Shown: positions 1 through 64,000 of the stretch, in pieces | How positions within the stretch are numbered: the stretch's first letter is position 1 | Layout of the letters: the number at the start of each line of letters is the position of its first letter | Assembly: GCF_026625605.1 (NCBI RefSeq) | Contig: NZ_CP113054.1 | Coordinates: forward strand, 2,666,001-2,730,000 | DNA from: Luteolibacter sp. SL250 | Lineage (GTDB): Bacteria; Verrucomicrobiota; Verrucomicrobiia; Verrucomicrobiales; Akkermansiaceae | DNA length: 64,000 bases | Reading direction: 5' to 3' | Translations under genes and position numbers: made by a program | The notes under the pieces: generated by a model | The model's input: only the letters and a program-made list of their open reading frames with translations | Databases searched by the model: none | Told to the model about the DNA's origin: nothing

Positions 1-323
1 CCGACTTCCAGTCCCTGGATCCGGTCCTCCGTCTGGGCTCTCGCCGTCAGCATGATGACCGGGGTATTCACCGTCCGGGTATCCCTCCGCAGTTCCCGGA
101 AGACGGCGTAGCCGTCACGGCCCGGCAGCATCAGGTCCAGGATGATCAGGGCCGGACGCTCCTTGAGCGCGATTTCCGTGCCGGCGATCCCGTCATGGGC
201 TTTCAGTACCTCGAATCCGTTTCTCTGGAGATTGAACCCGATCAGATCCGCGATGTCCCTTTCGTCCTCGACGACCAATATCTTGTGCATCGGGACGATT
301 TGTAGCGGGGCATCTGCGCTCAT
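1..323 (-). CDS. OmpR/PhoB-family response regulator, receiver domain (partial, runs off left edge)
   Basis: About 107 codons of a two-component response regulator are visible; the rest lies left of the window. Reading leftward, KILVVEDERDIADLI carries the acidic pocket (ED), LIILDLMLPGRDGY carries the phospho-acceptor Asp, and PVIMLTARAQ carries the conserved Thr-Ala, so all main receiver landmarks are present. The pattern is closest to PhoB/OmpR-type regulators, but the DNA-binding domain is outside the window, so the subfamily is inferred. The ATG at 323 adds 11 residues before MHKILVVED; the internal ATG at 290 is an equally good start, and neither has a strong ribosome binding site. A sensor kinase would be expected further left. 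Confidence 0.85.
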   Translation of the reverse strand, partial: MSADAPLQIVPMHKILVVEDERDIADLIGFNLQRNGFEVLKAHDGIAGTEIALKERPALIILDLMLPGRDGYAVFRELRRDTRTVNTPVIMLTARAQTEDRIQGLEV

Positions 324-337
324 GAGAAATGGGGTAA

Positions 338-355
338 TGTGACAAATCGGTCACA
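338..355. promoter_or_regulatory. Perfect palindrome TGTGAC-N6-GTCACA upstream of the response regulator
   Basis: The arms TGTGAC and GTCACA are perfectly complementary around a 6-base spacer. The site lies 14 bases before the response regulator start and overlaps the stop codon of the upstream gene. It resembles CRP/FNR-type half-sites but with wider spacing (TGTGA-N8-TCACA), so no factor can be named. Confidence 0.35.
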
Positions 356-1256
356 TCAAGTCCTGGGAAACGTAGGTTCCCGGGAGGGTTGTGCGGGCCA
401 CGCTGATCTTCACCCCGGCCGCGATGGACGTGTTCACGCCGGTCTTCACCCCGTCTCCGATCATGGCTCCAAGCTTGAGCCTGCCGGTGTTGATGGGTTT
501 TCCATGGATGGTGGAGACATGCTGGCGGCCGTCATGACGGTGGTTCTCCGTGGCGGTCCCCGCCCCCAATGTGACATGGGTGCCAACAATGGAATCACCA
601 ACGTAACATTGTCGTGAGATATAGGTGTTATTGTATATAATGGAATTTTTCACCTCCGCACCGTTCCCCACAAAACAGTTGGCACCGATGCTGGTGGCGC
701 CACGGATGTAGGCATTCGGTCCGATCTGGCTGTTTGGTCCGATAAGGACGGGACCTTCGATGACCGTGCCGGGAAGGATGCGTGAACCTTTGCCCAGCCG
801 GACCACACCGGTGAGGGTGGCGAGCGGGCTGACATCACCCAGCAGGGAGGTTTCATCCATCATGGCCAGCACTTCCTCGTGCATGCGCAGCAGATCCCAA
901 GGATAGACCACCGGGAAGCAATCCGCATCCGTGACGATCTTGTCAGTCACCTGCTCGGGATCCTCATTTCCTTTCCATGCCAGGATGGCTCCGTCGGAAT
1001 CACATAACTTCGCGGCTCCAGGATTGCGGGCGAGGATCATCAACGCGCCGATTTCGATCCAGGTGTCGATGGGGATGCGGATGGTCCGCGGGCAGGCGTC
1101 CTTGGGGGAAATCATCTCGAAACCCGCCCGGACCAGCTCCGTGGAGAGGAGGTCGCGCATCGGGATGTTCGCGATCAGGCAGCTCCCAAGCTCCCGGTTG
1201 GATGTGATTGGGGCGCAGTAAGTGGGGTTTTTCGGAGGCAGCAATGTCGCTTTCAT
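351..1256 (-). CDS. Left-handed beta-helix (GlmU-like) acyltransferase/nucleotidyltransferase-related protein
   Basis: Predicted 301-aa soluble protein. The C-terminal half is a hexapeptide-repeat left-handed beta helix (PGTVIEGPVLIGPNSQIG, GPNAYIRGATSIGANC, then GNGAEVKNSIIYNNTYIS and GDSIVGTHVTLGAGT), the fold of GlmU-type acetyltransferases and sugar-1-phosphate nucleotidyltransferases. The N-terminal half lacks an obvious GXGTRM nucleotide-binding loop, so a full pyrophosphorylase domain is not visible. A role in nucleotide-sugar or cell-envelope precursor synthesis is inferred. The start is the ATG at 1256 (MKATLLPPKN); an ORF reaching 1310 adds 18 unlikely residues. It ends just before the response regulator on the same strand. 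Confidence 0.75.
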   Translation of the reverse strand: MKATLLPPKNPTYCAPITSNRELGSCLIANIPMRDLLSTELVRAGFEMISPKDACPRTIRIPIDTWIEIGALMILARNPGAAKLCDSDGAILAWKGNEDPEQVTDKIVTDADCFPVVYPWDLLRMHEEVLAMMDETSLLGDVSPLATLTGVVRLGKGSRILPGTVIEGPVLIGPNSQIGPNAYIRGATSIGANCFVGNGAEVKNSIIYNNTYISRQCYVGDSIVGTHVTLGAGTATENHRHDGRQHVSTIHGKPINTGRLKLGAMIGDGVKTGVNTSIAAGVKISVARTTLPGTYVSQDLM

Positions 1257-1447
1257 GGGCTTTCTATCAATTTCAGCACAGAAGCCGTCAGACTCACGCT
1301 TTTTCATCAACCTGGGTGATGATTTTCATGCCGGTGCAGATTGCCGGTGGTGGTTGCACGGTGCATGGGGACAGGCATCCCCGGAGGCCTGTATCTCCCG
1401 GCGTTGCGTTGTTCCGTAACTGGTACGTCGCCTGCGCGTGAGGTGGT

Positions 1448-2245
1448 ATGAAAGTCGCGGGAGATACCCTGAAAGGAAAGACGGCTCTGGTGACCGGCGC
1501 GGGTTCGGGCATCGGCAGGGCCACCGCCAAGCTGCTGGCCCATGCCGGAGCGAAAGTCGCCCTCCTGGCGAGGACGGAAGAGGATATCCGGAAAGTCTGG
1601 AATGAGATCGGCGGCGCCGGGTCAGGGCACCTGATGTTTACCGCGGACGTTGCGGATGAAGGGGCTATGAAGGGGGTCTTCGATGGGATCGCCGCGGAGT
1701 GGGATGGATTGCAGATCGTGGTGGCCAACGCCGGTATCAACGGGACGTGGGCTCCGCTTGCGGAGATCACCTTGGAGGAGTGGAATGAAACGCTGGGAAT
1801 CAACCTCACCGGCACCTTTCTGACAGTGAGGGGAGCCTATCCCATGTTGAAAAAGCGGGGTGGGTCGGTGGTGATCGTCTCCTCGGTCAATGGCAACCGG
1901 ATGTTCAGCAATACCGGGGCAACCGCGTACTCCTGCTCGAAAGCCGGTCAGACCGCCTTTGCGAAGATGACCGCGCTGGAGTTCGCGAAAGATCACATCC
2001 GCGTCAATGTCATCTGCCCGGGCAGCATCGAGACGGACATCGACGATTCGACGGATGAACGTGGCTTGGAATCCATCCGCCCGGCTGCGGAATACCCAGC
2101 CGGGGAGGTGCCTCTGACGGGTGGAGGTCCGGGAACCGCCGGGCAGGTGGCCCAGTTGGCCTGGTTCCTCGTCTCCGACGCCTCAAACCATATTTCAGGG
2201 ACTGAGATCTACATCGACGGCACACAGTCCCTGCTCAAGGGCTGA
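1448..2245 (+). CDS. SDR-family NAD(P)-dependent oxidoreductase
   Basis: 265-aa classical short-chain dehydrogenase/reductase. The cofactor loop TGAGSGIG is near residue 16, NAG near 94, the catalytic Ser in VVIVSSVNG near 142, and the YSCSK catalytic Tyr-Lys near 160. The C-terminal SGTEIYIDGTQSL resembles the end of FabG/glucose-dehydrogenase-type members. The ATG is preceded by GAGGTGG as ribosome binding site. Substrate cannot be assigned; no pathway partners are adjacent. It is divergent from the beta-helix gene and convergent with the PPC protein gene. Confidence 0.9.
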   Translation: MKVAGDTLKGKTALVTGAGSGIGRATAKLLAHAGAKVALLARTEEDIRKVWNEIGGAGSGHLMFTADVADEGAMKGVFDGIAAEWDGLQIVVANAGINGTWAPLAEITLEEWNETLGINLTGTFLTVRGAYPMLKKRGGSVVIVSSVNGNRMFSNTGATAYSCSKAGQTAFAKMTALEFAKDHIRVNVICPGSIETDIDDSTDERGLESIRPAAEYPAGEVPLTGGGPGTAGQVAQLAWFLVSDASNHISGTEIYIDGTQSLLKG

Positions 2246-2256
2246 GTGCGTGGTGA

Positions 2257-4665
2257 TCACTGGCTCTTCTGGCGCAACTGCTCCAGACGGGAGAGGGGCT
2301 TCTCCCCGGCCGCCGGTGCGGGAGCGGCAGCCGCAGGCTTCTGAGCGTCTGCCTTCGCCACCACCGGGGCGGCGGGCTTGTCGATGCGGAGGGTGCTTCC
2401 TTTGGCGGTCTGGTGGATCACCATCTGGCCGTTCACCGGCACGTTCACCTTGCAGAAGATGGCGTTGTGCTTGCCCACGGCCGCATCCACCGCGATCTCA
2501 AGCGGGAAGGTCACTTCCGTCTGGTCTTTCGTGAAAGTCTGGGGAGGGCATTTCACTCCATGGGGCAGGCCCACCAGTTCGACGGTGGCGTTGCCCTCGA
2601 AATCCTGCTGTTTGTCGATCTTGCCTACCATCGAAACCGGGCGGCCTTGTTCGGTGGCGGCCAAGTCAAAGGCCAGGGCGACCATCGGGTCGGAAACCTT
2701 GAGGGTGGCGAAGCCGGAGGAAATCAGCACCGGACCGGCGGCAGCCTTCGCTTCGGCCAGGACGCATACCGGCCAATCTCCGGCTGCGGCCTCGGCGCTC
2801 GCATTCAGTTCATAGATTGCTTCGGACTTGTCCCCGGGGATTTCCACGTTCACCGGGGCGCTGATGCCCGGTGGGTTCCACAGAAATCTGACGGAGATGG
2901 GTTCCTTGTAGTCCGCCGCGCGGGCGACGGTGACCTTCAGCTTGATGATCCCGTCCTTCACCAATGGCGCCGCCGGGGTCTCGAGTTCCAGTTTGAAGGG
3001 CATCTCGTTGACCACGGCGGTGGCAACTTTGTCGAGGGTCACCCCGTGATAGGTGCCTTGGTTGTTGATCTCGATGTGGGCGATGGTGTCCAGCAGCGGG
3101 CCGGAGACCGCCGGCACGTTTTCGCCGGTGGAACTCACCTTGAACGTGGTGAACGCGGAACCGAGGGGGGCGTCCGCGGCGGCTTCGAAAATCACCGGGA
3201 AGCTGGTGACGTTCTTCGGAACCGGAGGCCGGTGCATGGTGATGCCCGGTGGAAGCGAGGCTGCTTCAAAGAGGACGTCACAGGCGATGTTCTGCTTGGC
3301 GACGTTGACCACCGCAGCATAACGGTTGCCCTTCGCCACGGAAATGGTCTTCCATTTCTGGCTGTTGTTCCGCTCGACCGTCGGCAGGGACGCGGTGATG
3401 GATTCCGTTTTGCGGACGACTTCAACCCGGTAGCTGAAGTCGGCTCCGCCGCGTTTCAGTTGGTCGGAAATCTCGATGAAATATTCGCCATCCGCCTGGC
3501 AGGCCCAGGGCAGCTTGCTGTCGGGGGTTCCGCCGCTGTCGTCATTGCCGGCGAGTTTCTTGCCTTCGGAATTGTAAAGGCTCAGGACGGAATCCACGGG
3601 AGATCTCAGTTCCCGGGCGACAACCTGGAGGACGAGGGCGTCACCCTTCTTGGCCGCGAACTTGAACCAATCCGACTTCTGTGGTTCGGAGAGCACGCCA
3701 TGGGCGGCGCTCGGGATGGGCGGCATCGCCACGGCGGCTTTCAACTCCTGGTTCGCCCCGCTTTCCGCCACATGTTCGAGCGGGGATACGGTGATCCAAT
3801 GAGGGGAGGGGGACATGAGTCCATCGTGTTCCGGGAAGATGGGGAACGGGGACACAGCGTTCGCCGGAAGGGTGACGGACTTCTTGATGACACCGGAAGG
3901 GTCCCCGACAAAGTTGAACTCCAGGGTTTCCCCCGGCTTGCCTCCCAGCGGATAGACCGCGGTCGGACGGGGGAAGGTCCCGATGTGGAGGCGGTATTGG
4001 CAGGCATCGCTGCCTTCGTAGGCCGACTCACGGACGACCACCCGGTAGTCGCCATCCTCCGGCGCGATGGCGGAAACGAAGGAATCCGCCTTCAGGAGGG
4101 CGGTGTCATCGCTGGCCGCAATCTCGAACCGCTTTGGATCCAGAATGGCCACATAGGTGTCGAAGAGGGTCCGGCCCAACCGCATCCCCTCCACCTCGAC
4201 GGAGATGCGCTGGCCTTTCTTGAGGGAAACGAGGAAGAAGTCCTCGTCCTCCGACTTCACAACGCCATTGATGGTCTTGTTCAGTTCGATCTTCTGGGGC
4301 TGGTCGAAATTGTTGTTCGGTTCGACCTCCTCGACCGCCGGGAACTGTCCGACATAGAACGACTTGAGGATGGAAAGCCCGCCAGCCGTCCGGAGGCGCA
4401 TGGAATACTCGCCCAACCTCGCGTCCGGTGCGATGGTCACTTTCGCGGTGACGTTGTTGTCGTCCTTCGATTTGAGGTCGGAGATGGTGATCCCCGGTTC
4501 ATAACAAAGGATTTCCTGCACATCCCCGATGCGTTGGCCGGCGAAGATGACTTCCATTTCCGTGCCACGCTGTCCTCCGCGGGGGAGGATGCCGCTGAGC
4601 ACGGGGGAAAAGCCGGCCGAAGCCGCCGCAGTGAATGCAAAGAGGCTGGTGAGGGCGAGTTTCAC
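2257..4665 (-). CDS. Secreted protein with pre-peptidase C-terminal (PPC) domains
   Basis: 802 aa from a GTG start at 4665 that gives a clean signal peptide (MKLALTSLFAFTAAASAG); a longer ORF to 4728 would bury this inside the upstream gene. The N-terminal part has an IPT/TIG-like beta segment (LPRGGQRGTEMEVIFAGQRI), followed by two PPC-like modules (VEPNNNFDQPQKIELN, then FKFAAKKGDALVLQV with DSVLSLYNSEGKKLAGNDD). Further beta-sandwich segments and an Ala/Pro-rich tail follow. Such proteins are abundant in Planctomycetota and Verrucomicrobiota beside DUF1501 proteins; their function is not established. It lies 13 bases after the DUF1501 gene and is probably co-transcribed. Confidence 0.85.
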   Translation of the reverse strand: MKLALTSLFAFTAAASAGFSPVLSGILPRGGQRGTEMEVIFAGQRIGDVQEILCYEPGITISDLKSKDDNNVTAKVTIAPDARLGEYSMRLRTAGGLSILKSFYVGQFPAVEEVEPNNNFDQPQKIELNKTINGVVKSEDEDFFLVSLKKGQRISVEVEGMRLGRTLFDTYVAILDPKRFEIAASDDTALLKADSFVSAIAPEDGDYRVVVRESAYEGSDACQYRLHIGTFPRPTAVYPLGGKPGETLEFNFVGDPSGVIKKSVTLPANAVSPFPIFPEHDGLMSPSPHWITVSPLEHVAESGANQELKAAVAMPPIPSAAHGVLSEPQKSDWFKFAAKKGDALVLQVVARELRSPVDSVLSLYNSEGKKLAGNDDSGGTPDSKLPWACQADGEYFIEISDQLKRGGADFSYRVEVVRKTESITASLPTVERNNSQKWKTISVAKGNRYAAVVNVAKQNIACDVLFEAASLPPGITMHRPPVPKNVTSFPVIFEAAADAPLGSAFTTFKVSSTGENVPAVSGPLLDTIAHIEINNQGTYHGVTLDKVATAVVNEMPFKLELETPAAPLVKDGIIKLKVTVARAADYKEPISVRFLWNPPGISAPVNVEIPGDKSEAIYELNASAEAAAGDWPVCVLAEAKAAAGPVLISSGFATLKVSDPMVALAFDLAATEQGRPVSMVGKIDKQQDFEGNATVELVGLPHGVKCPPQTFTKDQTEVTFPLEIAVDAAVGKHNAIFCKVNVPVNGQMVIHQTAKGSTLRIDKPAAPVVAKADAQKPAAAAPAPAAGEKPLSRLEQLRQKSQ

Positions 4666-4678
4666 GGCTGGGAAAACG

Positions 4679-6010
4679 TTACGCTTTCTTGGAAAGGAGG
4701 GAGTCGAGCACGTGACCTCCGTCCACAATCTCGATCGGGCGGTTGCCGGGAGACATCAGTTCCTTGTCCGCGGTGATGCCGATCTGGTTGTAGATGGTGG
4801 TGGCGAGATCCTCCACGCCCACTTTGTCGGTCTCCGGCTCGCCACCAAGGGCGTCGGAGGAACCGTGGACGTAGCCGCGCTTCATGCCGCCGCCCGCGAG
4901 GACGGTGGAGAAGACCCGCGGCCAGTGGTCCCGACCTGCGGTGTTGTTGATCTTCGGCGTGCGGCCGAACTCGGAGGTCACCATGACCAGGGTGGTGTCC
5001 AGCATCCCGCGTTCGTCGAGGTCGTTGATGAGGGCGGCGATGGCCTTGTCCACGCTCGGCATGTTGTTGTCCATGCCGTTCTTGATGTTGTCGTGGTGAT
5101 CCCAGCCGCCTGCGGTGAGGGAAACCATGCGGACACCACCTTCGATCAGGCGGCGGGCGAGCAGCATGCGCTGGCCGGCCGCATTCTTGCCATACTTGTC
5201 CTTCATGGCGTCCGTCTCGGCCGCGAGGTTGAACGCCTCCCGGGCTTTCTGGGATGAGATGAGCTTGTAGGCGTGCTGGTAGAAGGCATCCATGGAGTCG
5301 AGCGCGTCGGACTCCTCAAGGGTGCGGAAATGATGGTCCACCGTGTCCAGCAGGGTGCGGCGGCGGCTGAAGCGCTTGTCATCCACCCCGGTCGGGAGAT
5401 TGAGGTCCCTGACCTGGAAGTTCGCGTTCCCCGGGTCGGAGCCGAGTGCGAACGGACCGTAGGCGGAGGAAAGGTAGCCGGAGCCCGCATATTCGTTGGG
5501 GACGGACGGCACGCAGACGTAGGGTGGCAGGTCGTTCCGGGAACCGAGTTCGTGCGAAATGACCGATCCGAACGATGGATACTCCAGAGCCGGGGAAGGG
5601 CGGTAGCCGGTGAACATGTTGTGGGTGCCGCGCTCGTGGGCGGCCTCACCGTGGGACATCGACCGGATGATGGTGAGTTTGTCCGCGATTTTCGCCATTT
5701 CGGTCATCTTCTCTCCGAACTGGACGCCGGGGAGTTTCGTGTTGATGGCACCGAAGGGGCCCCGGTATTCGGCGGGGGCGAGTGGCTTGGGATCGAAGGA
5801 TTCCTGGTGGGCGAGACCTCCGGGAAGGAAGATGTGGATGATTCCCTGGGCAACCGGCTCACGGAGAGCATAGGTTTTAGTGTCGCCGAAAGCGCGGTCC
5901 CTGAGGAACTGCGGAAGCGTGAGGCCGAGGCCTCCGAGAAGTCCGACGTAGAAGAACTCCCGGCGGGAGGAATAGCGCTCGAGTGGATTGCCTGGGCAGA
6001 CGTGCTTCAT
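4679..6010 (-). CDS. DUF1501 family protein with Tat-like leader
   Basis: 443 aa. The N-terminus reads SRREFFYVGLLGGLGLTLP, a twin-arginine-like motif plus hydrophobic stretch, as usual for DUF1501 proteins. Family landmarks include HIFLPGGLAHQESFDPK, the RSMSHGEAAHERGTHNMF region, LTAGGWDHHDNI and MVTSEFGRTPKIN, all typical of this alkaline-phosphatase-superfamily-like group. The family is characteristic of planctomycetes and verrucomicrobia and its substrate is unknown. In most genomes it pairs with DUF1549/DUF1553 cytochrome-like proteins; here the partner is the PPC protein instead. Divergent from the pseudokinase gene with a 92-bp gap. Confidence 0.9.
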   Translation of the reverse strand: MKHVCPGNPLERYSSRREFFYVGLLGGLGLTLPQFLRDRAFGDTKTYALREPVAQGIIHIFLPGGLAHQESFDPKPLAPAEYRGPFGAINTKLPGVQFGEKMTEMAKIADKLTIIRSMSHGEAAHERGTHNMFTGYRPSPALEYPSFGSVISHELGSRNDLPPYVCVPSVPNEYAGSGYLSSAYGPFALGSDPGNANFQVRDLNLPTGVDDKRFSRRRTLLDTVDHHFRTLEESDALDSMDAFYQHAYKLISSQKAREAFNLAAETDAMKDKYGKNAAGQRMLLARRLIEGGVRMVSLTAGGWDHHDNIKNGMDNNMPSVDKAIAALINDLDERGMLDTTLVMVTSEFGRTPKINNTAGRDHWPRVFSTVLAGGGMKRGYVHGSSDALGGEPETDKVGVEDLATTIYNQIGITADKELMSPGNRPIEIVDGGHVLDSLLSKKA

Positions 6011-6064
6011 AAAGTGAGGTTGGGTTGGAAGGCGACAAAAGCTTTACAGCAGGGAGTTGGGATA

Positions 6065-6085
6065 AATTTCATACAACGTGAAATT
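6065..6085. promoter_or_regulatory. Inverted repeat AATTTCA-N7-TGAAATT in the divergent intergenic gap
   Basis: Seven-base perfect arms in the only AT-rich part of the gap between the DUF1501 gene and the pseudokinase gene. It could be an operator shared by the two divergent genes. No regulator can be named. Confidence 0.3.
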
Positions 6086-6102
6086 ATTTTTTAGGAGTCC
6101 GG

Positions 6103-8685
6103 GTGGCTCGTTCGGGGTTGCGGAAAGGCGTCAACCCGCTAGATAAAAAATCGATGGGTGCGCAGGATACCGGGGAGTTGAACGTCATCGGGCTGATTGG
6201 CCCGGGAGGGTGTGGTTCGGTTTGCTCGGCTGAAGATGCCGGCGGCAAGCAGGTGGCGGTGAAATATTTCGAAGGAATGGCCATCCGCCGGAACCTCCTT
6301 TCCTCCATGTTGGGTCGCCTGATCCAGGATGGGTGGCCGGAGGGCGTGGTGCCGATCATTTCCAGCGAACTGGAGGGGCGCCCGGCGATGGTGGTGATGC
6401 CCCTGCTGGCGGATACGGATGCGGATGGTGCTCTCAAGCCGCGCTCGCTGCAGTACCGTGTGGACCGGTTTCCAGGGGAGGATCCCTGGAATCTCCTGAT
6501 GGCGGTGGGGCGTGCGCTGGCAGCCATGCACGGGAAGCGGGTGGCCCATGGCAATCTGAAGCCCGGGAACATTTTCTTTGATCAGAACGGCAATGTCCTG
6601 CTTTCGGACTGGGCGCTGGGCAACATGCCCGGAGTGTCCCATCTGGAGTTCACGGACGCGCTTCTCTACCAACCGCCGGAACAACTGCGGGATCCGGGCG
6701 GCTACCTGGAGGAGGCGGGCTACCGGTGGGATGTCTTCGCTTTCGGAGTGCTGGCATTCCGCCTGACGACGGGCGAGTACCCCCGTTGCAATGACACCTT
6801 CATCAAGGTGGCGCCGCCGCAGGGCGAGACACGCCGGGAGGGGATCCATGCGGATCTGCCGAAGATCGCGAAGAATCTCGAACTCCATCCGGACTTTTCC
6901 TGGCCGTCGCCGCCTGCGGACAAGGAGGAGGAGAGCAGGCGGGAATGGATCGACCGTTGCCTGCATCTGGACCCGGCCATGCGGCCATCTTCCATGGCGG
7001 AGGTGCTGGCAGGCTTCGAGGCCGGGGAGCGCAGGCTCGCCGGGGATATCGAGCGGGACGCGATGCTCGACCGGATCCGCGGAGCGGAAAGAAAGGCTTC
7101 CCGGTGGTGTGTCACCGCGTGTCTGGTTGGCGGAGCCTGCCTCGTCCTCGGGGCACTCTGGCAACTTGCGTCGAACCAACGGGATGCGGAGAAGAAGGGC
7201 CGCGTGGACGATACGGCGGAGCTGCGCTCCACGACGGAGGCAGCGGTCGCCGCAAAAGCTGCGGCTGAGAAAACGGCAGGCGAAGCGACACGCGCCCTCG
7301 ACTATGAAAGGAATATCGGGATTGCCCGGTTGGAGGCATCCCGGCTCATCGGTGACAGGCTGTTCGCATGGGCGATGGAAAAAGGGCATCGCAAGCTGCC
7401 GCCTCTGGACGGCCGTCTGGAGCGGCTGAAATCGCTCGAGAAATACTTCGAGGACTTTCTCGTGCGGATCGGGCAGGTGCCGGAACTGGCGGACGAGAGT
7501 GCGCGGATCAAACTCCAGCTTGCGGAAATCTCGCTCGCGGCGGGGGACGCCGAGAAAGCGATATCGCGGCTCAAGGAGGTCCTGGAAGTATGGAAGGACA
7601 ACCCTGCTGACGAGGAACTGCGGTTCCGGATGGCGACGAGTCGTCTTTTGCTGGCGCTGTTGTTGAAATCAAACAACGACCCAAGGATGGAGGGGGCATT
7701 CAAGGCCGCCAGGAAAGCGCTGGGGGAAGTCCGCAAGGAGGAAGTCGACACCGACCGCCTCCAGCAACTGATGGCCATCTTGGATTTCCATGAAGCGAAT
7801 GTGATCGCCGCCCGCGGGGACACGGGCAAGGCCCTCAACCAGCTCATGTCAGCAACCCAGAGCCTGAACCGGCTGGCGGAGGAGAGGCCGGATGCCGTGG
7901 TGCTCCGGTCGGTTCTGGCCACCTGTTATCTTTCTTCGGCGACCATCCTCGAGGGCATGGGAAATCTCGGTGACGCATGGGAAACCCAGATGCTGGCCGC
8001 CCAGGAGATCGCGAAGATGCTGAAGGAAAACCCGAAGGATCCCGGGCTGAGGCTCGATCTGGCTGGGTGCTACGGCCTGATGGCTGAGTCCGCCTTGTTT
8101 TCAGGAGATACCGCCGAAGCCGAAACCCGGTCAACCGAAGCAATCCGTATTCTGGAGGAACTGCTGCGCGAGCAACCGGATCTGGTGGAGGCGGGTGCCA
8201 GGCTGGCATCGCAGATCGGGCTGAAAGCGGGTCTCATGCGGGACAAAGGGGAAACGGAAGCCGCGCTCAAGGCGTTCGATGAGGCGCTACGGATCCTCGA
8301 GGGGCTTTATGCCTCACACCCGGAAAACACGCTGGCCGGATACCGATTGGCGCTGCTTTGGTGGCAGAAGGGCAAAATGGTGGGCATGGGCGGGAAACGC
8401 GAAGAGGAGGTGGAGCTGATCCGGAGGGCGCACGGGTTGATGACGCGCCTGGAGGCGGACAAGAATCCCGGCGGCCCTCCGATGGAGAAGATCCAGAGAT
8501 CCTCCGGCTACCTGCTGGGGGATCTGGGGCATGCGCTGCAGCTCGCAGGCAAAAAGGAAGAAGCGATCGGGGCATTCACGGAATCCGCATCGCTCTGGGA
8601 GCGGTTGTTGGAATCCCGGCCAAAGAGTGAGGAGTATCAGGATAGCCTCGCCTGGTGCCGCCAGCGCATCAAGGAGCTGCAGTAA
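6103..8685 (+). CDS. Membrane-anchored Ser/Thr protein pseudokinase with TPR repeats
   Basis: 860 aa. Kinase-like domain at about residues 25-310: glycine loop IGPGGCGSV, VAIK-type lysine in QVAVKYF, PPE in place of APE, and WDVFAFGVLAFRLTTGEYP for the DxWSxG region. The catalytic loop reads HGNLKPGN, so the HRD aspartate is Asn, and DFG is replaced by DWA; this predicts a pseudokinase. One transmembrane helix follows (CVTACLVGGACLVLGALW, about 335-352), then an Ala/Lys coiled segment, then TPR-like helices to the C-terminus. The GTG start is supported by AGGAG five bases upstream; an ATG at 6154 is the alternative. The TAA stop is the first codon of a repeat element. Confidence 0.85.
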   Translation: MARSGLRKGVNPLDKKSMGAQDTGELNVIGLIGPGGCGSVCSAEDAGGKQVAVKYFEGMAIRRNLLSSMLGRLIQDGWPEGVVPIISSELEGRPAMVVMPLLADTDADGALKPRSLQYRVDRFPGEDPWNLLMAVGRALAAMHGKRVAHGNLKPGNIFFDQNGNVLLSDWALGNMPGVSHLEFTDALLYQPPEQLRDPGGYLEEAGYRWDVFAFGVLAFRLTTGEYPRCNDTFIKVAPPQGETRREGIHADLPKIAKNLELHPDFSWPSPPADKEEESRREWIDRCLHLDPAMRPSSMAEVLAGFEAGERRLAGDIERDAMLDRIRGAERKASRWCVTACLVGGACLVLGALWQLASNQRDAEKKGRVDDTAELRSTTEAAVAAKAAAEKTAGEATRALDYERNIGIARLEASRLIGDRLFAWAMEKGHRKLPPLDGRLERLKSLEKYFEDFLVRIGQVPELADESARIKLQLAEISLAAGDAEKAISRLKEVLEVWKDNPADEELRFRMATSRLLLALLLKSNNDPRMEGAFKAARKALGEVRKEEVDTDRLQQLMAILDFHEANVIAARGDTGKALNQLMSATQSLNRLAEERPDAVVLRSVLATCYLSSATILEGMGNLGDAWETQMLAAQEIAKMLKENPKDPGLRLDLAGCYGLMAESALFSGDTAEAETRSTEAIRILEELLREQPDLVEAGARLASQIGLKAGLMRDKGETEAALKAFDEALRILEGLYASHPENTLAGYRLALLWWQKGKMVGMGGKREEEVELIRRAHGLMTRLEADKNPGGPPMEKIQRSSGYLLGDLGHALQLAGKKEEAIGAFTESASLWERLLESRPKSEEYQDSLAWCRQRIKELQ

Positions 8686-8756
8686 GGAGGGTGGACATTG
8701 CGGCAGTGCCGCCATGTCCGCTTCGCTTCCATTCCTGTCCACCGGCGGCATTGGCG
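8683..8756 (+). repeat. Hairpin repeat family A, copy 1
   Basis: Begins TAAGGAGGGTGGACATTG and contains a near-perfect hairpin (GGACATTGCGGC pairing with GCCGCCATGTCC around a 3-base loop), then CTTCCATTCCTGTCC. Two more copies lie at 14788-14865 and, inverted, at 14961-15038. The TAA is the stop codon of the pseudokinase gene. Confidence 0.8.
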
Positions 8757-8880
8757 AACAAAGGAGGAGAAGTTTCCAGTGTTTTGACTCAGATGATTCA
8801 GTTTTCCTGTTCGTCTCAGTTGCTTCGCAACGGTGTTTTCAGGAAAGAGGAGAAGAAATCCAGTTTGCTCCTCCGCATAC

Positions 8881-8915
8881 CTTGGCGGCCTCTGCGACTT
8901 TGCGGTAGATCTTTG
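8881..8915 (+). repeat. Short repeat family B (CTCTGCGACTTTGCGG type), copy 1
   Basis: CTTGGCGGCCTCTGCGACTT followed by TGCGGTAGATCTTTG. A reverse-complement relative lies at 14868-14901 and the last part (GCGGTAGATCTTTG) recurs at 14945-14958. It abuts the gpgS stop codon. Confidence 0.6.
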
Positions 8916-9836
8916 CTACAGTGAAATGATCGGTGGCCGCTCCGGCTCGGCGATCCGGGTTTCAAGTCCCACCGCTTCCCCGGAGTCGTGGGTCCAGGTG
9001 CGGTGAAGCTCTTCCAAGGCGTGATGGACGGTGACCTTTCCATCCCGTTCCAGCCGGTGGAAGATGGTCCGGAGGATCGAGAACGACATTCTGCCCAGTT
9101 CCAGATCCCCCCGGTTGCGGTGGATGCGTTGGTCGAGATCCACCTGGGCGACGGCATCCAGCGCCCCCATTCCGTGGAGGTCGATGAGATGTGCGATTTC
9201 CACCCCGTAGCCGGTGGGGAAGGCCAGTTGCTCCAGCAGGGAGCGTCGTGCGGCGTACTCGCCGGAGAGCGGTTGGAAGATGGCGGTCAGTTCCGGGTAG
9301 AACAGCGAAAGCAGGGGACGGACGAGAATCTCTGAAACCCGTCCTCCTCCGGTCCGGTGGAAATCCCCTCCGTTGGTGAGCGGCCGTTCATAGTGCGCCT
9401 TCACGTAGCGGATCCCGGGGTGGCAGAGCAGGGGGCCGAGCAGGCCGGTGACAAAGCCTGCGTGGAAGTTGGAAATGTCCCCGTCCACATAGCAGATGAG
9501 ATCCCCCTTTGCGGCGAACAGCGCTTTCCACAGGTTCTCTCCTTTTCCCCGATGGGTCCCATGCCCTGCGGCGATGTCCGCCGAAAGGTGGACCGTGGCA
9601 CCGGCGCCGGCTGCGGCCTCCCGGGTGCCGTCGGTCGAACCGGAGTCGATCACCAGCAGTTCGTCCACCAGTGGGACGGATTCCATCAACTCGCGGCGGA
9701 TCGTTGAAACAATCCTGCCGATGGTGTTCTCCTCATCCAGCGTGGGGATGCACACGCTGATTGGCGCCGTCTTGAGATCGGCAAGACGGCGGGCATCCGT
9801 GAATTCGGAGTGATGGAAATTCCTCCCCGGCATCAT
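8916..9836 (-). CDS. gpgS: Glucosyl-3-phosphoglycerate synthase-like glycosyltransferase (GT81)
   Basis: 306 aa, family length. A GT-A Rossmann start (ISVCIPTLDEENTIG) and the DGD metal motif in CYVDGDISNFHAGFV are present. GpgS signatures are GKGENLWKAL, IRYVKAHYERPL, the GGGRVSEILVRPLLSLFYPE block and FPTGYGVEIAHLID. The known enzyme moves glucose from a nucleotide sugar to 3-phosphoglycerate, first step to the compatible solute glucosylglycerate or polysaccharide primers. No glucosyl-phosphoglycerate phosphatase (GpgP) gene is adjacent. It starts 3 bases after the Hsp33-like gene, so translational coupling is likely. Confidence 0.85.
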   Translation of the reverse strand: MMPGRNFHHSEFTDARRLADLKTAPISVCIPTLDEENTIGRIVSTIRRELMESVPLVDELLVIDSGSTDGTREAAAGAGATVHLSADIAAGHGTHRGKGENLWKALFAAKGDLICYVDGDISNFHAGFVTGLLGPLLCHPGIRYVKAHYERPLTNGGDFHRTGGGRVSEILVRPLLSLFYPELTAIFQPLSGEYAARRSLLEQLAFPTGYGVEIAHLIDLHGMGALDAVAQVDLDQRIHRNRGDLELGRMSFSILRTIFHRLERDGKVTVHHALEELHRTWTHDSGEAVGLETRIAEPERPPIISL

Positions 9837-9839
9837 GGA

Positions 9840-10601
9840 TCAGAGCATGTCCCGCGTGACCACATATCTGGCCGCGCAACGGGGACATTGGAGGGTGATT
9901 TCATGGGAACCCTCGAACAGTTCGTCCGGGCGTTCGCGCCAGCTCCCGAGGATCGGCAGGATCTTGTCGAGCGTACAACCGCAGTGGAAACGGAACCGGC
10001 GGTTCTCCAGCGGATTCAGTTCTTCCGTCTGTTCGATGACCGCGACGGCGTCCTCATCCAGTCCGGCCAGCCATTCCAGGTCGCAGTCCGGTTGGGCGGC
10101 GATGAGGACGAAGTTCTCGTCATCGAGCCGGAAGGCCCTTGCCGGCCGCTGTTCGGACTGGTCGTAATATTGGGACACCCAGGCGACGGGATCACGCCCC
10201 TCCACCTCCATGGTGGAAACGCGGGGTTCCGCGCCCTGGAGGGTGGTGGTCTGCGCATAGAACAGGTTCCGGTCCGGCTCCCGCACGTCTTCCGTGAAGA
10301 CCCTGCCGGTGATGGCTTCCGCGACGGATCCCCCGGTGACGAAGAGGTTGATCCGCGGGGCGCGGAGGTTCGCTGTCCAGGCGATGGTTTCCGCCCATGG
10401 ACGGGCCACCAGATGGAGCGTCAGGACCGCCAGCGCGTCCTTCAGCATCTGGTCGATTTCCTCCCCATGGCGGATGCCATGCTGCATCAGATGCAGGTAG
10501 TAGTCCGTGTAGATGGGCGTGAACTGTCCGCGCACCAGCAGGGCATTGCGGTGGCGGACGAAGATCGACTCGATTTTGGTGAACTCTTCCTGGATTTCCA
10601 T
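9840..10601 (-). CDS. hslO: Hsp33-family redox-regulated chaperone
   Basis: 253 aa from the ATG at 10601 (MEIQEEFTKIES); a longer ORF would translate the hairpins upstream. The C-terminal redox zinc site is visible: HCGC (CxC) then, 29 residues later, CPRC (CxxC) near RYVVTRDML, matching Hsp33. The N-terminal body contains the LFVTGGSVAEAITGR region. In the known family oxidation of these cysteines releases zinc and activates holdase activity against oxidative unfolding. It sits between rpoD and gpgS in a leftward series, with an intrinsic terminator just before its start, so it may be only partly co-transcribed with rpoD. Confidence 0.85.
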   Translation of the reverse strand: MEIQEEFTKIESIFVRHRNALLVRGQFTPIYTDYYLHLMQHGIRHGEEIDQMLKDALAVLTLHLVARPWAETIAWTANLRAPRINLFVTGGSVAEAITGRVFTEDVREPDRNLFYAQTTTLQGAEPRVSTMEVEGRDPVAWVSQYYDQSEQRPARAFRLDDENFVLIAAQPDCDLEWLAGLDEDAVAVIEQTEELNPLENRRFRFHCGCTLDKILPILGSWRERPDELFEGSHEITLQCPRCAARYVVTRDML

Positions 10602-10615
10602 GTGAGGCTGAAATG

Positions 10616-10643
10616 AAAAAGGAGGACGAGTGTCCTCCTTCTT
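10616..10643 (-). terminator. Intrinsic terminator downstream of rpoD
   Basis: On the minus strand the stem AAGGAGGAC / GTCCTCCTT with loop ACTC is followed by TTTTT. It ends about 15 bases before the Hsp33-like start codon, so it may set the rpoD to hslO read-through ratio. Confidence 0.65.
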
Positions 10644-10660
10644 TGGTTGGTTGTGGACGG

Positions 10661-10680
10661 GTGGGACAGGAGTGTCCCAC
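10661..10680. repeat. Palindrome GTGGGACAGGAGTGTCCCAC
   Basis: Eight-base perfect arms with a 4-base loop, just after the rpoD stop. Its core resembles the neighbouring terminator stem (GGAC-GAGT-GTCC), so the two may share an origin. Confidence 0.6.
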
Positions 10681-10684
10681 CTCA

Positions 10685-12589
10685 TCAGGCTCCCGGGAGT
10701 TCGATGAAGCCTTCCAGTTTCCGGATCCGGGTGGGGTGGCGCATTTTCCGGAGGGCCTTCGCCTCGATCTGGCGGATCCGCTCGCGGGTGACCTGGAACT
10801 GGCGGCCGACTTCCTCGAGCGTGCGGCTGTAGCCGTCCTTGAGGCCGAAGCGTTGCTCCAACACCTCGCGCTCGCGCTCGGTCAGGGTGTCGAGGACGTC
10901 CTTGATCTTGTCCTTGAGCATCGAGAAACCGGCTTCCTCCATCGGGTTGTCGGCGGCCTTGTCTTCGATGAAGTCACCGAAGGAGGTGTCGTCCGAGTCG
11001 CCGACCGGTGCCTGTAGGGAGATTGGTTGCTGCGCCATCTTGAGCACGGCGCGGACCCGCTCGACGGGAAGGTGGATTTCCTCGGCGATTTCCTCCGGGG
11101 AAGGTTCGCGGCCGTATTCCTGGACGAGCTGCTTCTGCACGCGCATCAGCTTGTTGATCGTCTCGATCATGTGGACCGGGATCCGGATGGTCCGGGCCTG
11201 GTCCGCGATGGAGCGGGTGATGGCCTGGCGGATCCACCACGTGGCGTAGGTGGAGAATTTGTAGCCCCGGCGGTATTCGAATTTCTCGACCGCTTTCATC
11301 AGGCCCATGTTGCCTTCCTGGATGAGGTCGAGGAAGGAGAGGCCGCGGTTGGTGTATTTCTTGGCGATGGAAATGACCAGGCGCAGGTTGGCCTCCACCA
11401 TTTCCGTCTTCGCCTTGAGCGCTTCCTTGAGCCAGTGCTTCAGCAGCTTGTTCGCGGCCTCGAAGGACTCGGTGGTGTGCCAGGAGCGTTGCTGGATTTC
11501 CCGCATCTTGGTCTGGAACTCCTTGTCCTCCGGATCGGTCGCCAGCTTGCGGCCGTACTTCCAGAACTTCTGCATGTAGTCATCGACCTGCTCGCAGAAG
11601 TCCTCGACGACCTTCTGCTTGTAGTAGAAGCGGGTGTAAAGGCGGTTGAGGGTCTGGAGGTTCTTGGCAAAGTCCTCCTCGAGCTTCTTCTTGCCACGCG
11701 GAGCTTTGACGGAGAGCTGGCGGAAAATGTCATCGTTCTCCTGGTGGAGCTGCTTCAGGTGTTCGCACAGCTTGGGCAGGCCCTTCATGTAGCGCTCCCG
11801 GGACTCGATCTTCTTGTCGAGGATGACGCGGTCGAAGCGCTCCTTGCCCTTGTTGAGCTTGTCGGCCAGTTCCAGGTAGGATTCCGCGGTGAAGCCGAAG
11901 AGGTGCAGGTGGCGGGCCACCTCGATCTCCGCATCCTCGATGCGCTTGGAAATTTCAACTTCCTGCTCGCGGGTGAGGAGAGGCACCTGGCCCATCTGCT
12001 TCAGATACATCCGGACGGGGTCGTCCAGGATATCGAGCTTCTGGTCGGTCTTGCTGTCCTCCTCGTCATCACCACCTTCGTCCCGCTTCTTGTCCTTGTA
12101 GCGGTCCACTTCGGAGGCATCGATGATGTCGAACTCCATGTTGCGGAGCCGGTCCATGATCGCCTCGACGTCGTCCGGATCGACCAGGTCGTTCGGCAGG
12201 ACTTCGTTGATGTCGTCGTAGGTCAGGTATTCCTGCTCCTTGGCCAGCTTGATGAGTTCGCGGATCTTCTCCTGGATCTCAGGAGTGTCGATGCGGCGCT
12301 TGTTGTCCTTTTTGGAAACCTTCGGCTGTTCGACAACCTCCACGACCTCTTCCTTTTTCTTGGTCTTGGCGGGGGCCGCGGCAGGTTTCTTGGCGGACGC
12401 TTTCGGTTCAGGGGCGGCTGGAGCGGCTTTGGCGGGCTTTTTCGCAGGGGCTGGCGCCGCTTTCGCGGCGGGTTGCGCCTTGGCGGCTGCGCCTGCGGCT
12501 TTCACCTTGGTCTTCTCGGCCGGCGCTGCCTTTGCTTTCGGCTTTGGCTTTTCGCTCGACTTGTCGGAAGAAGGTTTTGGTTTGGACAT
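10685..12589 (-). CDS. rpoD: Primary RNA polymerase sigma factor (sigma-70) with Lys/Ala/Pro-rich N-terminal extension
   Basis: 634 aa. Region 1.2 ([21 protein letters not shown]), region 2 ([52 protein letters not shown]), region 3 and region 4.2 ([20 protein letters not shown]) are complete, identifying the housekeeping sigma factor. The first 95 or so residues are almost only Lys, Ala and Pro ([20 protein letters not shown]), like histone-H1-type tails; the segment [21 protein letters not shown] after it resembles region 1.1. The start is the ATG at 12589; an upstream ATG at 12631 overlaps the likely -10 element. Confidence 0.95.
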
Positions 12590-12633
12590 ATGGAAATGCT
12601 CAGGGAGTCTGGAAAAATGGATATACCTCATCC

Positions 12634-12639
12634 ATTATA
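12634..12639 (-). promoter_or_regulatory. Candidate -10 box of the rpoD promoter
   Basis: TATAAT on the minus strand, about 45 bases before the rpoD ATG. No convincing -35 hexamer is seen 16-18 bases further up. Confidence 0.4.
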
Positions 12640-12849
12640 GGGCAAACCCGGCATGCGCGCTTGCGGGGCGGAATGAAAAGGTGGCATCGGGGAGCGTCAA
12701 GGAATAATTTCACGCAATCTCGGATGCACGGGCACCGTCACAGGAGAACATTCAAGCGGACCTTCCCTAGGTTTGCGAGGGATTTTTCATATCACCGCCT
12801 ACGTTTTCATTTCCAATCGTCTGGTTCCACGGCAGATTCGTGGCGGACC

Positions 12850-13230
12850 ATGATCACTCTCACTGACAAAGCGGCGGCTGAACTCGGGGCCTTGCTCACC
12901 CGCAAGGCGGCAGCACCGGAAGCCGGGCTCAGGCTGGCCGTGCGCCGTGGCGGCTGCGCGGGCTGGCAGTATGAAATGAACGTGGGTATGCCGGAGGAGG
13001 GGGATCTGGTGGTGGAGAAAGACCAGGCCCGCGTGATCGTCGCGGCGGACAGCATCGAACGCCTGAACGGCTGTGAGATCGATTTCTCCGATGATCTGAG
13101 CGATGCGGGCTTCAAGGTGAACAACCCCCAGGCGGCCCGGTCCTGTGGCTGCGGAACCTCCTTCGAGATCGCCAGCGAGCCACCCGGAGCCCATGCCGTG
13201 CCGGATGGTGAAGCCTGTGGCAGCAACTGA
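12850..13230 (+). CDS. A-type Fe-S cluster carrier (HesB/IscA/ErpA family)
   Basis: 126 aa starting MITLTDKAAAELG at the first suitable ATG; a much longer open frame upstream overlaps rpoD and is not coding. The three conserved cysteines of the family are present: GGCAGWQY near residue 37 and SCGCGTSF near 98-100. Family members receive and pass Fe-S clusters to apo-proteins. No isc or suf genes are adjacent, so it is an orphan carrier. The C-terminal 20 residues (GAHAVPDGEACGSN) extend beyond the usual end and carry a further Cys. Confidence 0.88.
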   Translation: MITLTDKAAAELGALLTRKAAAPEAGLRLAVRRGGCAGWQYEMNVGMPEEGDLVVEKDQARVIVAADSIERLNGCEIDFSDDLSDAGFKVNNPQAARSCGCGTSFEIASEPPGAHAVPDGEACGSN

Positions 13231-13244
13231 CGCTTTCCCCGCCC

Positions 13245-13982
13245 GTGCCACGGACAATCAAAGCGCCCCCTCCCTCCAAGCCGGCCTATTTCTGGTGGTT
13301 GCTGGCGAACCTGCTCGCGCTGTGTTTCGCGTTGGTCAGTTGGTTCGTGTGCCTCTACATCTTCCAGAACCCCGAGGTTCCACAGAACTATGAGATCCTC
13401 CGGAAGCTGAAGCGTGCGCCGGAACTGAAACGCTATGTGGTCCTCGATGTTCCCAACGGAACCGCAAGGGGGCCGCAGGAGCTTTACAAAAGGTTCTTCG
13501 GCGGAAGTCCGGAGGAGCGCGCGCGGGTGAACGGCCTGTTGATGCGGAACTACCTCACGAACTTCGAAAAGCCGCTTCTTCTCACCTATATCGAGGGCAG
13601 GTATCAGATCGACGGGGTGCGGGCGCTCACCGGGAATGACTTTTTCAGCCCCGGCGTCGTCATCCGTGCCCAGGCGCTGGTCAAGCCGGACGAGTTCACC
13701 GCGGAGTCACCCTACCCGGTGGTCATCGAGTATGTCTTTCCCACGGTAGATGAAGCGGCCGCCCGGAAGTTCAAGACCGGTGACATCCTGGAAGTCAGCA
13801 AAAGCCCCAACTGCGCCGCCGTCGTCCACGTCGACAAGGCGCGGAAAGATGATGACGAGGTGCTGCTGCTGACCGTCATCCCGATCGCCTACGGGCCGTA
13901 TCAGATCGGCAAGTCCAGCTCGTTCAACATCGAGCCACCCACCGAGCTGCGGCCTGGCGCGGGGTTTCCGGTTTTCAAGTGA
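13245..13982 (+). CDS. Membrane-anchored protein of unknown function
   Basis: 245 aa with GTG start 14 bases after the Fe-S carrier gene, so probably one transcript. One strong N-terminal transmembrane helix (LLANLLALCFALVSWFVCLY, about residues 19-38) is followed by a polar domain that probably faces the periplasm (QNPEVPQNYEILRKLKRAPE and on). No catalytic motif is recognised. The C-terminus reads IGKSSSFNIEPPTELRPGAG. I do not recognise the family; it may be lineage-specific. Convergent with the methyltransferase gene, 3 bases apart. Confidence 0.75.
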   Translation: MPRTIKAPPPSKPAYFWWLLANLLALCFALVSWFVCLYIFQNPEVPQNYEILRKLKRAPELKRYVVLDVPNGTARGPQELYKRFFGGSPEERARVNGLLMRNYLTNFEKPLLLTYIEGRYQIDGVRALTGNDFFSPGVVIRAQALVKPDEFTAESPYPVVIEYVFPTVDEAAARKFKTGDILEVSKSPNCAAVVHVDKARKDDDEVLLLTVIPIAYGPYQIGKSSSFNIEPPTELRPGAGFPVFK

Positions 13983-13985
13983 CGG

Positions 13986-14747
13986 TCATTTCCCGAACAC
14001 CATGAAATGCTGCCACGGGAGCTGGCGGCGGTTCGAGATGAAGCGGAAGCCCGCAGCCTCGAACTCCAGCCGTGCCTGGGCCTCGGTCATCTTGTGGAGC
14101 GGCTTGATGGGGACGCGGGGATCCTCCGCGCGGAACTCCAGCAGGAACACACGGCCGCCGGGCTTCAGCGCGCGGTGCATCGAGGCCAGCATCTCCGCCG
14201 GGTGGGAAAATTCGTGGTAGGCATCCACCAGCAAGGCGGCGTCCAGTGAGGCATCCGGCAGTTTCAGGTCATCGATGGTCCCCAAGTGAGGCTCCACATT
14301 GGTGATGGAGAGCTGTTTCGCCCGATCCTTCAAAAAGGTGAGCATCTCCGGCTGGATGTCCACGGCGATGACTTTTCCGTCCGGCACCTGCGGTGAAATG
14401 CGGAACGCATAGTAGCCGGACCCCGCGCCGATGTCCGCGATCACCGCGTCCTTCGGCAGCTCCAACGCCTTGATGGCGCGCGTGGGGGCTTCCTCCTGCT
14501 CCCGTTCGTCACGTTCCAGCCAGCCAATCCCCGGGTGGCCCATGACCTGGGAGATCTCACGGCCGTGGAAAAACTTGCCGATTCCATCCGGGGAGGCGGT
14601 CCCCTCCGTATAAGCGGGCTGCTTCGGCTGTTCCGTGACTTGCGGAGCGGGTGGGGGAGGAGCCGGCTTCTCCGCAGCACGGGTAGTCCAATAGAAAATC
14701 CCCCCGGTAACTCCGAGAACCAGAACGAGAACACCAAGGGGACGCAT
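13986..14747 (-). CDS. Exported/membrane-anchored class I SAM-dependent methyltransferase
   Basis: 253 aa. An N-terminal hydrophobic segment (MRPLGVLVLVLGVTGGIFYW) is followed by a Pro-rich linker and then a methyltransferase fold: motif I VIADIGAGSGYYAF, motif II-like KVIAVDIQPEML, motif III LDAALLVDAYHEFSHP and LKPGGRVFLLEF. The segment MGHPGIGWLERDEREQEE before motif I is typical of a group of exported methyltransferases in planctomycetes and verrucomicrobia. The substrate is unknown, and how SAM would reach an external enzyme is unclear; the anchor may instead leave the domain inside. A TTG start at 14783 is possible but less likely than the ATG used. Confidence 0.8.
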   Translation of the reverse strand: MRPLGVLVLVLGVTGGIFYWTTRAAEKPAPPPPAPQVTEQPKQPAYTEGTASPDGIGKFFHGREISQVMGHPGIGWLERDEREQEEAPTRAIKALELPKDAVIADIGAGSGYYAFRISPQVPDGKVIAVDIQPEMLTFLKDRAKQLSITNVEPHLGTIDDLKLPDASLDAALLVDAYHEFSHPAEMLASMHRALKPGGRVFLLEFRAEDPRVPIKPLHKMTEAQARLEFEAAGFRFISNRRQLPWQHFMVFGK

Positions 14748-14787
14748 CCGTCGAGTGGTAGCGGGAGGTGGTAGAAATCGCAAGGAG

Positions 14788-14865
14788 TAAGGAGGGAGGA
14801 CATTGCGGCTGCGCCGCTATGTCCGCTGCGCTTCCATTCCTGTCCTCCGGCTGCAACAGCAATCA
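14788..14865 (+). repeat. Hairpin repeat family A, copy 2
   Basis: Begins TAAGGAGGGAGGACATTG, then the hairpin GCGGCTGCGCCGC and the CTTCCATTCCTGTCC tail. It faces copy 3 as an inverted pair across about 95 bases. It lies upstream of the exported methyltransferase gene. Confidence 0.8.
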
Positions 14866-14867
14866 GG

Positions 14868-14901
14868 AAAGACCTGCCGCAAAGTCGCAAAGTCCACAAA
14901 G
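14868..14901 (-). repeat. Short repeat family B, copy 2
   Basis: On the minus strand it reads CTTTGTGGACTTTGCGACTT then TGCGGCAGGTCTTT, matching the copy at 8881-8915. A third partial copy (GCGGTAGATCTTTG) lies at 14945-14958 on the plus strand. All sit between family A copies or next to one. Confidence 0.6.
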
Positions 14902-14960
14902 TAAGCGCAAAGGGAAAGAGACATTAGGAACCTTCGAGTCCGTCGCGGTAGATCTTTGAT

Positions 14961-15038
14961 CATTCGCCAATGCCGCCGGTGGACAAGAATGGGAGCGCAG
15001 CGGACATGGCGGCGCAGCCGCAATGTCCACCCTCCTTA
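14961..15038 (-). repeat. Hairpin repeat family A, copy 3
   Basis: Read on the minus strand it begins TAAGGAGGGTGGACATTGCG and matches copy 1 almost throughout, including the tail ATTGGCGAA. The TAA is the stop codon of the WalJ-like gene, as in copy 1. Confidence 0.8.
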
Positions 15039-15815
15039 CTGGAGCAAGAACCAATCCGACGGCGTTTCCTGCGCAGCGCAGTGGACTTCGATGCTGGTGT
15101 GCCCCAGTCCATCCAGACAGGCACGCAGATGGCGGATGGCGACGTCCGGCTTGTTGCAGTCCGAGCTGAGATGCCCCAGCACGATCCGCAGCAGCAGGGG
15201 ATGGGCGATCTCCACCAGCAGGTCCGCCACCTGCTTGTTGGAAAGGTGGCCGTGGCGGGAGCTGATGCGCTGCTTGGTTGCCCACGGGCGCTTCATATCC
15301 GCTTCCAGCAGGGCGTCATCGTAGTTCGCCTCCACGAACAGCGCGTGCAGGTTGCGCAGGCGCTCCGTCATGCTGCGGGTGACGAACCCTGCGTCTGATA
15401 CCAGGCCCAGCCTCCGCAATTCATGGTCGAAGACGAATCCCACGGGATCCACCGCATCATGCTGGATGGCGAAGGTGTCGATCATCACGCCCTTCAGCTC
15501 GAACGACTGTCCAGCCTCGAAGTATTTCCAGGTCCCGCCCTCGATGCCCTGTTCCTTCACCACGCGGGCGGTGGAGGGGGTGGTGAACACGGGAAGGTTG
15601 AATTGCTTCAGCAGCACCTTCAGGCCACGCACGTGGTCGCCGTGCTCGTGGGTGAGCATGACGCCATCGAGCTGCGCGGGGTCGATGCCCACCGCACGCA
15701 TGCGGGTGACCAGTTGCTTCGCGCTCAGGCCGGCGTCCACCAGCAGGCGCAGTCCGCCCGCCTCGACCACCGTCGCATTCCCACCACTGCCACTCCCAAG
15801 AACCGCGAAACGCAT
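15036..15815 (-). CDS. MBL-fold metallo-hydrolase, YycJ/WalJ type
   Basis: 259 aa from MRFAVLGSGSGGNATVVEAG, the standard start of this family; a longer ORF to 15908 overlaps the thioesterase. The metal-binding motif THEHGDHVRG is near residue 59, followed by an Asp in the GLVSDAGFV segment and a late His in VLGHLSSD. WalJ-type enzymes are 5'-3' exonuclease-like members linked in Firmicutes to WalRK signalling and DNA repair. Here no walRK neighbour is present, so only the biochemical family is claimed. Its stop codon belongs to a family A repeat. Confidence 0.85.
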   Translation of the reverse strand: MRFAVLGSGSGGNATVVEAGGLRLLVDAGLSAKQLVTRMRAVGIDPAQLDGVMLTHEHGDHVRGLKVLLKQFNLPVFTTPSTARVVKEQGIEGGTWKYFEAGQSFELKGVMIDTFAIQHDAVDPVGFVFDHELRRLGLVSDAGFVTRSMTERLRNLHALFVEANYDDALLEADMKRPWATKQRISSRHGHLSNKQVADLLVEIAHPLLLRIVLGHLSSDCNKPDVAIRHLRACLDGLGHTSIEVHCAAQETPSDWFLLQ

Positions 15816-15868
15816 CACGCCGGGAAAATGGGGAGCCGCCGGGAAAGAATCAAGGGCCGGATGCCGGA

Positions 15869-16309
15869 TCACCGCAGGGCAACGAAAAGTCCCTCGAACT
15901 CCACGCATTCCACCCCGTTCTCCACGATGGCGACACGCAGGGAAATGCCGGCCTTCCCGGTGCGGGCGAACTTTCCGCGGAAGGCCGCCAGCGCCTCCGC
16001 ATCGATCCTCGGGCAGACGGCGCGGATTTCACCACGGACCGGGTGGCGGAATTTCAGGGAGCTGCCCTTGATCACGATATGGGAGTCCCGGTCGCCCAGC
16101 TCCAGCCACAGCAGCGCGTAGCCTGTGAGCGTGGCGATGGCGCTGAGGCTGCCGCCGAAGGCCGTGCCCAGATGGTTGTGGTTCGGCTCCAGCGGTGCGG
16201 TGAGCACCAGTCCCTCTTCATCGAACCGTGCGACCCGGACACCCATCGCGCGGGTAAGCGGGATCTGCTCGTGAAGGAACCTTTCGGTGGCGTGGAGATG
16301 GTCACTCAT
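15869..16309 (-). CDS. Hotdog-fold thioesterase (YiiD C-terminal-like)
   Basis: 146 aa starting MSDHLHATERFLHEQIPL. The core PLEPNHNHLGTAFGGSLSA with Asn/His-rich active-site loop, followed by KGSSLKFRHPVRGEIRA, matches the putative thioesterase domain seen in YiiD and similar proteins. Substrate unknown, probably an acyl-thioester. It overlaps the end of rpiB by 8 bases on the same strand, so the two are translated together. Confidence 0.8.
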   Translation of the reverse strand: MSDHLHATERFLHEQIPLTRAMGVRVARFDEEGLVLTAPLEPNHNHLGTAFGGSLSAIATLTGYALLWLELGDRDSHIVIKGSSLKFRHPVRGEIRAVCPRIDAEALAAFRGKFARTGKAGISLRVAIVENGVECVEFEGLFVALR

Positions 16310-16730
16310 CCAGTTGGCGGATGCGGGAAAGGTGGCGGCCACCCTCGAAGGCGGTGGTCAGGAACACATCGACGACGGCCAGCGCGGTGTTGGAGTCCAT
16401 CATCCGCTCGCCGATCGACAGCACGTTGGCGTCATTGTGCAGGCGGGTGAGCCTGGCGGACTCCAGGTTCCAGCACAGGCCGCAGCGCACACCCTTCACC
16501 CGGTTCGCCGCGATGGCCTCGCCGTTGCCAGAGCCACCGAGGACGATTCCCCGCTCATACTCCCCGGCGGCCACCGCCTCCGCCACCGGGCGGATGAATT
16601 TCGGGTAGTCCACGGATGCCGTGGAGTCCGTACCGAAGTCCGTCACCTCATGCCCGGCCTTGCGCAGGTGGACGATGATTTCCTGCTTGTAGGTGTAGCC
16701 CGCATGATCGGAGCCGATGGCGATTTTCAT
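16302..16730 (-). CDS. rpiB: Ribose-5-phosphate isomerase B
   Basis: 142 aa, usual length. SDHAGYTYKQEI at the start and GGSGNGEAIAANRVKGVRC in the middle identify RpiB, which interconverts ribose-5-P and ribulose-5-P in the pentose phosphate pathway. The active-site loop has GGSGNG rather than the Cys-containing CGTGIG of E. coli; this variant is known from mycobacterial RpiB, where a Glu serves as base, and the Glu is present here (GNGEAIAAN). HNDANVLSIGERM near the C-terminus is also typical. Overlaps the thioesterase start. Confidence 0.92.
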   Translation of the reverse strand: MKIAIGSDHAGYTYKQEIIVHLRKAGHEVTDFGTDSTASVDYPKFIRPVAEAVAAGEYERGIVLGGSGNGEAIAANRVKGVRCGLCWNLESARLTRLHNDANVLSIGERMMDSNTALAVVDVFLTTAFEGGRHLSRIRQLDE

Positions 16731-16869
16731 GGCAGAATGGTAGGCAACAGCAGCTTTTTGTCAAAGACCCGGCTGGTAGGAATGAGAAGAAGCGGCTTCA
16801 CGTCGATTTCACATTCCGCTCCTTGCTACGAGTAAGCTCGTGAATGAACTTCCTGGAACACATTTGGAA

Positions 16870-17292
16870 ATGCGACGATTCCTGAAACCTATTGTGTCAA
16901 TCTCCGCGGTTATATTGACTGCATGGGGAATCGCCGCGTTGGCTACACCAGACCGTGCCAAAGAATTGCGTTCATTTGTGGGGCCGGGAGAGATCATCGA
17001 GGCACACCATGGCGTCAGGGGTTCGGGCAGCATTTATTGGGCACGCTACCGGTGCGATCCGGCGGACGTCCGCGATTTCCTCAAGCGTCACTCTTATGAA
17101 TCGACGACTTCCAAAACCGAACTGCCTGCGAGCCTCCAGGGAAAGTTCCGGAGTATGAAAGTAATTTGGCCGACCAACATCTCGATCTATGACGCGGATT
17201 GGATCAATTATCGCGTCGGCCGACGATTCAGGATGGTTGCATTCCCCGATGACGGATCTAACGAGATCCTTTATCTCCATTGGAGCTACTGA
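16870..17292 (+). CDS. Small protein of unknown function with N-terminal hydrophobic segment
   Basis: 140 aa from the ATG at 16870 (MRRFLKPIVSISAVILTAWG), giving a signal peptide or anchor; a GTG at 16840 would add 10 residues. The rest is a mixed polar domain (YWARYRCDPADVRDFLKRHS) with no motif I recognise. Base composition looks somewhat lower in GC than its neighbours. The gene overlaps the 3' end of the convergent MFS gene by 7 bases. It may be a lineage-specific exported protein. Confidence 0.6.
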   Translation: MRRFLKPIVSISAVILTAWGIAALATPDRAKELRSFVGPGEIIEAHHGVRGSGSIYWARYRCDPADVRDFLKRHSYESTTSKTELPASLQGKFRSMKVIWPTNISIYDADWINYRVGRRFRMVAFPDDGSNEILYLHWSY

Positions 17293-18614
17293 AAGGTCCT
17301 TTCCGATGATGCCGGTTTGGTTTTCTTCAAACGGACGACCACCGCCAGCAGCACCAGCGTGGCGATGAAATACCACGGCAGCCAGCCGAGGGACTTCGCA
17401 AACACCTCGTCCGCGGACGTTCCGGCACCAGAGACCTGGCTGATTCCTTTTGTCAGTCCGGCGAACATCAGCCCCACCGCTCCGTAGCCCAGGTTGAACG
17501 CCAGTCCGCGGAAGCTCAGGATCGTCGCCCGGCGCCGGGAGTCCGTCACCAGTTCGTTCAGGTAGTGGGAGACGAAGAACTGGATGAACGACATGGCCAT
17601 GCCCAGCGGCACCAGCCAGATGAGACCATACCACGGCGTGACAAAGGCGGACCCCACCAGGCCGATGAAGACCACCACGGCGAGGATGCCGAAGTTCCGT
17701 GCCATGCTGCCCCGCTCCACCATCCGTTTGGCGATGGCCGGGACGACGAAACCCAGCAGGGAAAGTGCCGCCGCAGTGATGCCGAAGGCCGCCGTCGGCA
17801 GGCCGATGATGCGGAAATACCCCGCCTCAAAGGTCAGGAACAGGCGGACGATGCTGTCAAAGCACAGGCCCGTGAGGATGATGGCGAAGGCGGCGGGCGT
17901 CAGCCAGATCCACCGCCCGGCGGCGAGGGTGGCTTTCCACGGGCTGGCTTGCGTGCCTCCATCGTGGGAGGTCGCCGCCGGTTCCCGCATGGAAAGCGCG
18001 ACAGCCAGCGCGAGGACGGCATTTCCCAGCGTGAACAGCAGCGGCAGCCGCATGGCGGTGTTCTTGGTGATGGTCCATGGCAGGCCGGTGGCATGGAGCA
18101 GCCGCTGCATGAAGCCCTCGTCATAGATCGCCGCGCCCGCCATCAGGGTGATGAAGAAGGCGACCGACTGCCAGCGCATCACCCGCGCCAGCACCTGCGG
18201 CCATTCCTTTTCCCGTCCCTCCGCCGCGAGCGTGTCGTAGGCCAGCGCCTCATCCGCGCCGCTGGCACTGGCCTCCGCCGCGCCACTGAGCAGCCGGTTG
18301 ACCAGGAACAGCCCGAACAGCAGGGTGGGGTTGCCCCGTGGCGCGAAGGCGAACACCGCCATCTCCACCACCATCAGGATGGCGGCGATGACGACCATCC
18401 GCCGCCGCCCCAGGTAGTCGGCCAGCGCGCCGGATGGCACCTCCAGCCCCACGATGGCCGCCGCCCACGCGACGTTGAGCATCGCGTATTGGCCCACGCT
18501 CAACCCCAGGTCCAGGAACAGGATCGCCAGCACCGGGTAGTACCACCGCGCGTTGAAGAACACGCGGAACGCGATGAAGAGCGGGATGTTGCGCGGGAGC
18601 GGAGCGGAAGGCAC
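17286..18614 (-). CDS. MFS transporter
   Basis: 442 aa with about 12 hydrophobic helices. The A-motif region after the second helix reads GALADYLGRRRMVVIAA, the usual GXLADxxGRR signature of the major facilitator superfamily. No substrate-specific signature is evident. A long cytoplasmic loop around residue 215-225 (REPAATSHDGGTQAS) separates the two six-helix halves. The gene is convergent with the small exported protein and follows the SGNH hydrolase gene at a 17-bp gap on the same strand, so the two may share a transcript. Confidence 0.85.
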   Translation of the reverse strand: MPSAPLPRNIPLFIAFRVFFNARWYYPVLAILFLDLGLSVGQYAMLNVAWAAAIVGLEVPSGALADYLGRRRMVVIAAILMVVEMAVFAFAPRGNPTLLFGLFLVNRLLSGAAEASASGADEALAYDTLAAEGREKEWPQVLARVMRWQSVAFFITLMAGAAIYDEGFMQRLLHATGLPWTITKNTAMRLPLLFTLGNAVLALAVALSMREPAATSHDGGTQASPWKATLAAGRWIWLTPAAFAIILTGLCFDSIVRLFLTFEAGYFRIIGLPTAAFGITAAALSLLGFVVPAIAKRMVERGSMARNFGILAVVVFIGLVGSAFVTPWYGLIWLVPLGMAMSFIQFFVSHYLNELVTDSRRRATILSFRGLAFNLGYGAVGLMFAGLTKGISQVSGAGTSADEVFAKSLGWLPWYFIATLVLLAVVVRLKKTKPASSERTFQ

Positions 18615-18631
18615 GGCGGCACTTTATCCCA

Positions 18632-20131
18632 TCACCGCTGCTTCGAATAGATCATCTTGTCCGCGACTTCCGCCCACAGGCGGTTGATGCCGTCGGAGCC
18701 TTCCTTCGTGTGGTGGACGCCATCCTTCGCCAGCGCGGTGGCATGGTTTTTCCGCGTGTAGCTCCAGTAGTCCGCGTAGGGGAGCTGGGTGGCGGGATCC
18801 AGTGCATACGGTGCCTTTGTCCGGCAGAACACATCCACCCCGGCCAGGTTCACCGGCAGCGTGTTGTAGAAGACGTTGTATTTCACGGGTTCCAGCGTCT
18901 CCAGGTTCAGGTAGCCGGTGGAGAACTCGATGCGGACCGGCACCAGGAACATGCCATTCGCGGTGCAGAGATCCTGCGCCTCCGTGAGCATCTTGATGAA
19001 CTTCTCCCCCATCCACAGTCCACCACCGACACCGACGTCGTTGAAGCCTGGCTCGTAGCAGAGGAGGGTGCCAACGGGGACGGTCGCGCCTTCCGGTGCC
19101 TTCAGCAGCGGCAGGAAGTTCTTCATCCGCCCGTAGGTGTTGCCCATCATCTCTCCGCCCTGGGAGGAGTTGATGACCATGGGATAGCGGTCGGGGTGTT
19201 GCTTCCGCACCAGATCGGAGAACCAGACACTGTGGCGCTCCGGGGAACCGCCCACCATGTCCTGCACCACCAGGCTGTCCCCGGCGAAAAGCCACGAGTC
19301 ATTGTGGAAGCCCTTCGGCGCGGCGCGGAACACATCCAGCCTGCAGAGCTGAAAGTTGCTGGAGTTCCTCACGCCGATCCACTTCGGCTTGTGGTTCGGG
19401 AAGGCGATCACGCCGTCCAGATACTTGTTCTCCCCGGACGCGATCTCCGTCCATGTGCCGTTGATGCCATCGGTGGAGTCATGGCTTTCGATGATGGTGT
19501 AGGTCTTCAATGCCCGCCAGTTGATGTTATAGGCGTAGCCTTGGCCGGTGGAGTCCGTGCGGAAGTTCAGCATCAGATACTCCGCGTCCGCGATGGGGAT
19601 CTTCGGATCGAGCTTGATGCGGACATCAACGGGTTCCTTCTCCTTGAAGCCGCAGCTCGTCGCGTCGGAGCCGTCCACCAGGTCCTCCAGCTTGCCCAGC
19701 ACCGGCTTCGTCGTGCTGACGATGGCGGACCCCAGTGTGAGGCACATGTTTTTGGCGATCTTCACCGGAAACGGCGCGCCGGGAGACGGCGTGATCGTGA
19801 ACGCCTGGGTGGGGGGAGTGGGTGGGCTTTCGCCATCCGCATTGGTGGCGGTGAGCTTGAAGTAAAACGTCGTTCCCTGCGGCAGCTTGCCGATCTTCAC
19901 CGCCCGCTCCGCGAACTGTGCCCCGGGCACCTTGGTAAAGGTGCCGTCCTTCTTGTCGCTCACGTAGAGCGTGTGGCCCGTCGCATCCGCCACCAGCGGG
20001 CGATACCAGGTGAGGGTGACGCTGTTTGCGGAGTTGTCCGTCATCGCGAAGCCGAGCGGAGCGGCGGGCACCGCGGCCATGGCCATCGCGGAGAAAAGCG
20101 GCAGGAGGGGAAGGAACGAGGAGGCACGCAT
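18632..20131 (-). CDS. Secreted fibronectin type III plus SGNH-like hydrolase
   Basis: 499 aa. Signal peptide MRASSFLPLLPLFSAMAMAA; then one Fn3 domain (PLGFAMTDNSANSVTLTWYR to about residue 100), a discoidin/carbohydrate-binding-like region (about 130-270), and an SGNH/GDSL-type domain with LFAGDSLVVQDM as the nucleophile block near 280 and DGVHHTKEG as the Asp-xx-His block near the C-terminus. SGNH proteins are mostly esterases acting on acyl or acetyl groups of carbohydrates. A polysaccharide deacetylase role is inferred from secretion and accessory domains. An upstream ATG at 20179 is possible but would spoil the signal peptide. Confidence 0.8.
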   Translation of the reverse strand: MRASSFLPLLPLFSAMAMAAVPAAPLGFAMTDNSANSVTLTWYRPLVADATGHTLYVSDKKDGTFTKVPGAQFAERAVKIGKLPQGTTFYFKLTATNADGESPPTPPTQAFTITPSPGAPFPVKIAKNMCLTLGSAIVSTTKPVLGKLEDLVDGSDATSCGFKEKEPVDVRIKLDPKIPIADAEYLMLNFRTDSTGQGYAYNINWRALKTYTIIESHDSTDGINGTWTEIASGENKYLDGVIAFPNHKPKWIGVRNSSNFQLCRLDVFRAAPKGFHNDSWLFAGDSLVVQDMVGGSPERHSVWFSDLVRKQHPDRYPMVINSSQGGEMMGNTYGRMKNFLPLLKAPEGATVPVGTLLCYEPGFNDVGVGGGLWMGEKFIKMLTEAQDLCTANGMFLVPVRIEFSTGYLNLETLEPVKYNVFYNTLPVNLAGVDVFCRTKAPYALDPATQLPYADYWSYTRKNHATALAKDGVHHTKEGSDGINRLWAEVADKMIYSKQR

Positions 20132-20492
20132 GGGTTTCGCGCAGCATAGACACCTGCGCCCGCCCATGGGAAGTGCCATGCCGGGTGGGTTGAGGTTAAC
20201 TGTTCAGCGGATTTGTAACAGGAGGGCGGGGAGAAAGCATCGTGACGGGAGCGGATGGAGAAAAGGATCGCACGGCGGCGGTATCGGGTGGATTCCATGC
20301 GTGTGCTTTTCCGGAGCCTCCTCTGCCTTTGCCTTGTCTCCTGGGCGAACAACCCGCTGTGCAACCTCTCCAACCGCAGCGGGCTGCCGGTGGTTCCGTT
20401 CAGGGTTGGAGTGAGGTAGGGGTGGCCGACTGCCGGCGCATCGTGCGTGCGTGCATTGCTTTTCACTTCCCTCCAACGGAACGCGGACTACC
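20132..20492. other. Gap of about 360 bases between two leftward secreted-protein genes
   Basis: No known RNA or repeat is recognised. It holds one short plus-strand ORF (20297-20419) described separately and otherwise no structure I can support. Confidence 0.5.
20297..20419 (+). CDS. Possible 40-aa small protein
   Basis: Starts MRVLFRSLLCLCLVSWANNP and ends GLPVVPFRVGVR. The start resembles a signal peptide with two Cys in the hydrophobic core. There is no clear ribosome binding site and no neighbour on this strand, so it may be chance. Confidence 0.25.
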   Translation: MRVLFRSLLCLCLVSWANNPLCNLSNRSGLPVVPFRVGVR

Positions 20493-22622
20493 CTATGGGG
20501 GAGGAACTTTTTCCACGATCCGGTAGAAGTAGGATGATTCGGAAGGACGTGGATAGATCTCCTTGAAGTATCCGTTCGGAGGATAAGTGGTGCTGGTGAA
20601 AGGCGTCCAGGTCTTCAGGTCGGGCGACCGTTGCAGTTCGGTTGAAACCGCGCTGTTGGTCAGGACCATGAACTCGATTTTCCCATTGTCGGAGAACGGA
20701 AGTATCTCGAGCTGCGGAGGTGTTCCCGGGGGAGAAAGTGGCAGGATCGACAGGCCTGCTTCACCTCCAATGCCCCCAACGGTGGCCACGCGGATCGCGT
20801 AGGTCTGGCCTGCGGTGGCGTCCAGGGATATCTGCGCGGTGTAGGTCGTGCTGAGGTTGCTGGCGGTGCCGGATCCGACATGGGTCAGTGTGTCGAGTGA
20901 TGAACCGGTATAGACATCGACTCTCGGCATGAATCCCGCGGGCCATCCCCGGCTGGAGATGACGAAGGTTCCTGAAACGGGAGCGGTCCACGACCACCAG
21001 ATCGACTTGCTGCCGCCTCCTGTTTCCCCGGCTTCCGTTGTGGAATACTGATTGTCACCCAGTTCGAAAACCCTGTTTCCGGTGATGACTTTCCGGTTTG
21101 CGAAAAAATCGTTCGGTGTGTAGTAGGTAATCAGGAACAGAACGGGAGCCGAGACGGTTTTCGCCCCATTGTTGTCCGTGGCCACCGCGAGGATGCGTTG
21201 GTAATGGTTGGCAGCCGGTGGCAGGGTGACCGTGGAGGTGAACGGCGGAACGGTGGATGTTGCAATGGGGAGGCTGGTGCCTCCGGCGTCGTAGGAATCG
21301 TAGTAGTAATCGACCCGCACGACGTTCCCATCCGGATCGCTTGCGTTCACACGCAGCTCGAGGTTCGTGCCGACGTAGTAGGGCAAGCTGCCCACGGGAT
21401 TGGTGATCGAGATGGACGGAGGCGAATTAGGGGTGACCGTCAGGGTGACCGGATCGTCGCTGAGAGATCCCTGGGAACCAATCCGGATACTGTATTCGAT
21501 TCCGGCGCTCAGCTCGAACCTTTCCATCAGGGTACCCGCGGGAGAGCCATTGACCAACTGGCCGGTCTGTTTCACCAGCGCACCGAGCGAATTTCCCGTG
21601 TAGAGATTGAACCGGTTGTTGGTCGAACCATTCGGATAGGCTGAGATGTAGTGGGGGCCGCTGGCTTGCGGTATGAACTTCCACCAGATGGAACGTCCCG
21701 CAATGGGCTCTCCGTCCTCGTATGTGGATCCGCCGCTATTTCCGGAAACGGTCGCCGGGAGGACAGGGATCAGGATTCTATCCGCAAAGTGGTCGTTTGC
21801 CGGGGGGGCGACGTATTCGGTGATGAGGAATGAGACGGAGGCCGAGACGGTCTTCGCCTCCTGGTTGTCAGTGGCGACCGCGAAGACATTTTCCTGATAC
21901 GTTCCGGCCGGAGGCACGGTCATCGTCGCGCTGAATGGAGCCACCGTGGATGAGGCGACGGGTTGGCTGCTCCCTTCAAGGTAATGGTGGCCCAGGTAGT
22001 AATCGACGCGCGCGACGTTCCCATCCGGATCGCTGGCATCCACACGCAGCTCAAGCGCTGTGCCGTGGTAAGCCGGCTTGCCTGCGGTTGGATGGGTGAT
22101 TGATACGGCCGGAGGTGAATTCCGGTTCACCTTCAACGTAACGGGACCGACATCCCAATCAATCGTGGAACCCACCAGGATGCTATATTCCACACCGGCG
22201 GTCAGCTCGAACTTTTCCAGCCAGGTATAGGTGGGGGCGCTGGCGATCAATTGGCCTTCCTTTTTTACAAGGGTGCCGAGCGAATTGCCGGTATAGAGAT
22301 GCAGCCTGTAGTAATTCGAGTAGGCGGGGTAGGCGGAGATGTAGTGGGAGCCGCTCGCCTGGGGTGTGAACTTCCACCAAATGGAGCGGCCTGTCATGGG
22401 ATCACCGGCTTCCAGGGTGGATCCAGTGGTGTTTCCGGTAACCGTAGCCGGAAGTGATGGAATAAGCGTCCGGTTCGCGAAGTGATCGTTCACCGGCTGC
22501 GCGGCGGCAATGCCGGCCAACGATCCGCAGATCAGGACTCCGGTCCACAGTTGGCTGGCTGTTGACGCGAGTTTGCGGAAAAATCTCGATGCACGGATAC
22601 GTTCGGAATTCATGAGCTGCAT
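20493..22622 (-). CDS. Large secreted protein built from repeated beta-sandwich modules
   Basis: About 709 aa from the ATG at 22622, or 706 from 22613. A signal segment (TGVLICGSLAGIAAAQ) is followed by a module beginning NDHFANR, a second beginning NDHFADR and a third beginning NDFFANR. Each opens with a PPC-like domain (RSIWWKF.PQASG.HYISAYP; LYTGNSLG). The first two are followed by an Ig-like domain (NSPPAVSITHPTAG / NSPPSISITNPVG, then DASDPDGNV.RVDYY and FAVATDN). The C-terminus (LQRSPDLKTWTPFTSTTYPP) is the verrucomicrobial tail domain that often ends such proteins. Probably cell-surface or extracellular; function unknown. Confidence 0.8.
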   Translation of the reverse strand: MQLMNSERIRASRFFRKLASTASQLWTGVLICGSLAGIAAAQPVNDHFANRTLIPSLPATVTGNTTGSTLEAGDPMTGRSIWWKFTPQASGSHYISAYPAYSNYYRLHLYTGNSLGTLVKKEGQLIASAPTYTWLEKFELTAGVEYSILVGSTIDWDVGPVTLKVNRNSPPAVSITHPTAGKPAYHGTALELRVDASDPDGNVARVDYYLGHHYLEGSSQPVASSTVAPFSATMTVPPAGTYQENVFAVATDNQEAKTVSASVSFLITEYVAPPANDHFADRILIPVLPATVSGNSGGSTYEDGEPIAGRSIWWKFIPQASGPHYISAYPNGSTNNRFNLYTGNSLGALVKQTGQLVNGSPAGTLMERFELSAGIEYSIRIGSQGSLSDDPVTLTVTPNSPPSISITNPVGSLPYYVGTNLELRVNASDPDGNVVRVDYYYDSYDAGGTSLPIATSTVPPFTSTVTLPPAANHYQRILAVATDNNGAKTVSAPVLFLITYYTPNDFFANRKVITGNRVFELGDNQYSTTEAGETGGGSKSIWWSWTAPVSGTFVISSRGWPAGFMPRVDVYTGSSLDTLTHVGSGTASNLSTTYTAQISLDATAGQTYAIRVATVGGIGGEAGLSILPLSPPGTPPQLEILPFSDNGKIEFMVLTNSAVSTELQRSPDLKTWTPFTSTTYPPNGYFKEIYPRPSESSYFYRIVEKVPPP

Positions 22623-23059
22623 GTTGATGGCATGACTGCCGGAAATGAGTATCGAGGTGTCGCTCCTACCCTTTCTCCGGGACGCTTTCACCAAGCTGCG
22701 GGTGTCATAAGCGGATGTGATATGGCAATCAAGTTCATGTCGTGTTCCGGTTCCGGGAAAGTGACTTTTCCGCTGGAAGTTGAAACTGGCCCGGCGCTGT
22801 GTCTTTGCTGTGGTTCAGAATCGTGCTGTGCCTGCATTTTCTCTGAAACCGAGGGGAAAATTCCCGACGGACTGGATCAAATGGATCTTTGGAACGTGTG
22901 GAATCGATTCGCCCGATCCAAAAGGGGGGAGGCTCGTTATTCGTTCTGGGTTGTTCGCGCTGAAGCGGGATTCCCAGCGGCCTTGGCGGTCGCTTCTCAC
23001 TTGACTTTGCGAAGCTTCTCCAGCACCTACTTCGCCACAGCGGCCCGCCGCGACCCAGA
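22623..23059. other. Gap of about 440 bases before tRNA-Ser
   Basis: No credible ORF. The open frame antisense through the tRNA is rejected below. A stretch near 22979-23011 (CTTGGCGGTCGC...TTTGCGAAGC) weakly resembles repeat family B. Nothing else recognised. Confidence 0.5.
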
Positions 23060-23147
23060 GGAGAGGTGGTCGAGTGGTTTATGGCTCCGGTCTTGAAAAC
23101 CGGCTTAGGGAAACCTAACGTGGGTTCGAATCCCACCCTCTCCGCCA
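23060..23147 (+). tRNA. tRNA-Ser (anticodon UGA)
   Basis: 88 bases with encoded CCA. Acceptor GGAGAGG pairs with CCTCTCC; the anticodon arm is CCGGT-CTTGAAA-ACCGG with anticodon TGA; a long variable arm (CTTAGGGAAACCTAACG) confirms a class II tRNA; the T arm is GTGGG-TTCGAAT-CCCAC. It reads serine UCA-type codons. Confidence 0.97.
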
Positions 23148-23182
23148 ACACCCCAGTCCCCCTCGCGGGACTGGGGTGTTGG
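23147..23182 (+). terminator. Stable hairpin directly after tRNA-Ser
   Basis: ACACCCCAGTCCC pairs with GGGACTGGGGTGT around a short CTCGC-type loop, directly after the CCA end. No T run follows, so it may act as a processing or 3'-end signal rather than a standard terminator. Confidence 0.6.
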
Positions 23183-23295
23183 CGTTATAGGGCGGGACGA
23201 GTTCCCAAGTGCGAACCCGGGTTCGAAAGCCCCGTGAGAGTTAGCGAACCTTCAAAGAGAGCGAAGCCACTCCGCTTGGATTTGCGAAGCGAATC

Positions 23296-23350
23296 AATCC
23301 CACTCTCTCCGCCAACACCCCAGCCCTGCTCGCGAGACTGGGGTGTTGAC
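23296..23350 (+). repeat. Partial duplicate of the tRNA-Ser 3' end and its hairpin
   Basis: AATCCCACTCTCTCCGCCAA followed by CACCCCAGCCCTGCTCGCGA and GACTGGGGTGTTG, closely matching 23127-23182. It has a 3' acceptor end but no matching tRNA body upstream, so it is a decayed copy. Confidence 0.75.
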
Positions 23351-23355
23351 ATTAA

Positions 23356-23405
23356 GGAGAGGAAGCAATGCCCGGATGAGGACCACGGGTCCGAAACCCG
23401 TGAGT
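23356..23405 (+). pseudogene. Possible decayed tRNA-Ser 5' half
   Basis: Starts with the same acceptor heptamer GGAGAGG as tRNA-Ser and carries an anticodon-arm-like hairpin ACGGG-TCCGAAA-CCCGT (loop would give CGA, but position 33 is C not T). No D arm or matching 3' half is seen. Tentative. Confidence 0.3.
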
Positions 23406-23534
23406 GCCAACGGGCCTTTGGCGGTAGGCTGGAGCTCTACGAGGAAAAGATTGAATCGGTTGAATTTCCCTGTTGCCAAACCCGTCAGTCGCAGCATAAT
23501 TTCTGCCCGCCGCGAGGCCGAAAGGCCTCGGAAA

Positions 23535-23605
23535 AGCCTCATAGTGTAACGGTAGCACACCGGATTTTGATTCCGTTCGCCTAGGTTCGAATCCTAGTGA
23601 GGCTA
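23535..23605 (+). tRNA. tRNA-Gln (anticodon UUG)
   Basis: 71 bases, CCA not encoded. Acceptor AGCCTCA pairs with TGAGGCT; the anticodon loop gives TTG; the T arm CTAGG-TTCGAAT-CCTAG is perfect. D loop AGTGTAACGGTAGCAC is normal for tRNA-Gln. Confidence 0.96.
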
Positions 23606-23659
23606 CTTTTCCGATCGCTCCCAACAACTGATGTTGGTTCCAGAGCAAGCGGCAATCAC

Positions 23660-23684
23660 GGAGTCCATAGCGGACTCCTTTTTT
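23660..23684 (+). terminator. Intrinsic terminator after tRNA-Gln
   Basis: GGAGTCC-ATAGC-GGACTCC followed by TTTTTT: a 7-bp stem and U tract. Confidence 0.85.
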
Positions 23685-23718
23685 GTGTCCCGGCTGCTTG
23701 CTCCGCTGCAAAGTCTGA

Positions 23719-23756
23719 TTTTGAACCACGGATGGATGCGGATGGTCACGGATGAA
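23719..23756 (+). repeat. ACCACGGATGGATGCGGATG-type short repeat (single copy)
   Basis: GAACCACGGATGGATGCGGA then TGGTCACGGATGAAG. From general knowledge this resembles a dispersed repeat (ACCACAGATGNACACGGATG) of verrucomicrobial and planctomycete genomes. No second copy is seen here. Confidence 0.45.
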
Positions 23757-24010
23757 GAGAGGAGAGGCGGGTATTTCCCAAGGCGGCACAGCCGCTCTGA
23801 AACCCGGTAGGGCTGGACCGGCCCCGGTCCGCCGTGGCTTTCGGCGCGCAGGCTATCGATGAACCCTGATCCAACCGCTCCGTAGTGAGTCAACCCTTCG
23901 GCGCGGCCGTTGCCACCGCCTGCCATTTTCCCAATGGGCATCCGGGACATGTACCCGTGCAACAGGGCCATGGCAGGAATCTGCGGAGCTGTGCATGGTC
24001 CCATCCAGCA

Positions 24011-25606
24011 ATGAGAACGAAATTTTCATCCATGATGGGCATGCTGGCGGCGCTGGGCCAGGTGTGTTTCGCGCAGGGTTACCAGGCCTCGGTGGAGATC
24101 GACACGGCGCGGGTGACGGGAAAGATCGAGCCGGACATCTATGGGCAATACCTGGAGCATGTGGAGGAGGCGGACGAGTGCATCTACCCGTCGATATGGG
24201 ACAACACCTCGCCGAAGTCCGATGCGATGGGGCTGCGGAAGGACGTGATGGCGGCGGTGCGGGAGCTGAAGGTGCCGGTCGTGCGTTGGCCGGGTGGTTG
24301 CTTCGCGGATGTCTATCATTGGGAGAACGGCATCGGGCCGCGGGACAAGCGTCCGGTGCTGCCGAACAAGCACTGGGGCGGAAACGAATCGCACCAGTTC
24401 GGCACGGATGAGTTCCTGCAATGGTCCGCCCAGGTGGGGACCACGCCGTATGTGAATGTGAACCTCGGCTCCGGCACGCTGGATGAGGCGCTGCGCTGGT
24501 TGGAATACTGCAATGGTCCCGCGACATCGGAGCAGGGGAAACGCCGTGCGGCCAACGGCCACGCCGCTCCCTACAACGTGCCCTACTGGGGCATCGGCAA
24601 TGAAACGTGGGGGCCATGGGAAACCGGCCACACGGATGCGGTGACCTACTCGAAGATGCTGGCGGAGTGGGCCACTGCCATGCGCAAGCAGGATCCTTCC
24701 ATCAGGATCCTCGCCGTGGGATCGAACGCCGGCTCCGATCCGAAGTGGGACCGCGAGGTGCTGAAGCAGGCGGGGGACAAGATCGACTACCTGACGCTCC
24801 ACGCCTACGGCAGTTCCGTGAACGACCAGCCGGACGAGTATGAGGCGGTCGTCTTCACCGCGGAATACTTCGACTTCGCCATCCGCCGGATGCTGAAGAC
24901 CATCGACGAACACAAGGCGGAGACCGGCCTGAAGAACGACGTGCGGATTTCCATGGATGAATGGAACATCCGGCACTTCGCGACGGGGAAGGGCGACTTC
25001 AAGAAGAACCTCCGGCGGAGGGATCCGCGCAACGTGGAGGACATGATGTTCGTGGCCGGAACCCTGAACGTGATGGTGCGGCACAGCCCGCGGGTGGCGA
25101 TGGCGAACTACGTCTTCCTCATCAACGGCCATGCGCCGATGCTGGTGAACGCGGACGGTGTGGTGAAAACACCGCTCTACCATGTGTTCCGCCAATATTC
25201 GGAATGGATGAACGGCAGCGCACTGGAAGTGAAGGTCGAAAGCCCGGTGGTGACCACTCCGCCTCCGAAGACGGGAGGCATGTCGCACAAGAACTTCCCG
25301 AAAAACTACGACCGGAAGGAGGCACCCCTCCTCGATACCGCCGCGGCCCTGCGGGAGGATGGCACGCTGGTCGTCAGCCTCATCAATCGCCACCGCGCGG
25401 ATGCGGCGGAGGTCGCGCTGAAACTGCCTCCGGGATATAGGGTGAAGCGCTCATGGACCATGGGCCACGCCGATGCGAAGGCCGTGAATGATTTCGCCAC
25501 GCCGGAGCGCGTGATGCCGGTGGAGAAGGAGATCACGGAGCCGGTGTCCTCGTGGTCATGCGCCGCGCGGAGCGTGGTGCTGCTCTCCTGCGAAAAAGTG
25601 AAGTGA
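24011..25606 (+). CDS. Secreted alpha-L-arabinofuranosidase, GH51 family
   Basis: 531 aa. Signal peptide MRTKFSSMMGMLAALGQVCFAQG. GH51 landmarks: GQYLEHVEEADECIYPSIWD near the start of the barrel, VVRWPGGCFADVYHWENGIG, the acid/base Glu in YWGIGNETWG and the nucleophile Glu in RISMDEWNIR, followed by a C-terminal beta domain. The enzyme would release L-arabinose from arabinan, arabinoxylan or arabinogalactan. The ATG at 24011 is chosen over upstream in-frame codons because it gives the signal peptide. First gene of a three-gene rightward operon with an oxidoreductase and a transporter. Confidence 0.92.
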   Translation: MRTKFSSMMGMLAALGQVCFAQGYQASVEIDTARVTGKIEPDIYGQYLEHVEEADECIYPSIWDNTSPKSDAMGLRKDVMAAVRELKVPVVRWPGGCFADVYHWENGIGPRDKRPVLPNKHWGGNESHQFGTDEFLQWSAQVGTTPYVNVNLGSGTLDEALRWLEYCNGPATSEQGKRRAANGHAAPYNVPYWGIGNETWGPWETGHTDAVTYSKMLAEWATAMRKQDPSIRILAVGSNAGSDPKWDREVLKQAGDKIDYLTLHAYGSSVNDQPDEYEAVVFTAEYFDFAIRRMLKTIDEHKAETGLKNDVRISMDEWNIRHFATGKGDFKKNLRRRDPRNVEDMMFVAGTLNVMVRHSPRVAMANYVFLINGHAPMLVNADGVVKTPLYHVFRQYSEWMNGSALEVKVESPVVTTPPPKTGGMSHKNFPKNYDRKEAPLLDTAAALREDGTLVVSLINRHRADAAEVALKLPPGYRVKRSWTMGHADAKAVNDFATPERVMPVEKEITEPVSSWSCAARSVVLLSCEKVK

Positions 25607-25632
25607 GAACCAGAATCTAACAGAACAAAGAA

Positions 25633-27180
25633 ATGGATCATCAAGGAACGGGGACTTCAGTCCCGGATAAGGAAGCGGACGCCGGGAAGCGGGGAGCCTA
25701 TGTGGAGGAACCGGCGCGGCAGGTGCCGGTGACCCATGAGCCGGACGTGCTGGTCATCGGCGCGGGGCCGGCGGGGATCGGTGCGGCGGTGGCCGCGGCG
25801 CGGAACGGCGCGAAGGTGCTGCTGGTGGAGCGCTACGGCTTCCTGGGCGGGAACCTGACCGCGGCCATGGTGAACCCGATGTTCACCTTCCATGACATCC
25901 ACGGGGAGCAGGTCATCCGGGGCATCGCAGGAGAGGTGGTGGACCGTCTGGTGGAGATCACCGCGTCGCCGGGCCATGTCACGGACCTCACCTTCGACAA
26001 CGCGTCGATGACCCCGTTCGATCCCGAAGGGATGAAGCTGCTCCTTTTCGACATGACGGAAGGTGCGGGGGTGGAGTTGCTGTTGCACAGTGTCTTCGCG
26101 GACGCGGTGGCGGTCGATGGACGGGTGAGCCATGTCATCGTGGAGAACAAGTCCGGCAGGCAGGCCATCCGGCCGAAGTTCGTCATCGACTGCTCCGCGG
26201 ATGCGGATGTGGTGGCGAGGATCGGCGCGCCATTCGTGAAGGGGCGTGAGAGCGACGGCGCGATGCAGCCCGTCACCCTCTTCTACCGCATCGGCGGGGT
26301 GGACTACGGCAATCTCCGTAGGTGGATGAAAGCGAACCGTGGCGAGCTGAAGGACGCCCCCAGCGATGAGCAGATCGACTCCAGCGGCACGCTGGCTTTC
26401 CTGGGTCTGACGGACCTCGTGAAGAAGGCGGTGGCGGCGGGCGAGTTCCCGGCGGATGCCGCGCCGCGGATCCTCATGTACCAGTTGCCGAAGGAAGGCC
26501 AGATCGCCGTGAACTGCACCAGGTTGCAGGGGATCGACGGTACGCGGGTGGAGGACCTGACGCGGGCGGAGATCATCACCCGCAGGCAGGCGTGGCAGAT
26601 CCACCAGTTCCTGCGGAAGCACGTCGGCGGCTTCGAAAATTCCTACATCGTGGATTCCGGGGTGCAGGTGGGGGTGCGTGAGACGCGCCGCATCGTGGGG
26701 GACTACACCATGGTGGAGGAGGACGTGCTGGGCAGCCGGGCGTTTGGGGACGGGATCGCGTGCGGGACCTTCGCCATCGACATCCATCCTCCGGATGGAA
26801 AGCAGCAGATCTTCACCGGCTCCGGAAAGTCGGTCTATGAGATCCCTTACCGCAGCCTGCTGCCGCAGGGGGTGGACAACCTGCTGGTGGCGGGGCGCTG
26901 CATTTCCGCGACGCACAATGCCTTCGGCTCCATCCGGGTGATGGCAACCGCCATGGGCATCGGCCAGGGGGCGGGGACGGCGGCGGCGCTGGCTGTGCGG
27001 GATGGCATCAAGTCCCGTGGAGTGGATGTCTCCGAGGTGAGACGGCTGTTGCTGGAACAGGGACAATATCTTCTGGAAGCGGACACCCCCTCCGCGAAGA
27101 ATGAGGGCCTGCGGCTGGAACGCGCGATGGGCTCCGGAGCGCAGGCGAGCCACCACAATCCGTTCGAAAAGAATTCCTGA
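25633..27180 (+). CDS. FAD-dependent oxidoreductase (FAD_oxidored family)
   Basis: 515 aa. The dinucleotide-binding motif VLVIGAGPAGIGAAVAAARNG is near residues 40-60, with GFLGGNLTAAMVNPMF typical of PF12831 proteins, and a second FAD contact in VDNLLVAGRCISATHNAFGSIRVMATAMGIGQGAGTAAA near the C-terminus (only part quoted). No signal peptide is apparent; the first 35 residues are a poorly conserved lead-in. Such proteins often occur in polysaccharide-utilisation neighbourhoods of Verrucomicrobiota; the substrate is unknown. It starts 26 bases after the GH51 gene. Confidence 0.88.
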   Translation: MDHQGTGTSVPDKEADAGKRGAYVEEPARQVPVTHEPDVLVIGAGPAGIGAAVAAARNGAKVLLVERYGFLGGNLTAAMVNPMFTFHDIHGEQVIRGIAGEVVDRLVEITASPGHVTDLTFDNASMTPFDPEGMKLLLFDMTEGAGVELLLHSVFADAVAVDGRVSHVIVENKSGRQAIRPKFVIDCSADADVVARIGAPFVKGRESDGAMQPVTLFYRIGGVDYGNLRRWMKANRGELKDAPSDEQIDSSGTLAFLGLTDLVKKAVAAGEFPADAAPRILMYQLPKEGQIAVNCTRLQGIDGTRVEDLTRAEIITRRQAWQIHQFLRKHVGGFENSYIVDSGVQVGVRETRRIVGDYTMVEEDVLGSRAFGDGIACGTFAIDIHPPDGKQQIFTGSGKSVYEIPYRSLLPQGVDNLLVAGRCISATHNAFGSIRVMATAMGIGQGAGTAAALAVRDGIKSRGVDVSEVRRLLLEQGQYLLEADTPSAKNEGLRLERAMGSGAQASHHNPFEKNS

Positions 27181-27192
27181 TCCACTCCATCC

Positions 27193-28446
27193 ATGTCCGG
27201 AACACCGTCAACCACCACCATTTCCCCCATCGTCCGGAGGGATCTGAAATGGCGTTGGGTGATCCTGATGATGTTGTTCATCTCGACCTTCCTCAACTAC
27301 TTCGACCGGCAGACGCTCTCCGTGCTGAAACCGGTGATCAAGGCGGAGTTCGATCTGGATGACAGGGGGTACTCCCACATTGTGATGGCTTTCCTCATCA
27401 CCTACATGTTCGCCTACACGCTGGGCGGACGGTTCGTGGACAAGGTGGGGAGCCGGATTTCGATGACCACCTTTGTCGGAGTTTGGTCGTTGGCAAATGT
27501 GTTCACCGGACTGTCGCAGACGCTCGGACAGCTCACGCTCTGCCGGGTGGTGCTCGGCGCGGCGGAGCCGGGGAACTATCCAGCCGCCCTGCGGGTGGCC
27601 GCGACCTGGTTCCCCGCAAAGCTGCGGGGATTCGCGTCGAGCTTCTACCAGGCGGGATCCGCGACGGCGGCGGTGGTCGCCATGCCGATGATCGCCTTCA
27701 TGGCCCATCATTGGGGATGGCGGGCGACTTTTGTGGTGCCGGGCATCATTGGCATTCTGTGGGCGGCTGGCTGGTGGTGGATCTACCGGCAGCCGTCGGC
27801 CGAGTACATCCCGCGGGATGAGGCGAAGGAGTCGGTGAAGGTGCCGTGGAGTGAGCTGCTGAAGAACCGCAATCTGCGCGGCATCGTCCTGGCGCGGATG
27901 GTGAGTGACCAGGTCTGGTACTTCTGCCTGTTCTGGATGCCCGGCTACCTTCAGGAAAACCTGAACCTGACATTGATCCAGGCAGGTCTCATCGGCTGGG
28001 TGCCCTTTCTTTGTGCTGACCTCGGAGGCGTGGGAAGCGGAGTCGCATCCGACCGGATGGTCTCGAAGGGGGTGGCGCCATGGCGGGCGAGAAAGCGTGT
28101 GCTGATGATGGCCGCGTTGCTCGCCCCGCTGGCGGTGGCGATTCCCCTGACGTCCCATCTATGGGTCGCCGTTGTGGCGTTCTGCGCCGTGGCCGTGGTT
28201 TGCCAGATCTGGCTCTTCAATCTGACCACGCTGGTGGCGGATGTCTTTCCGCGCAATACGGTGGCCAGTGTGCTGGGGATATCGGGCTCCTTCGGCGCGT
28301 TCGGTGGCCTTGTCAGCAACGCGTTGATCGGGAACTCGGTCGGCACCCTGGGCTTCGTGCCGGTGTTCCTGGTCATGGGGTGCCTGCATCTCATTGCGGC
28401 GGCCATTGTCGCGCGGCTGGTCCGTGGTGACGAGCGTGCCGTCTGA
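27193..28446 (+). CDS. MFS transporter, anion:cation symporter (ExuT-like) family
   Basis: 417 aa, about 12 transmembrane helices. The start FLNYFDRQTLSVLKPVIKAEF is the signature of the ACS family (hexuronate, galactonate and similar organic acid symporters). VLGAAEPGNYPAALRVAATWFP, another ACS marker, follows. It begins 12 bases after the oxidoreductase gene, so it is in the same operon; uptake of an acidic sugar or a sugar oxidation product is inferred. The A-motif is replaced by GRFVDKVGSRIS. Confidence 0.9.
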   Translation: MSGTPSTTTISPIVRRDLKWRWVILMMLFISTFLNYFDRQTLSVLKPVIKAEFDLDDRGYSHIVMAFLITYMFAYTLGGRFVDKVGSRISMTTFVGVWSLANVFTGLSQTLGQLTLCRVVLGAAEPGNYPAALRVAATWFPAKLRGFASSFYQAGSATAAVVAMPMIAFMAHHWGWRATFVVPGIIGILWAAGWWWIYRQPSAEYIPRDEAKESVKVPWSELLKNRNLRGIVLARMVSDQVWYFCLFWMPGYLQENLNLTLIQAGLIGWVPFLCADLGGVGSGVASDRMVSKGVAPWRARKRVLMMAALLAPLAVAIPLTSHLWVAVVAFCAVAVVCQIWLFNLTTLVADVFPRNTVASVLGISGSFGAFGGLVSNALIGNSVGTLGFVPVFLVMGCLHLIAAAIVARLVRGDERAV

Positions 28447-28479
28447 CCGTCAAAGGAGCGTGCCGGGGAAATACCTGCC

Positions 28480-29157
28480 TCAGCGGCGGCTTCGACGGTT
28501 CCTACGGAGGAGGGGGAGGCAGGACGCCGCGCAAGCAATCAGGCATGAGGACGGCTCCGGTATGATGGTGCCGGAAACGGCGATGTCGTCCATACGGGTG
28601 AAGGAACTCCAGGTGACTCCGGCACTGTCATACATCACGACGCGGAAAGTGGCGGGCCCTTCCACCGGATCCAGTCCGGAAATGGGGATGTTGTAGAACT
28701 TTCCGGGTGACGCGGCACCGGTGACATTCATGACGACGGTTCCGATGGTCTGGAATCCACTGCCGGAGTCGATCTGGAGGGCGAGTTCGTTGGCCGACCG
28801 GTCATCGCCGGAGTAGTTCGCCCATAGTGACAGTCCGGTGAACGCCACGGAGGTCCCGGGATCCGGAGTGAGGGTGAAAGTGAAGAAGGAATTGGCGCTG
28901 ACTGCGGCGGGCACCGTGGTCGGGGTGGTCGCGTTCGTGAACAAGCCCAAGGCATTCGCGCCGGATGTTCCGAAGGTCGCCGCGCTGGTCTGCGGTGTTC
29001 CCAGCCCCGGGCCATAGGCAATGACGCCCGCAGTGACACCCAGCGTGGACGGTGGGGTTGCCGGACCATTGGCAAAGGCATAGGTGGCCAGTGTCGCGGC
29101 GCCGGCGGTGCATGGAACGGAAAGAAGGAAAAGCAGCGCTGAGATGGGATTTTTCAT
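28480..29157 (-). CDS. PEP-CTERM sorting-domain secreted protein
   Basis: 225 aa. Signal peptide MKNPISALLFLLSVPCTAGA, a beta-rich low-complexity Ser/Thr/Gly body, and a C-terminal PEP-CTERM tripartite signal: IIPEPSSCLIACAASCLPLL then RRNRRSRR. PEP-CTERM proteins are processed by exosortase and linked to exopolysaccharide or the outer envelope; no exosortase gene is in the window. Body homology not recognised. Convergent with the ACS transporter gene, 33 bases apart. Confidence 0.85.
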   Translation of the reverse strand: MKNPISALLFLLSVPCTAGAATLATYAFANGPATPPSTLGVTAGVIAYGPGLGTPQTSAATFGTSGANALGLFTNATTPTTVPAAVSANSFFTFTLTPDPGTSVAFTGLSLWANYSGDDRSANELALQIDSGSGFQTIGTVVMNVTGAASPGKFYNIPISGLDPVEGPATFRVVMYDSAGVTWSSFTRMDDIAVSGTIIPEPSSCLIACAASCLPLLRRNRRSRR

Positions 29158-29248
29158 GTATCCCATGTCCTATGCCACGGGGGCTGTGGTGGCCATGGCC
29201 CGGATGCCCTGCTGCATGTCCGGCATGCCCATCACCTTGCGGAAATTC

Positions 29249-29280
29249 GAGAGGGCGGAAGCCGAAGCTCCCGCCCTCTC
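29249..29280. terminator. Hairpin between hsp20 operon and PEP-CTERM gene
   Basis: GAGAGGGCGG pairs perfectly with CCGCCCTCTC around AAGCCGAAGCT-type loop. No T run on the minus strand, so it may be a weak terminator or mRNA 3'-end stabiliser for the Hsp20 operon. A 20-codon ORF starting MGMPDMQQ between hairpin and PEP-CTERM start is too short to support. Confidence 0.5.
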
Positions 29281-29307
29281 TCCATGATGACCATCCCCCG
29301 GAAAGTA

Positions 29308-29673
29308 TCAGTTCACGTAAATCTCGCGCGGCCTCGCATCCTCCCGGATGGGGATGTCCAGGGTGAGGACCCCGTCTGTGAGCGAGGCTTTGGCATTGGT
29401 GCCGTCGAGCTTGGCCGTGAGACGCACGTTGAGTGTGTAGGTGACATCCTTCGCCGGACCGGAGTGCGTCTTCCAGTCTTCCGCGATGTTGCTGGATCGC
29501 GTGGCTTCGATCCGGAGGACGGACTGGTTCACGGTGAGCTTCAGATCCTCCTTGCGGACGCCCGGCAGGGCGACCAGCAGGTGCGCTCCGGTTTCATCTT
29601 CGCGGGTGGTGAATTCGGGTTGCCGGACGACGCGGTCCGTCGCTCCAGACGTTTGGGTGGTAGGTGTGCTCAT
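29308..29673 (-). CDS. Hsp20/alpha-crystallin small heat shock protein
   Basis: 121 aa from the ATG at 29673 (MSTPTTQTSG); an ORF to 29832 overlaps the upstream hsp20 and is not used. The alpha-crystallin domain spans the protein: LVALPGVRKEDLKLTVNQ, and DGVLTLDIPIRE (the L-x-[IV] containing region) near the end. Small Hsps form ATP-independent oligomeric holdases. Second gene of a tandem pair, 38 bases after the first. Confidence 0.88.
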   Translation of the reverse strand: MSTPTTQTSGATDRVVRQPEFTTREDETGAHLLVALPGVRKEDLKLTVNQSVLRIEATRSSNIAEDWKTHSGPAKDVTYTLNVRLTAKLDGTNAKASLTDGVLTLDIPIREDARPREIYVN

Positions 29674-29711
29674 GATGGTTCTCGGTGATGAGGTTGTTGG
29701 TCGGAAGAGGC

Positions 29712-30089
29712 TCAGAGGATGTTGATCTGGCGGGGCTCGGGCGCTTCGGTTTTCGGAAGCGTGATTTCGAGGACGCCCTGATCCAGCGTGGCTTTGATAT
29801 TCGCGGTGTCGATCCGGGTGCCGAGCTTCCACTGGCGGTCCACCTTACGGGAGAACGGGTTTTCCGGTGCGGTTTCCGCAGCCAGGGAAAGGGTCTGGTT
29901 GTCCACCTTCAGGTTGACGTTCTCCTTGGTGAAGCCGGGGAGATCCAGACGGAGGATCCAGGCCTCCGGGCTTTCATGGATCGCCTCCGGAAAGGTGGTG
30001 TGGCTGGCGAGTGCCCGGCCGGGATTGAAGAAGCGGTCGAGTTCGCTGAACCAGGAGAGATCGGATGTAGGTCTGTGCAGGAAGTTCAT
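29712..30089 (-). CDS. Hsp20/alpha-crystallin small heat shock protein
   Basis: 125 aa. A short N-terminal segment (MNFLHRPTSDLSWFSELDRF) with aromatic residues as in other bacterial sHsps, then the alpha-crystallin domain: LRLDLPGFTKENVNLKVDNQ, ENPFSRKVDRQWKLG, and GVLEITLPKTE near the C-terminus with the INIL tail that serves as the I-x-I/L anchor. First gene of the tandem Hsp20 pair. No CIRCE element is seen upstream. Confidence 0.9.
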   Translation of the reverse strand: MNFLHRPTSDLSWFSELDRFFNPGRALASHTTFPEAIHESPEAWILRLDLPGFTKENVNLKVDNQTLSLAAETAPENPFSRKVDRQWKLGTRIDTANIKATLDQGVLEITLPKTEAPEPRQINIL

Positions 30090-30306
30090 GTGTTGGTGAA
30101 TTCGTTGCCAGAGGTATTGCAGGATGTGTGCAAGGATGGTCCGTTGCTCTCAATTCATTGGAAATGAAAGTAATGGATCTGATTGCGCACGCCTCTCCCA
30201 CGCCCGGATCGGGAAGCATTGGCACATCCCGGGACGGATTGTCCGGGGCGGAATGACACGGTCGCGGCGGTAGGAGCCACGGTCATGGCATGCAGTCGTC
30301 CGCCTT

Positions 30307-30744
30307 TCAGCGGGTGCTGTCCGTCAGTCCGGCGGCATAGGCGCCGAACACCGCACGGATCTCATCCCTGACACGGCGGAAAACAGCCATCTGCTCCTCT
30401 TCCGTCCCTTGGGCGTGGGCGGGATCATCAAAGGGGAAATGATGACGGTTCACCTGACCTGGAAACATGGGACATGCCTGGTCGGCATTTCCACAGACGG
30501 TGATCACCGTTGTAATGTCATCGTGGAGGAATTCGTCCAGGTGCTTCGAGCGGTGGGTGCTGATGTCGATCCCGATCTCGCCCAGCGCACGGATGGCGAG
30601 CGGATGGACGTAGCCCGCCGGCTTCGATCCCGCGCTTTCGATGCGGTGGGTCTTGCCGAGCGAGGCACGGAGGATTCCCTCCGCCATGTGGGAACGGCAG
30701 GAGTTTCCGGTGCAGAGGACGAGGATGGTGAATGGCTTTGTCAT
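30307..30744 (-). CDS. arsC: Arsenate reductase, thioredoxin-coupled (LMW-PTPase fold)
   Basis: 145 aa starting [20 protein letters not shown]. The phosphatase-like loop CTGNSCRS holds the nucleophile Cys and Arg; two further redox cysteines occur in [14 protein letters not shown], matching the Cys82/Cys89 pair of pI258-type ArsC. The Asp of [11 protein letters not shown] is the general acid. It reduces arsenate to arsenite with thioredoxin. Its ATG overlaps the aquaporin stop (ATGA). Last gene of the leftward ars operon; no ArsB or Acr3 efflux pump follows. Confidence 0.92.
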
Positions 30745-31421
30745 GGTGGAGCGGATGTGGGGGCGTTGCCGGGATCGGGATCGTTCCGCCGGAGGGCGAG
30801 GCACAGTGGAATGGCCAGAAATGCACCGGCCACCGAGGAAACAGGGTAGATCCACAGGTGGAGCGTCCGGCCACCGATCATCGCTGGGGCCAGGGAACGG
30901 GCGGGATTCATGGACGCTCCCGTAACGGGACCTGCGAACACGGCGGCCAGGGCGACGGTGGCCCCGATGGCCAATCCTGCGGTGATGCCTTTCTCCTTTG
31001 ATCCTCCCGACACCCGGAGAATGACGAGCATCAGGATGGTGGTGATGATGGTTTCCAGCACAAATGCGCCGGCAATTCCCCCGGAGGGAATGGTCTCTCC
31101 AAGGGTGGGGGATTCCGGAAACAACCTGCGCAGGACGCCGCTCGCGGCGAGCGCCCCGCAAAGCTGGGCTGTGATGCACGGCGCGCAGTGCGCCCAGGGG
31201 AACCGTCCGGCGGCCGCGAGGCCCAGGGTGACCGCAGGGTTGAAGTGCGCCCCGCCGTCTCCGCCGAACGTCTGGATCATCGCAAAGACAACGAGGCCGA
31301 ACACCAATCCGACGCCCAGATGGCTGATCTGCCCGCCGGAGACATGATCCACGATGATCGCCCCGGTTCCCGCGAAGACGAGAACGAAGGTTCCAAGAAA
31401 CTCCGGCAGGAAATGTTTCAT
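30741..31421 (-). CDS. Aquaporin/glyceroporin-type MIP channel in the ars operon (AqpS-like)
   Basis: 226 aa, six transmembrane helices. NPA boxes are both intact: HFNPAVT near residue 63 and SMNPARS near 180. It starts [20 protein letters not shown], typical for MIP channels. In Sinorhizobium meliloti an aquaglyceroporin (AqpS) replaces an arsenite pump: arsenate is reduced inside and arsenite leaves downhill through the channel. The position between DUF6428 and arsC, with a 4-base overlap to arsC, supports the same role here (inference). A longer ORF upstream is a frame shadow of the DUF6428 gene. Confidence 0.9.
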
Positions 31422-31428
31422 GGGAGGC

Positions 31429-31908
31429 TCAGCAGCAACCTCGCGGTCCGCACGAAAGGGATGGGGCTTTGAGTTTTCCCGCAGCGGGCAGGGGAGGCAA
31501 TCCACAGAGCTCCGGTGCCAGGCACTCCGTGTGTTTGTGAGATAGGTGGAGCACCACCGCACCGTCCTCCAGAGAGTGGCCGGAGATGGTGTATTGGGAT
31601 ATGACCTTGTCCTCGTATTCCATCTCCACGGGGATGCTCTCATCCGGGAGATAGGACGCCGCTTTGCCGAGGATCGCCGCCATTTTCCCGGTTTCCAGCC
31701 GGTGGTCGTAGTCCGGTCCGACCCAGATCTGGAGCTGGCAGGTGGTGGATTCCCGCAATGTGCCCCCACAGTCGAGGAACGTCTTGTGCACCCGGCCGAC
31801 CTCGGTGACATGGAACGACTGCGGGACATCACCTCCGTCCGGAAGGCGGATCCGGAAGTGGAGGCCGCCATGATCGGCGAGGAGTTTCTTGATCTCGGAA
31901 AGTGTCAT
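31429..31908 (-). CDS. DUF6428-type protein of arsenic operons
   Basis: 159 aa starting MTLSEIKKLLADHGGLHFRI. No enzyme motif is recognised. The middle contains WVGPDYDHRLETGKMAAILG; the C-terminus is Cys-rich (LSCGPRGCC), a possible metal or metalloid site. Proteins of this kind are found between arsR and arsC in Bacteroidota and Verrucomicrobiota; the function is not established. Its start overlaps the arsR stop by 4 bases and it ends 7 bases before the aquaporin start, so it is a fixed part of the operon. Confidence 0.8.
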   Translation of the reverse strand: MTLSEIKKLLADHGGLHFRIRLPDGGDVPQSFHVTEVGRVHKTFLDCGGTLRESTTCQLQIWVGPDYDHRLETGKMAAILGKAASYLPDESIPVEMEYEDKVISQYTISGHSLEDGAVVLHLSHKHTECLAPELCGLPPLPAAGKLKAPSLSCGPRGCC

Positions 31909-32297
31909 CGTGATTCGGTGGATGGTTGGTTGGGACGGCGGCCTTTCAGATGGACGGGGCCGGGACAGCAACTTCCCTGGCGGCGGGACAGGCGTGCATC
32001 CATCCGTCCGGTATCCCCCGGATGAGGGATCTCATCCTCCGTGGACAGGGCCGCGATGCTGCGGATGAGTTTCAGGTGGTTGGAACGGATCCGGAAATAC
32101 GTCCACTTCTCCACCTTTTCACTCTCCAGAAGGTCGGCTTTCCGGATGATCTGGACATGGCTGGATACCGAAGACTGGGGCATCTCCAGGATATCCGCCA
32201 GCTCGCAGACGCACAGCGGCTCCAGCATCACGAGGCGGATGATCCGCCAGCGTATCGGATCGGCCAACGCCTTGCTGAATTCCACGGGTGAGGGCAT
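31905..32297 (-). CDS. arsR: ArsR-family transcriptional regulator
   Basis: 130 aa. Winged helix-turn-helix: KALADPIRWRIIRLVMLEPL, then CVCELADILEMPQSSVSSHV as the sensing and recognition helices. The CVCELAD motif holds the Cys-x-Cys that binds As(III)/Sb(III) in classical ArsR. The C-terminal extension includes RQGSCCPGP, a second Cys pair that may add to the sensing site. It would repress its own operon until arsenite or antimonite binds. The ATG is preceded by a palindromic candidate operator at 32331-32358. Confidence 0.9.
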   Translation of the reverse strand: MPSPVEFSKALADPIRWRIIRLVMLEPLCVCELADILEMPQSSVSSHVQIIRKADLLESEKVEKWTYFRIRSNHLKLIRSIAALSTEDEIPHPGDTGRMDARLSRRQGSCCPGPVHLKGRRPNQPSTESR

Positions 32298-32330
32298 GCG
32301 GCAGGATGATCATGGAAACCCCAGTTTGTA

Positions 32331-32358
32331 ACGAAAAATTTCGTGACGAAAAATTACG
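32331..32358 (-). promoter_or_regulatory. Candidate ArsR operator upstream of the ars operon
   Basis: ACGAAA-AA-TTTCGT forms an inverted repeat (32331-32344), and ACGAAAAATTACG follows at 32346-32358 as a second half. It lies 34 bases upstream of the arsR ATG in an AT-rich stretch, the expected place for an ArsR site. Confidence 0.5.
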
Positions 32359-32405
32359 ATTTGTATGCGGCAAGGTGAGTCAGGTCATGGGAGGTTCCAT
32401 GTGCT

Positions 32406-32924
32406 TCAGAGCTCCTTCAACGGCCCCATCAGGTGGGCGCTCTGGGAGTCGATGAGGAACCAGCCGCTGAGCGCACGGCGGCCGAGGAGCATGGGGCAGA
32501 GCATGACCGAACGGTCATTGAGGCTGAGCTGGATGGTCCACTCGAAGCCACCGGGGAGCATGGCCTTTGTCTCGATGAAAACGCGGCTGAAGGCTTCTCC
32601 AGTGGAGCTTCTCACCCGGGCGATGCGGGACACCGCACACTCGCAGTCGATCTTCCTCCGGCGGTGGTTGACGGTGGTGAAGCGGACGGTCTTCTTGTCC
32701 TCCGACAGTTGCAGGTTCTCCGCATGCAGGCTGGAACTGCGCGCCCCGGTATCGATCTTCGCCTTGAGCGGGGAGATGCCCAGGTCCGGCAGGGCGATCC
32801 ATTCCCTGCGGCCCATGATGAGACGTGGCATGCCGGGGTTCTTCCATGGCAGTCCCAGGGATGCGGCGAGATCCCTGGACGGGAGTTCGGTGCATTCCGG
32901 GATGGCCTTGTAAGTCCGGGACAT
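32406..32924 (-). CDS. RimK-associated ATP-dependent zinc protease (retropepsin-like) family
   Basis: 172 aa. The core MGRREWIALPDLGISPLKAK leads into the aspartic-type motif IDTGARSSSLHA, then SRVFIETKA and LGRRALSGWFLIDS. This matches the family annotated as ATP-dependent zinc proteases (PF05618), usually beside RimK-like ligases; no rimK is in the window. The substrate is unknown. The N-terminal 35 residues precede the usual family start. The stop codon of this gene lies two bases downstream of recN end on the same strand side, so it follows recN in a leftward operon. Confidence 0.82.
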   Translation of the reverse strand: MSRTYKAIPECTELPSRDLAASLGLPWKNPGMPRLIMGRREWIALPDLGISPLKAKIDTGARSSSLHAENLQLSEDKKTVRFTTVNHRRRKIDCECAVSRIARVRSSTGEAFSRVFIETKAMLPGGFEWTIQLSLNDRSVMLCPMLLGRRALSGWFLIDSQSAHLMGPLKEL

Positions 32925-32926
32925 GG

Positions 32927-34576
32927 TCAGGGATTGAGCAGGGAAACAGCCATGGCTCGGGCTTGCTCGCCGCCGCCACCCAGCATCCGGACCAGCTCCT
33001 GGACGCGGGTTTCCCCGGTGACCTGATAGAGCCTGGAACGGGTGCGCCCGCCGGTGACTTCCTTTTCCACCACGAAGTGGTGCGCGGCGATGGCGGCCAC
33101 CTGCGGAAAGTGGGTGATGGCCAGCACCTGGTGGCGGGTGCCGAGCGCGGCCATCTTCCGGCCCACGGCACGGGCGATCTCTCCGCCCACATTCGCGTCG
33201 ATCTCATCGAACACCATCAGCGGAGTGGCGTCCTGGTCGGCGAGCGCGGACTTCACCGCCAGCATGACACGCGAAATTTCGCCGGATGAGGCGATCTGGC
33301 GTAGTGGCAGCAGGGGCTCGCCCGGATTCGGGCCGAACTGGAAATCCACGCTCTCCATACCTTGGGAACCCGGCTCGGTGAGGGAGAGCAGCGGGGCTTC
33401 AAAGGAAGATTGCTTGAAGCCGAGATCCTTGAGCTGTGCGGCGATCTCTTTCGCCAGCTTCGGAGCGGCCTTTTTCCGCGCGGCGGTCACCGTCTTCGCG
33501 CTGCCTTCCACGGCGGACCGTGCCGCGGCCAGTTCCTTTTCCAGGGTTTCCAGTTTCTCCGTGCGGTTCTCGATGTTGTCCAGGCGGGTGGCGGCGGCAT
33601 CCCGGCGAGCAAGTACGTCCTGGAGGGACGGACCATATTTCCGCTTCAGGGTCTCGATGAGGTTCACACGCTCCTCCAGGCCCGCAGCCTCCGCAGGGTC
33701 GATCTCAAGTTCCCCGACGTAGTCGGCGAGTGTCGCTTCCAGATCCTGGAGTTCGAGCGTGGCGGTTTCCAGTGAGCCGGTGCGCTCGGTGATCGATGGA
33801 TCGAGTTTCTGGAGATCGCGAACCAGCCGCTGGATTTCGCCCAGCTTCTCAAGGATGCCGTCCTCGCCGTTCAGCGCGGCGGCAGCGGCGGATGCACTCT
33901 CCAGCAGGCGTGAGGCATTCGACGCGCGCCGCCAGCGGTCCTCCAGATCACTCTCGTCCTCAGGCTTGAGGTTCGCGTTGCTGATCTCCTCCAGTTGGTA
34001 GCGCAGCAGATCCAGTTCCTGCTCGCTGGCGCTTTCCGCGTGGCGGAGTTCATCCAGCTCGGCGGATTTTTCCCGCCATGCCCGGTAGGTCTGGCGGTAG
34101 GCGGTCAGCGCGGACTCCGCCCCGGCGTAGGCGTCCAGCATGGAAAGCTGCCTGTCCGTGGAAAGAAGCGACTGGTGGTCGTGCGGGCCGTGGAGATCCA
34201 CCAGATGTTCGCCGATCTTCTTCAGCAGGGAAAGGGTGACCGGGGAATCATTCACAAACTGCCGGTTCACCGTGGTGCCGATGACCCGGCGGACGATGAG
34301 CTGCGTGTCATCGCAGGCATCCAGGCCGCCGTCCTCCAGGATGGCGTTGATCTCCGCAGGATCGGAAAGCTCGAAGACAGCCTCCACGGAGCAGGAGTCC
34401 TCTCCGGTGCGGATCAGCGATTTGTCCGCCCTCTCCCCGAGGATGAGTTTCAGCGCCCCAACGATGACGGATTTCCCCGCGCCGGTCTCCCCGGTCACAC
34501 CGATCAACCCGGAGCCGAGTTCCCATACAAGTTCATGGACGAGGGCGAGGTTGCGGATCTTGAGAAGGGTGAGCAT
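32927..34576 (-). CDS. recN: DNA repair protein RecN
   Basis: 549 aa, the family's usual size, from MLTLLKIRNLALVHELVWEL. Walker A in GVTGETGAGKSVIVGALKLI, ABC signature-like region LRQIASSGEISRVMLAVKSA, Walker B in LMVFDEIDANVGGEIARAVG. A long coiled coil lies between, at about residues 160-360. RecN is an SMC-like ATPase for double-strand break repair and recombination. An upstream open frame of 78 codons is rejected since homology begins at the chosen ATG. Confidence 0.95.
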   Translation of the reverse strand: MLTLLKIRNLALVHELVWELGSGLIGVTGETGAGKSVIVGALKLILGERADKSLIRTGEDSCSVEAVFELSDPAEINAILEDGGLDACDDTQLIVRRVIGTTVNRQFVNDSPVTLSLLKKIGEHLVDLHGPHDHQSLLSTDRQLSMLDAYAGAESALTAYRQTYRAWREKSAELDELRHAESASEQELDLLRYQLEEISNANLKPEDESDLEDRWRRASNASRLLESASAAAAALNGEDGILEKLGEIQRLVRDLQKLDPSITERTGSLETATLELQDLEATLADYVGELEIDPAEAAGLEERVNLIETLKRKYGPSLQDVLARRDAAATRLDNIENRTEKLETLEKELAAARSAVEGSAKTVTAARKKAAPKLAKEIAAQLKDLGFKQSSFEAPLLSLTEPGSQGMESVDFQFGPNPGEPLLPLRQIASSGEISRVMLAVKSALADQDATPLMVFDEIDANVGGEIARAVGRKMAALGTRHQVLAITHFPQVAAIAAHHFVVEKEVTGGRTRSRLYQVTGETRVQELVRMLGGGGEQARAMAVSLLNP

Positions 34577-34649
34577 GGGATGGACAACCGATAGATGAGG
34601 GCAAACCGGGCGGGTGATCAAGCGAACATCGAATAATGGGGTGGCGGAA

Positions 34650-35456
34650 ATGGAACACGTTTGCGACGTTGCCCGGGTGGGCGCGTTATCGTTGAAATTT
34701 CTGGGGACCGGGACATCGGTGGGGGTGCCGGTGATCGGCTGCGGCTGTGAGGTATGCCTCTCCTCAAACCCGATGAACAAACGCACCAGGGCCTCCGTGG
34801 TGGTCACCACAGGGGAATATTCTCTGCTGGTGGATACCGGGCCGGACCTGCGCGCCCAGGCTCTCCGCGAGGGCCTCAGCCAGGTGGATGCGGTGCTCTA
34901 CACCCATGCCCACATGGACCATGTCGTAGGCTTCGATGATCTGCGGGCCTTCTGCTGGCGCAGGACCCAGCCGCTTCCCATCCATGGCTCCAAGGCCACG
35001 CTGGAGGACCTGAGGCGGATGTTCGCGTGGGCATTTGCTCCGGAGAACCGCTATCCCGGCTATGTGAAACCTGCGGCCGTCGTGATCGATGGGCCTTTCC
35101 ACTATGGCGAGCTGAGGGTCACTCCGCTGCCGGTGAACCACGGCTCGGTGGATACGATGGGATTTCTCTTCGAGCATCCGAAGGCGAAGGGCATGGCCTA
35201 CATCCCGGATGTGAAAGTGATCCCGCCGTCCACCATCGCGCTGATGAAAGGGGTGGATGTGTTGATCGTGGACGCGCTGCGGAACGATCCGCACCCCACC
35301 CATTTTTCCGTGGGCGAAGCCCTGCATGTGGCGGAGGAAACGGAGGCGTCCGAGGTCTGGCTCACGCACCTGGGGCATGAGAATGATCATGAGAAGCTTT
35401 CTTCCATGATCCCGGACCACGTGAAGGTGGCTTGGGACGGACTGGAACTGAGGTAA
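34650..35456 (+). CDS. MBL-fold metallo-hydrolase, PhnP-like
   Basis: 268 aa. LKFLGTGTSVGVPVIGCGCE at the start is the PhnP-like signature with Cys residues that can bind a structural zinc, followed by the metal site THAHMDHVVG, the second ligand in DVKVIPPSTIA region and late His in WLTHLGHENDHE. PhnP-type enzymes are phosphodiesterases acting on cyclic ribose phosphates or nucleotides, but no phn genes are nearby. Several starts are possible; the ATG at 34650 has GGTGGCGGAA upstream. Divergent from recN. Confidence 0.82.
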   Translation: MEHVCDVARVGALSLKFLGTGTSVGVPVIGCGCEVCLSSNPMNKRTRASVVVTTGEYSLLVDTGPDLRAQALREGLSQVDAVLYTHAHMDHVVGFDDLRAFCWRRTQPLPIHGSKATLEDLRRMFAWAFAPENRYPGYVKPAAVVIDGPFHYGELRVTPLPVNHGSVDTMGFLFEHPKAKGMAYIPDVKVIPPSTIALMKGVDVLIVDALRNDPHPTHFSVGEALHVAEETEASEVWLTHLGHENDHEKLSSMIPDHVKVAWDGLELR

Positions 35457-35475
35457 CTTGATTTTTGCCGGCGGG

Positions 35476-35910
35476 ATGACCAGCATTCCCACCATGGACA
35501 TGAAGCATCTCCTGGGGGCCGCCGGGGCGGTCGCCGCCATCGTCACGCCCCTCCGGGCGGAGCTGCCACCACAGGTGTATGATGATCTCCGGAACAAGGC
35601 GGCGGAGGTCCTGCGGATCCGGGTGGACCAGGTGGATTCCAAGCCGAAGGGATTTCTCGACAGGTCCTCCTACACGGAGACCGTGAGAGCCACCGTCACG
35701 GGGGTGACCCGCACCGGCTCCGGGGTGAAGGAGGGGGACTCCATCACCATCACCTACCACCGGCCGGTGCCTGCGAAAGGATGGGTGGGGCCGTCACCAC
35801 CGCCCCAGTTGAAGCAGGGCTGGAAATACACCGCCTACCTCGGGAGGAATGAAGGTGGCACATTCGGCATTTCCGCACGTGGGATGAGTTTCTCGAAACT
35901 GGGGGACTGA
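35476..35910 (+). CDS. Small exported protein of unknown function
   Basis: About 144 aa, start uncertain among ATGs at 35476, 35494 and 35500. A signal peptide is visible (MKHLLGAAGAVAAIVTPLRA), then a small beta-rich domain (SYTETVRATVTGVTRTGSGV, GDSITITYHRPVPAKGW). The spacing suggests a secreted OB- or SH3-like barrel, but no family is recognised. It lies between the PhnP-like gene and TIGR03790 gene on the same strand, 22 bases before the latter, and may be co-transcribed. Confidence 0.65.
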   Translation: MTSIPTMDMKHLLGAAGAVAAIVTPLRAELPPQVYDDLRNKAAEVLRIRVDQVDSKPKGFLDRSSYTETVRATVTGVTRTGSGVKEGDSITITYHRPVPAKGWVGPSPPPQLKQGWKYTAYLGRNEGGTFGISARGMSFSKLGD

Positions 35911-35932
35911 GATTCGTCCGAGGGAGGAGGAG

Positions 35933-37534
35933 GTGGCATCAGACGGCTTGCAAGGTGTCGCGGAGCGGTCATCATTTGCCGGAGTGAGAAGGATCGCCCG
36001 GATTTGTCTTTGTTTGGTGGCCGTGCTGCCGGTTTCCGCGAAGGAGCTGGACCCGCATGCCGTGGCCGTTCTGTACAACACCGCGGTCCCGGAGTCGAAG
36101 CAGCTTGCGGAGACATTCCGCCAGGCGCGCGACATCCCGGAGGGGAATCTCATCGGGTTGGAGATGCCGGTCGCCCAGGACATCAGCCGGGAAGACTACA
36201 TCACGAAAATCCAGAACCCTCTCCGCGGGGAGTTCGACAAACGCTCATGGTGGAGCCGCGGCAAGGATGCCAGCGGGGTGCTGCTCCCCACCTCCAACGA
36301 CATGCGCGTGCTGGTCATCATGAAGGGCGTCCCCCTGAAGATCCAGCCAGCGCCGCTCCCGGAAGGCTTCAAGGTGCCGGAGAAGGATCCCATCGCGGGC
36401 CGGAACGAAGCGTCCGTGGATTCCGAACTGGCCATGTTCGGCGCGGAAGGTCTCCCGGCGCAGGGTGTGCTGAAGAATGCCTTCTTTGGCAGTGAGAAGC
36501 CCATCTCGGACAGCGCCTTTCCATTCCTGATCCTTACTTCACGGATTGATGGCGCCAGCTTCGCCACCTGCGCACGCATGATCCAGGATGCCCTGGAAGT
36601 GGAGAAAACCGGGCTGTGGGGCAGGGCCTACGTCGATATCGCGAACAAATTCCCCCAAGGGGATGATTGGCTGAACGCGATCGTCATCGAGAACCGGAAC
36701 GTGGGTATCCCCACGGTGGTGGACCGGTTCAACGACACGCTGCCGATGAACTACCCCATGACGGACGCCTCCCTTTACTACGGGTGGTATGATTGGAATC
36801 TCAGCGGACCTTTCGTGAACCCGGCATTCAGATTCCGCAAAGGCGCGGTGGCCATGCACCTCCACTCCTTCAGCGCGGACCAGTTGCAGGATCCCACGAA
36901 AAACTGGAGCGCGGGTCTTCTGGAGAAGGGCGCTGCGGCGACCATCGGCAACGTCTATGAGCCCTACCTGGGGCTGACCCATTATTTCGAGATCCTCCAC
37001 AAGCGGCTGCTGGCCGGGCACACCTGGGTGGAAGCCTGCTGGATGTCCATCCCGGTGGCTTCATGGCAGGGGATCATCCTCGGGGACCCGTTCTACCGTC
37101 CCTTTCTTCATCTGGACAACACGGGCGGGATGGCCGCGGGTGACAATGATTTCCGCGCCCTCCGGGCCGCCGCCATGAAATGGCCTTCCGACAGCGCCAC
37201 CCGGCAAAAGCAGTTGATGGGCGCGGCGGTGAGGATGAAGAGCGGCATCGTTTCCGAGGCGGTCGCACTGGAAGCCGTGGAGGCCGGACGCATGGCGGAA
37301 GGTACCCTCTGGTTCCGCAATGCGGAGGAAAACTACCAATCTCCGCAGGACAAGCTGCGGCAACGGCTCAACCTGGCCGCCATCGAGCGGAAGGAGGGGC
37401 GGAAAGATCTCGCCATCCGGGATCTCAAGGCGATCGGGGAGGTCTACGGTTCGCTGCCCGAGGCCACCGCCGCGAAAGGTTGGCTGGACATCCTGGATCC
37501 TCCCGCGCCGCCGCCGGCCACACCGAAGCAATGA
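35933..37534 (+). CDS. TIGR03790 family secreted protein
   Basis: 533 aa with GTG start after a GAGGGAGGA ribosome binding site. Signal-like segment RIARICLCLVAVLPVSA near residue 20-36. The family start VAVLYNTAVPESKQLAETFR and YITKIQNPLRGEF, LVIMKGVPLKI and DGASFATCARMIQDALEVE are conserved TIGR03790 features. Family found in planctomycetes, verrucomicrobia and some others; function not established. A C-terminal helical region (about 420-510) has TPR-like character. Confidence 0.85.
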   Translation: MASDGLQGVAERSSFAGVRRIARICLCLVAVLPVSAKELDPHAVAVLYNTAVPESKQLAETFRQARDIPEGNLIGLEMPVAQDISREDYITKIQNPLRGEFDKRSWWSRGKDASGVLLPTSNDMRVLVIMKGVPLKIQPAPLPEGFKVPEKDPIAGRNEASVDSELAMFGAEGLPAQGVLKNAFFGSEKPISDSAFPFLILTSRIDGASFATCARMIQDALEVEKTGLWGRAYVDIANKFPQGDDWLNAIVIENRNVGIPTVVDRFNDTLPMNYPMTDASLYYGWYDWNLSGPFVNPAFRFRKGAVAMHLHSFSADQLQDPTKNWSAGLLEKGAAATIGNVYEPYLGLTHYFEILHKRLLAGHTWVEACWMSIPVASWQGIILGDPFYRPFLHLDNTGGMAAGDNDFRALRAAAMKWPSDSATRQKQLMGAAVRMKSGIVSEAVALEAVEAGRMAEGTLWFRNAEENYQSPQDKLRQRLNLAAIERKEGRKDLAIRDLKAIGEVYGSLPEATAAKGWLDILDPPAPPPATPKQ

Positions 37535-37571
37535 TGCACGAGATCAAATGGGTAAATCCGGCATCGCATCC

Positions 37572-38945
37572 ATGACCTACACCTTCCTGCTCGAGTCCGT
37601 CTGGCATCCTCCGCTCGCATTTGCCGAGACGGCGAGCCGGACCCTGCCTCCGGAGCTGGAGTTGCAGGCACTTTGGTTTTCCGGAGCGTTCGGCAGGGAT
37701 TTCCGCACCGTGGATGGACAGTCGGTCAAGCTCGTCCAGTTCGGAGAATGGAACCGTGGACCCGGGCCGGATTTCCGCCAGGTCGCCATCGAGTTGGACG
37801 GGGAAATGAAAACGGGGGATCTCGAGCTGGATACCTCCGCCGCCGATTGGGAATGGCACCGCCATGGCTCGAACGAATCGTTCAGGGATGTCATCCTCCA
37901 CGTCAGCTTCCAGCCGGAAGCGCGGCGCACCTACGTCCGCACCTGCGACCACCGCGGCATTCCACAGGTTCTCATCTCGTCCGCGCAGCTCGCGGACGCG
38001 CTCAACCGTCCGCAGCAGGAAGTAGCCATCGCCCGGCCGGGCCGCTGTGTCGCCCCGTTGCGGCATCTGCCGGTGGGTGCGGTCGAGCGGTTGTTGCGTG
38101 AAGCGGCGGAACATCGGGCGGAGTTGAAGGCCGCCCGCTACCGCCGTGTGGCGGATGTCCATGGCACGGATGCCGCCCTGTTCCAGGCAACGGCGGAGAC
38201 GCTCGGCTACCGGGGGAACTCGCTCGCCATGCGCATGCTCACCCAGCGGGTGCCTCTCACCGCCTTGGGTGCGGATGCGAACCGCACGGATGCCATCCTC
38301 TTCGGCGCGGCCGGATTCCTTTCTCCTGAACTTCACGAAAAGGCACCCGATGACACCCGGGAATATCTCCGCGACCTGTGGGAGAACTGGTGGCGGGAAC
38401 GTACCTCCTATGAAGCGACCGCAGCCCGTGCCATCCCGTGGCGTTGTGGCGGCCAACGCCCGGCGAACCATCCGCACCGCCGCATCGGCACGCTCGCCAC
38501 GCTGGTCAGGAAATGGCCCACCTACCGGAAGCTCGCCCTCGCCCGGCCCTTCCAGCCGCGTCCGGTCATCGAGTTCCTTGAGGAACTGGAGCATCCATTC
38601 TGGTCCCGCAGGCATACACTCACCTCCGGCGCATCCACCTCGAAGATCGCCCTGTTCGGACGCACGCAGGCGCTGGAACTGCTTGCCAACCACCTCATTC
38701 CACTGGCCCTTCACGATGATGCCATCCCGTTCCGCGAGTATCACAAGCTCCGCAGCTCCGCGCCGAACGAAAAGGTGAAGCGCTGCGCCCTCCGTCTTTT
38801 CGGTTCCATGGAAGCGGCGGAGCCGTGGCTGAAGCGGGTGGCCCATCACCAGGCGCTCCTCCAGATCTACCAGGACTTCTGCCTGGAGGATTTCTCGGAC
38901 TGTGCGAACTGTCCGTTCCCCGAGCAACTTTCCCAATGGAGATGA
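37572..38945 (+). CDS. DUF2851 family protein
   Basis: 457 aa from MTYTFLLESVWHPPLAFAET. Conserved family elements: LQALWFSGAFGRDFRTVDG, WNRGPGPDFRQVAIELDG, GDLELDTSAADWEWHRHG and, near the C-terminus, FCLEDFSDCANCPFP with three Cys. DUF2851 proteins occur in Bacteroidota and Verrucomicrobiota; the function is unknown, though the fold hints at a nuclease-like core (my inference only). The stop overlaps the ATG of thiS (ATGA). A longer upstream frame overlaps TIGR03790 and is not used. Confidence 0.88.
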   Translation: MTYTFLLESVWHPPLAFAETASRTLPPELELQALWFSGAFGRDFRTVDGQSVKLVQFGEWNRGPGPDFRQVAIELDGEMKTGDLELDTSAADWEWHRHGSNESFRDVILHVSFQPEARRTYVRTCDHRGIPQVLISSAQLADALNRPQQEVAIARPGRCVAPLRHLPVGAVERLLREAAEHRAELKAARYRRVADVHGTDAALFQATAETLGYRGNSLAMRMLTQRVPLTALGADANRTDAILFGAAGFLSPELHEKAPDDTREYLRDLWENWWRERTSYEATAARAIPWRCGGQRPANHPHRRIGTLATLVRKWPTYRKLALARPFQPRPVIEFLEELEHPFWSRRHTLTSGASTSKIALFGRTQALELLANHLIPLALHDDAIPFREYHKLRSSAPNEKVKRCALRLFGSMEAAEPWLKRVAHHQALLQIYQDFCLEDFSDCANCPFPEQLSQWR

Positions 38946-39154
38946 CCCCAGCGACAACCATCACACTCAACGGAAACTCCCATCCGCTTGACCGTCCCAT
39001 GACCCTCAGCGAGCTGCTGGAGAACCTCGGCCTCGGCGGCAAGCCCGTGGTCATCGAGGTGGATGAGGAAGCTGTTTTCCCCAGAAACTACGGCAACACC
39101 AGCGTGAAGGATGGATCCCGTGTGGAGATCGTGACCCTCGCTGCAGGTGGTTGA
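38942..39154 (+). CDS. thiS: Sulfur carrier protein ThiS
   Basis: 70 aa, ending LAAGG: the Gly-Gly tail becomes the thiocarboxylate in thiazole synthesis. The ubiquitin-like start TITLNGNSHPLDRPMTLSEL and VVIEVDEEAVFPRNY match ThiS. The ATG overlaps the DUF2851 stop (ATGA), so the two genes are translationally coupled; ATG at 38936 adds two residues. ThiG and ThiF are not here; ThiH is encoded separately at 55.1-56.2 kb. Confidence 0.93.
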   Translation: MTPATTITLNGNSHPLDRPMTLSELLENLGLGGKPVVIEVDEEAVFPRNYGNTSVKDGSRVEIVTLAAGG

Positions 39155-39273
39155 ACAGCAGGCGGATTCGCCGTGTGAAATATTTGATGCATTTGAACCA
39201 TTTTTCCCTTGCGTGATACCACCATCGCGTCGCATCGTCCGCCCGCGCCGCGGAAGCGGATGCGAATGGAAAA

Positions 39274-39348
39274 TCCGGTGTAGCTCAGCGGCAGAGCGGG
39301 TGACTGTTAATCACTAGGTCGTTGGTTCGATCCCAACCGCCGGAGCCA
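39274..39348 (+). tRNA. tRNA-Asn (anticodon GUU)
   Basis: 75 bases with encoded CCA. Acceptor TCCGGTG pairs with CGCCGGA (one G-U); anticodon arm GGTGA-CTGTTAA-TCACT; T arm GTTGG-TTCGATC-CCAAC. It is the intact left edge of the EcoRI-type island. Confidence 0.97.
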
Positions 39349-39352
39349 TCAC

Positions 39353-39384
39353 AAAGGACTGAACCCCAAGGGGTTCAGTCCTTT
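39353..39384 (+). terminator. Intrinsic terminator after tRNA-Asn
   Basis: AAAGGACTGAACCCC pairs with GGGGTTCAGTCCTTT around an AA(G) loop, then TGTTGTTTTT. Confidence 0.8.
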
Positions 39385-39539
39385 GTTGTTTTTGGTGAAA
39401 GTCACCGGGGGGCTGTAAAAGCGGGCTGTTTCGAAATTCCCTCAATCAGGAGGTCTTGCCTGTTGAGATTTGTTCAGAAAACGGTGGTATTCATAGACTC
39501 TCCAGCCGGTCGAGGCGGCGCTTCACAATCTGACTGGCA

Positions 39540-40343
39540 CTATCCCAATTGGTTCAGTGTCCCTAACGAGGTATTTGCAATCTCGAGCATAACAGCCTCC
39601 ATTTCCTCCATACTCCATGGATCGCACCTTGCATAAATTGAGGCGGCTTGGAGCATGATCGAAGCGTTTTTGTGGGCTATAAATATGTTCCTGCAATAAT
39701 TTCTATTTATTTTCATGCAGAAATTGGCCGCCGATACCCGGTCGATTCGGTTCAAAGAACCCACATCATGTCTGATTTCGAGAAGTGTGCCATCTGGCTT
39801 GTAAACCTGAATCGTCTCAGTTGCGAAATTTGAACCCTGCAAGAACACCACGTAAGGGAAGTGGTATTCATCCAGCATGAAATTCCTTACCTCGTTGATG
39901 TTCTTGTAGACCCGCTCGATTGCATTGCCGGCCACCATCAGCACCTGATTCTTGTTCTTTCCAACAAGCACTCCGGCTCTGATGTTTTCGATGTCCTTGC
40001 CTTGGAATTTTGCCTCGGTGACCAGAATGACCCGCCACTTGCCATCCCGGTCCAAAACTTCAATAACACCGCCGTCGGGCCTGATCTTCGAATCCTTGAC
40101 GACCAGCGTCTCTCCCAAACGTGGATCAATGGAGTTCAGCTTCTCGTTTATCTCCTGCTTCTTGATTGCCTGGCGCAATCTGAACTTATATCGGGGGTAG
40201 GCATCCCCGAGCATTTTGTGAACATTTTTGCTCGCCTGACCTACAACCTTCTCGTGTTCCTGGGCGTCTTCGCCAAAAATCCCAACTGCGCCACCTGATG
40301 TAACATGCTGGTCCGTCAGTCTGCCGGTTTGTCTCTTGCTCAT
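39540..40343 (-). CDS. Type II restriction endonuclease, EcoRI family
   Basis: 267 aa (EcoRI is 277). The whole protein follows EcoRI: RLTDQH at the start, the catalytic PD-(D/E)xK set as IRPDGGVIEV (Asp) and LVTEAKFQGKDIENIRAGLV-like segment (Glu and Lys in EAK), GNAIERVYKNI matching the base-contact GNAIERSHKNI of EcoRI, HFPYVVFLQGSNF and SIMLQAASIY near the C-terminus. This predicts cleavage at GAATTC. The C-terminus is about 10 residues shorter than EcoRI. Its ATG overlaps the stop of the methyltransferase gene (TAATG). GC is visibly lower than flanking genes. Confidence 0.95.
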   Translation of the reverse strand: MSKRQTGRLTDQHVTSGGAVGIFGEDAQEHEKVVGQASKNVHKMLGDAYPRYKFRLRQAIKKQEINEKLNSIDPRLGETLVVKDSKIRPDGGVIEVLDRDGKWRVILVTEAKFQGKDIENIRAGVLVGKNKNQVLMVAGNAIERVYKNINEVRNFMLDEYHFPYVVFLQGSNFATETIQVYKPDGTLLEIRHDVGSLNRIDRVSAANFCMKINRNYCRNIFIAHKNASIMLQAASIYARCDPWSMEEMEAVMLEIANTSLGTLNQLG

Positions 40344-41320
40344 TATGATTGTTGTGGGATTGCAGGTCTCCTGTTTCTGATGATGATTCTGAAATAAGGG
40401 CATTTCCCGTTGATCGACAGATCATTGTCGTCGTTTCCCTTTCTGAACCTTACTATTTCGAACTGATCCGGGTTGAACTTGTGCAAGAAGGTGATCGGGA
40501 CGCCCATATGGCCGCAATAGTCCTTGGGGATGTCTTGCGTTCTGTCGACATTTATGGCGTCGAAATTATCATATTTCGGATAATGGGATTCATTGCCCGC
40601 ATACGTTTTTGTGAGGATGATATCCTCGTGGCGCTTGAAGGTATCCAGGTTTGTGAGCCAAAGGCAATTGTTGGGGGAGATGATCCTGTTGCCTGATGCG
40701 TCAATTTCAACCTCGGTTCCGTAAAGCTCGTAATGCTCCGGGACGATGAATCCGGAGATGCCCCGCCCCAGGTTGATTCCCAACCATGCCTTGTTCTGCT
40801 GAATCAGGCTGAAAATCTCCTTGTAGGTGATTGCGTTTATGTTTCCGATCGCCAGGAATTTCTTATCGTGCCTGATCAATTGTGCGATGTACTCGCGAAA
40901 TAGGGAAAATGGGGGATTGGTGACAACGATATCGGACTTGGTCAGGAATTTGGTGCTTTCGGGGCCTCGGAAATCTCCGTCGCCCTCCAAGGTCTTGATG
41001 TTTTCCTTTACGAAATCAGGACTGGCGTCTCCGGAATCGCATTCAATATAGATGGCGGGTTCATTTTCTTTCTCTGAAAACAGATCAACTTGCTGTTCTT
41101 TGTAGCAGGAAGAGATCAGCTTTTTCAGGCCGAGCCGCGCGAAATTATCTGAAAAATATCTGAAGAAGTTGCTGATCCGGGGATCGTCACAGTTGCAGTA
41201 GACGACCTTGCCCTGAAAATGATGTTTGTAATGTTGTAACTCCCGCTCAATGTCCACGAGCTGGGTATAAAACTCGTCTTTCTTGTTGGCTTTCGCTTCC
41301 GTCAGCAGTGAGCGGGGCAT
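40343..41320 (-). CDS. Adenine-N6 DNA methyltransferase, EcoRI family
   Basis: 325 aa from the ATG at 41320 (MPRSLLTEAKANKKDEFYTQ), which aligns with the M.EcoRI start (M.EcoRI is 326 aa); the frame is open to 41392. Motif IV is SDIVVTNPPFSLFREY (NPPF, adenine methyltransferase), with DEFYTQ near the start, VVYCNCDDPRISNFF as motif I-like, GRGISGFIVPEHYELYG and PNNCLWLTNLD. It should methylate GAATTC and protect against the neighbouring nuclease. Gene order is methyltransferase then endonuclease on one strand, the reverse of the original EcoRI plasmid locus (endonuclease first). Confidence 0.95.
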   Translation of the reverse strand: MPRSLLTEAKANKKDEFYTQLVDIERELQHYKHHFQGKVVYCNCDDPRISNFFRYFSDNFARLGLKKLISSCYKEQQVDLFSEKENEPAIYIECDSGDASPDFVKENIKTLEGDGDFRGPESTKFLTKSDIVVTNPPFSLFREYIAQLIRHDKKFLAIGNINAITYKEIFSLIQQNKAWLGINLGRGISGFIVPEHYELYGTEVEIDASGNRIISPNNCLWLTNLDTFKRHEDIILTKTYAGNESHYPKYDNFDAINVDRTQDIPKDYCGHMGVPITFLHKFNPDQFEIVRFRKGNDDNDLSINGKCPYFRIIIRNRRPAIPQQS

Positions 41321-41527
41321 ATTCCTCTTGGTTTTCCGCGTAACCTGAGGAGGTTTCAGCGGTGGAATATCTTCGGCTTCTGGATCCAGCATGAAGTCAG
41401 TATCTTACTGATTTCAGGGAGCTTGGTCAAGCCGATCAAGGCTATGATAGCCGCTATGTGGTTGGCAGAGAGGAGGTTGGGCAGGAGGATTTTCGTTGCG
41501 CAGGGGTGGGCAAACACCGGAGGCGAT

Positions 41528-41725
41528 TCAAACGTGCCCGAGCGTGTCACCGTCCGTCCATGTTCCATCGATCAGGATCTTCTGGGCGGTGGCAGGGACT
41601 CCCAGTTCGCCGCGATGGAGCATGCCGATCAGGGAATGGACCGCCGCGCCGATCTGTTCGAAGTTCTGGTTGATGCCGGCGAATCCTTTCTCGCAATCCC
41701 TGAGTTCCAGAGGGCCACGCACACA
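41528..41725 (-). pseudogene. C-terminal fragment of a LacI-type regulator/sugar-binding domain
   Basis: About 65 codons ending in a proper stop (GINQNFEQIGAAVHSLIGML, then HRGELGVPA and ILIDGTWTDGDTL). This matches the last part of LacI-family effector domains common in Verrucomicrobiota (GINQNFE.IG...L...LIxGxWVxGxT). The upstream part is missing because the frame runs into the degenerate tRNA-Asn copy at 41729. It is therefore a truncated remnant. Confidence 0.7.
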
Positions 41726-41728
41726 TCC

Positions 41729-41798
41729 TCCGGCTCAGCGGCAGAGCGGGTAACTGCTAATCACTAGGTCGTTGGTTTGATCCCAATCGCCGGAGCCA
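41729..41798 (+). pseudogene. Degenerate duplicate of tRNA-Asn
   Basis: Matches 39274-39348 except that TGTAG-type bases of the 5' acceptor/D junction are lost (TCCGGCTCAGCGGCAGAGCG), the anticodon is changed to GCT with a mismatch in the anticodon stem, and the T arm is altered (GTTGGTTTGATCCCAATC). CCA is retained. Cannot be a normal tRNA. Confidence 0.9.
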
Positions 41799-42421
41799 TA
41801 TTAAAAGCCAGACCCTCAGGAGGTTCGGGCTTTGAGGTTTTTCGGACGAATCGATGGGGCTGTGAAAGGGATCGTGTGTTGAAGTGGATAGTTCATCAGT
41901 CAAAGGCCTTTGGGCAAGTTGCTCGGTGGTGTTCTTGTGAATAGTGTCAGGTTGGCGCGGCTTTCCGCCTGTGGTTCAATAGCCCCATCGCGACGAGCCT
42001 CCTCCGGGCCTCCGGATTTCCCGCCATGCGGGGCCGGACGGTTGGGGGGAAGGGTCCGGAGCGAGCTGGCCCGGCTCCTTTCATGGACCGGGGAATCCGG
42101 CCGAGTTCCATCCCCCCAACCTCGACAACATCCAGGGGGCAACCGAGTGGCAGGGGCTATGTCCGCACGCCACCCTAAACAAGGTGCGGAGGGTCACCCT
42201 CTTCCACAACCTCATGCCAGGCAGGCCACTGCCTCATGGGGGGAGGGGGGGTATTGCCAAAGGAGTCGCATTCATTCGCCGGACATCTCCCAAAAGTGAA
42301 GGAAATGTCCCCGATTTAAAAAAGACGCCCGATTCAAAAACGAGAGCGCCCGGGTGTGAGGGCGGAGCGGGAATGGACAGGACGCTGTCCGCCTCCATCT
42401 TACCGGGTGACCTTGTCCCGC
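41799..42421. other. Gene-poor stretch right of the EcoRI island
   Basis: About 620 bases. It starts with a terminator-like hairpin (AAAAGCC...GGCTTT with TTTTT near 41835) after the tRNA copy. No ORF here has coding character that I can support; homopolymeric runs (GGGGGGAGGGGGGG near 42240) and mixed GC suggest decayed DNA. Confidence 0.5.
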
Positions 42422-42706
42422 ATGCCGATACCGAAGTCCGCAGCGGTGTGCGTCGTCGCCATGGTGCTGGCGTCCATCGTCGATTCCACATCCGGGCATA
42501 TTGTTGTGGAGGTCGGAAGCTTCATCGGATTGTGGACCGGATACACGGGCCTCTGGAGCCTCTTGGGCATGGCCGCCATGGATCTGTGGAAAAGCTGGAG
42601 GCTTCCCGATGCGCGGCGAAAGGCTGCCCGGTTCATCATGATCCTCTGCGGACTGCTGCTGGTGGTTCACGTGGGTCTTGTCGCCTTGGTCATGAAAGCA
42701 ATCTGA
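42422..42706 (+). CDS. Small two-helix membrane protein, unknown function
   Basis: 94 aa starting MPIPKSAAVCVVAMVLASIV. Two or three hydrophobic stretches are visible (residues about 5-20, 27-50 and 68-92: MILCGLLLVVHVGLVALVMK). No family recognised. A frame open further upstream is not needed. It is the first plausible gene after the gene-poor stretch and converges with the PAP2 gene, 43 bases apart. Confidence 0.5.
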   Translation: MPIPKSAAVCVVAMVLASIVDSTSGHIVVEVGSFIGLWTGYTGLWSLLGMAAMDLWKSWRLPDARRKAARFIMILCGLLLVVHVGLVALVMKAI

Positions 42707-42749
42707 CCCTTCCGTCTCGGGATGGCTGTAGAATACGCGAAGAACCGCA

Positions 42750-43475
42750 CTATCTCTGCTCCAGTCGGATTGCGATGAGCCAGAAAGCAAGCGCCCATGC
42801 AGCTCCCAGCGTCCACCCTGCCAGTACATCTGTCGGCCAATGGACACCCAGATACACTCGGCTGACGCCCACCAGCAGCGTGATCATCACCGAGAGCGCC
42901 ACGATATAGAGCCGCAGCGGACGGAGCGGCTGGATCCGTGCCAACAGCAGGCCGAGCGTGAGATACACCACCGCGGCCATCATGGCATGACCACTTGGGA
43001 AGCTGGCGTTCGTGACCACCACCCCGTGCGGCACCAAGTCAGGCCGTGGACGATCGAATCCGCGTTTCACGAACGTGGTCAGGATCATTCCTCCCATCAC
43101 CGCCACCGTGATGATCCCTGCCAGCCGTCGCTTCCGCATCACGAGAGCCACCCCGGCCGCAGATACGGTCAGGCCGGTGAGGATGGTAAAGCCGCCCAGT
43201 GCAGTGAGATCCCGCCCCATTTCCTCCAGCTTCACCGATCCGATCGGATCCGAGGGATTGCCCGGCTCCCGCATCGAAAGCAGGATCTGCCGGTCCAGCG
43301 AATGCGCATCACCTTCCCCGATCTCGTCCGAGATCTCCGTGAAACCCCAGAGGCTGCCCGCGATGACAAGCAGGACAAAGGGAATGAGCGGCTCCTCTTT
43401 CCAGCGGACCAGCAGCCGGTTCAACCTTTCGGAAAGTTTGTTCAGCATCACGGAATTACCATTCCGAGGAAGCAT
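42750..43475 (-). CDS. PAP2-family membrane phosphatase
   Basis: 241 aa, about six membrane helices. The three phosphatidate phosphatase motifs are present: KRGFDRPRP (KxxxxxxRP), FPSGHAMMA (PSGH) and SRVYLGVHWPTDVLAGW (SRxxxxxHxxxD). Substrates of such enzymes include phosphatidate and undecaprenyl pyrophosphate; the specific one here is not known. Start could also be the ATG at 43448 (MLNKLSERL). Confidence 0.9.
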   Translation of the reverse strand: MLPRNGNSVMLNKLSERLNRLLVRWKEEPLIPFVLLVIAGSLWGFTEISDEIGEGDAHSLDRQILLSMREPGNPSDPIGSVKLEEMGRDLTALGGFTILTGLTVSAAGVALVMRKRRLAGIITVAVMGGMILTTFVKRGFDRPRPDLVPHGVVVTNASFPSGHAMMAAVVYLTLGLLLARIQPLRPLRLYIVALSVMITLLVGVSRVYLGVHWPTDVLAGWTLGAAWALAFWLIAIRLEQR

Positions 43476-43714
43476 CTCCGGGCAAGAGAATTTGGCCGTC
43501 TCGCGCCGGACCGCCCAGCCTCAAGCAAGGTGGCGAGATAGGCGCGTCATCTGGAAGAATCGCACCAGCTCAATGATCCTACGCCTACGCTCGGTTCGTC
43601 CTACATGGACATTTCCCAAACCGCATGTTCTAGCACGTTACAACGGCGATGGCTTCGTCATCCCGCCCCTGAGCCGGCGTGATGGCTGCGCCATCCCGCT
43701 ACCCTGAGCTCCCG

Positions 43715-44554
43715 TCACGCGCCCGTTATACCGCTCCATGACCACAGGTGCGGATCCAGGGCCTTGCGGGCTTGGTCAGCGACGACGTCTGCCTGCAAAG
43801 GATCTTTCAGAATAGCGAACACCGTGGAGCCGGAGCCGCTCATCAGGGCAGCTTCCGTTGCCGGGTGATCGAGAAGCCATTGCTTCAGTTCCGCGAGGAA
43901 GCGATGCTTCGCGAAAACCGGTCGCTCGAGATCGTTGATGAGATCCCCGAATGGAAATTTCCGAGCGCTGTAGTCGATCCCTGAAATTTCATCACCACTG
44001 GCGAAACGTCCGTAGGCGTCCTGGGTGGACACGCCGAAGGAGGGCTTGAAGAGGAGGACGGGGAGGGGAGAGAACGGCTTCGCGGGCTGGACGATCTCAC
44101 CCCGACCGGTGCACCAGGAAGGCTCCGGAGTGAGGAAAAACGGAATGTCAGAGCCGAGGCTGGATGCGATGTCCGTGAGCGCAGCAAGGTCCAGTGGGGA
44201 ACCGTGCAGGGAGTTGAGCGCGAGCAGCGTGGACGCGGCGTCGCTGCTGCCTCCACCCAGTCCGGCGCCATGCGGCACCCGCTTCTCCAGATGGATGTGG
44301 ACATGGCAGGGCAGGCTGCTGACGGTCTCAAAGGCACGCACGGATTTGACGACGAGGTTTGTCCCGTCGGTCGGCAGTGAGGGATCGTCGCAGGTGAATG
44401 AGAATGCCTCCGCCGGGGTGACGGTGAGCTGGTCGGCGAGCCCCGGGAGCGTGACCATCAGGGTTTCCAGCTCATGGTAGCCGTCAGGCCGCTTCCCGCG
44501 GATGCGCAGGGAAAGATTGAGTTTGGCGGGGGCTTCGATGGCGTATTGGGTCAT
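43715..44554 (-). CDS. ispE: 4-diphosphocytidyl-2-C-methyl-D-erythritol kinase
   Basis: 279 aa. GHMP-kinase start APAKLNLSLRIRGKRPDGYHELETL, ATP loop VPHGAGLGGGSSDAASTLLA, and C-terminal ALMSGSGSTVFAIL. These identify IspE, the fourth step of the MEP isoprenoid pathway. The ATG overlaps the stop of the YfiH-like gene by 4 bases, so the two are coupled. Confidence 0.95.
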   Translation of the reverse strand: MTQYAIEAPAKLNLSLRIRGKRPDGYHELETLMVTLPGLADQLTVTPAEAFSFTCDDPSLPTDGTNLVVKSVRAFETVSSLPCHVHIHLEKRVPHGAGLGGGSSDAASTLLALNSLHGSPLDLAALTDIASSLGSDIPFFLTPEPSWCTGRGEIVQPAKPFSPLPVLLFKPSFGVSTQDAYGRFASGDEISGIDYSARKFPFGDLINDLERPVFAKHRFLAELKQWLLDHPATEAALMSGSGSTVFAILKDPLQADVVADQARKALDPHLWSWSGITGA

Positions 44555-45261
44555 GGCTCCTTGCAGATCAGCGCCATCATCCGGCCGGTGATGCCTTTCT
44601 CCATTCGGTAGCTGTAGTGCTTCCGAAGGTCGGCACCGGTATTCTCTCCGAGATCATGGAAATCAAGCACCCCGGCGGAACCCGCCTGTCTGCCGATCTC
44701 CGCGGCGAAATCCACGTCATACTGCGGAGGCCGGATGCACGGACCCAGAACTACGGTCACGTCTTCCGGGACGGTCCCAAACTTGAGCGCCATGGTCTCC
44801 AGCGCCTTTGCGAGGATGTTGCCCTCCGTGCCTTTCTTCCCCGAATGCAGCAGGCCGATGGCTCCCGTCACCCTGTCCGCGAGCCAGATGGGACCGCAGT
44901 CCGCCACGTAGATCGCCAGCACCACGCCGGGTTCATTGGTGAGCAGGCCGTCCACGCCGGGGACCACCGGTAGGCCGTCCGGAGCATCCGTTGTGGCGGT
45001 GCCGGGAACGACGGCCACTTCGGTTCCATGGACCTGCTCCGCACGCCACCAAGCGGCCCCGGTGCCGGCGAATTCCTCCACGGAGGTCTCATGGATGGGC
45101 CGGAGTTGCTCCATCGCGACCACGCGGTCGCCGGTGATTTCCAAACCGGGGATGCGGCCGACCCATGCCGCCTTCATGCCGGGGATGGCATTGATAGGGT
45201 CTAAAAATGGGAGCGCCTCCGTCACGCGGGGACCGTAACGGAGGCACTGAAGCTTCGCCAA
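44551..45261 (-). CDS. YfiH/PgeF-family laccase-domain protein
   Basis: 236 aa. EQVHGTEVAVVPG, DGLLTNEPGVVLAIYVADCG, LLHSGKKGTEGNI and LGPCIRPPQYDVD carry the conserved His, Cys and His ligands of the Cu-oxidase_4 (PF02578) family. Members act as peptidoglycan-editing or purine nucleoside phosphorylase enzymes. The N-terminal part is somewhat divergent from the family's usual start, and the TTG at 45261 is uncertain. Upstream of and overlapping ispE. Confidence 0.87.
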   Translation of the reverse strand: MAKLQCLRYGPRVTEALPFLDPINAIPGMKAAWVGRIPGLEITGDRVVAMEQLRPIHETSVEEFAGTGAAWWRAEQVHGTEVAVVPGTATTDAPDGLPVVPGVDGLLTNEPGVVLAIYVADCGPIWLADRVTGAIGLLHSGKKGTEGNILAKALETMALKFGTVPEDVTVVLGPCIRPPQYDVDFAAEIGRQAGSAGVLDFHDLGENTGADLRKHYSYRMEKGITGRMMALICKEP

Positions 45262-45285
45262 GCTGTTTTCAGGGGCGGGCGGCGG

Positions 45286-45747
45286 TCATGCGATCGCGCG
45301 GCCATGGATGGCGCGCTTCGTATGCTCGACGGTTTCCGCCTCTTCTTCATCCATCCCTGCCAGGATACCGGCGAGATCGGTCGCAATCTCCTTGCGCATC
45401 TTGGAAACCAGTTCGGTTCCCTTGTTGGTGATGCGCACCATGATCTTGCGGCGGTCTTCAGCGGCATGCATGCGCTCAACATAGGACAGTTTCTCCAACC
45501 GATCGACCAGGCCGGTGGCGGCTGCGGTCGAGTGGCCCATCTTCTTCGCGATGTCGGACATGGTCAGATAATCTTCGCTGGACAGATAGGTGAGGAGGAA
45601 GAACTGCGGAAACGAAATGTTACCTTTGTTGAGTTCTGTTGACAGGTTCAGGATGCAGCTTCGTTGCGTGAACAGGACGAAGTCAGCAAGTCGGTCTGCG
45701 TCGGCTTTCACCGACGAGGCCGGAGCGCTCGATGTACTCAGTTTCAT
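45286..45747 (-). CDS. MarR-family transcriptional regulator
   Basis: 153 aa. Winged HTH: LTYLSSEDYLTMSDIAKKMG then HSTAAATGLVDRLEKLSYVE, wing AAEDRRKIMVRITNKGTEL. The DRR of the wing is typical of MarR. Dimerisation helices flank it. Target genes unknown; an inverted repeat upstream (45812-45833) may be its own operator. It lies 24 bases before the start of the YfiH-like gene on the same strand. Confidence 0.9.
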   Translation of the reverse strand: MKLSTSSAPASSVKADADRLADFVLFTQRSCILNLSTELNKGNISFPQFFLLTYLSSEDYLTMSDIAKKMGHSTAAATGLVDRLEKLSYVERMHAAEDRRKIMVRITNKGTELVSKMRKEIATDLAGILAGMDEEEAETVEHTKRAIHGRAIA

Positions 45748-45811
45748 TATGGCTGGTTGTAGTGTTCATGTTTGGGGACATGTAAGGGAGCACAGCCATT
45801 GCGAATCCGAA

Positions 45812-45833
45812 GCTACCCGGAAAACCGGATAGT
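45812..45833 (-). promoter_or_regulatory. Inverted repeat upstream of marR
   Basis: CTATCCGG-TTTT-CCGGGTAG (minus strand), one mismatch, about 65 bases before the marR ATG and next to a TTGATA hexamer. MarR proteins usually bind such palindromes in their own promoters. The rest of 45834-45966 is AT-rich without other features. Confidence 0.4.
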
Positions 45834-45966
45834 TATCAACCCTAAAGTTAATGGATTTCCAAAATGGCTGCACTGATTTCAATCGGGACGAAATCGTTTT
45901 ATAAAAAAGCAGCTAATTTGGAAAGAAAAGAAATTGAGGAATGCTAACTATTTTTTAAAATTGACA

Positions 45967-46425
45967 TTATGGAATCGGGACCTCGTTGGTGGCGGGAGCG
46001 GGTGGGGGGATCTCGGGTGTCCCGGGACTGGTGGGCGCTGCATCCGGAGCAACGGATTTCGTGAGTTCCCGGGAGTACACGGAGTCACCGCGCTGGACTT
46101 CGCCGGATTGGACATCAGCCGCAGCGTACTGGCCCATCACTTCGCCGGTTGCCAGCAGGTTGGCCGTGCGGCCATCCGCGCCGTGGGCGATCAGCACGGT
46201 CCCCGCGGCGACTTTCCAGTCTCCGTAGCTCTGGATGAGGATGAAGCGTTTGTCCGAAGGCACGCTGGCGACTCTGCCCACCAACCGGGGGCGCATCACC
46301 TCTCCGCTTTTGGTTACTGGAATCGGCTCCTCGTCCGTCGCACAGGAAGGGAGCAGTGCGCAGAAAATCGGTGCGAGGAGAACCGCGAGGCAACGGGCAG
46401 GGGTGGAGGAAAACAGGAATGTCAT
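45967..46425 (-). CDS. Probable lipoprotein of unknown function
   Basis: 152 aa from MTFLFSSTPARCLAVLLAPI, with lipobox-like LLPSCAT (Cys near residue 28). The mature part has a compact beta domain (RLVGRVASVPSDKRFILIQS, AGTVLIAHGADGRTANLLAT) and a Pro-rich tail. It lies 17 bases downstream of pdxH on the same strand. Function unknown. Confidence 0.7.
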   Translation of the reverse strand: MTFLFSSTPARCLAVLLAPIFCALLPSCATDEEPIPVTKSGEVMRPRLVGRVASVPSDKRFILIQSYGDWKVAAGTVLIAHGADGRTANLLATGEVMGQYAAADVQSGEVQRGDSVYSRELTKSVAPDAAPTSPGTPEIPPPAPATNEVPIP

Positions 46426-46442
46426 GGGCAAAGGATGTGGGA

Positions 46443-47078
46443 TCAGGGGGAAAGGCGTTCGATGTTCCAACCACCGGATTCCCGCCGGTAGAGGAAACGG
46501 TCATGGAGCCGCGCGGGACCGCCTTGCCAGAACTCGATGGTTTCCGGGATGACCCGGTAACCGCCCCAGTGTGGCGGGAGCGGCACAGGGCCATCGGAAA
46601 ATTTCTCACCGAACTCCGCGAGACGGGCGGTGAGGAAATCCCGGTCCGGGATCACCTTGCTCTGTTCGGAAACCCAGGCGCCGATCTGGGATTCGCGCGG
46701 GCGGGCGAGGAAGTATTCCTCGGACTCCTCAGCGGTGGTCTTTTCAACGGTTCCCTGGACGATGATCTGTCGCTCCAGGATGAGCCACGGGAAAAGCAGG
46801 CTGGCTTTCGCGTTCGCTGCCAGTTCCCGACCCTTCCGGCTGTGATAGTTCGTGTAGAAAGTGAATCCGCGCGCGTCGAAGCGCTTCAGCAGCACGGTGC
46901 GCTGGGAGGGCATCCCTGTTTCATCCACGGTGGCCAGTGTCATCGCGTTCGGCTCGTGAACTTCCAGCTCCACCGCCTGCGCGAACCAGGCCGAGAACTG
47001 GGCGATGGGATCGTCGTGGATCTCGGAGCGGTGCAGGCCGCGACCGGAATATTCTTTGCGGAAATCAGCGAGGTTCAC
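46443..47078 (-). CDS. pdxH: Pyridoxamine 5'-phosphate oxidase
   Basis: 211 aa from a GTG at 47078 giving MNLADFRKEYSGRGL; the longer ORF has an unlikely lead-in. FMN and PLP contact motifs: AMTLATVDETGMPSQRTVLL, GFTFYTNYHSRKGRELAANA, WLILERQIIVQGTVEK, RPRESQIGAWVSEQS and the C-terminal FWQGGPARLHDRFLYRR.NIERLSP. Oxidises pyridoxine- and pyridoxamine-phosphate to PLP. A promoter overlapping the 3' edge of the MITE-like repeat is possible. Confidence 0.95.
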   Translation of the reverse strand: MNLADFRKEYSGRGLHRSEIHDDPIAQFSAWFAQAVELEVHEPNAMTLATVDETGMPSQRTVLLKRFDARGFTFYTNYHSRKGRELAANAKASLLFPWLILERQIIVQGTVEKTTAEESEEYFLARPRESQIGAWVSEQSKVIPDRDFLTARLAEFGEKFSDGPVPLPPHWGGYRVIPETIEFWQGGPARLHDRFLYRRESGGWNIERLSP

Positions 47079-47162
47079 GGCGGGAGCATGAACATCGTGC
47101 GCGTGACGTCCAACCTTGAACGCTGGATTATTATTCCCGATGGCCGTGGGCGTCCGCCTCAC

Positions 47163-47346
47163 GACGCGGCAGCGTCATGGAGTGCGGCAGTCCCTGCCGC
47201 TATCAGTTGCGGATGGGACTGTATCCCAACTGAAAACGCCATCCACAGGTTGTGACGGGGTGATTTCTCCCACATCGTCAGGCAGGTGATCTCTTCCCCC
47301 AAAAGCGGCGGAGGGCCGCCGCACTCCATGACGCTGCCGCGTCAGG
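47163..47346. repeat. MITE-like element with 26-bp perfect terminal inverted repeats
   Basis: The left end (47163-47188) starts GACGCGGCAGCGTCATGGAG and the right end is its exact reverse complement; beyond 26 bases the match continues with a few mismatches through CCGCCGCT-like bases to about 40. The 130-base interior has no ORF. It sits between pdxH and tatD, both on the minus strand. Confidence 0.75.
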
Positions 47347-47370
47347 GGACTTCCCCTTTGGGAAGGATCG

Positions 47371-48147
47371 TCAAGGAAAGCAACGCCGGAAGTTATCCCC
47401 GGTCCTGAGGGACAGCTCCTCCGGCGGGATGCCCATGCCGCGGGCAAGCCCACCGGCAATGGACGGCAGGTTCGCAGGATGATTGTAGCCATCCGGCAGC
47501 GGGTGCGTGATGGCTTCCGGGGGAGGAGCCATGTCCGGAGCATCCGTCTCCAGCAGGATGCGGTCCTCCGGCAACTGGCGGAAGGTTTCCAGCACCTTCG
47601 CTTTCCGTGGTAGGAGGAAATAACCGGAGAAAGAAAAATACGCGCCGAGCGGGATAAGCCTGCCCGCGATCTCGATGGAGCCGCCGAACGAGTGCATCAG
47701 GAATCGGGTGGGAGGAGGCTGTTCCTTGAACGCCGTGAAAAGGGCGTCCCACGCCTTCAGGCAATGAATCGTCGCAGTCCGGTCGAGATCCCTGGAAATC
47801 TCCAACTGGTCCAGGAACACCGGCATCTGTATGCCGATGTCCGGTTGCGCGATCCATCGGTCGAGGCCGATCTCCCCGACGGTTGCCCGGGTATCCGCGA
47901 GGAGCAAGCTCCGCAGGCGGTCCTGCCAGCCGGCGGTGGCGGTGTGCGCCTGCCACGGATGGATGCCGTAGGCGGGGAGGACGAAGTCAGAGTGAGTCTC
48001 CGCCAACTGCCTGACGGCGGGCCAGTCAGCCTCGCGGGTGGCGTTCACCACACAGCGTTCCACTCCGGCCTTTCGCATGGCGCGGATGAGGTCCGGACCA
48101 TCAGCGAGCCGGGGATCCTGCAGATGGTTGTGGGAGTCGATCCACAT
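47371..48147 (-). CDS. TatD-family metal-dependent DNase/hydrolase
   Basis: 258 aa. Metal ligands are seen in WIDSHNHLQDPRL (H-x-H), GEIGLDRW (Glu), MHSFGGSIEIAGRLI (His) and LLETDAPDM (Asp). Family members are 3'-5' DNases or related amidohydrolase-fold enzymes; the E. coli TatD function in DNA repair is the usual model. Five proteins of this kind are common in a genome, so no paralogue name is assigned. Followed by RidA-like gene upstream. Confidence 0.9.
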   Translation of the reverse strand: MWIDSHNHLQDPRLADGPDLIRAMRKAGVERCVVNATREADWPAVRQLAETHSDFVLPAYGIHPWQAHTATAGWQDRLRSLLLADTRATVGEIGLDRWIAQPDIGIQMPVFLDQLEISRDLDRTATIHCLKAWDALFTAFKEQPPPTRFLMHSFGGSIEIAGRLIPLGAYFSFSGYFLLPRKAKVLETFRQLPEDRILLETDAPDMAPPPEAITHPLPDGYNHPANLPSIAGGLARGMGIPPEELSLRTGDNFRRCFP

Positions 48148-48174
48148 GCGGAACCCGGCAGGCTGAGGTTGGCA

Positions 48175-48636
48175 TCAATCCTCCACCTCGACGATGAGGT
48201 TGATCTCGACCGCGACGTTCAGGGGCAGGGCTGCGACGCCGAGGGCGGTGCGGGAATGCTTGCCCTTGTCGCCGAAGATTTCCACCAGCAGCTCGGAGGC
48301 GCCGTTGACCACCTGGGGATGGCCGTAAAAGTCAGGCTCGGAACTGACGAAACCGTTGAGGGCGACGATGCGCTTCACCTTGTCCAGAGAACCGATCTCT
48401 TCCTGGATGATCGCCAGCCTGTTGAGGACGATGATGCGGGCACCCTCCTGGGCTTCTTCAATGGAGACGTCCGTGGGGACCTTGCCGATCACTTTCCTGT
48501 CGCCGTCAATAGGCAGGCCGCCGGAGAGGAAGAGCAGGTTCCCGGTGCGGACGCAGTTCACATAGGCTGCGACAGGAGCTGGAACGGCGGGCAGGGTGAG
48601 GCCGAGGGAGGCGAGTTTGTCGAGGATGGTGGACAT
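48175..48636 (-). CDS. RidA/YjgF-family protein
   Basis: 153 aa, the longer YjgF-like subgroup. VAAYVNCVRTGNLLFLSGGL, PTDVSIEEAQEGARIIVLNRL and HSRTALGVAALPLNVAVEIN with the active-site Arg identify it. RidA hydrolyses reactive imines or enamines; subgroup members may have other roles. 6 bases before the M23 peptidase gene end on the same strand. Confidence 0.9.
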   Translation of the reverse strand: MSTILDKLASLGLTLPAVPAPVAAYVNCVRTGNLLFLSGGLPIDGDRKVIGKVPTDVSIEEAQEGARIIVLNRLAIIQEEIGSLDKVKRIVALNGFVSSEPDFYGHPQVVNGASELLVEIFGDKGKHSRTALGVAALPLNVAVEINLIVEVED

Positions 48637-48642
48637 AGTGGA

Positions 48643-49707
48643 TTATTGGGCCGGGGTCTTCGGAAAATCGTCCGTGAGCAGGGCGACGAGTTTTTTCCCG
48701 TTGGGGGAAAGGGAGGCCTGGTTACCCTCCCCGATGACCAGTCCGCGCGTCAGCAGGCGGTGGGGGACGGCGGACGGACGGATGCTGGAGAGGATGGGCG
48801 CGACCACCGGCTTCGTGCCGGGGATGAAAGCAATGGGGTGCCCGGTCGCACTGAAGGCGATGTCCCAGGAAACAGCGTTCTTCGCATCCCCCTGCACGAT
48901 CCAGGGATAGCGTTCGATGAAGTCGAAGGTGCCTGTCTGGGGCGCCGGGACGGAGACCTTGAAATAGACAGGTACGGACCGGACATACTCGCTGAAAGAG
49001 AGTTCCGGTTTCGCTTTGTGGGCGAGGTAGAATTCCGCGACGGGCACCCCTGCGAGATTCATGCCATTGAAGAAACCCTGGTAGTTGATGCCGCCTCCGA
49101 AATTCTTCTGCCAGTCATCGAAGTGGCGGCTCATCAGGAACGCGATCTCCAGATGGACATGGGAGCGTTCCCGGTTGATGCCATCCCCTGTGAATCCCAT
49201 CTGGCCGAGAACGGATCCGGCTTTCACGGGATCGCCCGGATTCACGGTGATCTTTGAAAGATGCGCGTAGAGGGAATAGACGGAGGAATTCTCCCAGCGG
49301 TGCTCCACCACCACGTATTTGCCGTAGTTGCTGCGTCCCGCCAGTGGGCTGATGTGGACGACGGTTCCGTCGGCGATGCTGCTCACCAGATCGAGCGGAT
49401 TTCCCGCGGCGTCCCTCTTGATGGGCGCGATGTCGATCCCTTCGTGGAACTTCGTCAGAACCACTTCCTCGTTCACCCGGATGGGCGTGCGGACGAAGCC
49501 GAAGGAACCTGCCTCCCACGGTTTCGTGTGCTGGCCTTCGAAATTCCGGTCCACATACATGTAGAACTTCTCCGGTTCACCGGAAAAGAGATGGGTGTTT
49601 TCGGTGGGGAGGCGCAGATCGATCGCAGGCGGTGTGTCCGTGGGAACCTGCTGCGCGGACGCGCACAGTGCGAGGGCCAGGAATGGAGAGAGAAAACGGA
49701 AAGCCAT
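48643..49707 (-). CDS. Secreted M23-family (LytM-type) peptidase
   Basis: 354 aa. Signal peptide MAFRFLSPFLALALCASA. The M23 active-site residues are seen as FHEGIDIAP (H-x3-D) and SHVHLEIAF (HxH), with HISPLAGRSNYGKYVVVEH between. It should be an endopeptidase on cell wall or a related bacterial surface peptide. The domain lies centrally (about residues 90-200), with an additional C-terminal beta-rich region. Part of a leftward series with RidA and the following small protein. Confidence 0.85.
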   Translation of the reverse strand: MAFRFLSPFLALALCASAQQVPTDTPPAIDLRLPTENTHLFSGEPEKFYMYVDRNFEGQHTKPWEAGSFGFVRTPIRVNEEVVLTKFHEGIDIAPIKRDAAGNPLDLVSSIADGTVVHISPLAGRSNYGKYVVVEHRWENSSVYSLYAHLSKITVNPGDPVKAGSVLGQMGFTGDGINRERSHVHLEIAFLMSRHFDDWQKNFGGGINYQGFFNGMNLAGVPVAEFYLAHKAKPELSFSEYVRSVPVYFKVSVPAPQTGTFDFIERYPWIVQGDAKNAVSWDIAFSATGHPIAFIPGTKPVVAPILSSIRPSAVPHRLLTRGLVIGEGNQASLSPNGKKLVALLTDDFPKTPAQ

Positions 49708-49714
49708 GGGAGAG

Positions 49715-50230
49715 TCAGTCCTCCTTGTTTTCCTTGTTCTTTTCCTTCGCCGCCTCGGCACCGATCCGGGGCAGGGTCTTGTCCAGATGATTGATTTCCT
49801 CGATGGTCACGCCTTTCCAGATGACCAGCACTCCGTCCTCGACCGGCTTGTCGATGCGGACGCCATCGCGGACGGTGCCATTAACGCGGGCGATCATCCA
49901 GCGGTCGATGTTGACTGCGGTGCTGGCGGCCAGCCGTCTTTTGGCGTTCGGCTTGAGGACGAGCGCCATGCCATAGGTATTGCCGCCCAGGTCATCCGGA
50001 AACGGACCGAAGGCGACCACGTCTTTCATGGTGATCTCGGACATCCGGCGGAAGTATTTGACCTGGTTGCCGCCGATGGGCACTTCGGTGATCATTTTCG
50101 GGTTGTCCGTGGCATCCGTCTCCATGTGGAACGAGATGACCGGAGTGTCCTCTTTCTTGCCGCCGGCATCCGCGGCAGGGGCCAGGCAGAGCAGGAAAAG
50201 GGTTGCGAGGGTTTTGATCCGGTGGAGCAT
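49715..50230 (-). CDS. Small exported protein of unknown function
   Basis: 171 aa with signal peptide MLHRIKTLATLFLLCLAPAADA. The body is a beta-rich domain (PVISFHMETDATDNPKMITE, DDLGGNTYGMALVLKPNAKR) that recalls PH/PHB-like or cohesin-like sandwich folds only loosely. C-terminus is Lys/Glu-rich (EAAKEKNKENKED). 7 bases before the M23 gene on the same strand, so probably co-transcribed. Not recognised. Confidence 0.7.
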   Translation of the reverse strand: MLHRIKTLATLFLLCLAPAADAGGKKEDTPVISFHMETDATDNPKMITEVPIGGNQVKYFRRMSEITMKDVVAFGPFPDDLGGNTYGMALVLKPNAKRRLAASTAVNIDRWMIARVNGTVRDGVRIDKPVEDGVLVIWKGVTIEEINHLDKTLPRIGAEAAKEKNKENKED

Positions 50231-50336
50231 GGCGGGATTCAACCGGCAGGACGGGACAGCGGAAAGCAAAAACGGAGTTGAAAGGAAGCCTCATTCCCGT
50301 TGACCGCGGCGGTAGGGGATGGCATGGCAGGCGTGC

Positions 50337-51389
50337 ATGTTCATTGATCACATCCGGATTTTGGCCAAGGCGGGCGACGGCGGAGACGGCGTCGTGGCAT
50401 TCCGCCGGGAGAAATTCGTTCCCCGCGGCGGCCCGGACGGTGGAGACGGAGGAGCGGGGGGGGACGTTGTGCTGGTCGTGGACAACTCGACCGACAACCT
50501 CCGGCAGTACCATTACGATCCCAAGCTCATCGCCGAGAACGGGAAGAACGGCGCGGGTACCCGGAAGACGGGAAAGAGCGGCAAGAAGATCATCGGCAAG
50601 GTGCCTCCAGGCACGGTCATCTATCGGAGCAATGCCGTGACGATCAACGAAGCCGTGGATTTCGAGCGGAGCGATGAAGGGATCGACCTTGAGCCCATCG
50701 CGGACCTGACGGAGGAAGGACAGGAATTCGTGCTCTGCAAGGGTGGGGAACCCGGCAAGGGCAACTGGCATTTCAAAACTCCGACGAACCGGGCTCCGGT
50801 GGAGCACACCCTTGGCACACCGGGTGATCAGGGCGTGTTTTATCTCGAGTTGCGCCGCATCGCCGATGCCGGCCTCGTTGGCTTCCCGAACGCGGGGAAA
50901 TCCACCCTTCTGGGCAAGCTGTCCGCGGCGAAGCCAAAGGTGGCTTCCTACCCGTTCACCACGCTGCAGCCGATGGTCGGGGTGGTGGAGTTCCCCGGTT
51001 TCCGCCGCTGCACGGTCGCGGACATCCCCGGGCTCATCGAGGGCGCGCATGACAACCGCGGACTGGGCCATGAGTTCCTCCGCCACGTGACCCGCTGCAA
51101 GATGCTTCTCTTCGTGCTCGATATGGCCGGCAGCGAGGGACGGGATCCCGTGTCCGACTTTGAGATCCTCCGCAAGGAAATCAAGGAATACGACGAGGAG
51201 CTTGCCCGTTTCCCGTGGAAGGTGATCGCGAACAAAATGGACCTGGAAGGCTCCGCGGAAAATCTTGAGGCGTTCCGCAACCGGTTTCCCAAGGCAGAGG
51301 TGCTTCCGATCTCCGCCGACCTGGAAGAAGGCCTGGATGACCTGAAGCAGATGCTCGACAACGAAGTCGGTTATCGCCCCGGCCGCTGA
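50337..51389 (+). CDS. obg: GTPase Obg/CgtA
   Basis: 350 aa. N-terminal Obg domain (FIDHIRILAKAGDGGDGVVAF and GGPDGGDGGAGGDVV Gly-rich strands), G domain with G1 GFPNAGKST, G3 DIPGLIEGAHDNRGLGHEFLRH (part) and G4 NKMDL. Essential GTPase for late 50S ribosome assembly and growth control. The start is the ATG at 50337 after in-frame upstream codons are excluded by homology. Divergent from the exported protein gene. Confidence 0.97.
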   Translation: MFIDHIRILAKAGDGGDGVVAFRREKFVPRGGPDGGDGGAGGDVVLVVDNSTDNLRQYHYDPKLIAENGKNGAGTRKTGKSGKKIIGKVPPGTVIYRSNAVTINEAVDFERSDEGIDLEPIADLTEEGQEFVLCKGGEPGKGNWHFKTPTNRAPVEHTLGTPGDQGVFYLELRRIADAGLVGFPNAGKSTLLGKLSAAKPKVASYPFTTLQPMVGVVEFPGFRRCTVADIPGLIEGAHDNRGLGHEFLRHVTRCKMLLFVLDMAGSEGRDPVSDFEILRKEIKEYDEELARFPWKVIANKMDLEGSAENLEAFRNRFPKAEVLPISADLEEGLDDLKQMLDNEVGYRPGR

Positions 51390-51399
51390 CCCTGCGCCG

Positions 51400-51798
51400 A
51401 TGTCCGGGACCCGTGAACTGGTGTTTGTCTATGGCACGCTGAGACGTGGTGGGACGAACCATTTCCGGATGTCCGGGGCGGATCTGGTGGCGGAAGGCAC
51501 GGTGAAGGGGAGGATCTACCGCATCTCCTGGTATCCGGGCCTGGTTCTGGGGGATGAGGGGGAGGTGAAAGGGGAGGTCTATTCGGTGGATGCCGCCCAA
51601 CTGCTGGAGCTGGATGCTTTCGAGGGCTTGTCCGCAGGGGAAATCGAGGGAAGCGAATACCGGCGGGTGAAGTCGGTCGTGTCCAGGACGGAAGGGGGGA
51701 CCCTGTCAGCCTGGGTGTGGGAATGGATCGGACCATTTGACGCGAAGGATCTTCTCGCTCAGGGTGACTGGATTGCGGTCCAACCCGGCGATGAATGA
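51400..51798 (+). CDS. Gamma-glutamylcyclotransferase (AIG2-like) family protein
   Basis: 132 aa. VFVYGTLRRGGTNHFRM is the signature with the YGTLR loop; the Glu base sits in ELDAFEGLSAGEIEGSEYRR. Family members cyclise gamma-glutamyl amines; substrate unknown. It follows obg by 10 bases and overlaps the next gene by 4 bases (ATGA). Confidence 0.88.
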   Translation: MSGTRELVFVYGTLRRGGTNHFRMSGADLVAEGTVKGRIYRISWYPGLVLGDEGEVKGEVYSVDAAQLLELDAFEGLSAGEIEGSEYRRVKSVVSRTEGGTLSAWVWEWIGPFDAKDLLAQGDWIAVQPGDE

Positions 51799-52226
51799 AA
51801 GATGATGAAATGAAGCGCCCGGTGGAATGGGCGAACAGGATCAACCAGCGCTGGATCGTCCATCAGGGACTGGGCAAACGGGCGGAGGATTGGATGAATC
51901 ATCTGGCTGCATCGGATCCGCAGCGTCTGCGGAAATCGTGTGACGCGGCCCGGCTAATGATCCGGAAATGGAACGAAAGCGGAGACCCCAAGCCGTGGTT
52001 CTATGCTGGTCTCTTCAGCACCGCGACCGGGGCTGAAGCGGAAAAGTACCTTGCCGGACACCGCCTGACGACGGCCACAGTCCCGGCGATGGCACAGGAT
52101 CCGGGCGTCAGGGAGTGGGAGGCTTCCCTGTGTGCGGAGACATGCGGACTTCTGCAGCGTCTGCGTTCGGGGCTTCAGGAGACCCGGGGCGCAGGGAGGG
52201 AGGCGGGGTTCCGGGATGAGCTTTGA
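51795..52226 (+). CDS. Protein of unknown function
   Basis: 143 aa, soluble, helical, with two Cys in CAETCGLLQRLRSGL near the C-terminus. No family recognised. It is enclosed between overlapping neighbours: 4 bases with the AIG2-like gene and 11 bases with the following methyltransferase, which argues that it is a real translated gene. Confidence 0.7.
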   Translation: MKDDEMKRPVEWANRINQRWIVHQGLGKRAEDWMNHLAASDPQRLRKSCDAARLMIRKWNESGDPKPWFYAGLFSTATGAEAEKYLAGHRLTTATVPAMAQDPGVREWEASLCAETCGLLQRLRSGLQETRGAGREAGFRDEL

Positions 52227-52872
52227 TCGCATCGCCCCGTGGTATGGCCCGATGGAGGGTTTTCTGGCGGGTGGATGCATGCATCGGGCCCGCCTTTGGT
52301 TAATGGAGGGAAACCATGTGCCGGCAAAAGTGCTGATGGTCGGAGAGGGGCCAGGGCGCTTCCTCAAGGCATTCCGAATCCGCTTTCCAGACGCGGAGAT
52401 GACCGTGGTTGATGCCAGCGCCAGAATGCTGGAGATCGCACGCCGCAGGCTGGGGGATCACCGTGGTGTTACCTTCGTCCATGCCCGGGTCGAGGACTGG
52501 GATACCGACCAGCGGTTTGATCTGATCGTGACGAACTTCCTGCTGGATTGCCTGCCGCAGCGCGGGGTGGAGGAGACCGTTGCCAAGCTTGGAGGTTTGA
52601 CCATGCCAAATGCGGAATGGTGGATCGCCGATTTCAATCTGCCTGAAGGCGTAGCCGCAGGATGGCGGAGCCGCGTCATCCTCCGGTTGCTGTATTTGTT
52701 TTTCGGTAATGTGGCCGGTGTCCAGGCGCGGGATCTCCATCCACCGGATGCAGCATTGGAACAGGCGGGACTCATCCGTATCGCGCGAATGACGTGGAGT
52801 TGGGGATTGTTGAAGGGAGAACGATGGCGCAAAGAGGTGGGCGGAAAGTGGATCGCTTCCCGAAAATCGTGA
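52216..52872 (+). CDS. SAM-dependent methyltransferase
   Basis: 218 aa starting MSFDRIAPWYGPMEGFLAGG. Motif I VLMVGEGPGRFLKAF, motif II MTVVDASARML and motif III-like FDLIVTNFLLDCLP are visible. The RIAPWYG start is typical of UbiE-like and related small-molecule methyltransferases. Substrate unknown. Overlaps the previous gene by 11 bases, so it belongs to the obg-led rightward operon. Confidence 0.85.
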   Translation: MSFDRIAPWYGPMEGFLAGGCMHRARLWLMEGNHVPAKVLMVGEGPGRFLKAFRIRFPDAEMTVVDASARMLEIARRRLGDHRGVTFVHARVEDWDTDQRFDLIVTNFLLDCLPQRGVEETVAKLGGLTMPNAEWWIADFNLPEGVAAGWRSRVILRLLYLFFGNVAGVQARDLHPPDAALEQAGLIRIARMTWSWGLLKGERWRKEVGGKWIASRKS

Positions 52873-52906
52873 GTTTTGCCCTCTGGAATGGCAGTTATGG
52901 CCGGTT

Positions 52907-52936
52907 TTGAGTCCTTGTGGCCGATTTTGGGATAAT
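52907..52936 (+). promoter_or_regulatory. Sigma-70-type promoter TTGAGT-N18-GATAAT
   Basis: Good -35 and -10 hexamers at 52907-52912 and 52931-52936 in a gap after the methyltransferase gene. Transcription from about 52943 would run to the hairpin at 53114. Confidence 0.5.
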
Positions 52937-52942
52937 TTAGAT

Positions 52943-53146
52943 CTTTAAAGACACCCGGACTATCGCATTCTCTTTGTCAACGGAAGGCAGCAATGCCTTT
53001 CAGACATTTCCAGATTCCGGTCATAGCACTGTATGAGTCGTTCGATATCCGGGGGGAATTCGGACGATGGAACAGTGAAGCAGCCGGGGTCATTTGGGGG
53101 GAATGTTCATTTGAAGGCGCGGATCGGAAACGGTCCGCGCCTTTTG
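52943..53146 (+). ncRNA. Candidate small RNA of about 200 nt (or long leader of the next gene)
   Basis: This stretch has its own promoter and ends in a strong intrinsic terminator, and the one ORF inside (64 codons) has no coding character. Size fits small regulatory RNAs such as 6S RNA, but I cannot fold it by eye to that class. Alternatively it is an attenuating leader for the P-loop kinase gene starting at 53184. Confidence 0.35.
53114..53145 (+). terminator. Intrinsic terminator
   Basis: AAGGCGCGGA-TCGGAAACGG-TCCGCGCCTT, a 10-bp perfect stem, followed by TT and a T-rich start. Confidence 0.75.
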
Positions 53147-53183
53147 ACTTTCCGATGGAGGGTATCTCGGATTCGCTCCGGCC

Positions 53184-53705
53184 GTGACCCCATCCACCTC
53201 CGGCAGACTCCATATTGTGTTTGGGCCGCCTGCTGCCGGAAAGACGGTCTATTCCCGCGCGTTGGCAGCCGCTCTGGGGGCCTGTCTCCTCGACAGTGAT
53301 GAGGTGACCGAGCGGATGGTGCGGGCAGGACTGGGACTTGCGGGCCATGATCCGGATGACCGTCATTCGCCGGAATACAAGCGCACCTTCCGGGATCCCG
53401 TCTATGAGACGCTGTTTGATCTGGCGGTTTCGAATCTGCCGAACGTGCCTGTCGTCATCGCCGGTCCCTTCACCCGGGAGGGAGGGGAGCCGGATTGGCC
53501 GGACCGCCTTGAGGCCCGTCTGGGCGTCATGCCGGAGTTTCACTTCGTCTGGTGTCCACCGGACGAGCGGAAACGCCGGATCATCGTCCGCGGTGCGGAA
53601 AGGGATCTACCGAAACTGGCCGCGTGGGACGCCTACCTGGCCACCTGCAGGGAGGAACGGCCGGTGTTTCCCCACCAATTCATCGGAACCAGTACTCCGG
53701 GGTAG
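53184..53705 (+). CDS. P-loop NTPase/kinase of the AAA-type small kinase group
   Basis: 173 aa with GTG start. Walker A is VFGPPAAGKTVYSRALAAAL near residue 12-20, followed by LDSDEVTERM (Asp of the second kinase motif). WCPPDERKRRIIVRG resembles the lid region of gluconate/shikimate-type kinases. Substrate unknown. Convergent with the sugar nucleotidyltransferase gene. Confidence 0.75.
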   Translation: MTPSTSGRLHIVFGPPAAGKTVYSRALAAALGACLLDSDEVTERMVRAGLGLAGHDPDDRHSPEYKRTFRDPVYETLFDLAVSNLPNVPVVIAGPFTREGGEPDWPDRLEARLGVMPEFHFVWCPPDERKRRIIVRGAERDLPKLAAWDAYLATCREERPVFPHQFIGTSTPG

Positions 53706-53720
53706 ATTCCCGCGCCTGGC

Positions 53721-54617
53721 TCAGAGTGGCGATGGATATTCGCCTTGGACGATGAGATGGTTGATGGATGCCACCACGTGGGGTTTGTCATCGGGATAGG
53801 TCACACCGAACCAATGGCTGCTGGTGTCCAGAACGCGGCAATCCGCTTCGCCGGAACGGATGAGGGCATCGACCACCGTCGGGATGTAGCATTCCGTCTT
53901 CCCGCCGTTGCCCTGACTTTCCAGAAAGGATGTGAAGTGGGACTCCAGGTGCTGGAAAAAGTCCGGGGTGAATGCCCAGAAGTTCATCGAAACGGGCGTG
54001 CCGTCGGTGATGGGTTTGCGATTCCCGTCCAAGGCGGTTCCGCTGACGAGACCGTCGCCGTCGCGGGAAATGTTCACGTATTCCTCCACGTTGGCGAGGA
54101 GTCCGGCGGAGTCCCGGGAGCAGATGCCACGGTTGACTTCGCCATGTTCGGAAAGCGTGTTTTCCAGAGGGTAGCCCACCATGGCATAGTGGGACGGGGC
54201 AGCTTCGCGGAGGAAAGCGGCGGCGGTACGGTAGGCATCCTGCCCATAGAAATCATCCGCGTTGATGACCGCAAAGGGCTCCTTCACCACATCGCGTGCG
54301 GCGCGGACGGCATGGGCCGTTCCCCATGGCTTGGTGCGCCCTTCCGGGACACCGAATGGAGCGGGCAGGTCATCCAGCTTCTGGAACGCGTAGCCGACCT
54401 CGATGCGGTCGGGGAAACGCGAGCCGATTCCCTGCTTGAATGCCTCCGCGAAATCTTCGCGGATGATGAACACCACTTTTCCGAATCCCGCCCGGATCGC
54501 GTCGAAAACGGAGTAGTCGAGGACGGTTTCCCCGTTCGGCCCCATCGGGTCCATTTGCTTCAGGCCGCCGTAGCGGCTTCCCATGCCGGCGGCGAGGACG
54601 AGGAGGGTGGGTTGCAT
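53721..54617 (-). CDS. Sugar-phosphate nucleotidyltransferase family protein
   Basis: 298 aa. VLAAGMGSRYGGLKQMDPMG at the start is the NTP-transferase signature, and AVINADDFYGQDA holds the metal-binding Asp. The overall layout (GRTKPWGTAHAVRAARDVV, VSMNFWAFTPDFF) matches a nucleotidyltransferase group found in Bacteroidota and Verrucomicrobiota that often sits with aminoglycoside/choline-kinase-like genes. Specific substrate unknown. Divergent from the ftsB-like gene. Confidence 0.87.
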   Translation of the reverse strand: MQPTLLVLAAGMGSRYGGLKQMDPMGPNGETVLDYSVFDAIRAGFGKVVFIIREDFAEAFKQGIGSRFPDRIEVGYAFQKLDDLPAPFGVPEGRTKPWGTAHAVRAARDVVKEPFAVINADDFYGQDAYRTAAAFLREAAPSHYAMVGYPLENTLSEHGEVNRGICSRDSAGLLANVEEYVNISRDGDGLVSGTALDGNRKPITDGTPVSMNFWAFTPDFFQHLESHFTSFLESQGNGGKTECYIPTVVDALIRSGEADCRVLDTSSHWFGVTYPDDKPHVVASINHLIVQGEYPSPL

Positions 54618-54732
54618 CGCGGCGGGTTATGACTGCCGCTGCCGTCCGTGGCAAGAACGGGTGTGAAATGTGGGCCGGAAACTCAGGCATTCTTGACAAT
54701 TCCGGTAGGTTCAGCTTCAACGGGGTGCGACC

Positions 54733-55068
54733 ATGGCAGTGACGAAACCGGTGATGGGCAAGCTTGCCCGGATCGAAGCCCGCACGGAGGCGATCAACAG
54801 TCTCCGCCGGATGCTCTTCGTCGTGTTTTGTGCGGCTTCCGGATTCACCTGCGTGGCGATGGCTTTTCCGCACCGGCAGAGGCTGGACGAAATGGAAGCA
54901 AGCTTGAAGGAAGCCCAACAACGGGAACAGCTCGCTCTGGCTGACCGGGACAACATGATCACGGAGCACAAGGCCCTGCGGGAGGATCCGGAGTTCCTGG
55001 AAGTGCATGCCCGCGACCGTTGGGGGCTCTACCGTGAAGGGGAGAAGGTCCTGAAGTTCCGCAAATAG
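54733..55068 (+). CDS. Septum-formation initiator (FtsB/DivIC-like) protein
   Basis: 111 aa. One transmembrane segment (MLFVVFCAASGFTCVAMAF, residues about 27-45), then a coiled coil (LDEMEASLKEAQQREQLALA) and the ARDRWGLYREGEKVLKF tail typical of FtsB/DivIC. These proteins bridge FtsL and FtsQ in the divisome. Convergent with thiH, 13 bases apart. Confidence 0.82.
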   Translation: MAVTKPVMGKLARIEARTEAINSLRRMLFVVFCAASGFTCVAMAFPHRQRLDEMEASLKEAQQREQLALADRDNMITEHKALREDPEFLEVHARDRWGLYREGEKVLKFRK

Positions 55069-55081
55069 CGGCTCGCCTTTC

Positions 55082-56215
55082 TCAGACCGCCAGCAGCGAC
55101 TCGTCCCAGTCCTTCCAGACCGGATCGAGATTTTGTGTCCGGAGCATCGCGGCGACCTCGGCGGCGGAACGGTGGTCGGTGATCTGGAACTGCTCGGTGG
55201 CTTTCTCGCAGCCGGACTTCTCCGTAAGTTCCACCCTCCGGCCTTTGACCGTGAGGTGCAGGTCGTCATGCCCGGCGCCAGTGTAGCCCCCCGGTTCCGT
55301 GCGGGCGCCCGCGGACATGTGGGTGACGCCCAGCGTGGCAATGGCATCACGCAGTGCGGCGGGCTCGCGCGTGGAGACGACGACGCCCACCTGCGGGAAC
55401 AGCACGCGGAAGGCACAGATCAGGCGGACCAAAGCGCGGTCCGGCAGGTAGAGCGCGGCGTCCGGTTGATACTCGTAGTTCCCGGCGTAGGGGCGCATGC
55501 GGGGGAATGCGACGGTGAACTGGGCCTTCCAGCAGTGCTTGTAGAGATACTCGAGGTGCGCGGCGAGGGCGAGGGCCTCATATTTCCATGAGGCCAGGCC
55601 GAACAACGCGCCGATGCCGATGCGGCGGAATCCCCCGGCATAGGCCCGTTCGGGGCAATCCAGCCGCCAGTCGAACTTCCGCTTTGGTCCGGCGGTGTGG
55701 AGGGTTTCGTAGGTTTCCCGGTGGTAGGTTTCCTGATACACCACCAGACCCTCGGCACCGTGGCCGACGATCTCCGCGTACTGGTCATCCTCCATGGGGC
55801 CGACCTCCAGGCCGAGGGTGGGGACGAAGGGCTTCAGTGCGTCCAGGCAATCCTGGAGATAGCCGTCGGAGACAAACTTCGGGTGCTCTCCGGCAACCAG
55901 AAGGATATTCCGGAAACCGAGGCCGTGCAGGTGCTTGGCCTCCCGCACCACCTGGTCCACGGTGAGCGTGGTCCTGAGGATGGCCGCATCGCGGGAGAAG
56001 CCGCAGTATTTACAGTTGTTCACGCACTCGTTGGAGACGTAGAGCGGAGCGAACAGGCGCATGGTCCGGCCGAAATGGCGGCGGGTCACCTGCTGGCTCT
56101 GCTTGGCAAGCATTTCCAACGGCGGGCCGTTCTCCTCGGAGATCATCGCCATGAACCGCCGCATCAGGGGCGTCGGGCTGGACATGAGCTGGGGAAAGAC
56201 TTCCGAAAAGGACAT
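55082..56215 (-). CDS. thiH: 2-iminoacetate synthase ThiH
   Basis: 377 aa. The radical-SAM cluster motif is ECVNNCKYCGFS; further ThiH features are NILLVAGEHPKFVSDGYLQ, VVYQETYHRETYETLHTAGP and GALFGLASWKYEALALAAHL. It cleaves tyrosine to dehydroglycine for thiazole formation. ThiS is encoded at 38.9 kb; thiG and thiF were not seen. No TPP riboswitch motif is visible upstream. Confidence 0.95.
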   Translation of the reverse strand: MSFSEVFPQLMSSPTPLMRRFMAMISEENGPPLEMLAKQSQQVTRRHFGRTMRLFAPLYVSNECVNNCKYCGFSRDAAILRTTLTVDQVVREAKHLHGLGFRNILLVAGEHPKFVSDGYLQDCLDALKPFVPTLGLEVGPMEDDQYAEIVGHGAEGLVVYQETYHRETYETLHTAGPKRKFDWRLDCPERAYAGGFRRIGIGALFGLASWKYEALALAAHLEYLYKHCWKAQFTVAFPRMRPYAGNYEYQPDAALYLPDRALVRLICAFRVLFPQVGVVVSTREPAALRDAIATLGVTHMSAGARTEPGGYTGAGHDDLHLTVKGRRVELTEKSGCEKATEQFQITDHRSAAEVAAMLRTQNLDPVWKDWDESLLAV

Positions 56216-56320
56216 CGCGCGCGGAATGTGCTGCGGGTGGGCCGGGGGATCAAGTGGGAACGGACGGCACCTTCAGAGCCACCTCATTTCGGGCATTGCT
56301 GGAGGAAAGCCGTTGGATTG

Positions 56321-56420
56321 CCACTGATTGCACTGATTTACTGATTCAGAATCCGGCAATATGTCGGAAGACGGTCCATTCCTCTCTTCTTCAAATCAGT
56401 CCAATCAGTGCAATCAGTGG
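56321..56420. repeat. CACTGATT inverted repeat element
   Basis: Left arm CCACTGATTGCACTGATTTA at 56321 and right arm ending GTGCAATCAGTGG at 56420 form an inverted repeat of 26-29 bases with a few mismatches around about 45 bases. Both arms are made of CACTGATT/AATCAGTG units. It lies between nspC and thiH, both leftward. Similar elements occur widely in environmental bacterial genomes (general knowledge). Confidence 0.7.
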
Positions 56421-56477
56421 TAATTCTTTTCCGATTTCGGATGGAGCTTCCGAAATGAGGTGACCCTGGACGGCACC

Positions 56478-57671
56478 TCAGGACAGGCGGTCGCGGAAAT
56501 CCGGGTAGCCGAACTCACGGATGGTCTCCAGCGTGCCATCGCCATGCTGGAGAACGATGGGCGGGTGCTTCACTCCGTTGAAAGTGGTGGTTTTCACCAT
56601 CGTGTAGTGCGCCATGTCATCGAACACCAGCACGTCACCCGTTTCCAGTGGGCGGGGGAAGGCGAAGTCGCCGATGAGATCGCCGGCAAGACAGGTCGGG
56701 CCGCCGAGGCGGTAGAGGTGCTCACCTTCCTCCGCGGCGGGAACGTAGGATTCCCCGGCGAAGGTGACGGCGGGGACGGGCAGATGCGGACTGAAGTCCG
56801 CGCTCCGTTCCACCAGGAAAACATCCGGGCGGTAGGGCATCTCCAGCACGTCCGGCATGTGGGCGGTGGCGGAGATGCTGAGGATGGCGAGCTTGTGCCC
56901 GGCGGACTCGAAGACATCCATCACCGTCGCGCGCAGTACACCCGTGTGGATGGCGATGGCTTCGCCCGGCTCCAGCCAGACCTCCACATCGTACTTCTCC
57001 CGCGCTTCCCGGACCAGGCCGACGAGCTTTTCCCGATCATAGAACGGCTTGGTGATCCAGTGGCCGCCACCCATGTTCAGGTAGGTGAACTGATCCGAGC
57101 GCAGCAGATGGCCGAATTTCTCTTCCACGGCGGCGAGCGTCGTCTCCAGGTCATCGGAGTTCTGTTCGCAGAGCGTGTGGAAGTGGAGGCCGGAAAGGCC
57201 GGTGAGATCCGCGCCCTTGAGCTGGTCGGCGGTGATGCCCAGACGGGAGCCGGGGATGCAGGGATCATAGATCGCCGTTTCCCCCGTCGAGTGTTCCGGG
57301 TTGACCCGCAGGCCGCATTTCATCTCTCCGCTGATGAAGCGCGGGTGGGCCATGATCCGCTCCCGGAAGCGGAACCACTGGGAGAGGGAGTTGAAATCAA
57401 GATGGTCCGTGAATTCGCAGAGCGCGGCGACGTCCTCGTCATCGTAAGCCGGGGAGTAGGTCACAACGTGTTTCTTGAAATGGTCATGCGCCAGCAGGCC
57501 CTCCCACAGGCCGGAGGCGCAGCAGCCGTCCAGATCCGCGCTGATGTGGGGGAATGCCTTCCAGCAGGAAAAGCCCTTGAGCGCGAGCACGAGGCGGGCG
57601 CCGGATTGCTCCCGGACTTCGCGGAGGATGGAGGTGTTCCGCTGGAGGGCGGGGATGGAGATGACGAACAT
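56478..57671 (-). CDS. nspC: Carboxynorspermidine decarboxylase
   Basis: 397 aa. Fold-type III PLP enzyme: LVLALKGFSCWKAFPHI holds the PLP Lys, GLHFHTLCEQNSDDLETTLA, YLNMGGGHWITKPFYD, LEPGEAIAIHTG and GPTCLAGDLIGDF complete the active site. It makes norspermidine or spermidine in the carboxynorspermidine route. Its partner, carboxynorspermidine dehydrogenase, is not adjacent. Confidence 0.93.
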   Translation of the reverse strand: MFVISIPALQRNTSILREVREQSGARLVLALKGFSCWKAFPHISADLDGCCASGLWEGLLAHDHFKKHVVTYSPAYDDEDVAALCEFTDHLDFNSLSQWFRFRERIMAHPRFISGEMKCGLRVNPEHSTGETAIYDPCIPGSRLGITADQLKGADLTGLSGLHFHTLCEQNSDDLETTLAAVEEKFGHLLRSDQFTYLNMGGGHWITKPFYDREKLVGLVREAREKYDVEVWLEPGEAIAIHTGVLRATVMDVFESAGHKLAILSISATAHMPDVLEMPYRPDVFLVERSADFSPHLPVPAVTFAGESYVPAAEEGEHLYRLGGPTCLAGDLIGDFAFPRPLETGDVLVFDDMAHYTMVKTTTFNGVKHPPIVLQHGDGTLETIREFGYPDFRDRLS

Positions 57672-57774
57672 GGCTGGAAAAAGTTGGCGGGAAACTCCCG
57701 GAGGCCGGCTAACGTAGGCAGCCGGCCGGATTCCGCAAGGTCGGGGTATCGCGCGTCGAGCACGTCTATCCGGG

Positions 57775-59175
57775 TCAGAACGACTTCCGGAGGTGGGACG
57801 GCAGGATGTTGAGCTGCTCCCGGTACTTCGCCACCGTGCGCCGTGCGACCTTGATGCCCTGGGCTGCCAGTTTTTTCGCCAGCGCGTCGTCGGACAACGG
57901 CTTCGAAGGGTTCTCCTGGGATACGAGCTGCTGGATGGCTTCCCTCACACCCGCATTGGAGACTTCCTCCCCGGAACTTGTCTGGTAGCCGGTGGCGAAG
58001 AACGCCCGCATCTCCATCAAGCCGTGCGGGGTGAGGACGTACTTGCCGGCCACCGCCCGGGAGACGGTGGTGGCGTGGAGATTCAGTTCATCCGCCACGT
58101 CATTCATGGTCAGCGGGCGCAGGAAACGGGGGCCTTTGGTGAGGAACTGGGGCTGGTGTTTGATCAATTGGTGGGCGATCGCCAGAATGGTTTCCTGCCG
58201 CAGGGAGATGGAGCGGATGAGACTGCGTCCTTCCCGGATCTGGTCGCGGAGGAATTGGCGGGCTTTCGAGTCCGTGCCATTGCGGCCGATCATGTCCTTG
58301 TAAAAGTCGTTGATCCGCAGGTTCGGCAGATGCTCTCCGGTCAGGCGGGCGCTCCAGTTGCCCTCGTCATCCTTCTCGATCACCACATCCGGCAGGATGT
58401 AAGGATTTCCCGTGGGATCGAAGTCCCCGCCGGGATTCGGGCTCAACCGGCCGATGCGCGATGCCGCTTCCGTGATCCGCTCGATGCTGGTCCCCAGTGT
58501 TTTGGCGATCTGCGGGTAGCGTTTCCGTGCCAGATCCTCCAGATGGTCGCGGACGATCTTGTATTCGATGGTTTCGGTTCCTTCCGCACGCTCCAGTTGC
58601 AGGAGCAGGGATTCCGGAATGCCGCTGGCCCCGACACCCGCAGGGTCGAATGACTGCACCAGCTTCAGCGCGGCGTTCATGTTCGCCGGACGGATTTCCA
58701 TCCGGACGGCCAGATCTTTCAATGGCATGTCGAGGAAGCCTCGCTCGTCCAGATTTCCCAATATAGCCTGGGCCGCTTCCCTGATATCCGGATCGACCAT
58801 CGAAAGATCGAGTTGATTCTGCAGATGTTGTTGCAGTGTTTCAGGAGCAACGATGGAGTCGTAGAGCCGTTGGCGGCGTTCCTCGTCTTCACTCGTCCAT
58901 GGGGAAGAGCGGCCTTCCATGATGGAGCGGTCACGCCAGTCATCATCCGTTTCGTTGAGATACTCCATCGAGTCCGCCTCTTCCGGGTCAGGACCTTCTT
59001 CATCAAGGGAGACCGATTCGGTGATGTCTTCCAACACGGGATTCGTCTCCAGTGCCATCCTCACCACCTGGGTCAGCTCCAGCGTGCTCGCCTGGAGGAT
59101 CTCAAGACTCTTGCGCATCTGCGGCGCAAGCGTTTGCTGCTGGGAAAGTGACTGATGGAGAGAAGCTTCGGCCAT
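57775..59175 (-). CDS. rpoN: RNA polymerase sigma-54 factor
   Basis: 466 aa from MAEASLHQSLSQQQTLAPQM, region I with the Gln-rich activator-contact part. Acidic region II (DEEGPDPEEADSMEYLNETD) follows, then the core-binding domain and region III. The RpoN box is ARRTVAKYREQLNILPSHLR near the C-terminus. It serves enhancer-dependent promoters. No adjacent activator gene or -24/-12 promoter was found in the window. An ATG at 59184 adds three residues. Confidence 0.95.
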   Translation of the reverse strand: MAEASLHQSLSQQQTLAPQMRKSLEILQASTLELTQVVRMALETNPVLEDITESVSLDEEGPDPEEADSMEYLNETDDDWRDRSIMEGRSSPWTSEDEERRQRLYDSIVAPETLQQHLQNQLDLSMVDPDIREAAQAILGNLDERGFLDMPLKDLAVRMEIRPANMNAALKLVQSFDPAGVGASGIPESLLLQLERAEGTETIEYKIVRDHLEDLARKRYPQIAKTLGTSIERITEAASRIGRLSPNPGGDFDPTGNPYILPDVVIEKDDEGNWSARLTGEHLPNLRINDFYKDMIGRNGTDSKARQFLRDQIREGRSLIRSISLRQETILAIAHQLIKHQPQFLTKGPRFLRPLTMNDVADELNLHATTVSRAVAGKYVLTPHGLMEMRAFFATGYQTSSGEEVSNAGVREAIQQLVSQENPSKPLSDDALAKKLAAQGIKVARRTVAKYREQLNILPSHLRKSF

Positions 59176-59368
59176 GGATGACATGGGCGTCTGATGATGC
59201 CCGGCATCATTTAAGAGCCTCTTTCGAAAATTGCAGCAACTTTTATGCCACAGGAGATGATTTTATTTCAGGCGGGTCGCCACAGCCCGGGGGAGACGAT
59301 CACCGTCAATGCTATCCGGAAAATTCCTTCCTGCATCCGAAATCGTCGGAAAACGGCGGAAAAAAGAC

Positions 59369-59410
59369 AAAAAAAGGCCGGCGGCGGTTCCAAGGAACCT
59401 ACCGCCGACC
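59369..59410 (-). terminator. Intrinsic terminator downstream of the small membrane protein gene
   Basis: On the minus strand GGTCGGCGGTAGGTTCC / AACCGCCGCCGGCC (a few mismatches) is followed by TTTTTTT. It separates the small gene from rpoN. Confidence 0.75.
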
Positions 59411-59430
59411 CGTTTATTTCGGGGGGGAAA

Positions 59431-59778
59431 TCAGTAGGCGGAGGCTGTCGCCATGCCCGCGGGGAGGGATTTGTCGGTGGTCTGACGCTGCAGGAGCGTG
59501 CCGTGGCTGATGAGGGAGGCTTGCTCTTTCGATTCGGGGGCGCTGGCTTGCTCGCCGTTCACTTTGGCCACGCCTGCTTTCAGGAGATCCGTAGCGAGGT
59601 CGCGGAGATCCGAGGTATCGGACAGGGTGGTGGAGGCGGTTTTGTCCGACTTCCAATCGCGGCTGCCTGCGAAGATGAGGAGGGCGATGGTGACGAGGGA
59701 GCAGAGAGTGATGAAGACCTTGCTCACGATGCCTGGCTTGCGGGCGGAGTGATGATAGGGGGATGGGATGCGATCCAT
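59431..59778 (-). CDS. Small membrane protein of unknown function
   Basis: 115 aa starting MDRIPSPYHHSARKPGIVSK. One transmembrane helix (VFITLCSLVTIALLIFAGS), then a polar region that probably faces the periplasm (DLATDLLKAGVAKVNGEQAS). No family recognised. A longer frame is rejected because it starts within a low-complexity GGGG/CCCC stretch. Confidence 0.6.
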   Translation of the reverse strand: MDRIPSPYHHSARKPGIVSKVFITLCSLVTIALLIFAGSRDWKSDKTASTTLSDTSDLRDLATDLLKAGVAKVNGEQASAPESKEQASLISHGTLLQRQTTDKSLPAGMATASAY

Positions 59779-60005
59779 GATCGTGGGGGGGGATTGGGGT
59801 GGGGGAACCCTTGGGGGGAGGGTGGGGGAAGTTCCGGGGGGGAACGTGATCACCATAACCCATTTCCGGCCATCTGGAATCACGTGATGGCGTAGGTCGG
59901 GAGATGCTCCGGCTGGCATCCAGGTGGATCTCCAGCATCACAATGAGGTTTGTGGCGGGGGGAGAATGCTTGAGATTCACGGCAGGCCGTGTGAGGTTTG
60001 CCGTC

Positions 60006-60890
60006 ATGCGGGTGATGGTGCGGCGCACGACCGGACATTTAGGCGAGTTGCTGCTGGAGATCGGGAAACGGTGGTGGCGCCACAGCCATTCGAGGGCTGC
60101 GGCGGCCATCGCGTTCTACAGCTTGTTTTCCATGGTGCCGATTCTGGTGATCGTCACTGGTCTGGCGTCCACCTTCATTGGCGAGGAGCAAGCGCAGGAA
60201 GGCATCAGCCATGCGGCGGAACTGTTGTTCGACGAGCGCTCCGGCGACTATCTGGCCGAGCTGCTGAGTGCCCGTCCGGATCAGACATTCACGGGTATCT
60301 CATCCATCATTGGTTTTCTCATTCTCCTTTTCACCGCCTCGAAGATGGTGGTGGAGATGAGGGGCTCTTTGGGGGTCATCTTCGGTTACCGCGCCAGGGA
60401 GGGCCGGCACGGAGTGATCATCGATCTCGTGATGGGGCAGATGGTCCCGCTTCTGCTGGTTTTCGCCCTCGGGGCGATCCTCGTGGTGTCCGCGCTTGCC
60501 GCCGCGGTGCTGAAGGTGGTGGCGATCCATCTGACGGAATATCTCCCCGCGAACTGGGCGCTGTGGGAGTGGGGCCAGCGCGTGGTGCCGCTTTTCATGG
60601 AGGCGCTCTTATTCGCGGCCATCCTGAAGTGGCTTCCTCCCAATCCGCCGCGCTTTTCATCAGCTCTGGCCGGATCCGTCGTCACCTGCGTCCTGCTGGT
60701 GATGCTGCGAAGCCTGATCGGCTTTTATTTCAACCAGAGCAGTGTCACGACCGCGTATGGAGCGGCGGTGACCCTGGTTGTCGTGCTGCTGTGGATCTAT
60801 TTTACGATCCAGATTTTCTTCATCGGGGCGGAAACGGCGGGCTTCATCGAGAGGAAGCGTGAGGTGGCGAAGGAACTGGAAAAATCATGA
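60006..60890 (+). CDS. YihY/BrkB-family membrane protein
   Basis: 294 aa with six transmembrane helices. RAAAAIAFYSLFSMVPILVI and IGFLILLFTASKMVVEMRGS, LWIYFTIQIFFIGAETAGFI match YihY/virulence factor BrkB (formerly RNase BN). Function unclear, possibly transport. The ATG at 60006 follows GAGGT; more upstream frame is unlikely. The stop overlaps the glycerate kinase start by 4 bases. Confidence 0.88.
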   Translation: MRVMVRRTTGHLGELLLEIGKRWWRHSHSRAAAAIAFYSLFSMVPILVIVTGLASTFIGEEQAQEGISHAAELLFDERSGDYLAELLSARPDQTFTGISSIIGFLILLFTASKMVVEMRGSLGVIFGYRAREGRHGVIIDLVMGQMVPLLLVFALGAILVVSALAAAVLKVVAIHLTEYLPANWALWEWGQRVVPLFMEALLFAAILKWLPPNPPRFSSALAGSVVTCVLLVMLRSLIGFYFNQSSVTTAYGAAVTLVVVLLWIYFTIQIFFIGAETAGFIERKREVAKELEKS

Positions 60891-62026
60891 AAAACGGAGA
60901 AAAACCCACAGCCTTGGTGGCATGCGACAAGTTCAAGGGATCCCTGTCGGCGGTCGGGGTCGCGGAAGCGGTTGAAGCGGGCCTGGGGAATGGCTGGCAT
61001 GTCGAGAAGTGCCCCATCGCGGATGGTGGGGAGGGTTTCGTGGACGCGATGCTCACAGGTGCGGGAGGGCGGAAGATTTCCGTCGGGACAGTGGACGCCA
61101 TGGGACGGCCTTGTCTGGCGGACTACGGCGTGGCGGACTTGCAGGGCGTGCGGACGGCATTCATCGAGATGAGTGCTGCCAGTGGTATCTGGCGTGTTGC
61201 GGAGAAAGACCGGCGACCGCGGGAGGCGACCACCTTCGGCACCGGAATGCTCATCCGTCATGCGGTTGAAGAGTCCCGGGCGGAGCGGATCTACATCGGC
61301 ATCGGTGGCAGTGTGACCAACGATGGAGGCGCTGGCATGGCCGTCGCCCTGGGAGTGCGGTTCCTCGATGGGGATGGGGGGGAGTTGGATGGATCTCCCG
61401 GAAGCTTGATTTCGCTGGCGGCTGTCGATGAGGCTGCCCGCTTGCCGCTCCCAGAGTTGATCGTGGCCTGTGATGTGGTTAATCCGCTTTGTGGTGGTCG
61501 GGGGGCTTCGGCTGTCTTCGGGCCGCAGAAAGGCGCATCTCCGGAGGATGTCACGTTTCTCGACGGTGCCCTCGGGCAACTTGCTGACGTCTCACATGGC
61601 GGAGAGATCGCCCGTGTCCCGGGGGCCGGAGCGGCGGGTGGCCTGGGATTCGGTCTCATGCGTTTCGCCGGTGCGCGGCTGGTGGCTGGATTTGACATCG
61701 TGGCGGATGCCCTTCAGCTCGCCGGTCGGATCGCCGCTGCGGATCTGGTCATCACGGGGGAGGGATCTCTGGATGCGCAGACCTTGGGGGGGAAAGGTCC
61801 GGCGGGTGTCGCCGCGATGGCCCGGCAGGCCGGGAAGCCCGTGGTCGCCGTTGCGGGAAGGGTGGAAGACGCCGCAGTGCCATTGTTTGACCATGTCATG
61901 AGCTTGGAACGCTTCGGCCTGGAGCGTGAGCGCTCCATGGCGGAGGCGGCGCAGTGGCTGGAGGTGATCGTGAGGGAGGACATGCCGGTTCTTTCGTCGC
62001 TGTTGGCCCAGGGAACGATTGAGTGA
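60887..62026 (+). CDS. Glycerate kinase (GlxK/GarK type)
   Basis: 379 aa. VACDKFKGSLSAVGVAEAVE at the start, IADGGEGFVDAML, GIGGSVTNDGGAGMAVALGV, GAGAAGGLGFGLM and ITGEGSLDAQTLGGKGPAGV are all characteristic. It phosphorylates D-glycerate to 2- or 3-phosphoglycerate. Coupled by a 4-base overlap to the YihY gene. Confidence 0.94.
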   Translation: MKNGEKPTALVACDKFKGSLSAVGVAEAVEAGLGNGWHVEKCPIADGGEGFVDAMLTGAGGRKISVGTVDAMGRPCLADYGVADLQGVRTAFIEMSAASGIWRVAEKDRRPREATTFGTGMLIRHAVEESRAERIYIGIGGSVTNDGGAGMAVALGVRFLDGDGGELDGSPGSLISLAAVDEAARLPLPELIVACDVVNPLCGGRGASAVFGPQKGASPEDVTFLDGALGQLADVSHGGEIARVPGAGAAGGLGFGLMRFAGARLVAGFDIVADALQLAGRIAAADLVITGEGSLDAQTLGGKGPAGVAAMARQAGKPVVAVAGRVEDAAVPLFDHVMSLERFGLERERSMAEAAQWLEVIVREDMPVLSSLLAQGTIE

Positions 62027-62134
62027 TTCAGGCGCGTTGGATCCCTGTGGGTTTGCCCTTGGCGGGGAGATCTCCGGATTTTCTCCAGAGCGGAGCGTTG
62101 GGAATCCCTGAGTCGTGACTGGGACAAAAACACG

Positions 62135-62163
62135 TTGACAGGGGGGGAGGGTGCTCATTTAAT
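62135..62163 (+). promoter_or_regulatory. Sigma-70 promoter of the tonB-exbB-exbD operon
   Basis: TTGACA (62135-62140), 17-base spacer, TTTAAT (62158-62163), about 60 bases before the tonB ATG. Spacer is G-rich. Confidence 0.65.
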
Positions 62164-62175
62164 TGGTCGGGTAAC

Positions 62176-62190
62176 TGAGACTTGTTCTCA
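62176..62190 (+). promoter_or_regulatory. Fur-box-like palindrome
   Basis: TGAGACTTGTTCTCA, a 7-1-7 type palindrome with five of seven arm positions matching, just downstream of the -10 box of the tonB operon. Iron control by Fur is inferred. Confidence 0.45.
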
Positions 62191-62224
62191 ATAATATTTA
62201 AGACCTTTGATCGCCGCCACAACG

Positions 62225-63025
62225 ATGAATCCGCTCCTTTATGCAGCCAGCATCGGCACCTTCGCAGCATGGCTGGGTGTGACCGGGGCCAGCACGGTGG
62301 GTATCATGGTTCCGGGAAAGCCCCAGGTCCTGCCGGAGCTGAAAACGGTTGAAATGCCTGACATCGTCATGACGGATGGCGAATTCATGGAGGTGGACAT
62401 GATGTCCGGGGGATCCGCGAACACCAGTGAGGTGGCGGAGGAAAACAACATCGAGGAGAATTTCGCCCAGGAAGCTTTCACCCCGGAAGTCCAGGAAGTG
62501 GTCCCGGATGTTCCCGAGGTTCCGGAGATCGCCGAAGTGGAACCACTCCCAGAAGTGCCGGAACTGCCCGAGCCGGAGAAGCCCCAACCAAAGCCTTCCG
62601 AGAACACTTTCGCCATCGAGAAGAAAAAGGAGCCTGTGGCCCGAAAGCCGATGGTGAGGAAGACCGAGACCAGCCGTCCCGGCTCCAACCGCCCGGTGGC
62701 CCGTCGCACGGAATCCGGCACCGGATCCGGAAGTGGCAACGCCAACAACAGCGGTTCCGGAGCGGGTGAGCATGGCAGCGGCCGCATTTCCGGTGGCAGG
62801 ACTCCACGCCCCACCTATCCGGCGGCGGCCCGCAAGCAGGGTATCGAGGGAACCGTCAAGGTATCCATCACCTTCGGGGACAGCGGTGAAGTGCTGAGCT
62901 GCTCGATCGTCAGTGCCTCCCATCCATCGCTGCACGACCAGTCCATCCTGTCCACCATCCGCCGCTGGAAAGTCCCCGGCCGCCGTGGTACCTGCACGCT
63001 TCCCGTCCGTTTCACGCTCAGATAG
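62225..63025 (+). CDS. tonB: TonB-family energy transducer
   Basis: 266 aa. An N-terminal hydrophobic segment (MNPLLYAASIGTFAAWLGVT) is followed by a Pro/Glu-rich and then Gly/Ser-rich linker (PEVPEIAEVEPLPEVPELPE, GSGSGNANNSGSG) and the C-terminal TonB domain (RPTYPAAARKQGIEGTVKVS, STIRRWKVPGRRG). It should span the periplasm to outer-membrane receptors with ExbB-ExbD. First gene of the operon. Confidence 0.85.
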   Translation: MNPLLYAASIGTFAAWLGVTGASTVGIMVPGKPQVLPELKTVEMPDIVMTDGEFMEVDMMSGGSANTSEVAEENNIEENFAQEAFTPEVQEVVPDVPEVPEIAEVEPLPEVPELPEPEKPQPKPSENTFAIEKKKEPVARKPMVRKTETSRPGSNRPVARRTESGTGSGSGNANNSGSGAGEHGSGRISGGRTPRPTYPAAARKQGIEGTVKVSITFGDSGEVLSCSIVSASHPSLHDQSILSTIRRWKVPGRRGTCTLPVRFTLR

Positions 63026-63028
63026 TTC

Positions 63029-63694
63029 ATGTATACCGCCAATGTTGTTCTGGAAATGTTCCACGAGGGGGGCTGGGTCATGTACCCCATCGTCGCCACC
63101 GCGTTTCTCGCCCTTTGTGTCTTGCTCGAGCGCACCATCTGGTGGCTTGGCTTCAAGAAAAACATCCGCAGCAGGGACCAGATCAAAGCCCGTGAGGCAC
63201 TGGGGACCGGCAACTTCGGCTCCGCATGGGACCTGAGCAACAAGAGCAGCGACCCGTTCGTCAAGAACCTCGGTGACGGCATCTCCCATGCCCACACCTC
63301 CCTGCTTGCCGCCATGCAGCTTGACGCGACGCACTGGATCGAGAGATCCGAGGCCCGCATGTGGGTGCTGGGCACCATCATCACGCTGGCACCTCTTCTC
63401 GGTCTCTTCGGTACGGTGGTCGGTCTGATGGGATCGTTCGCCTCGCTGGGGGACGACCAACTGGCGGTTTCCAAGGTGACCGGGGGTATTGCTGAAGCGC
63501 TCATCGCCACTGCGGCTGGCATCTGCATCGCCATTTCCTGCCTCCTGCCTTTCAACTACTTCCGCAAGCGGGTGTCCGCGCTGCGCGGCGAATTCGAACG
63601 CTGGATCAACCATACCGAGTTGCTGGCCGCGTCCGCCAAGGCGCACGGCCATGACCTGGAGGAATTCTCCACCAAGCTCCACATCTCCCGCTGA
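63029..63694 (+). CDS. exbB: ExbB/MotA/TolQ-family proton channel
   Basis: 221 aa with three transmembrane helices. GGWVMYPIVATAFLALCVLL at the start, then TLAPLLGLFGTVVGLMGSFA and GIAEALIATAAGICIAISCL, the conserved TolQ/ExbB helices. It starts 3 bases after tonB and forms the motor with ExbD. Confidence 0.92.
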   Translation: MYTANVVLEMFHEGGWVMYPIVATAFLALCVLLERTIWWLGFKKNIRSRDQIKAREALGTGNFGSAWDLSNKSSDPFVKNLGDGISHAHTSLLAAMQLDATHWIERSEARMWVLGTIITLAPLLGLFGTVVGLMGSFASLGDDQLAVSKVTGGIAEALIATAAGICIAISCLLPFNYFRKRVSALRGEFERWINHTELLAASAKAHGHDLEEFSTKLHISR

Positions 63695-63702
63695 CCGTCC
63701 CG

Positions 63703-64000
63703 ATGCCTGTCAAACTCCAAGGAGGTGCCTCCGGTGAAGAGGAGGAGGCCCGGATCGAGGTCGTCCCGCTGATCGACATCATGTTCTTCCTGCTCGCCAG
63801 TTTCATGATGGTGAGCATCTCCATGACCCAGCTCAACCGGGTGCCGCTCAAACTGCCGACGGTTTCCAACTCACAGCCGGAAATCAAAGCGCCGCCGATC
63901 CACCTGGCGATCGATGCCAACGGAGTGATCTCCTGGGACACCGCCGTCGTCACCGCAACGGAGATCACCGACCGGCTCAAGGCCCTGCCGCCCACTGATG
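63703..64000 (+). CDS. exbD: ExbD/TolR-family protein (partial, runs off right edge)
   Basis: First 99 or so residues. ARIEVVPLIDIMFFLLASFM is the conserved transmembrane segment with the functional Asp (PLIDIMF). The periplasmic domain begins after it (IHLAIDANGVISWDT). 8 bases after exbB; the C-terminus lies outside the window. Confidence 0.92.
   Translation, partial: MPVKLQGGASGEEEEARIEVVPLIDIMFFLLASFMMVSISMTQLNRVPLKLPTVSNSQPEIKAPPIHLAIDANGVISWDTAVVTATEITDRLKALPPTD

Follow-up and report, generated by a model that had tools for sequence, protein, structure and literature searches.

The hairpin repeat that occurs three times in the window, the 64-kb stretch of DNA analysed here, belongs to a REP/REPIN system that includes a RAYT-like enzyme, and the overlap of the edge of its hairpin heads with gene stop codons is real, statistically strong and ordinary in kind. 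The stop codon at such a junction appears to be mostly the host gene's own, with the element abutting it. The reading preferred here, which is considered fairly probable from comparison of the sequences, is that RAYT-moved elements have become attached on the 3' side of GTAA-like sites close to gene ends, where the stop is mostly native.

In the window, TAAGGAGGGWGGACATTG is found exactly at 8683 and 14788 on the plus strand and at 15038 on the minus strand, which agrees with the three copies of the preliminary description and compares with a mean of 0.06 in shuffled sequences. Across 83 nt, the copies at 8683 and 15038 show 93% complementarity. The first copy is a long-form REP head (8683..8758, plus strand), which has TAAGGAG, a hairpin and a GGCGGCATTGGCGAA tail, and its TAA at 8683-8685 is the stop codon of the upstream kinase-like/TPR gene (6253..8685, plus strand, in an ORF from 6103). 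The product of this ORF has a Pkinase domain (PF00069), with HGN and DWA at the positions expected for HRD and DFG, the names of the corresponding kinase motifs, and because of these replacements the earlier label of pseudokinase is plausible. The two other copies form a 251-bp inverted pair of long heads. The left half (14788..14855, plus strand) does not overlap a stop codon, and the right half (14963..15038, minus strand) supplies the second of the two overlaps reported before, its TAA at 15038-15036 being the stop of an MBL-fold gene (15036..15908, minus strand), which had been called WalJ-like. The spacer of this pair (14856..14962) is a mosaic GCAAAGTCGCAAAG-type sequence that is recurrent in many pairs.

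A degenerate REP head (TGATGAGGTGGGACACTCCTGTCCCACC; 10650..10687, minus strand) lies directly on the rpoD stop codon, in a region (10619-10687) that also holds a second REP-like hairpin, which is followed by a T run on the minus strand, as if a REP became the rpoD terminator. None of the three window heads resembles an intrinsic terminator with a T run after the hairpin. Rfam at gathering score gives no match at the heads and, within the window, only tRNAs; a weak tRNA by Rfam (41729-41795, 31.2 bits), which ARAGORN does not call, sits in a repeat (83%) of the tRNA-Asn region at 39283.

The 4.92-Mb genome of the window gives 59 matches to a 78-nt query, 145 to the head pattern with one mismatch allowed (its reversed control pattern gives 0) and 113 to the short-form pattern, many of them in common with the head-pattern matches. 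The curated set was obtained from 198 fuzzy matches in fetched stretches, from which eight without a hairpin were removed by eye, and holds at least 190 heads, a few possibly being missed; strict matches genome-wide number 173. The repeat is dispersed and mainly intergenic, with 183 of the 190 heads outside called genes. The long form (55 heads) has the hairpin GGACATTGCGGCnnnGCCGC.ATGTCC followed by CGCTTCGCTCCCATTCCTGTCC, the short form (127 heads) is GGWGGACA-CTCY-TGTCCWCC, and eight heads have other forms. Most heads (140) are arranged as 70 outward-facing inverted pairs of 47 to 355 bp, of which 28 are long-short, 34 short-short, 6 long-long and 2 contain a broken head, while 50 heads are unpaired. 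Stem positions are paired in 96-100% of the 127 short heads, and one stem pair covaries among them as A-T (69), T-A (45) and G-C (12). As single-stranded DNA the heads fold better than shuffled sequences (z of -2.0 to -3.1 for four sequences). The tetranucleotide at the hairpin foot is GGAG (positions 3-6), which is 96-100% conserved per position; the tag of the GTAG/GTGG superfamily, GT[AG]G at 0-2 nt from the stem, is not seen at these heads, where GGAG lies at the stem and GTAA just outside it.

Two fused heads without a spacer form compact palindromes of about 47 nt at 248072, 2278499 and 3934939 of contig C1 of G000 (the window's own genome), and also at 2254879 and 3421444, two of the five being shorter. 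At 190111, 252172, 3036847, 2023758 and 3948696 of the same contig, an insertion sequence of about 1.2 kb with an IS3-like transposase (rve-type, by eye) splits a short REP hairpin. It is inserted at the same site (after GGACACTC) in all five copies, in both orientations, and the remainder of the repeat picks up about 1.27 kb beyond the insertion in four of the five. That REPs serve as IS targets is already stated in PMC2817692.

The enzyme that presumably mobilises the repeat is encoded in the same genome, by a Y1 transposase gene with the sequence MPNHVHLLF that lies between ffh and miaA (gene names assigned by eye from translations). This gene is flanked by heads at 3699789, 3699976, 3700581 and 3700673, and its own stop is the TAA of a head. 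The protein matches Pfam Y1_Tnp, and TnpA_REP (4er8) is its only match of solved structure. Its score with NCBIfam REP_Tyr_transpos (56.7 bits) is under the cut-off of 80, and the protein is therefore named RAYT-like. A contig search with the RAYT recovers one relative, which is an uncultured Verrucomicrobia MAG.

Overlap with stops was counted against genes called by a simple Markov caller written for the analysis. In 50 of the 190 heads, the gene that lies upstream on the same strand has its stop codon exactly at the edge triplet (43 TAA, 6 TGA and 1 TAG), and 40 more heads lie 1-16 nt from such a stop, which places 90 of 190 at 0-16 nt; a second peak at distance 4 contains 13 heads, mostly TGAGTAAGG. 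Heads with a GTAA edge are on a stop in 41 of 158 cases, against 20 of 182 background GTAA sites outside genes (P=4e-4); GTAA is uncommon outside coding sequence in this genome, and 11% of such sites are stops. The excess is strongest in long GTAA heads (19/41, P=1e-6) and marginal in short ones taken alone (22/112 vs 20/182, P=0.058), and AGTAA sites alone have no significant excess (29/124 vs 8/47, P=0.41). TGA-edged heads are also enriched at stops (6/50 vs 3/140 elsewhere, P=0.011). Fifty heads terminate genes in frame, against four that are read through from the same strand. The coincidence of the repeat's TAA with gene stops, in a fixed orientation, which had been noticed from two copies, is thus a preference of the family genome-wide and exceeds chance. 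When scaled to the supply of GTAA, long heads are equally common 1-16 nt off (8 vs 6 background) and on the stop (19 vs 20), so the outstanding feature is nearness to the gene end, and GTAA sets the exact base. At 2224418, 2540709, 2738207, 4206384 and 948499 of the same contig, a second partial TAAGGA(G) stands between the native stop and the head, a few bases before the latter, as if landing had been repeated at one gene end.

Under the preferred reading, the unit would be a non-autonomous element in which two outward-facing hairpin heads, each made of (A)GTAA, GGAG and the hairpin, surround a spacer, and the RAYT, a Y1 HUH transposase similar to TnpA_REP, would presumably move it. In asymmetric pairs, the long-hairpin end would be joined 3' of a GTAA-like site of the host and the short-hairpin end would bring its own TTAC, in parallel with IS200/IS605-type elements, in which one end uses a target tetranucleotide and the other a tetranucleotide that the element carries. 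Insertions within genes would be lost by selection, and most survivors would be found no more than about 16 nt from a gene end. As GTAA at such places is frequently the stop codon of the gene itself, the stop would be mostly native and the element would abut it. IS608, of the IS200/IS605 type, has TTAC as its target, which is the complement of GTAA, and is joined to the target tetranucleotide at its left end; unlike IS608, the present element has no transposase inside and has inverted heads at both ends.

The two ends of the element behave differently. Of the long ends in the 28 long-short pairs, 14 coincide with a stop and 6 others fall within 16 nt of one; of the short ends, 4 coincide with a stop and 6 others fall within 16 nt. 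The pairs discordant for stop overlap divide 12:2 (P=0.013). GTAA is invariant at the short end (28/28) and relaxed at the long end (G 23, T 27, A 24 and A 26 of 28), which is the pattern that would be expected from an IS200/IS605-like mode. Because its two ends can be told apart, the sequence of an element shows its direction; oriented pairs are divided 14:14 between leading and lagging strands, with replichores estimated from the GC skew of the fetched stretches, and an insertion bias to the lagging strand was rejected on this balance.

A stricter form of this explanation, possible and yet clearly the less credible of the two, is that asymmetric REPINs home to host stops, with the RAYT joining the long end 3' of GTAA or sometimes GTGA; stops would be the preferred and harmless landing sites, GTAA being scarce outside genes in this GC-rich genome. 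Several observations count against the preferred reading, namely the 14:14 strand balance, the non-significant excess at AGTAA alone, the marginal one of short GTAA heads, the 4 of 21 genes that look shortened, and the two relatives in which 25 of 29 heads retain TAA and no more than 2 of the 29 coincide with stops. In some REPINs both ends coincide with stops (1597667/1597914 and 4228039/4228303), which one target site leaves unexplained.

The origin of the stop was approached through orthologue ends. In one alternative, which is judged unlikely, the head would bring its TAA along and insert close to gene 3' ends irrespective of frame; in-frame insertions would persist since TAA gives the protein a clean end, which replaces the native one or cuts it slightly short. 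Such a history would fit the TAA conserved at off-stop heads and in relatives, the ratio of 50 in-frame to 4 read-through heads and the xAG that precedes the stop in 31 of 50 on-stop genes against 54 of 417. Of the 50 on-stop (d=0) genes, 43 passed score and length limits, the C-terminal ends of 40 were queried in same-genus relatives, and 22 gave orthologues. With loci excluded when identity was below 45%, the alignment was shorter than 60 residues or it stopped short of the query end by over 20 residues, a filter that favours equal ends, the 21 genes other than rpoD (78 orthologues in total) have a median end offset of 0 in 10 cases and of at most one residue in 15. Orthologues are longer in four of these genes (236678, 1597914, 2737989 and 3500914), which look shortened and speak for a supplied stop, and shorter in two, one of which is Ffh, with a conserved FPF end. 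Among 14 control genes, which have their own stop ahead of the head, 7 of the 8 with a result end within one residue of their orthologues. The rpoD product, at the degenerate head, has an identical end in 29 of 29 orthologues, the kinase-like gene with its stop at 8685 ends at the same residue as one relative (62% identical), and the MBL-fold gene has four relatives that end within -1 to +4 residues.

No orthologue among the loci listed has the repeat directly after its stop, and the orthologue stops at offset 0 are TGA (26), TAA (9) and TAG (6). Native last codons without AG are retained in Ffh (TTT), 421620 (TCG), 1227069 (CTG) and 2023758 (GCC). If an element-carried TAA had been inserted between the last codon and the native stop, the latter should now be found past the far end of the element; such a displaced stop is seen in just 1 of 36 cases, against 5 of 104 controls, and this variant was rejected. 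Equal orthologue ends, retained non-AG codons, TGA-edged heads at stops and the lack of displaced stops together indicate that the gene mostly ended there already, and the claim that the element provides the stop is not supported by these data.

The TAAGGAG head, with altered stems, is present in 28 of the 61 genus genomes searched, the window's own genome included. A search of two relatives that did not require TAA gave about 98 matches, of which 30 were taken further as loci, and among the 29 heads examined 25 keep TAA, with other bases before it, and 2 are on stops, so that an association with stops is not a general habit of these heads. In a biased set of 61 heads, drawn almost wholly from relatives, 11 are on stops. 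TAA may belong to the head itself and be read by the enzyme. Tandem arrays of REP heads occur in relatives at G006:C25:18511-18691 and G026:C150:397-479, with steps of about 80 bp and 31 bp.

These relatives, whose families are mostly off stops, argue against a regulatory 3'-end function, in which hairpins within about 15 nt of the stop would reduce translation or define the 3' end of the mRNA, nearby copies being retained for this effect, as proposed for E. coli REPs. The 90 of 190 heads at 0-16 nt after a same-strand stop are consistent with such a function, and E. coli REPs within 15 nt of stops can stall ribosomes according to PMC12306157, which cites an earlier study. A regulatory function would also leave the asymmetry of long and short ends unexplained, and it is regarded as improbable, slightly more so than a stop supplied by the element.

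The role first suggested for the repeat was that a stop followed by a Shine-Dalgarno-like stretch alters ribosome recycling or re-initiation, which is now very improbable. GGAGG does directly follow the stop, and a start-like codon (TTG/ATG/GTG) stands at SD-like spacing after it in 50 of the 55 long heads. The frames opened in this way, with 15 to 191 codons, have no common length and none is conserved, the short form is without a start-like codon, and the next same-strand gene is mostly distant; re-initiation after GGAGG was rejected as a candidate. GGAG is kept in every form, with or without a stop, and in relatives where copies are off stops, and the supposed Shine-Dalgarno is better read as the conserved foot tetranucleotide of a REP hairpin. 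That an AT-rich motif overlaps stop codons merely by chance, for which the scarcity of GTAA outside coding sequence and the 11% of such sites that are stops could be invoked, is practically refuted by the present counts of GTAA-edged heads and of long heads, unless the simple gene caller used here has a severe bias.

The repeat family has several known counterparts. Di Nocera et al. (2013; PMC3733652) describe GTAG REPs that are mostly less than 20 bp from gene 3' ends and whose termini often supply a TAG stop, and note GTAG repeats in the Verrucomicrobium O. terrae. The present repeats are similarly tagged and palindromic, occur as singles and inverted dimers and lie near gene 3' ends, but the terminus is GTAA, the foot GGAG and the stop TAA, and orthologues point to a stop that is mostly native. 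Termini that supply stop codons are thus already published for GTAG REPs, and the twist here lies in stops that seem mostly native and two ends that behave differently. REPINs, as presented in PLoS Genet 2011 (PMC3116915), are also inverted REP doublets that form the dispersed unit in genomes with a RAYT, and differ from the present elements, which have a longer and very variable spacer and a long and a short head in one element. TnpA_REP/RAYT enzymes of E. coli and relatives (PMC8266576, PMC6006769 and PMC2817692; PDB 4er8) share with this system the Y1 HUH type, the REP-flanked gene and a tetranucleotide 5' of the hairpin, which is GGAG here and GT[AG]G there. The E. coli enzyme is reported to cut at the dinucleotide CT (PMC8266576), and the AG before TAA in the present family is CT on the opposite strand. 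The joining of one IS200/IS605 end to a target tetranucleotide, with the other end carrying its own, is outlined in PMC6006769. The literature searched, which covered few subscription journals, yielded no comparison of such stops with orthologues, no REPIN insertion target and no description of in vivo insertion targets of a RAYT.

Dissemination of REPs is called poorly understood in PMC8266576, and for their spread and their gathering at gene ends this family predicts a checkable target rule. A repeat that overlaps a stop codon need not have supplied that stop. If homing to stops were true, the crowding of REPs at gene 3' ends, a fact known for long, would have a mechanistic explanation, and the target rule of a RAYT could be read.
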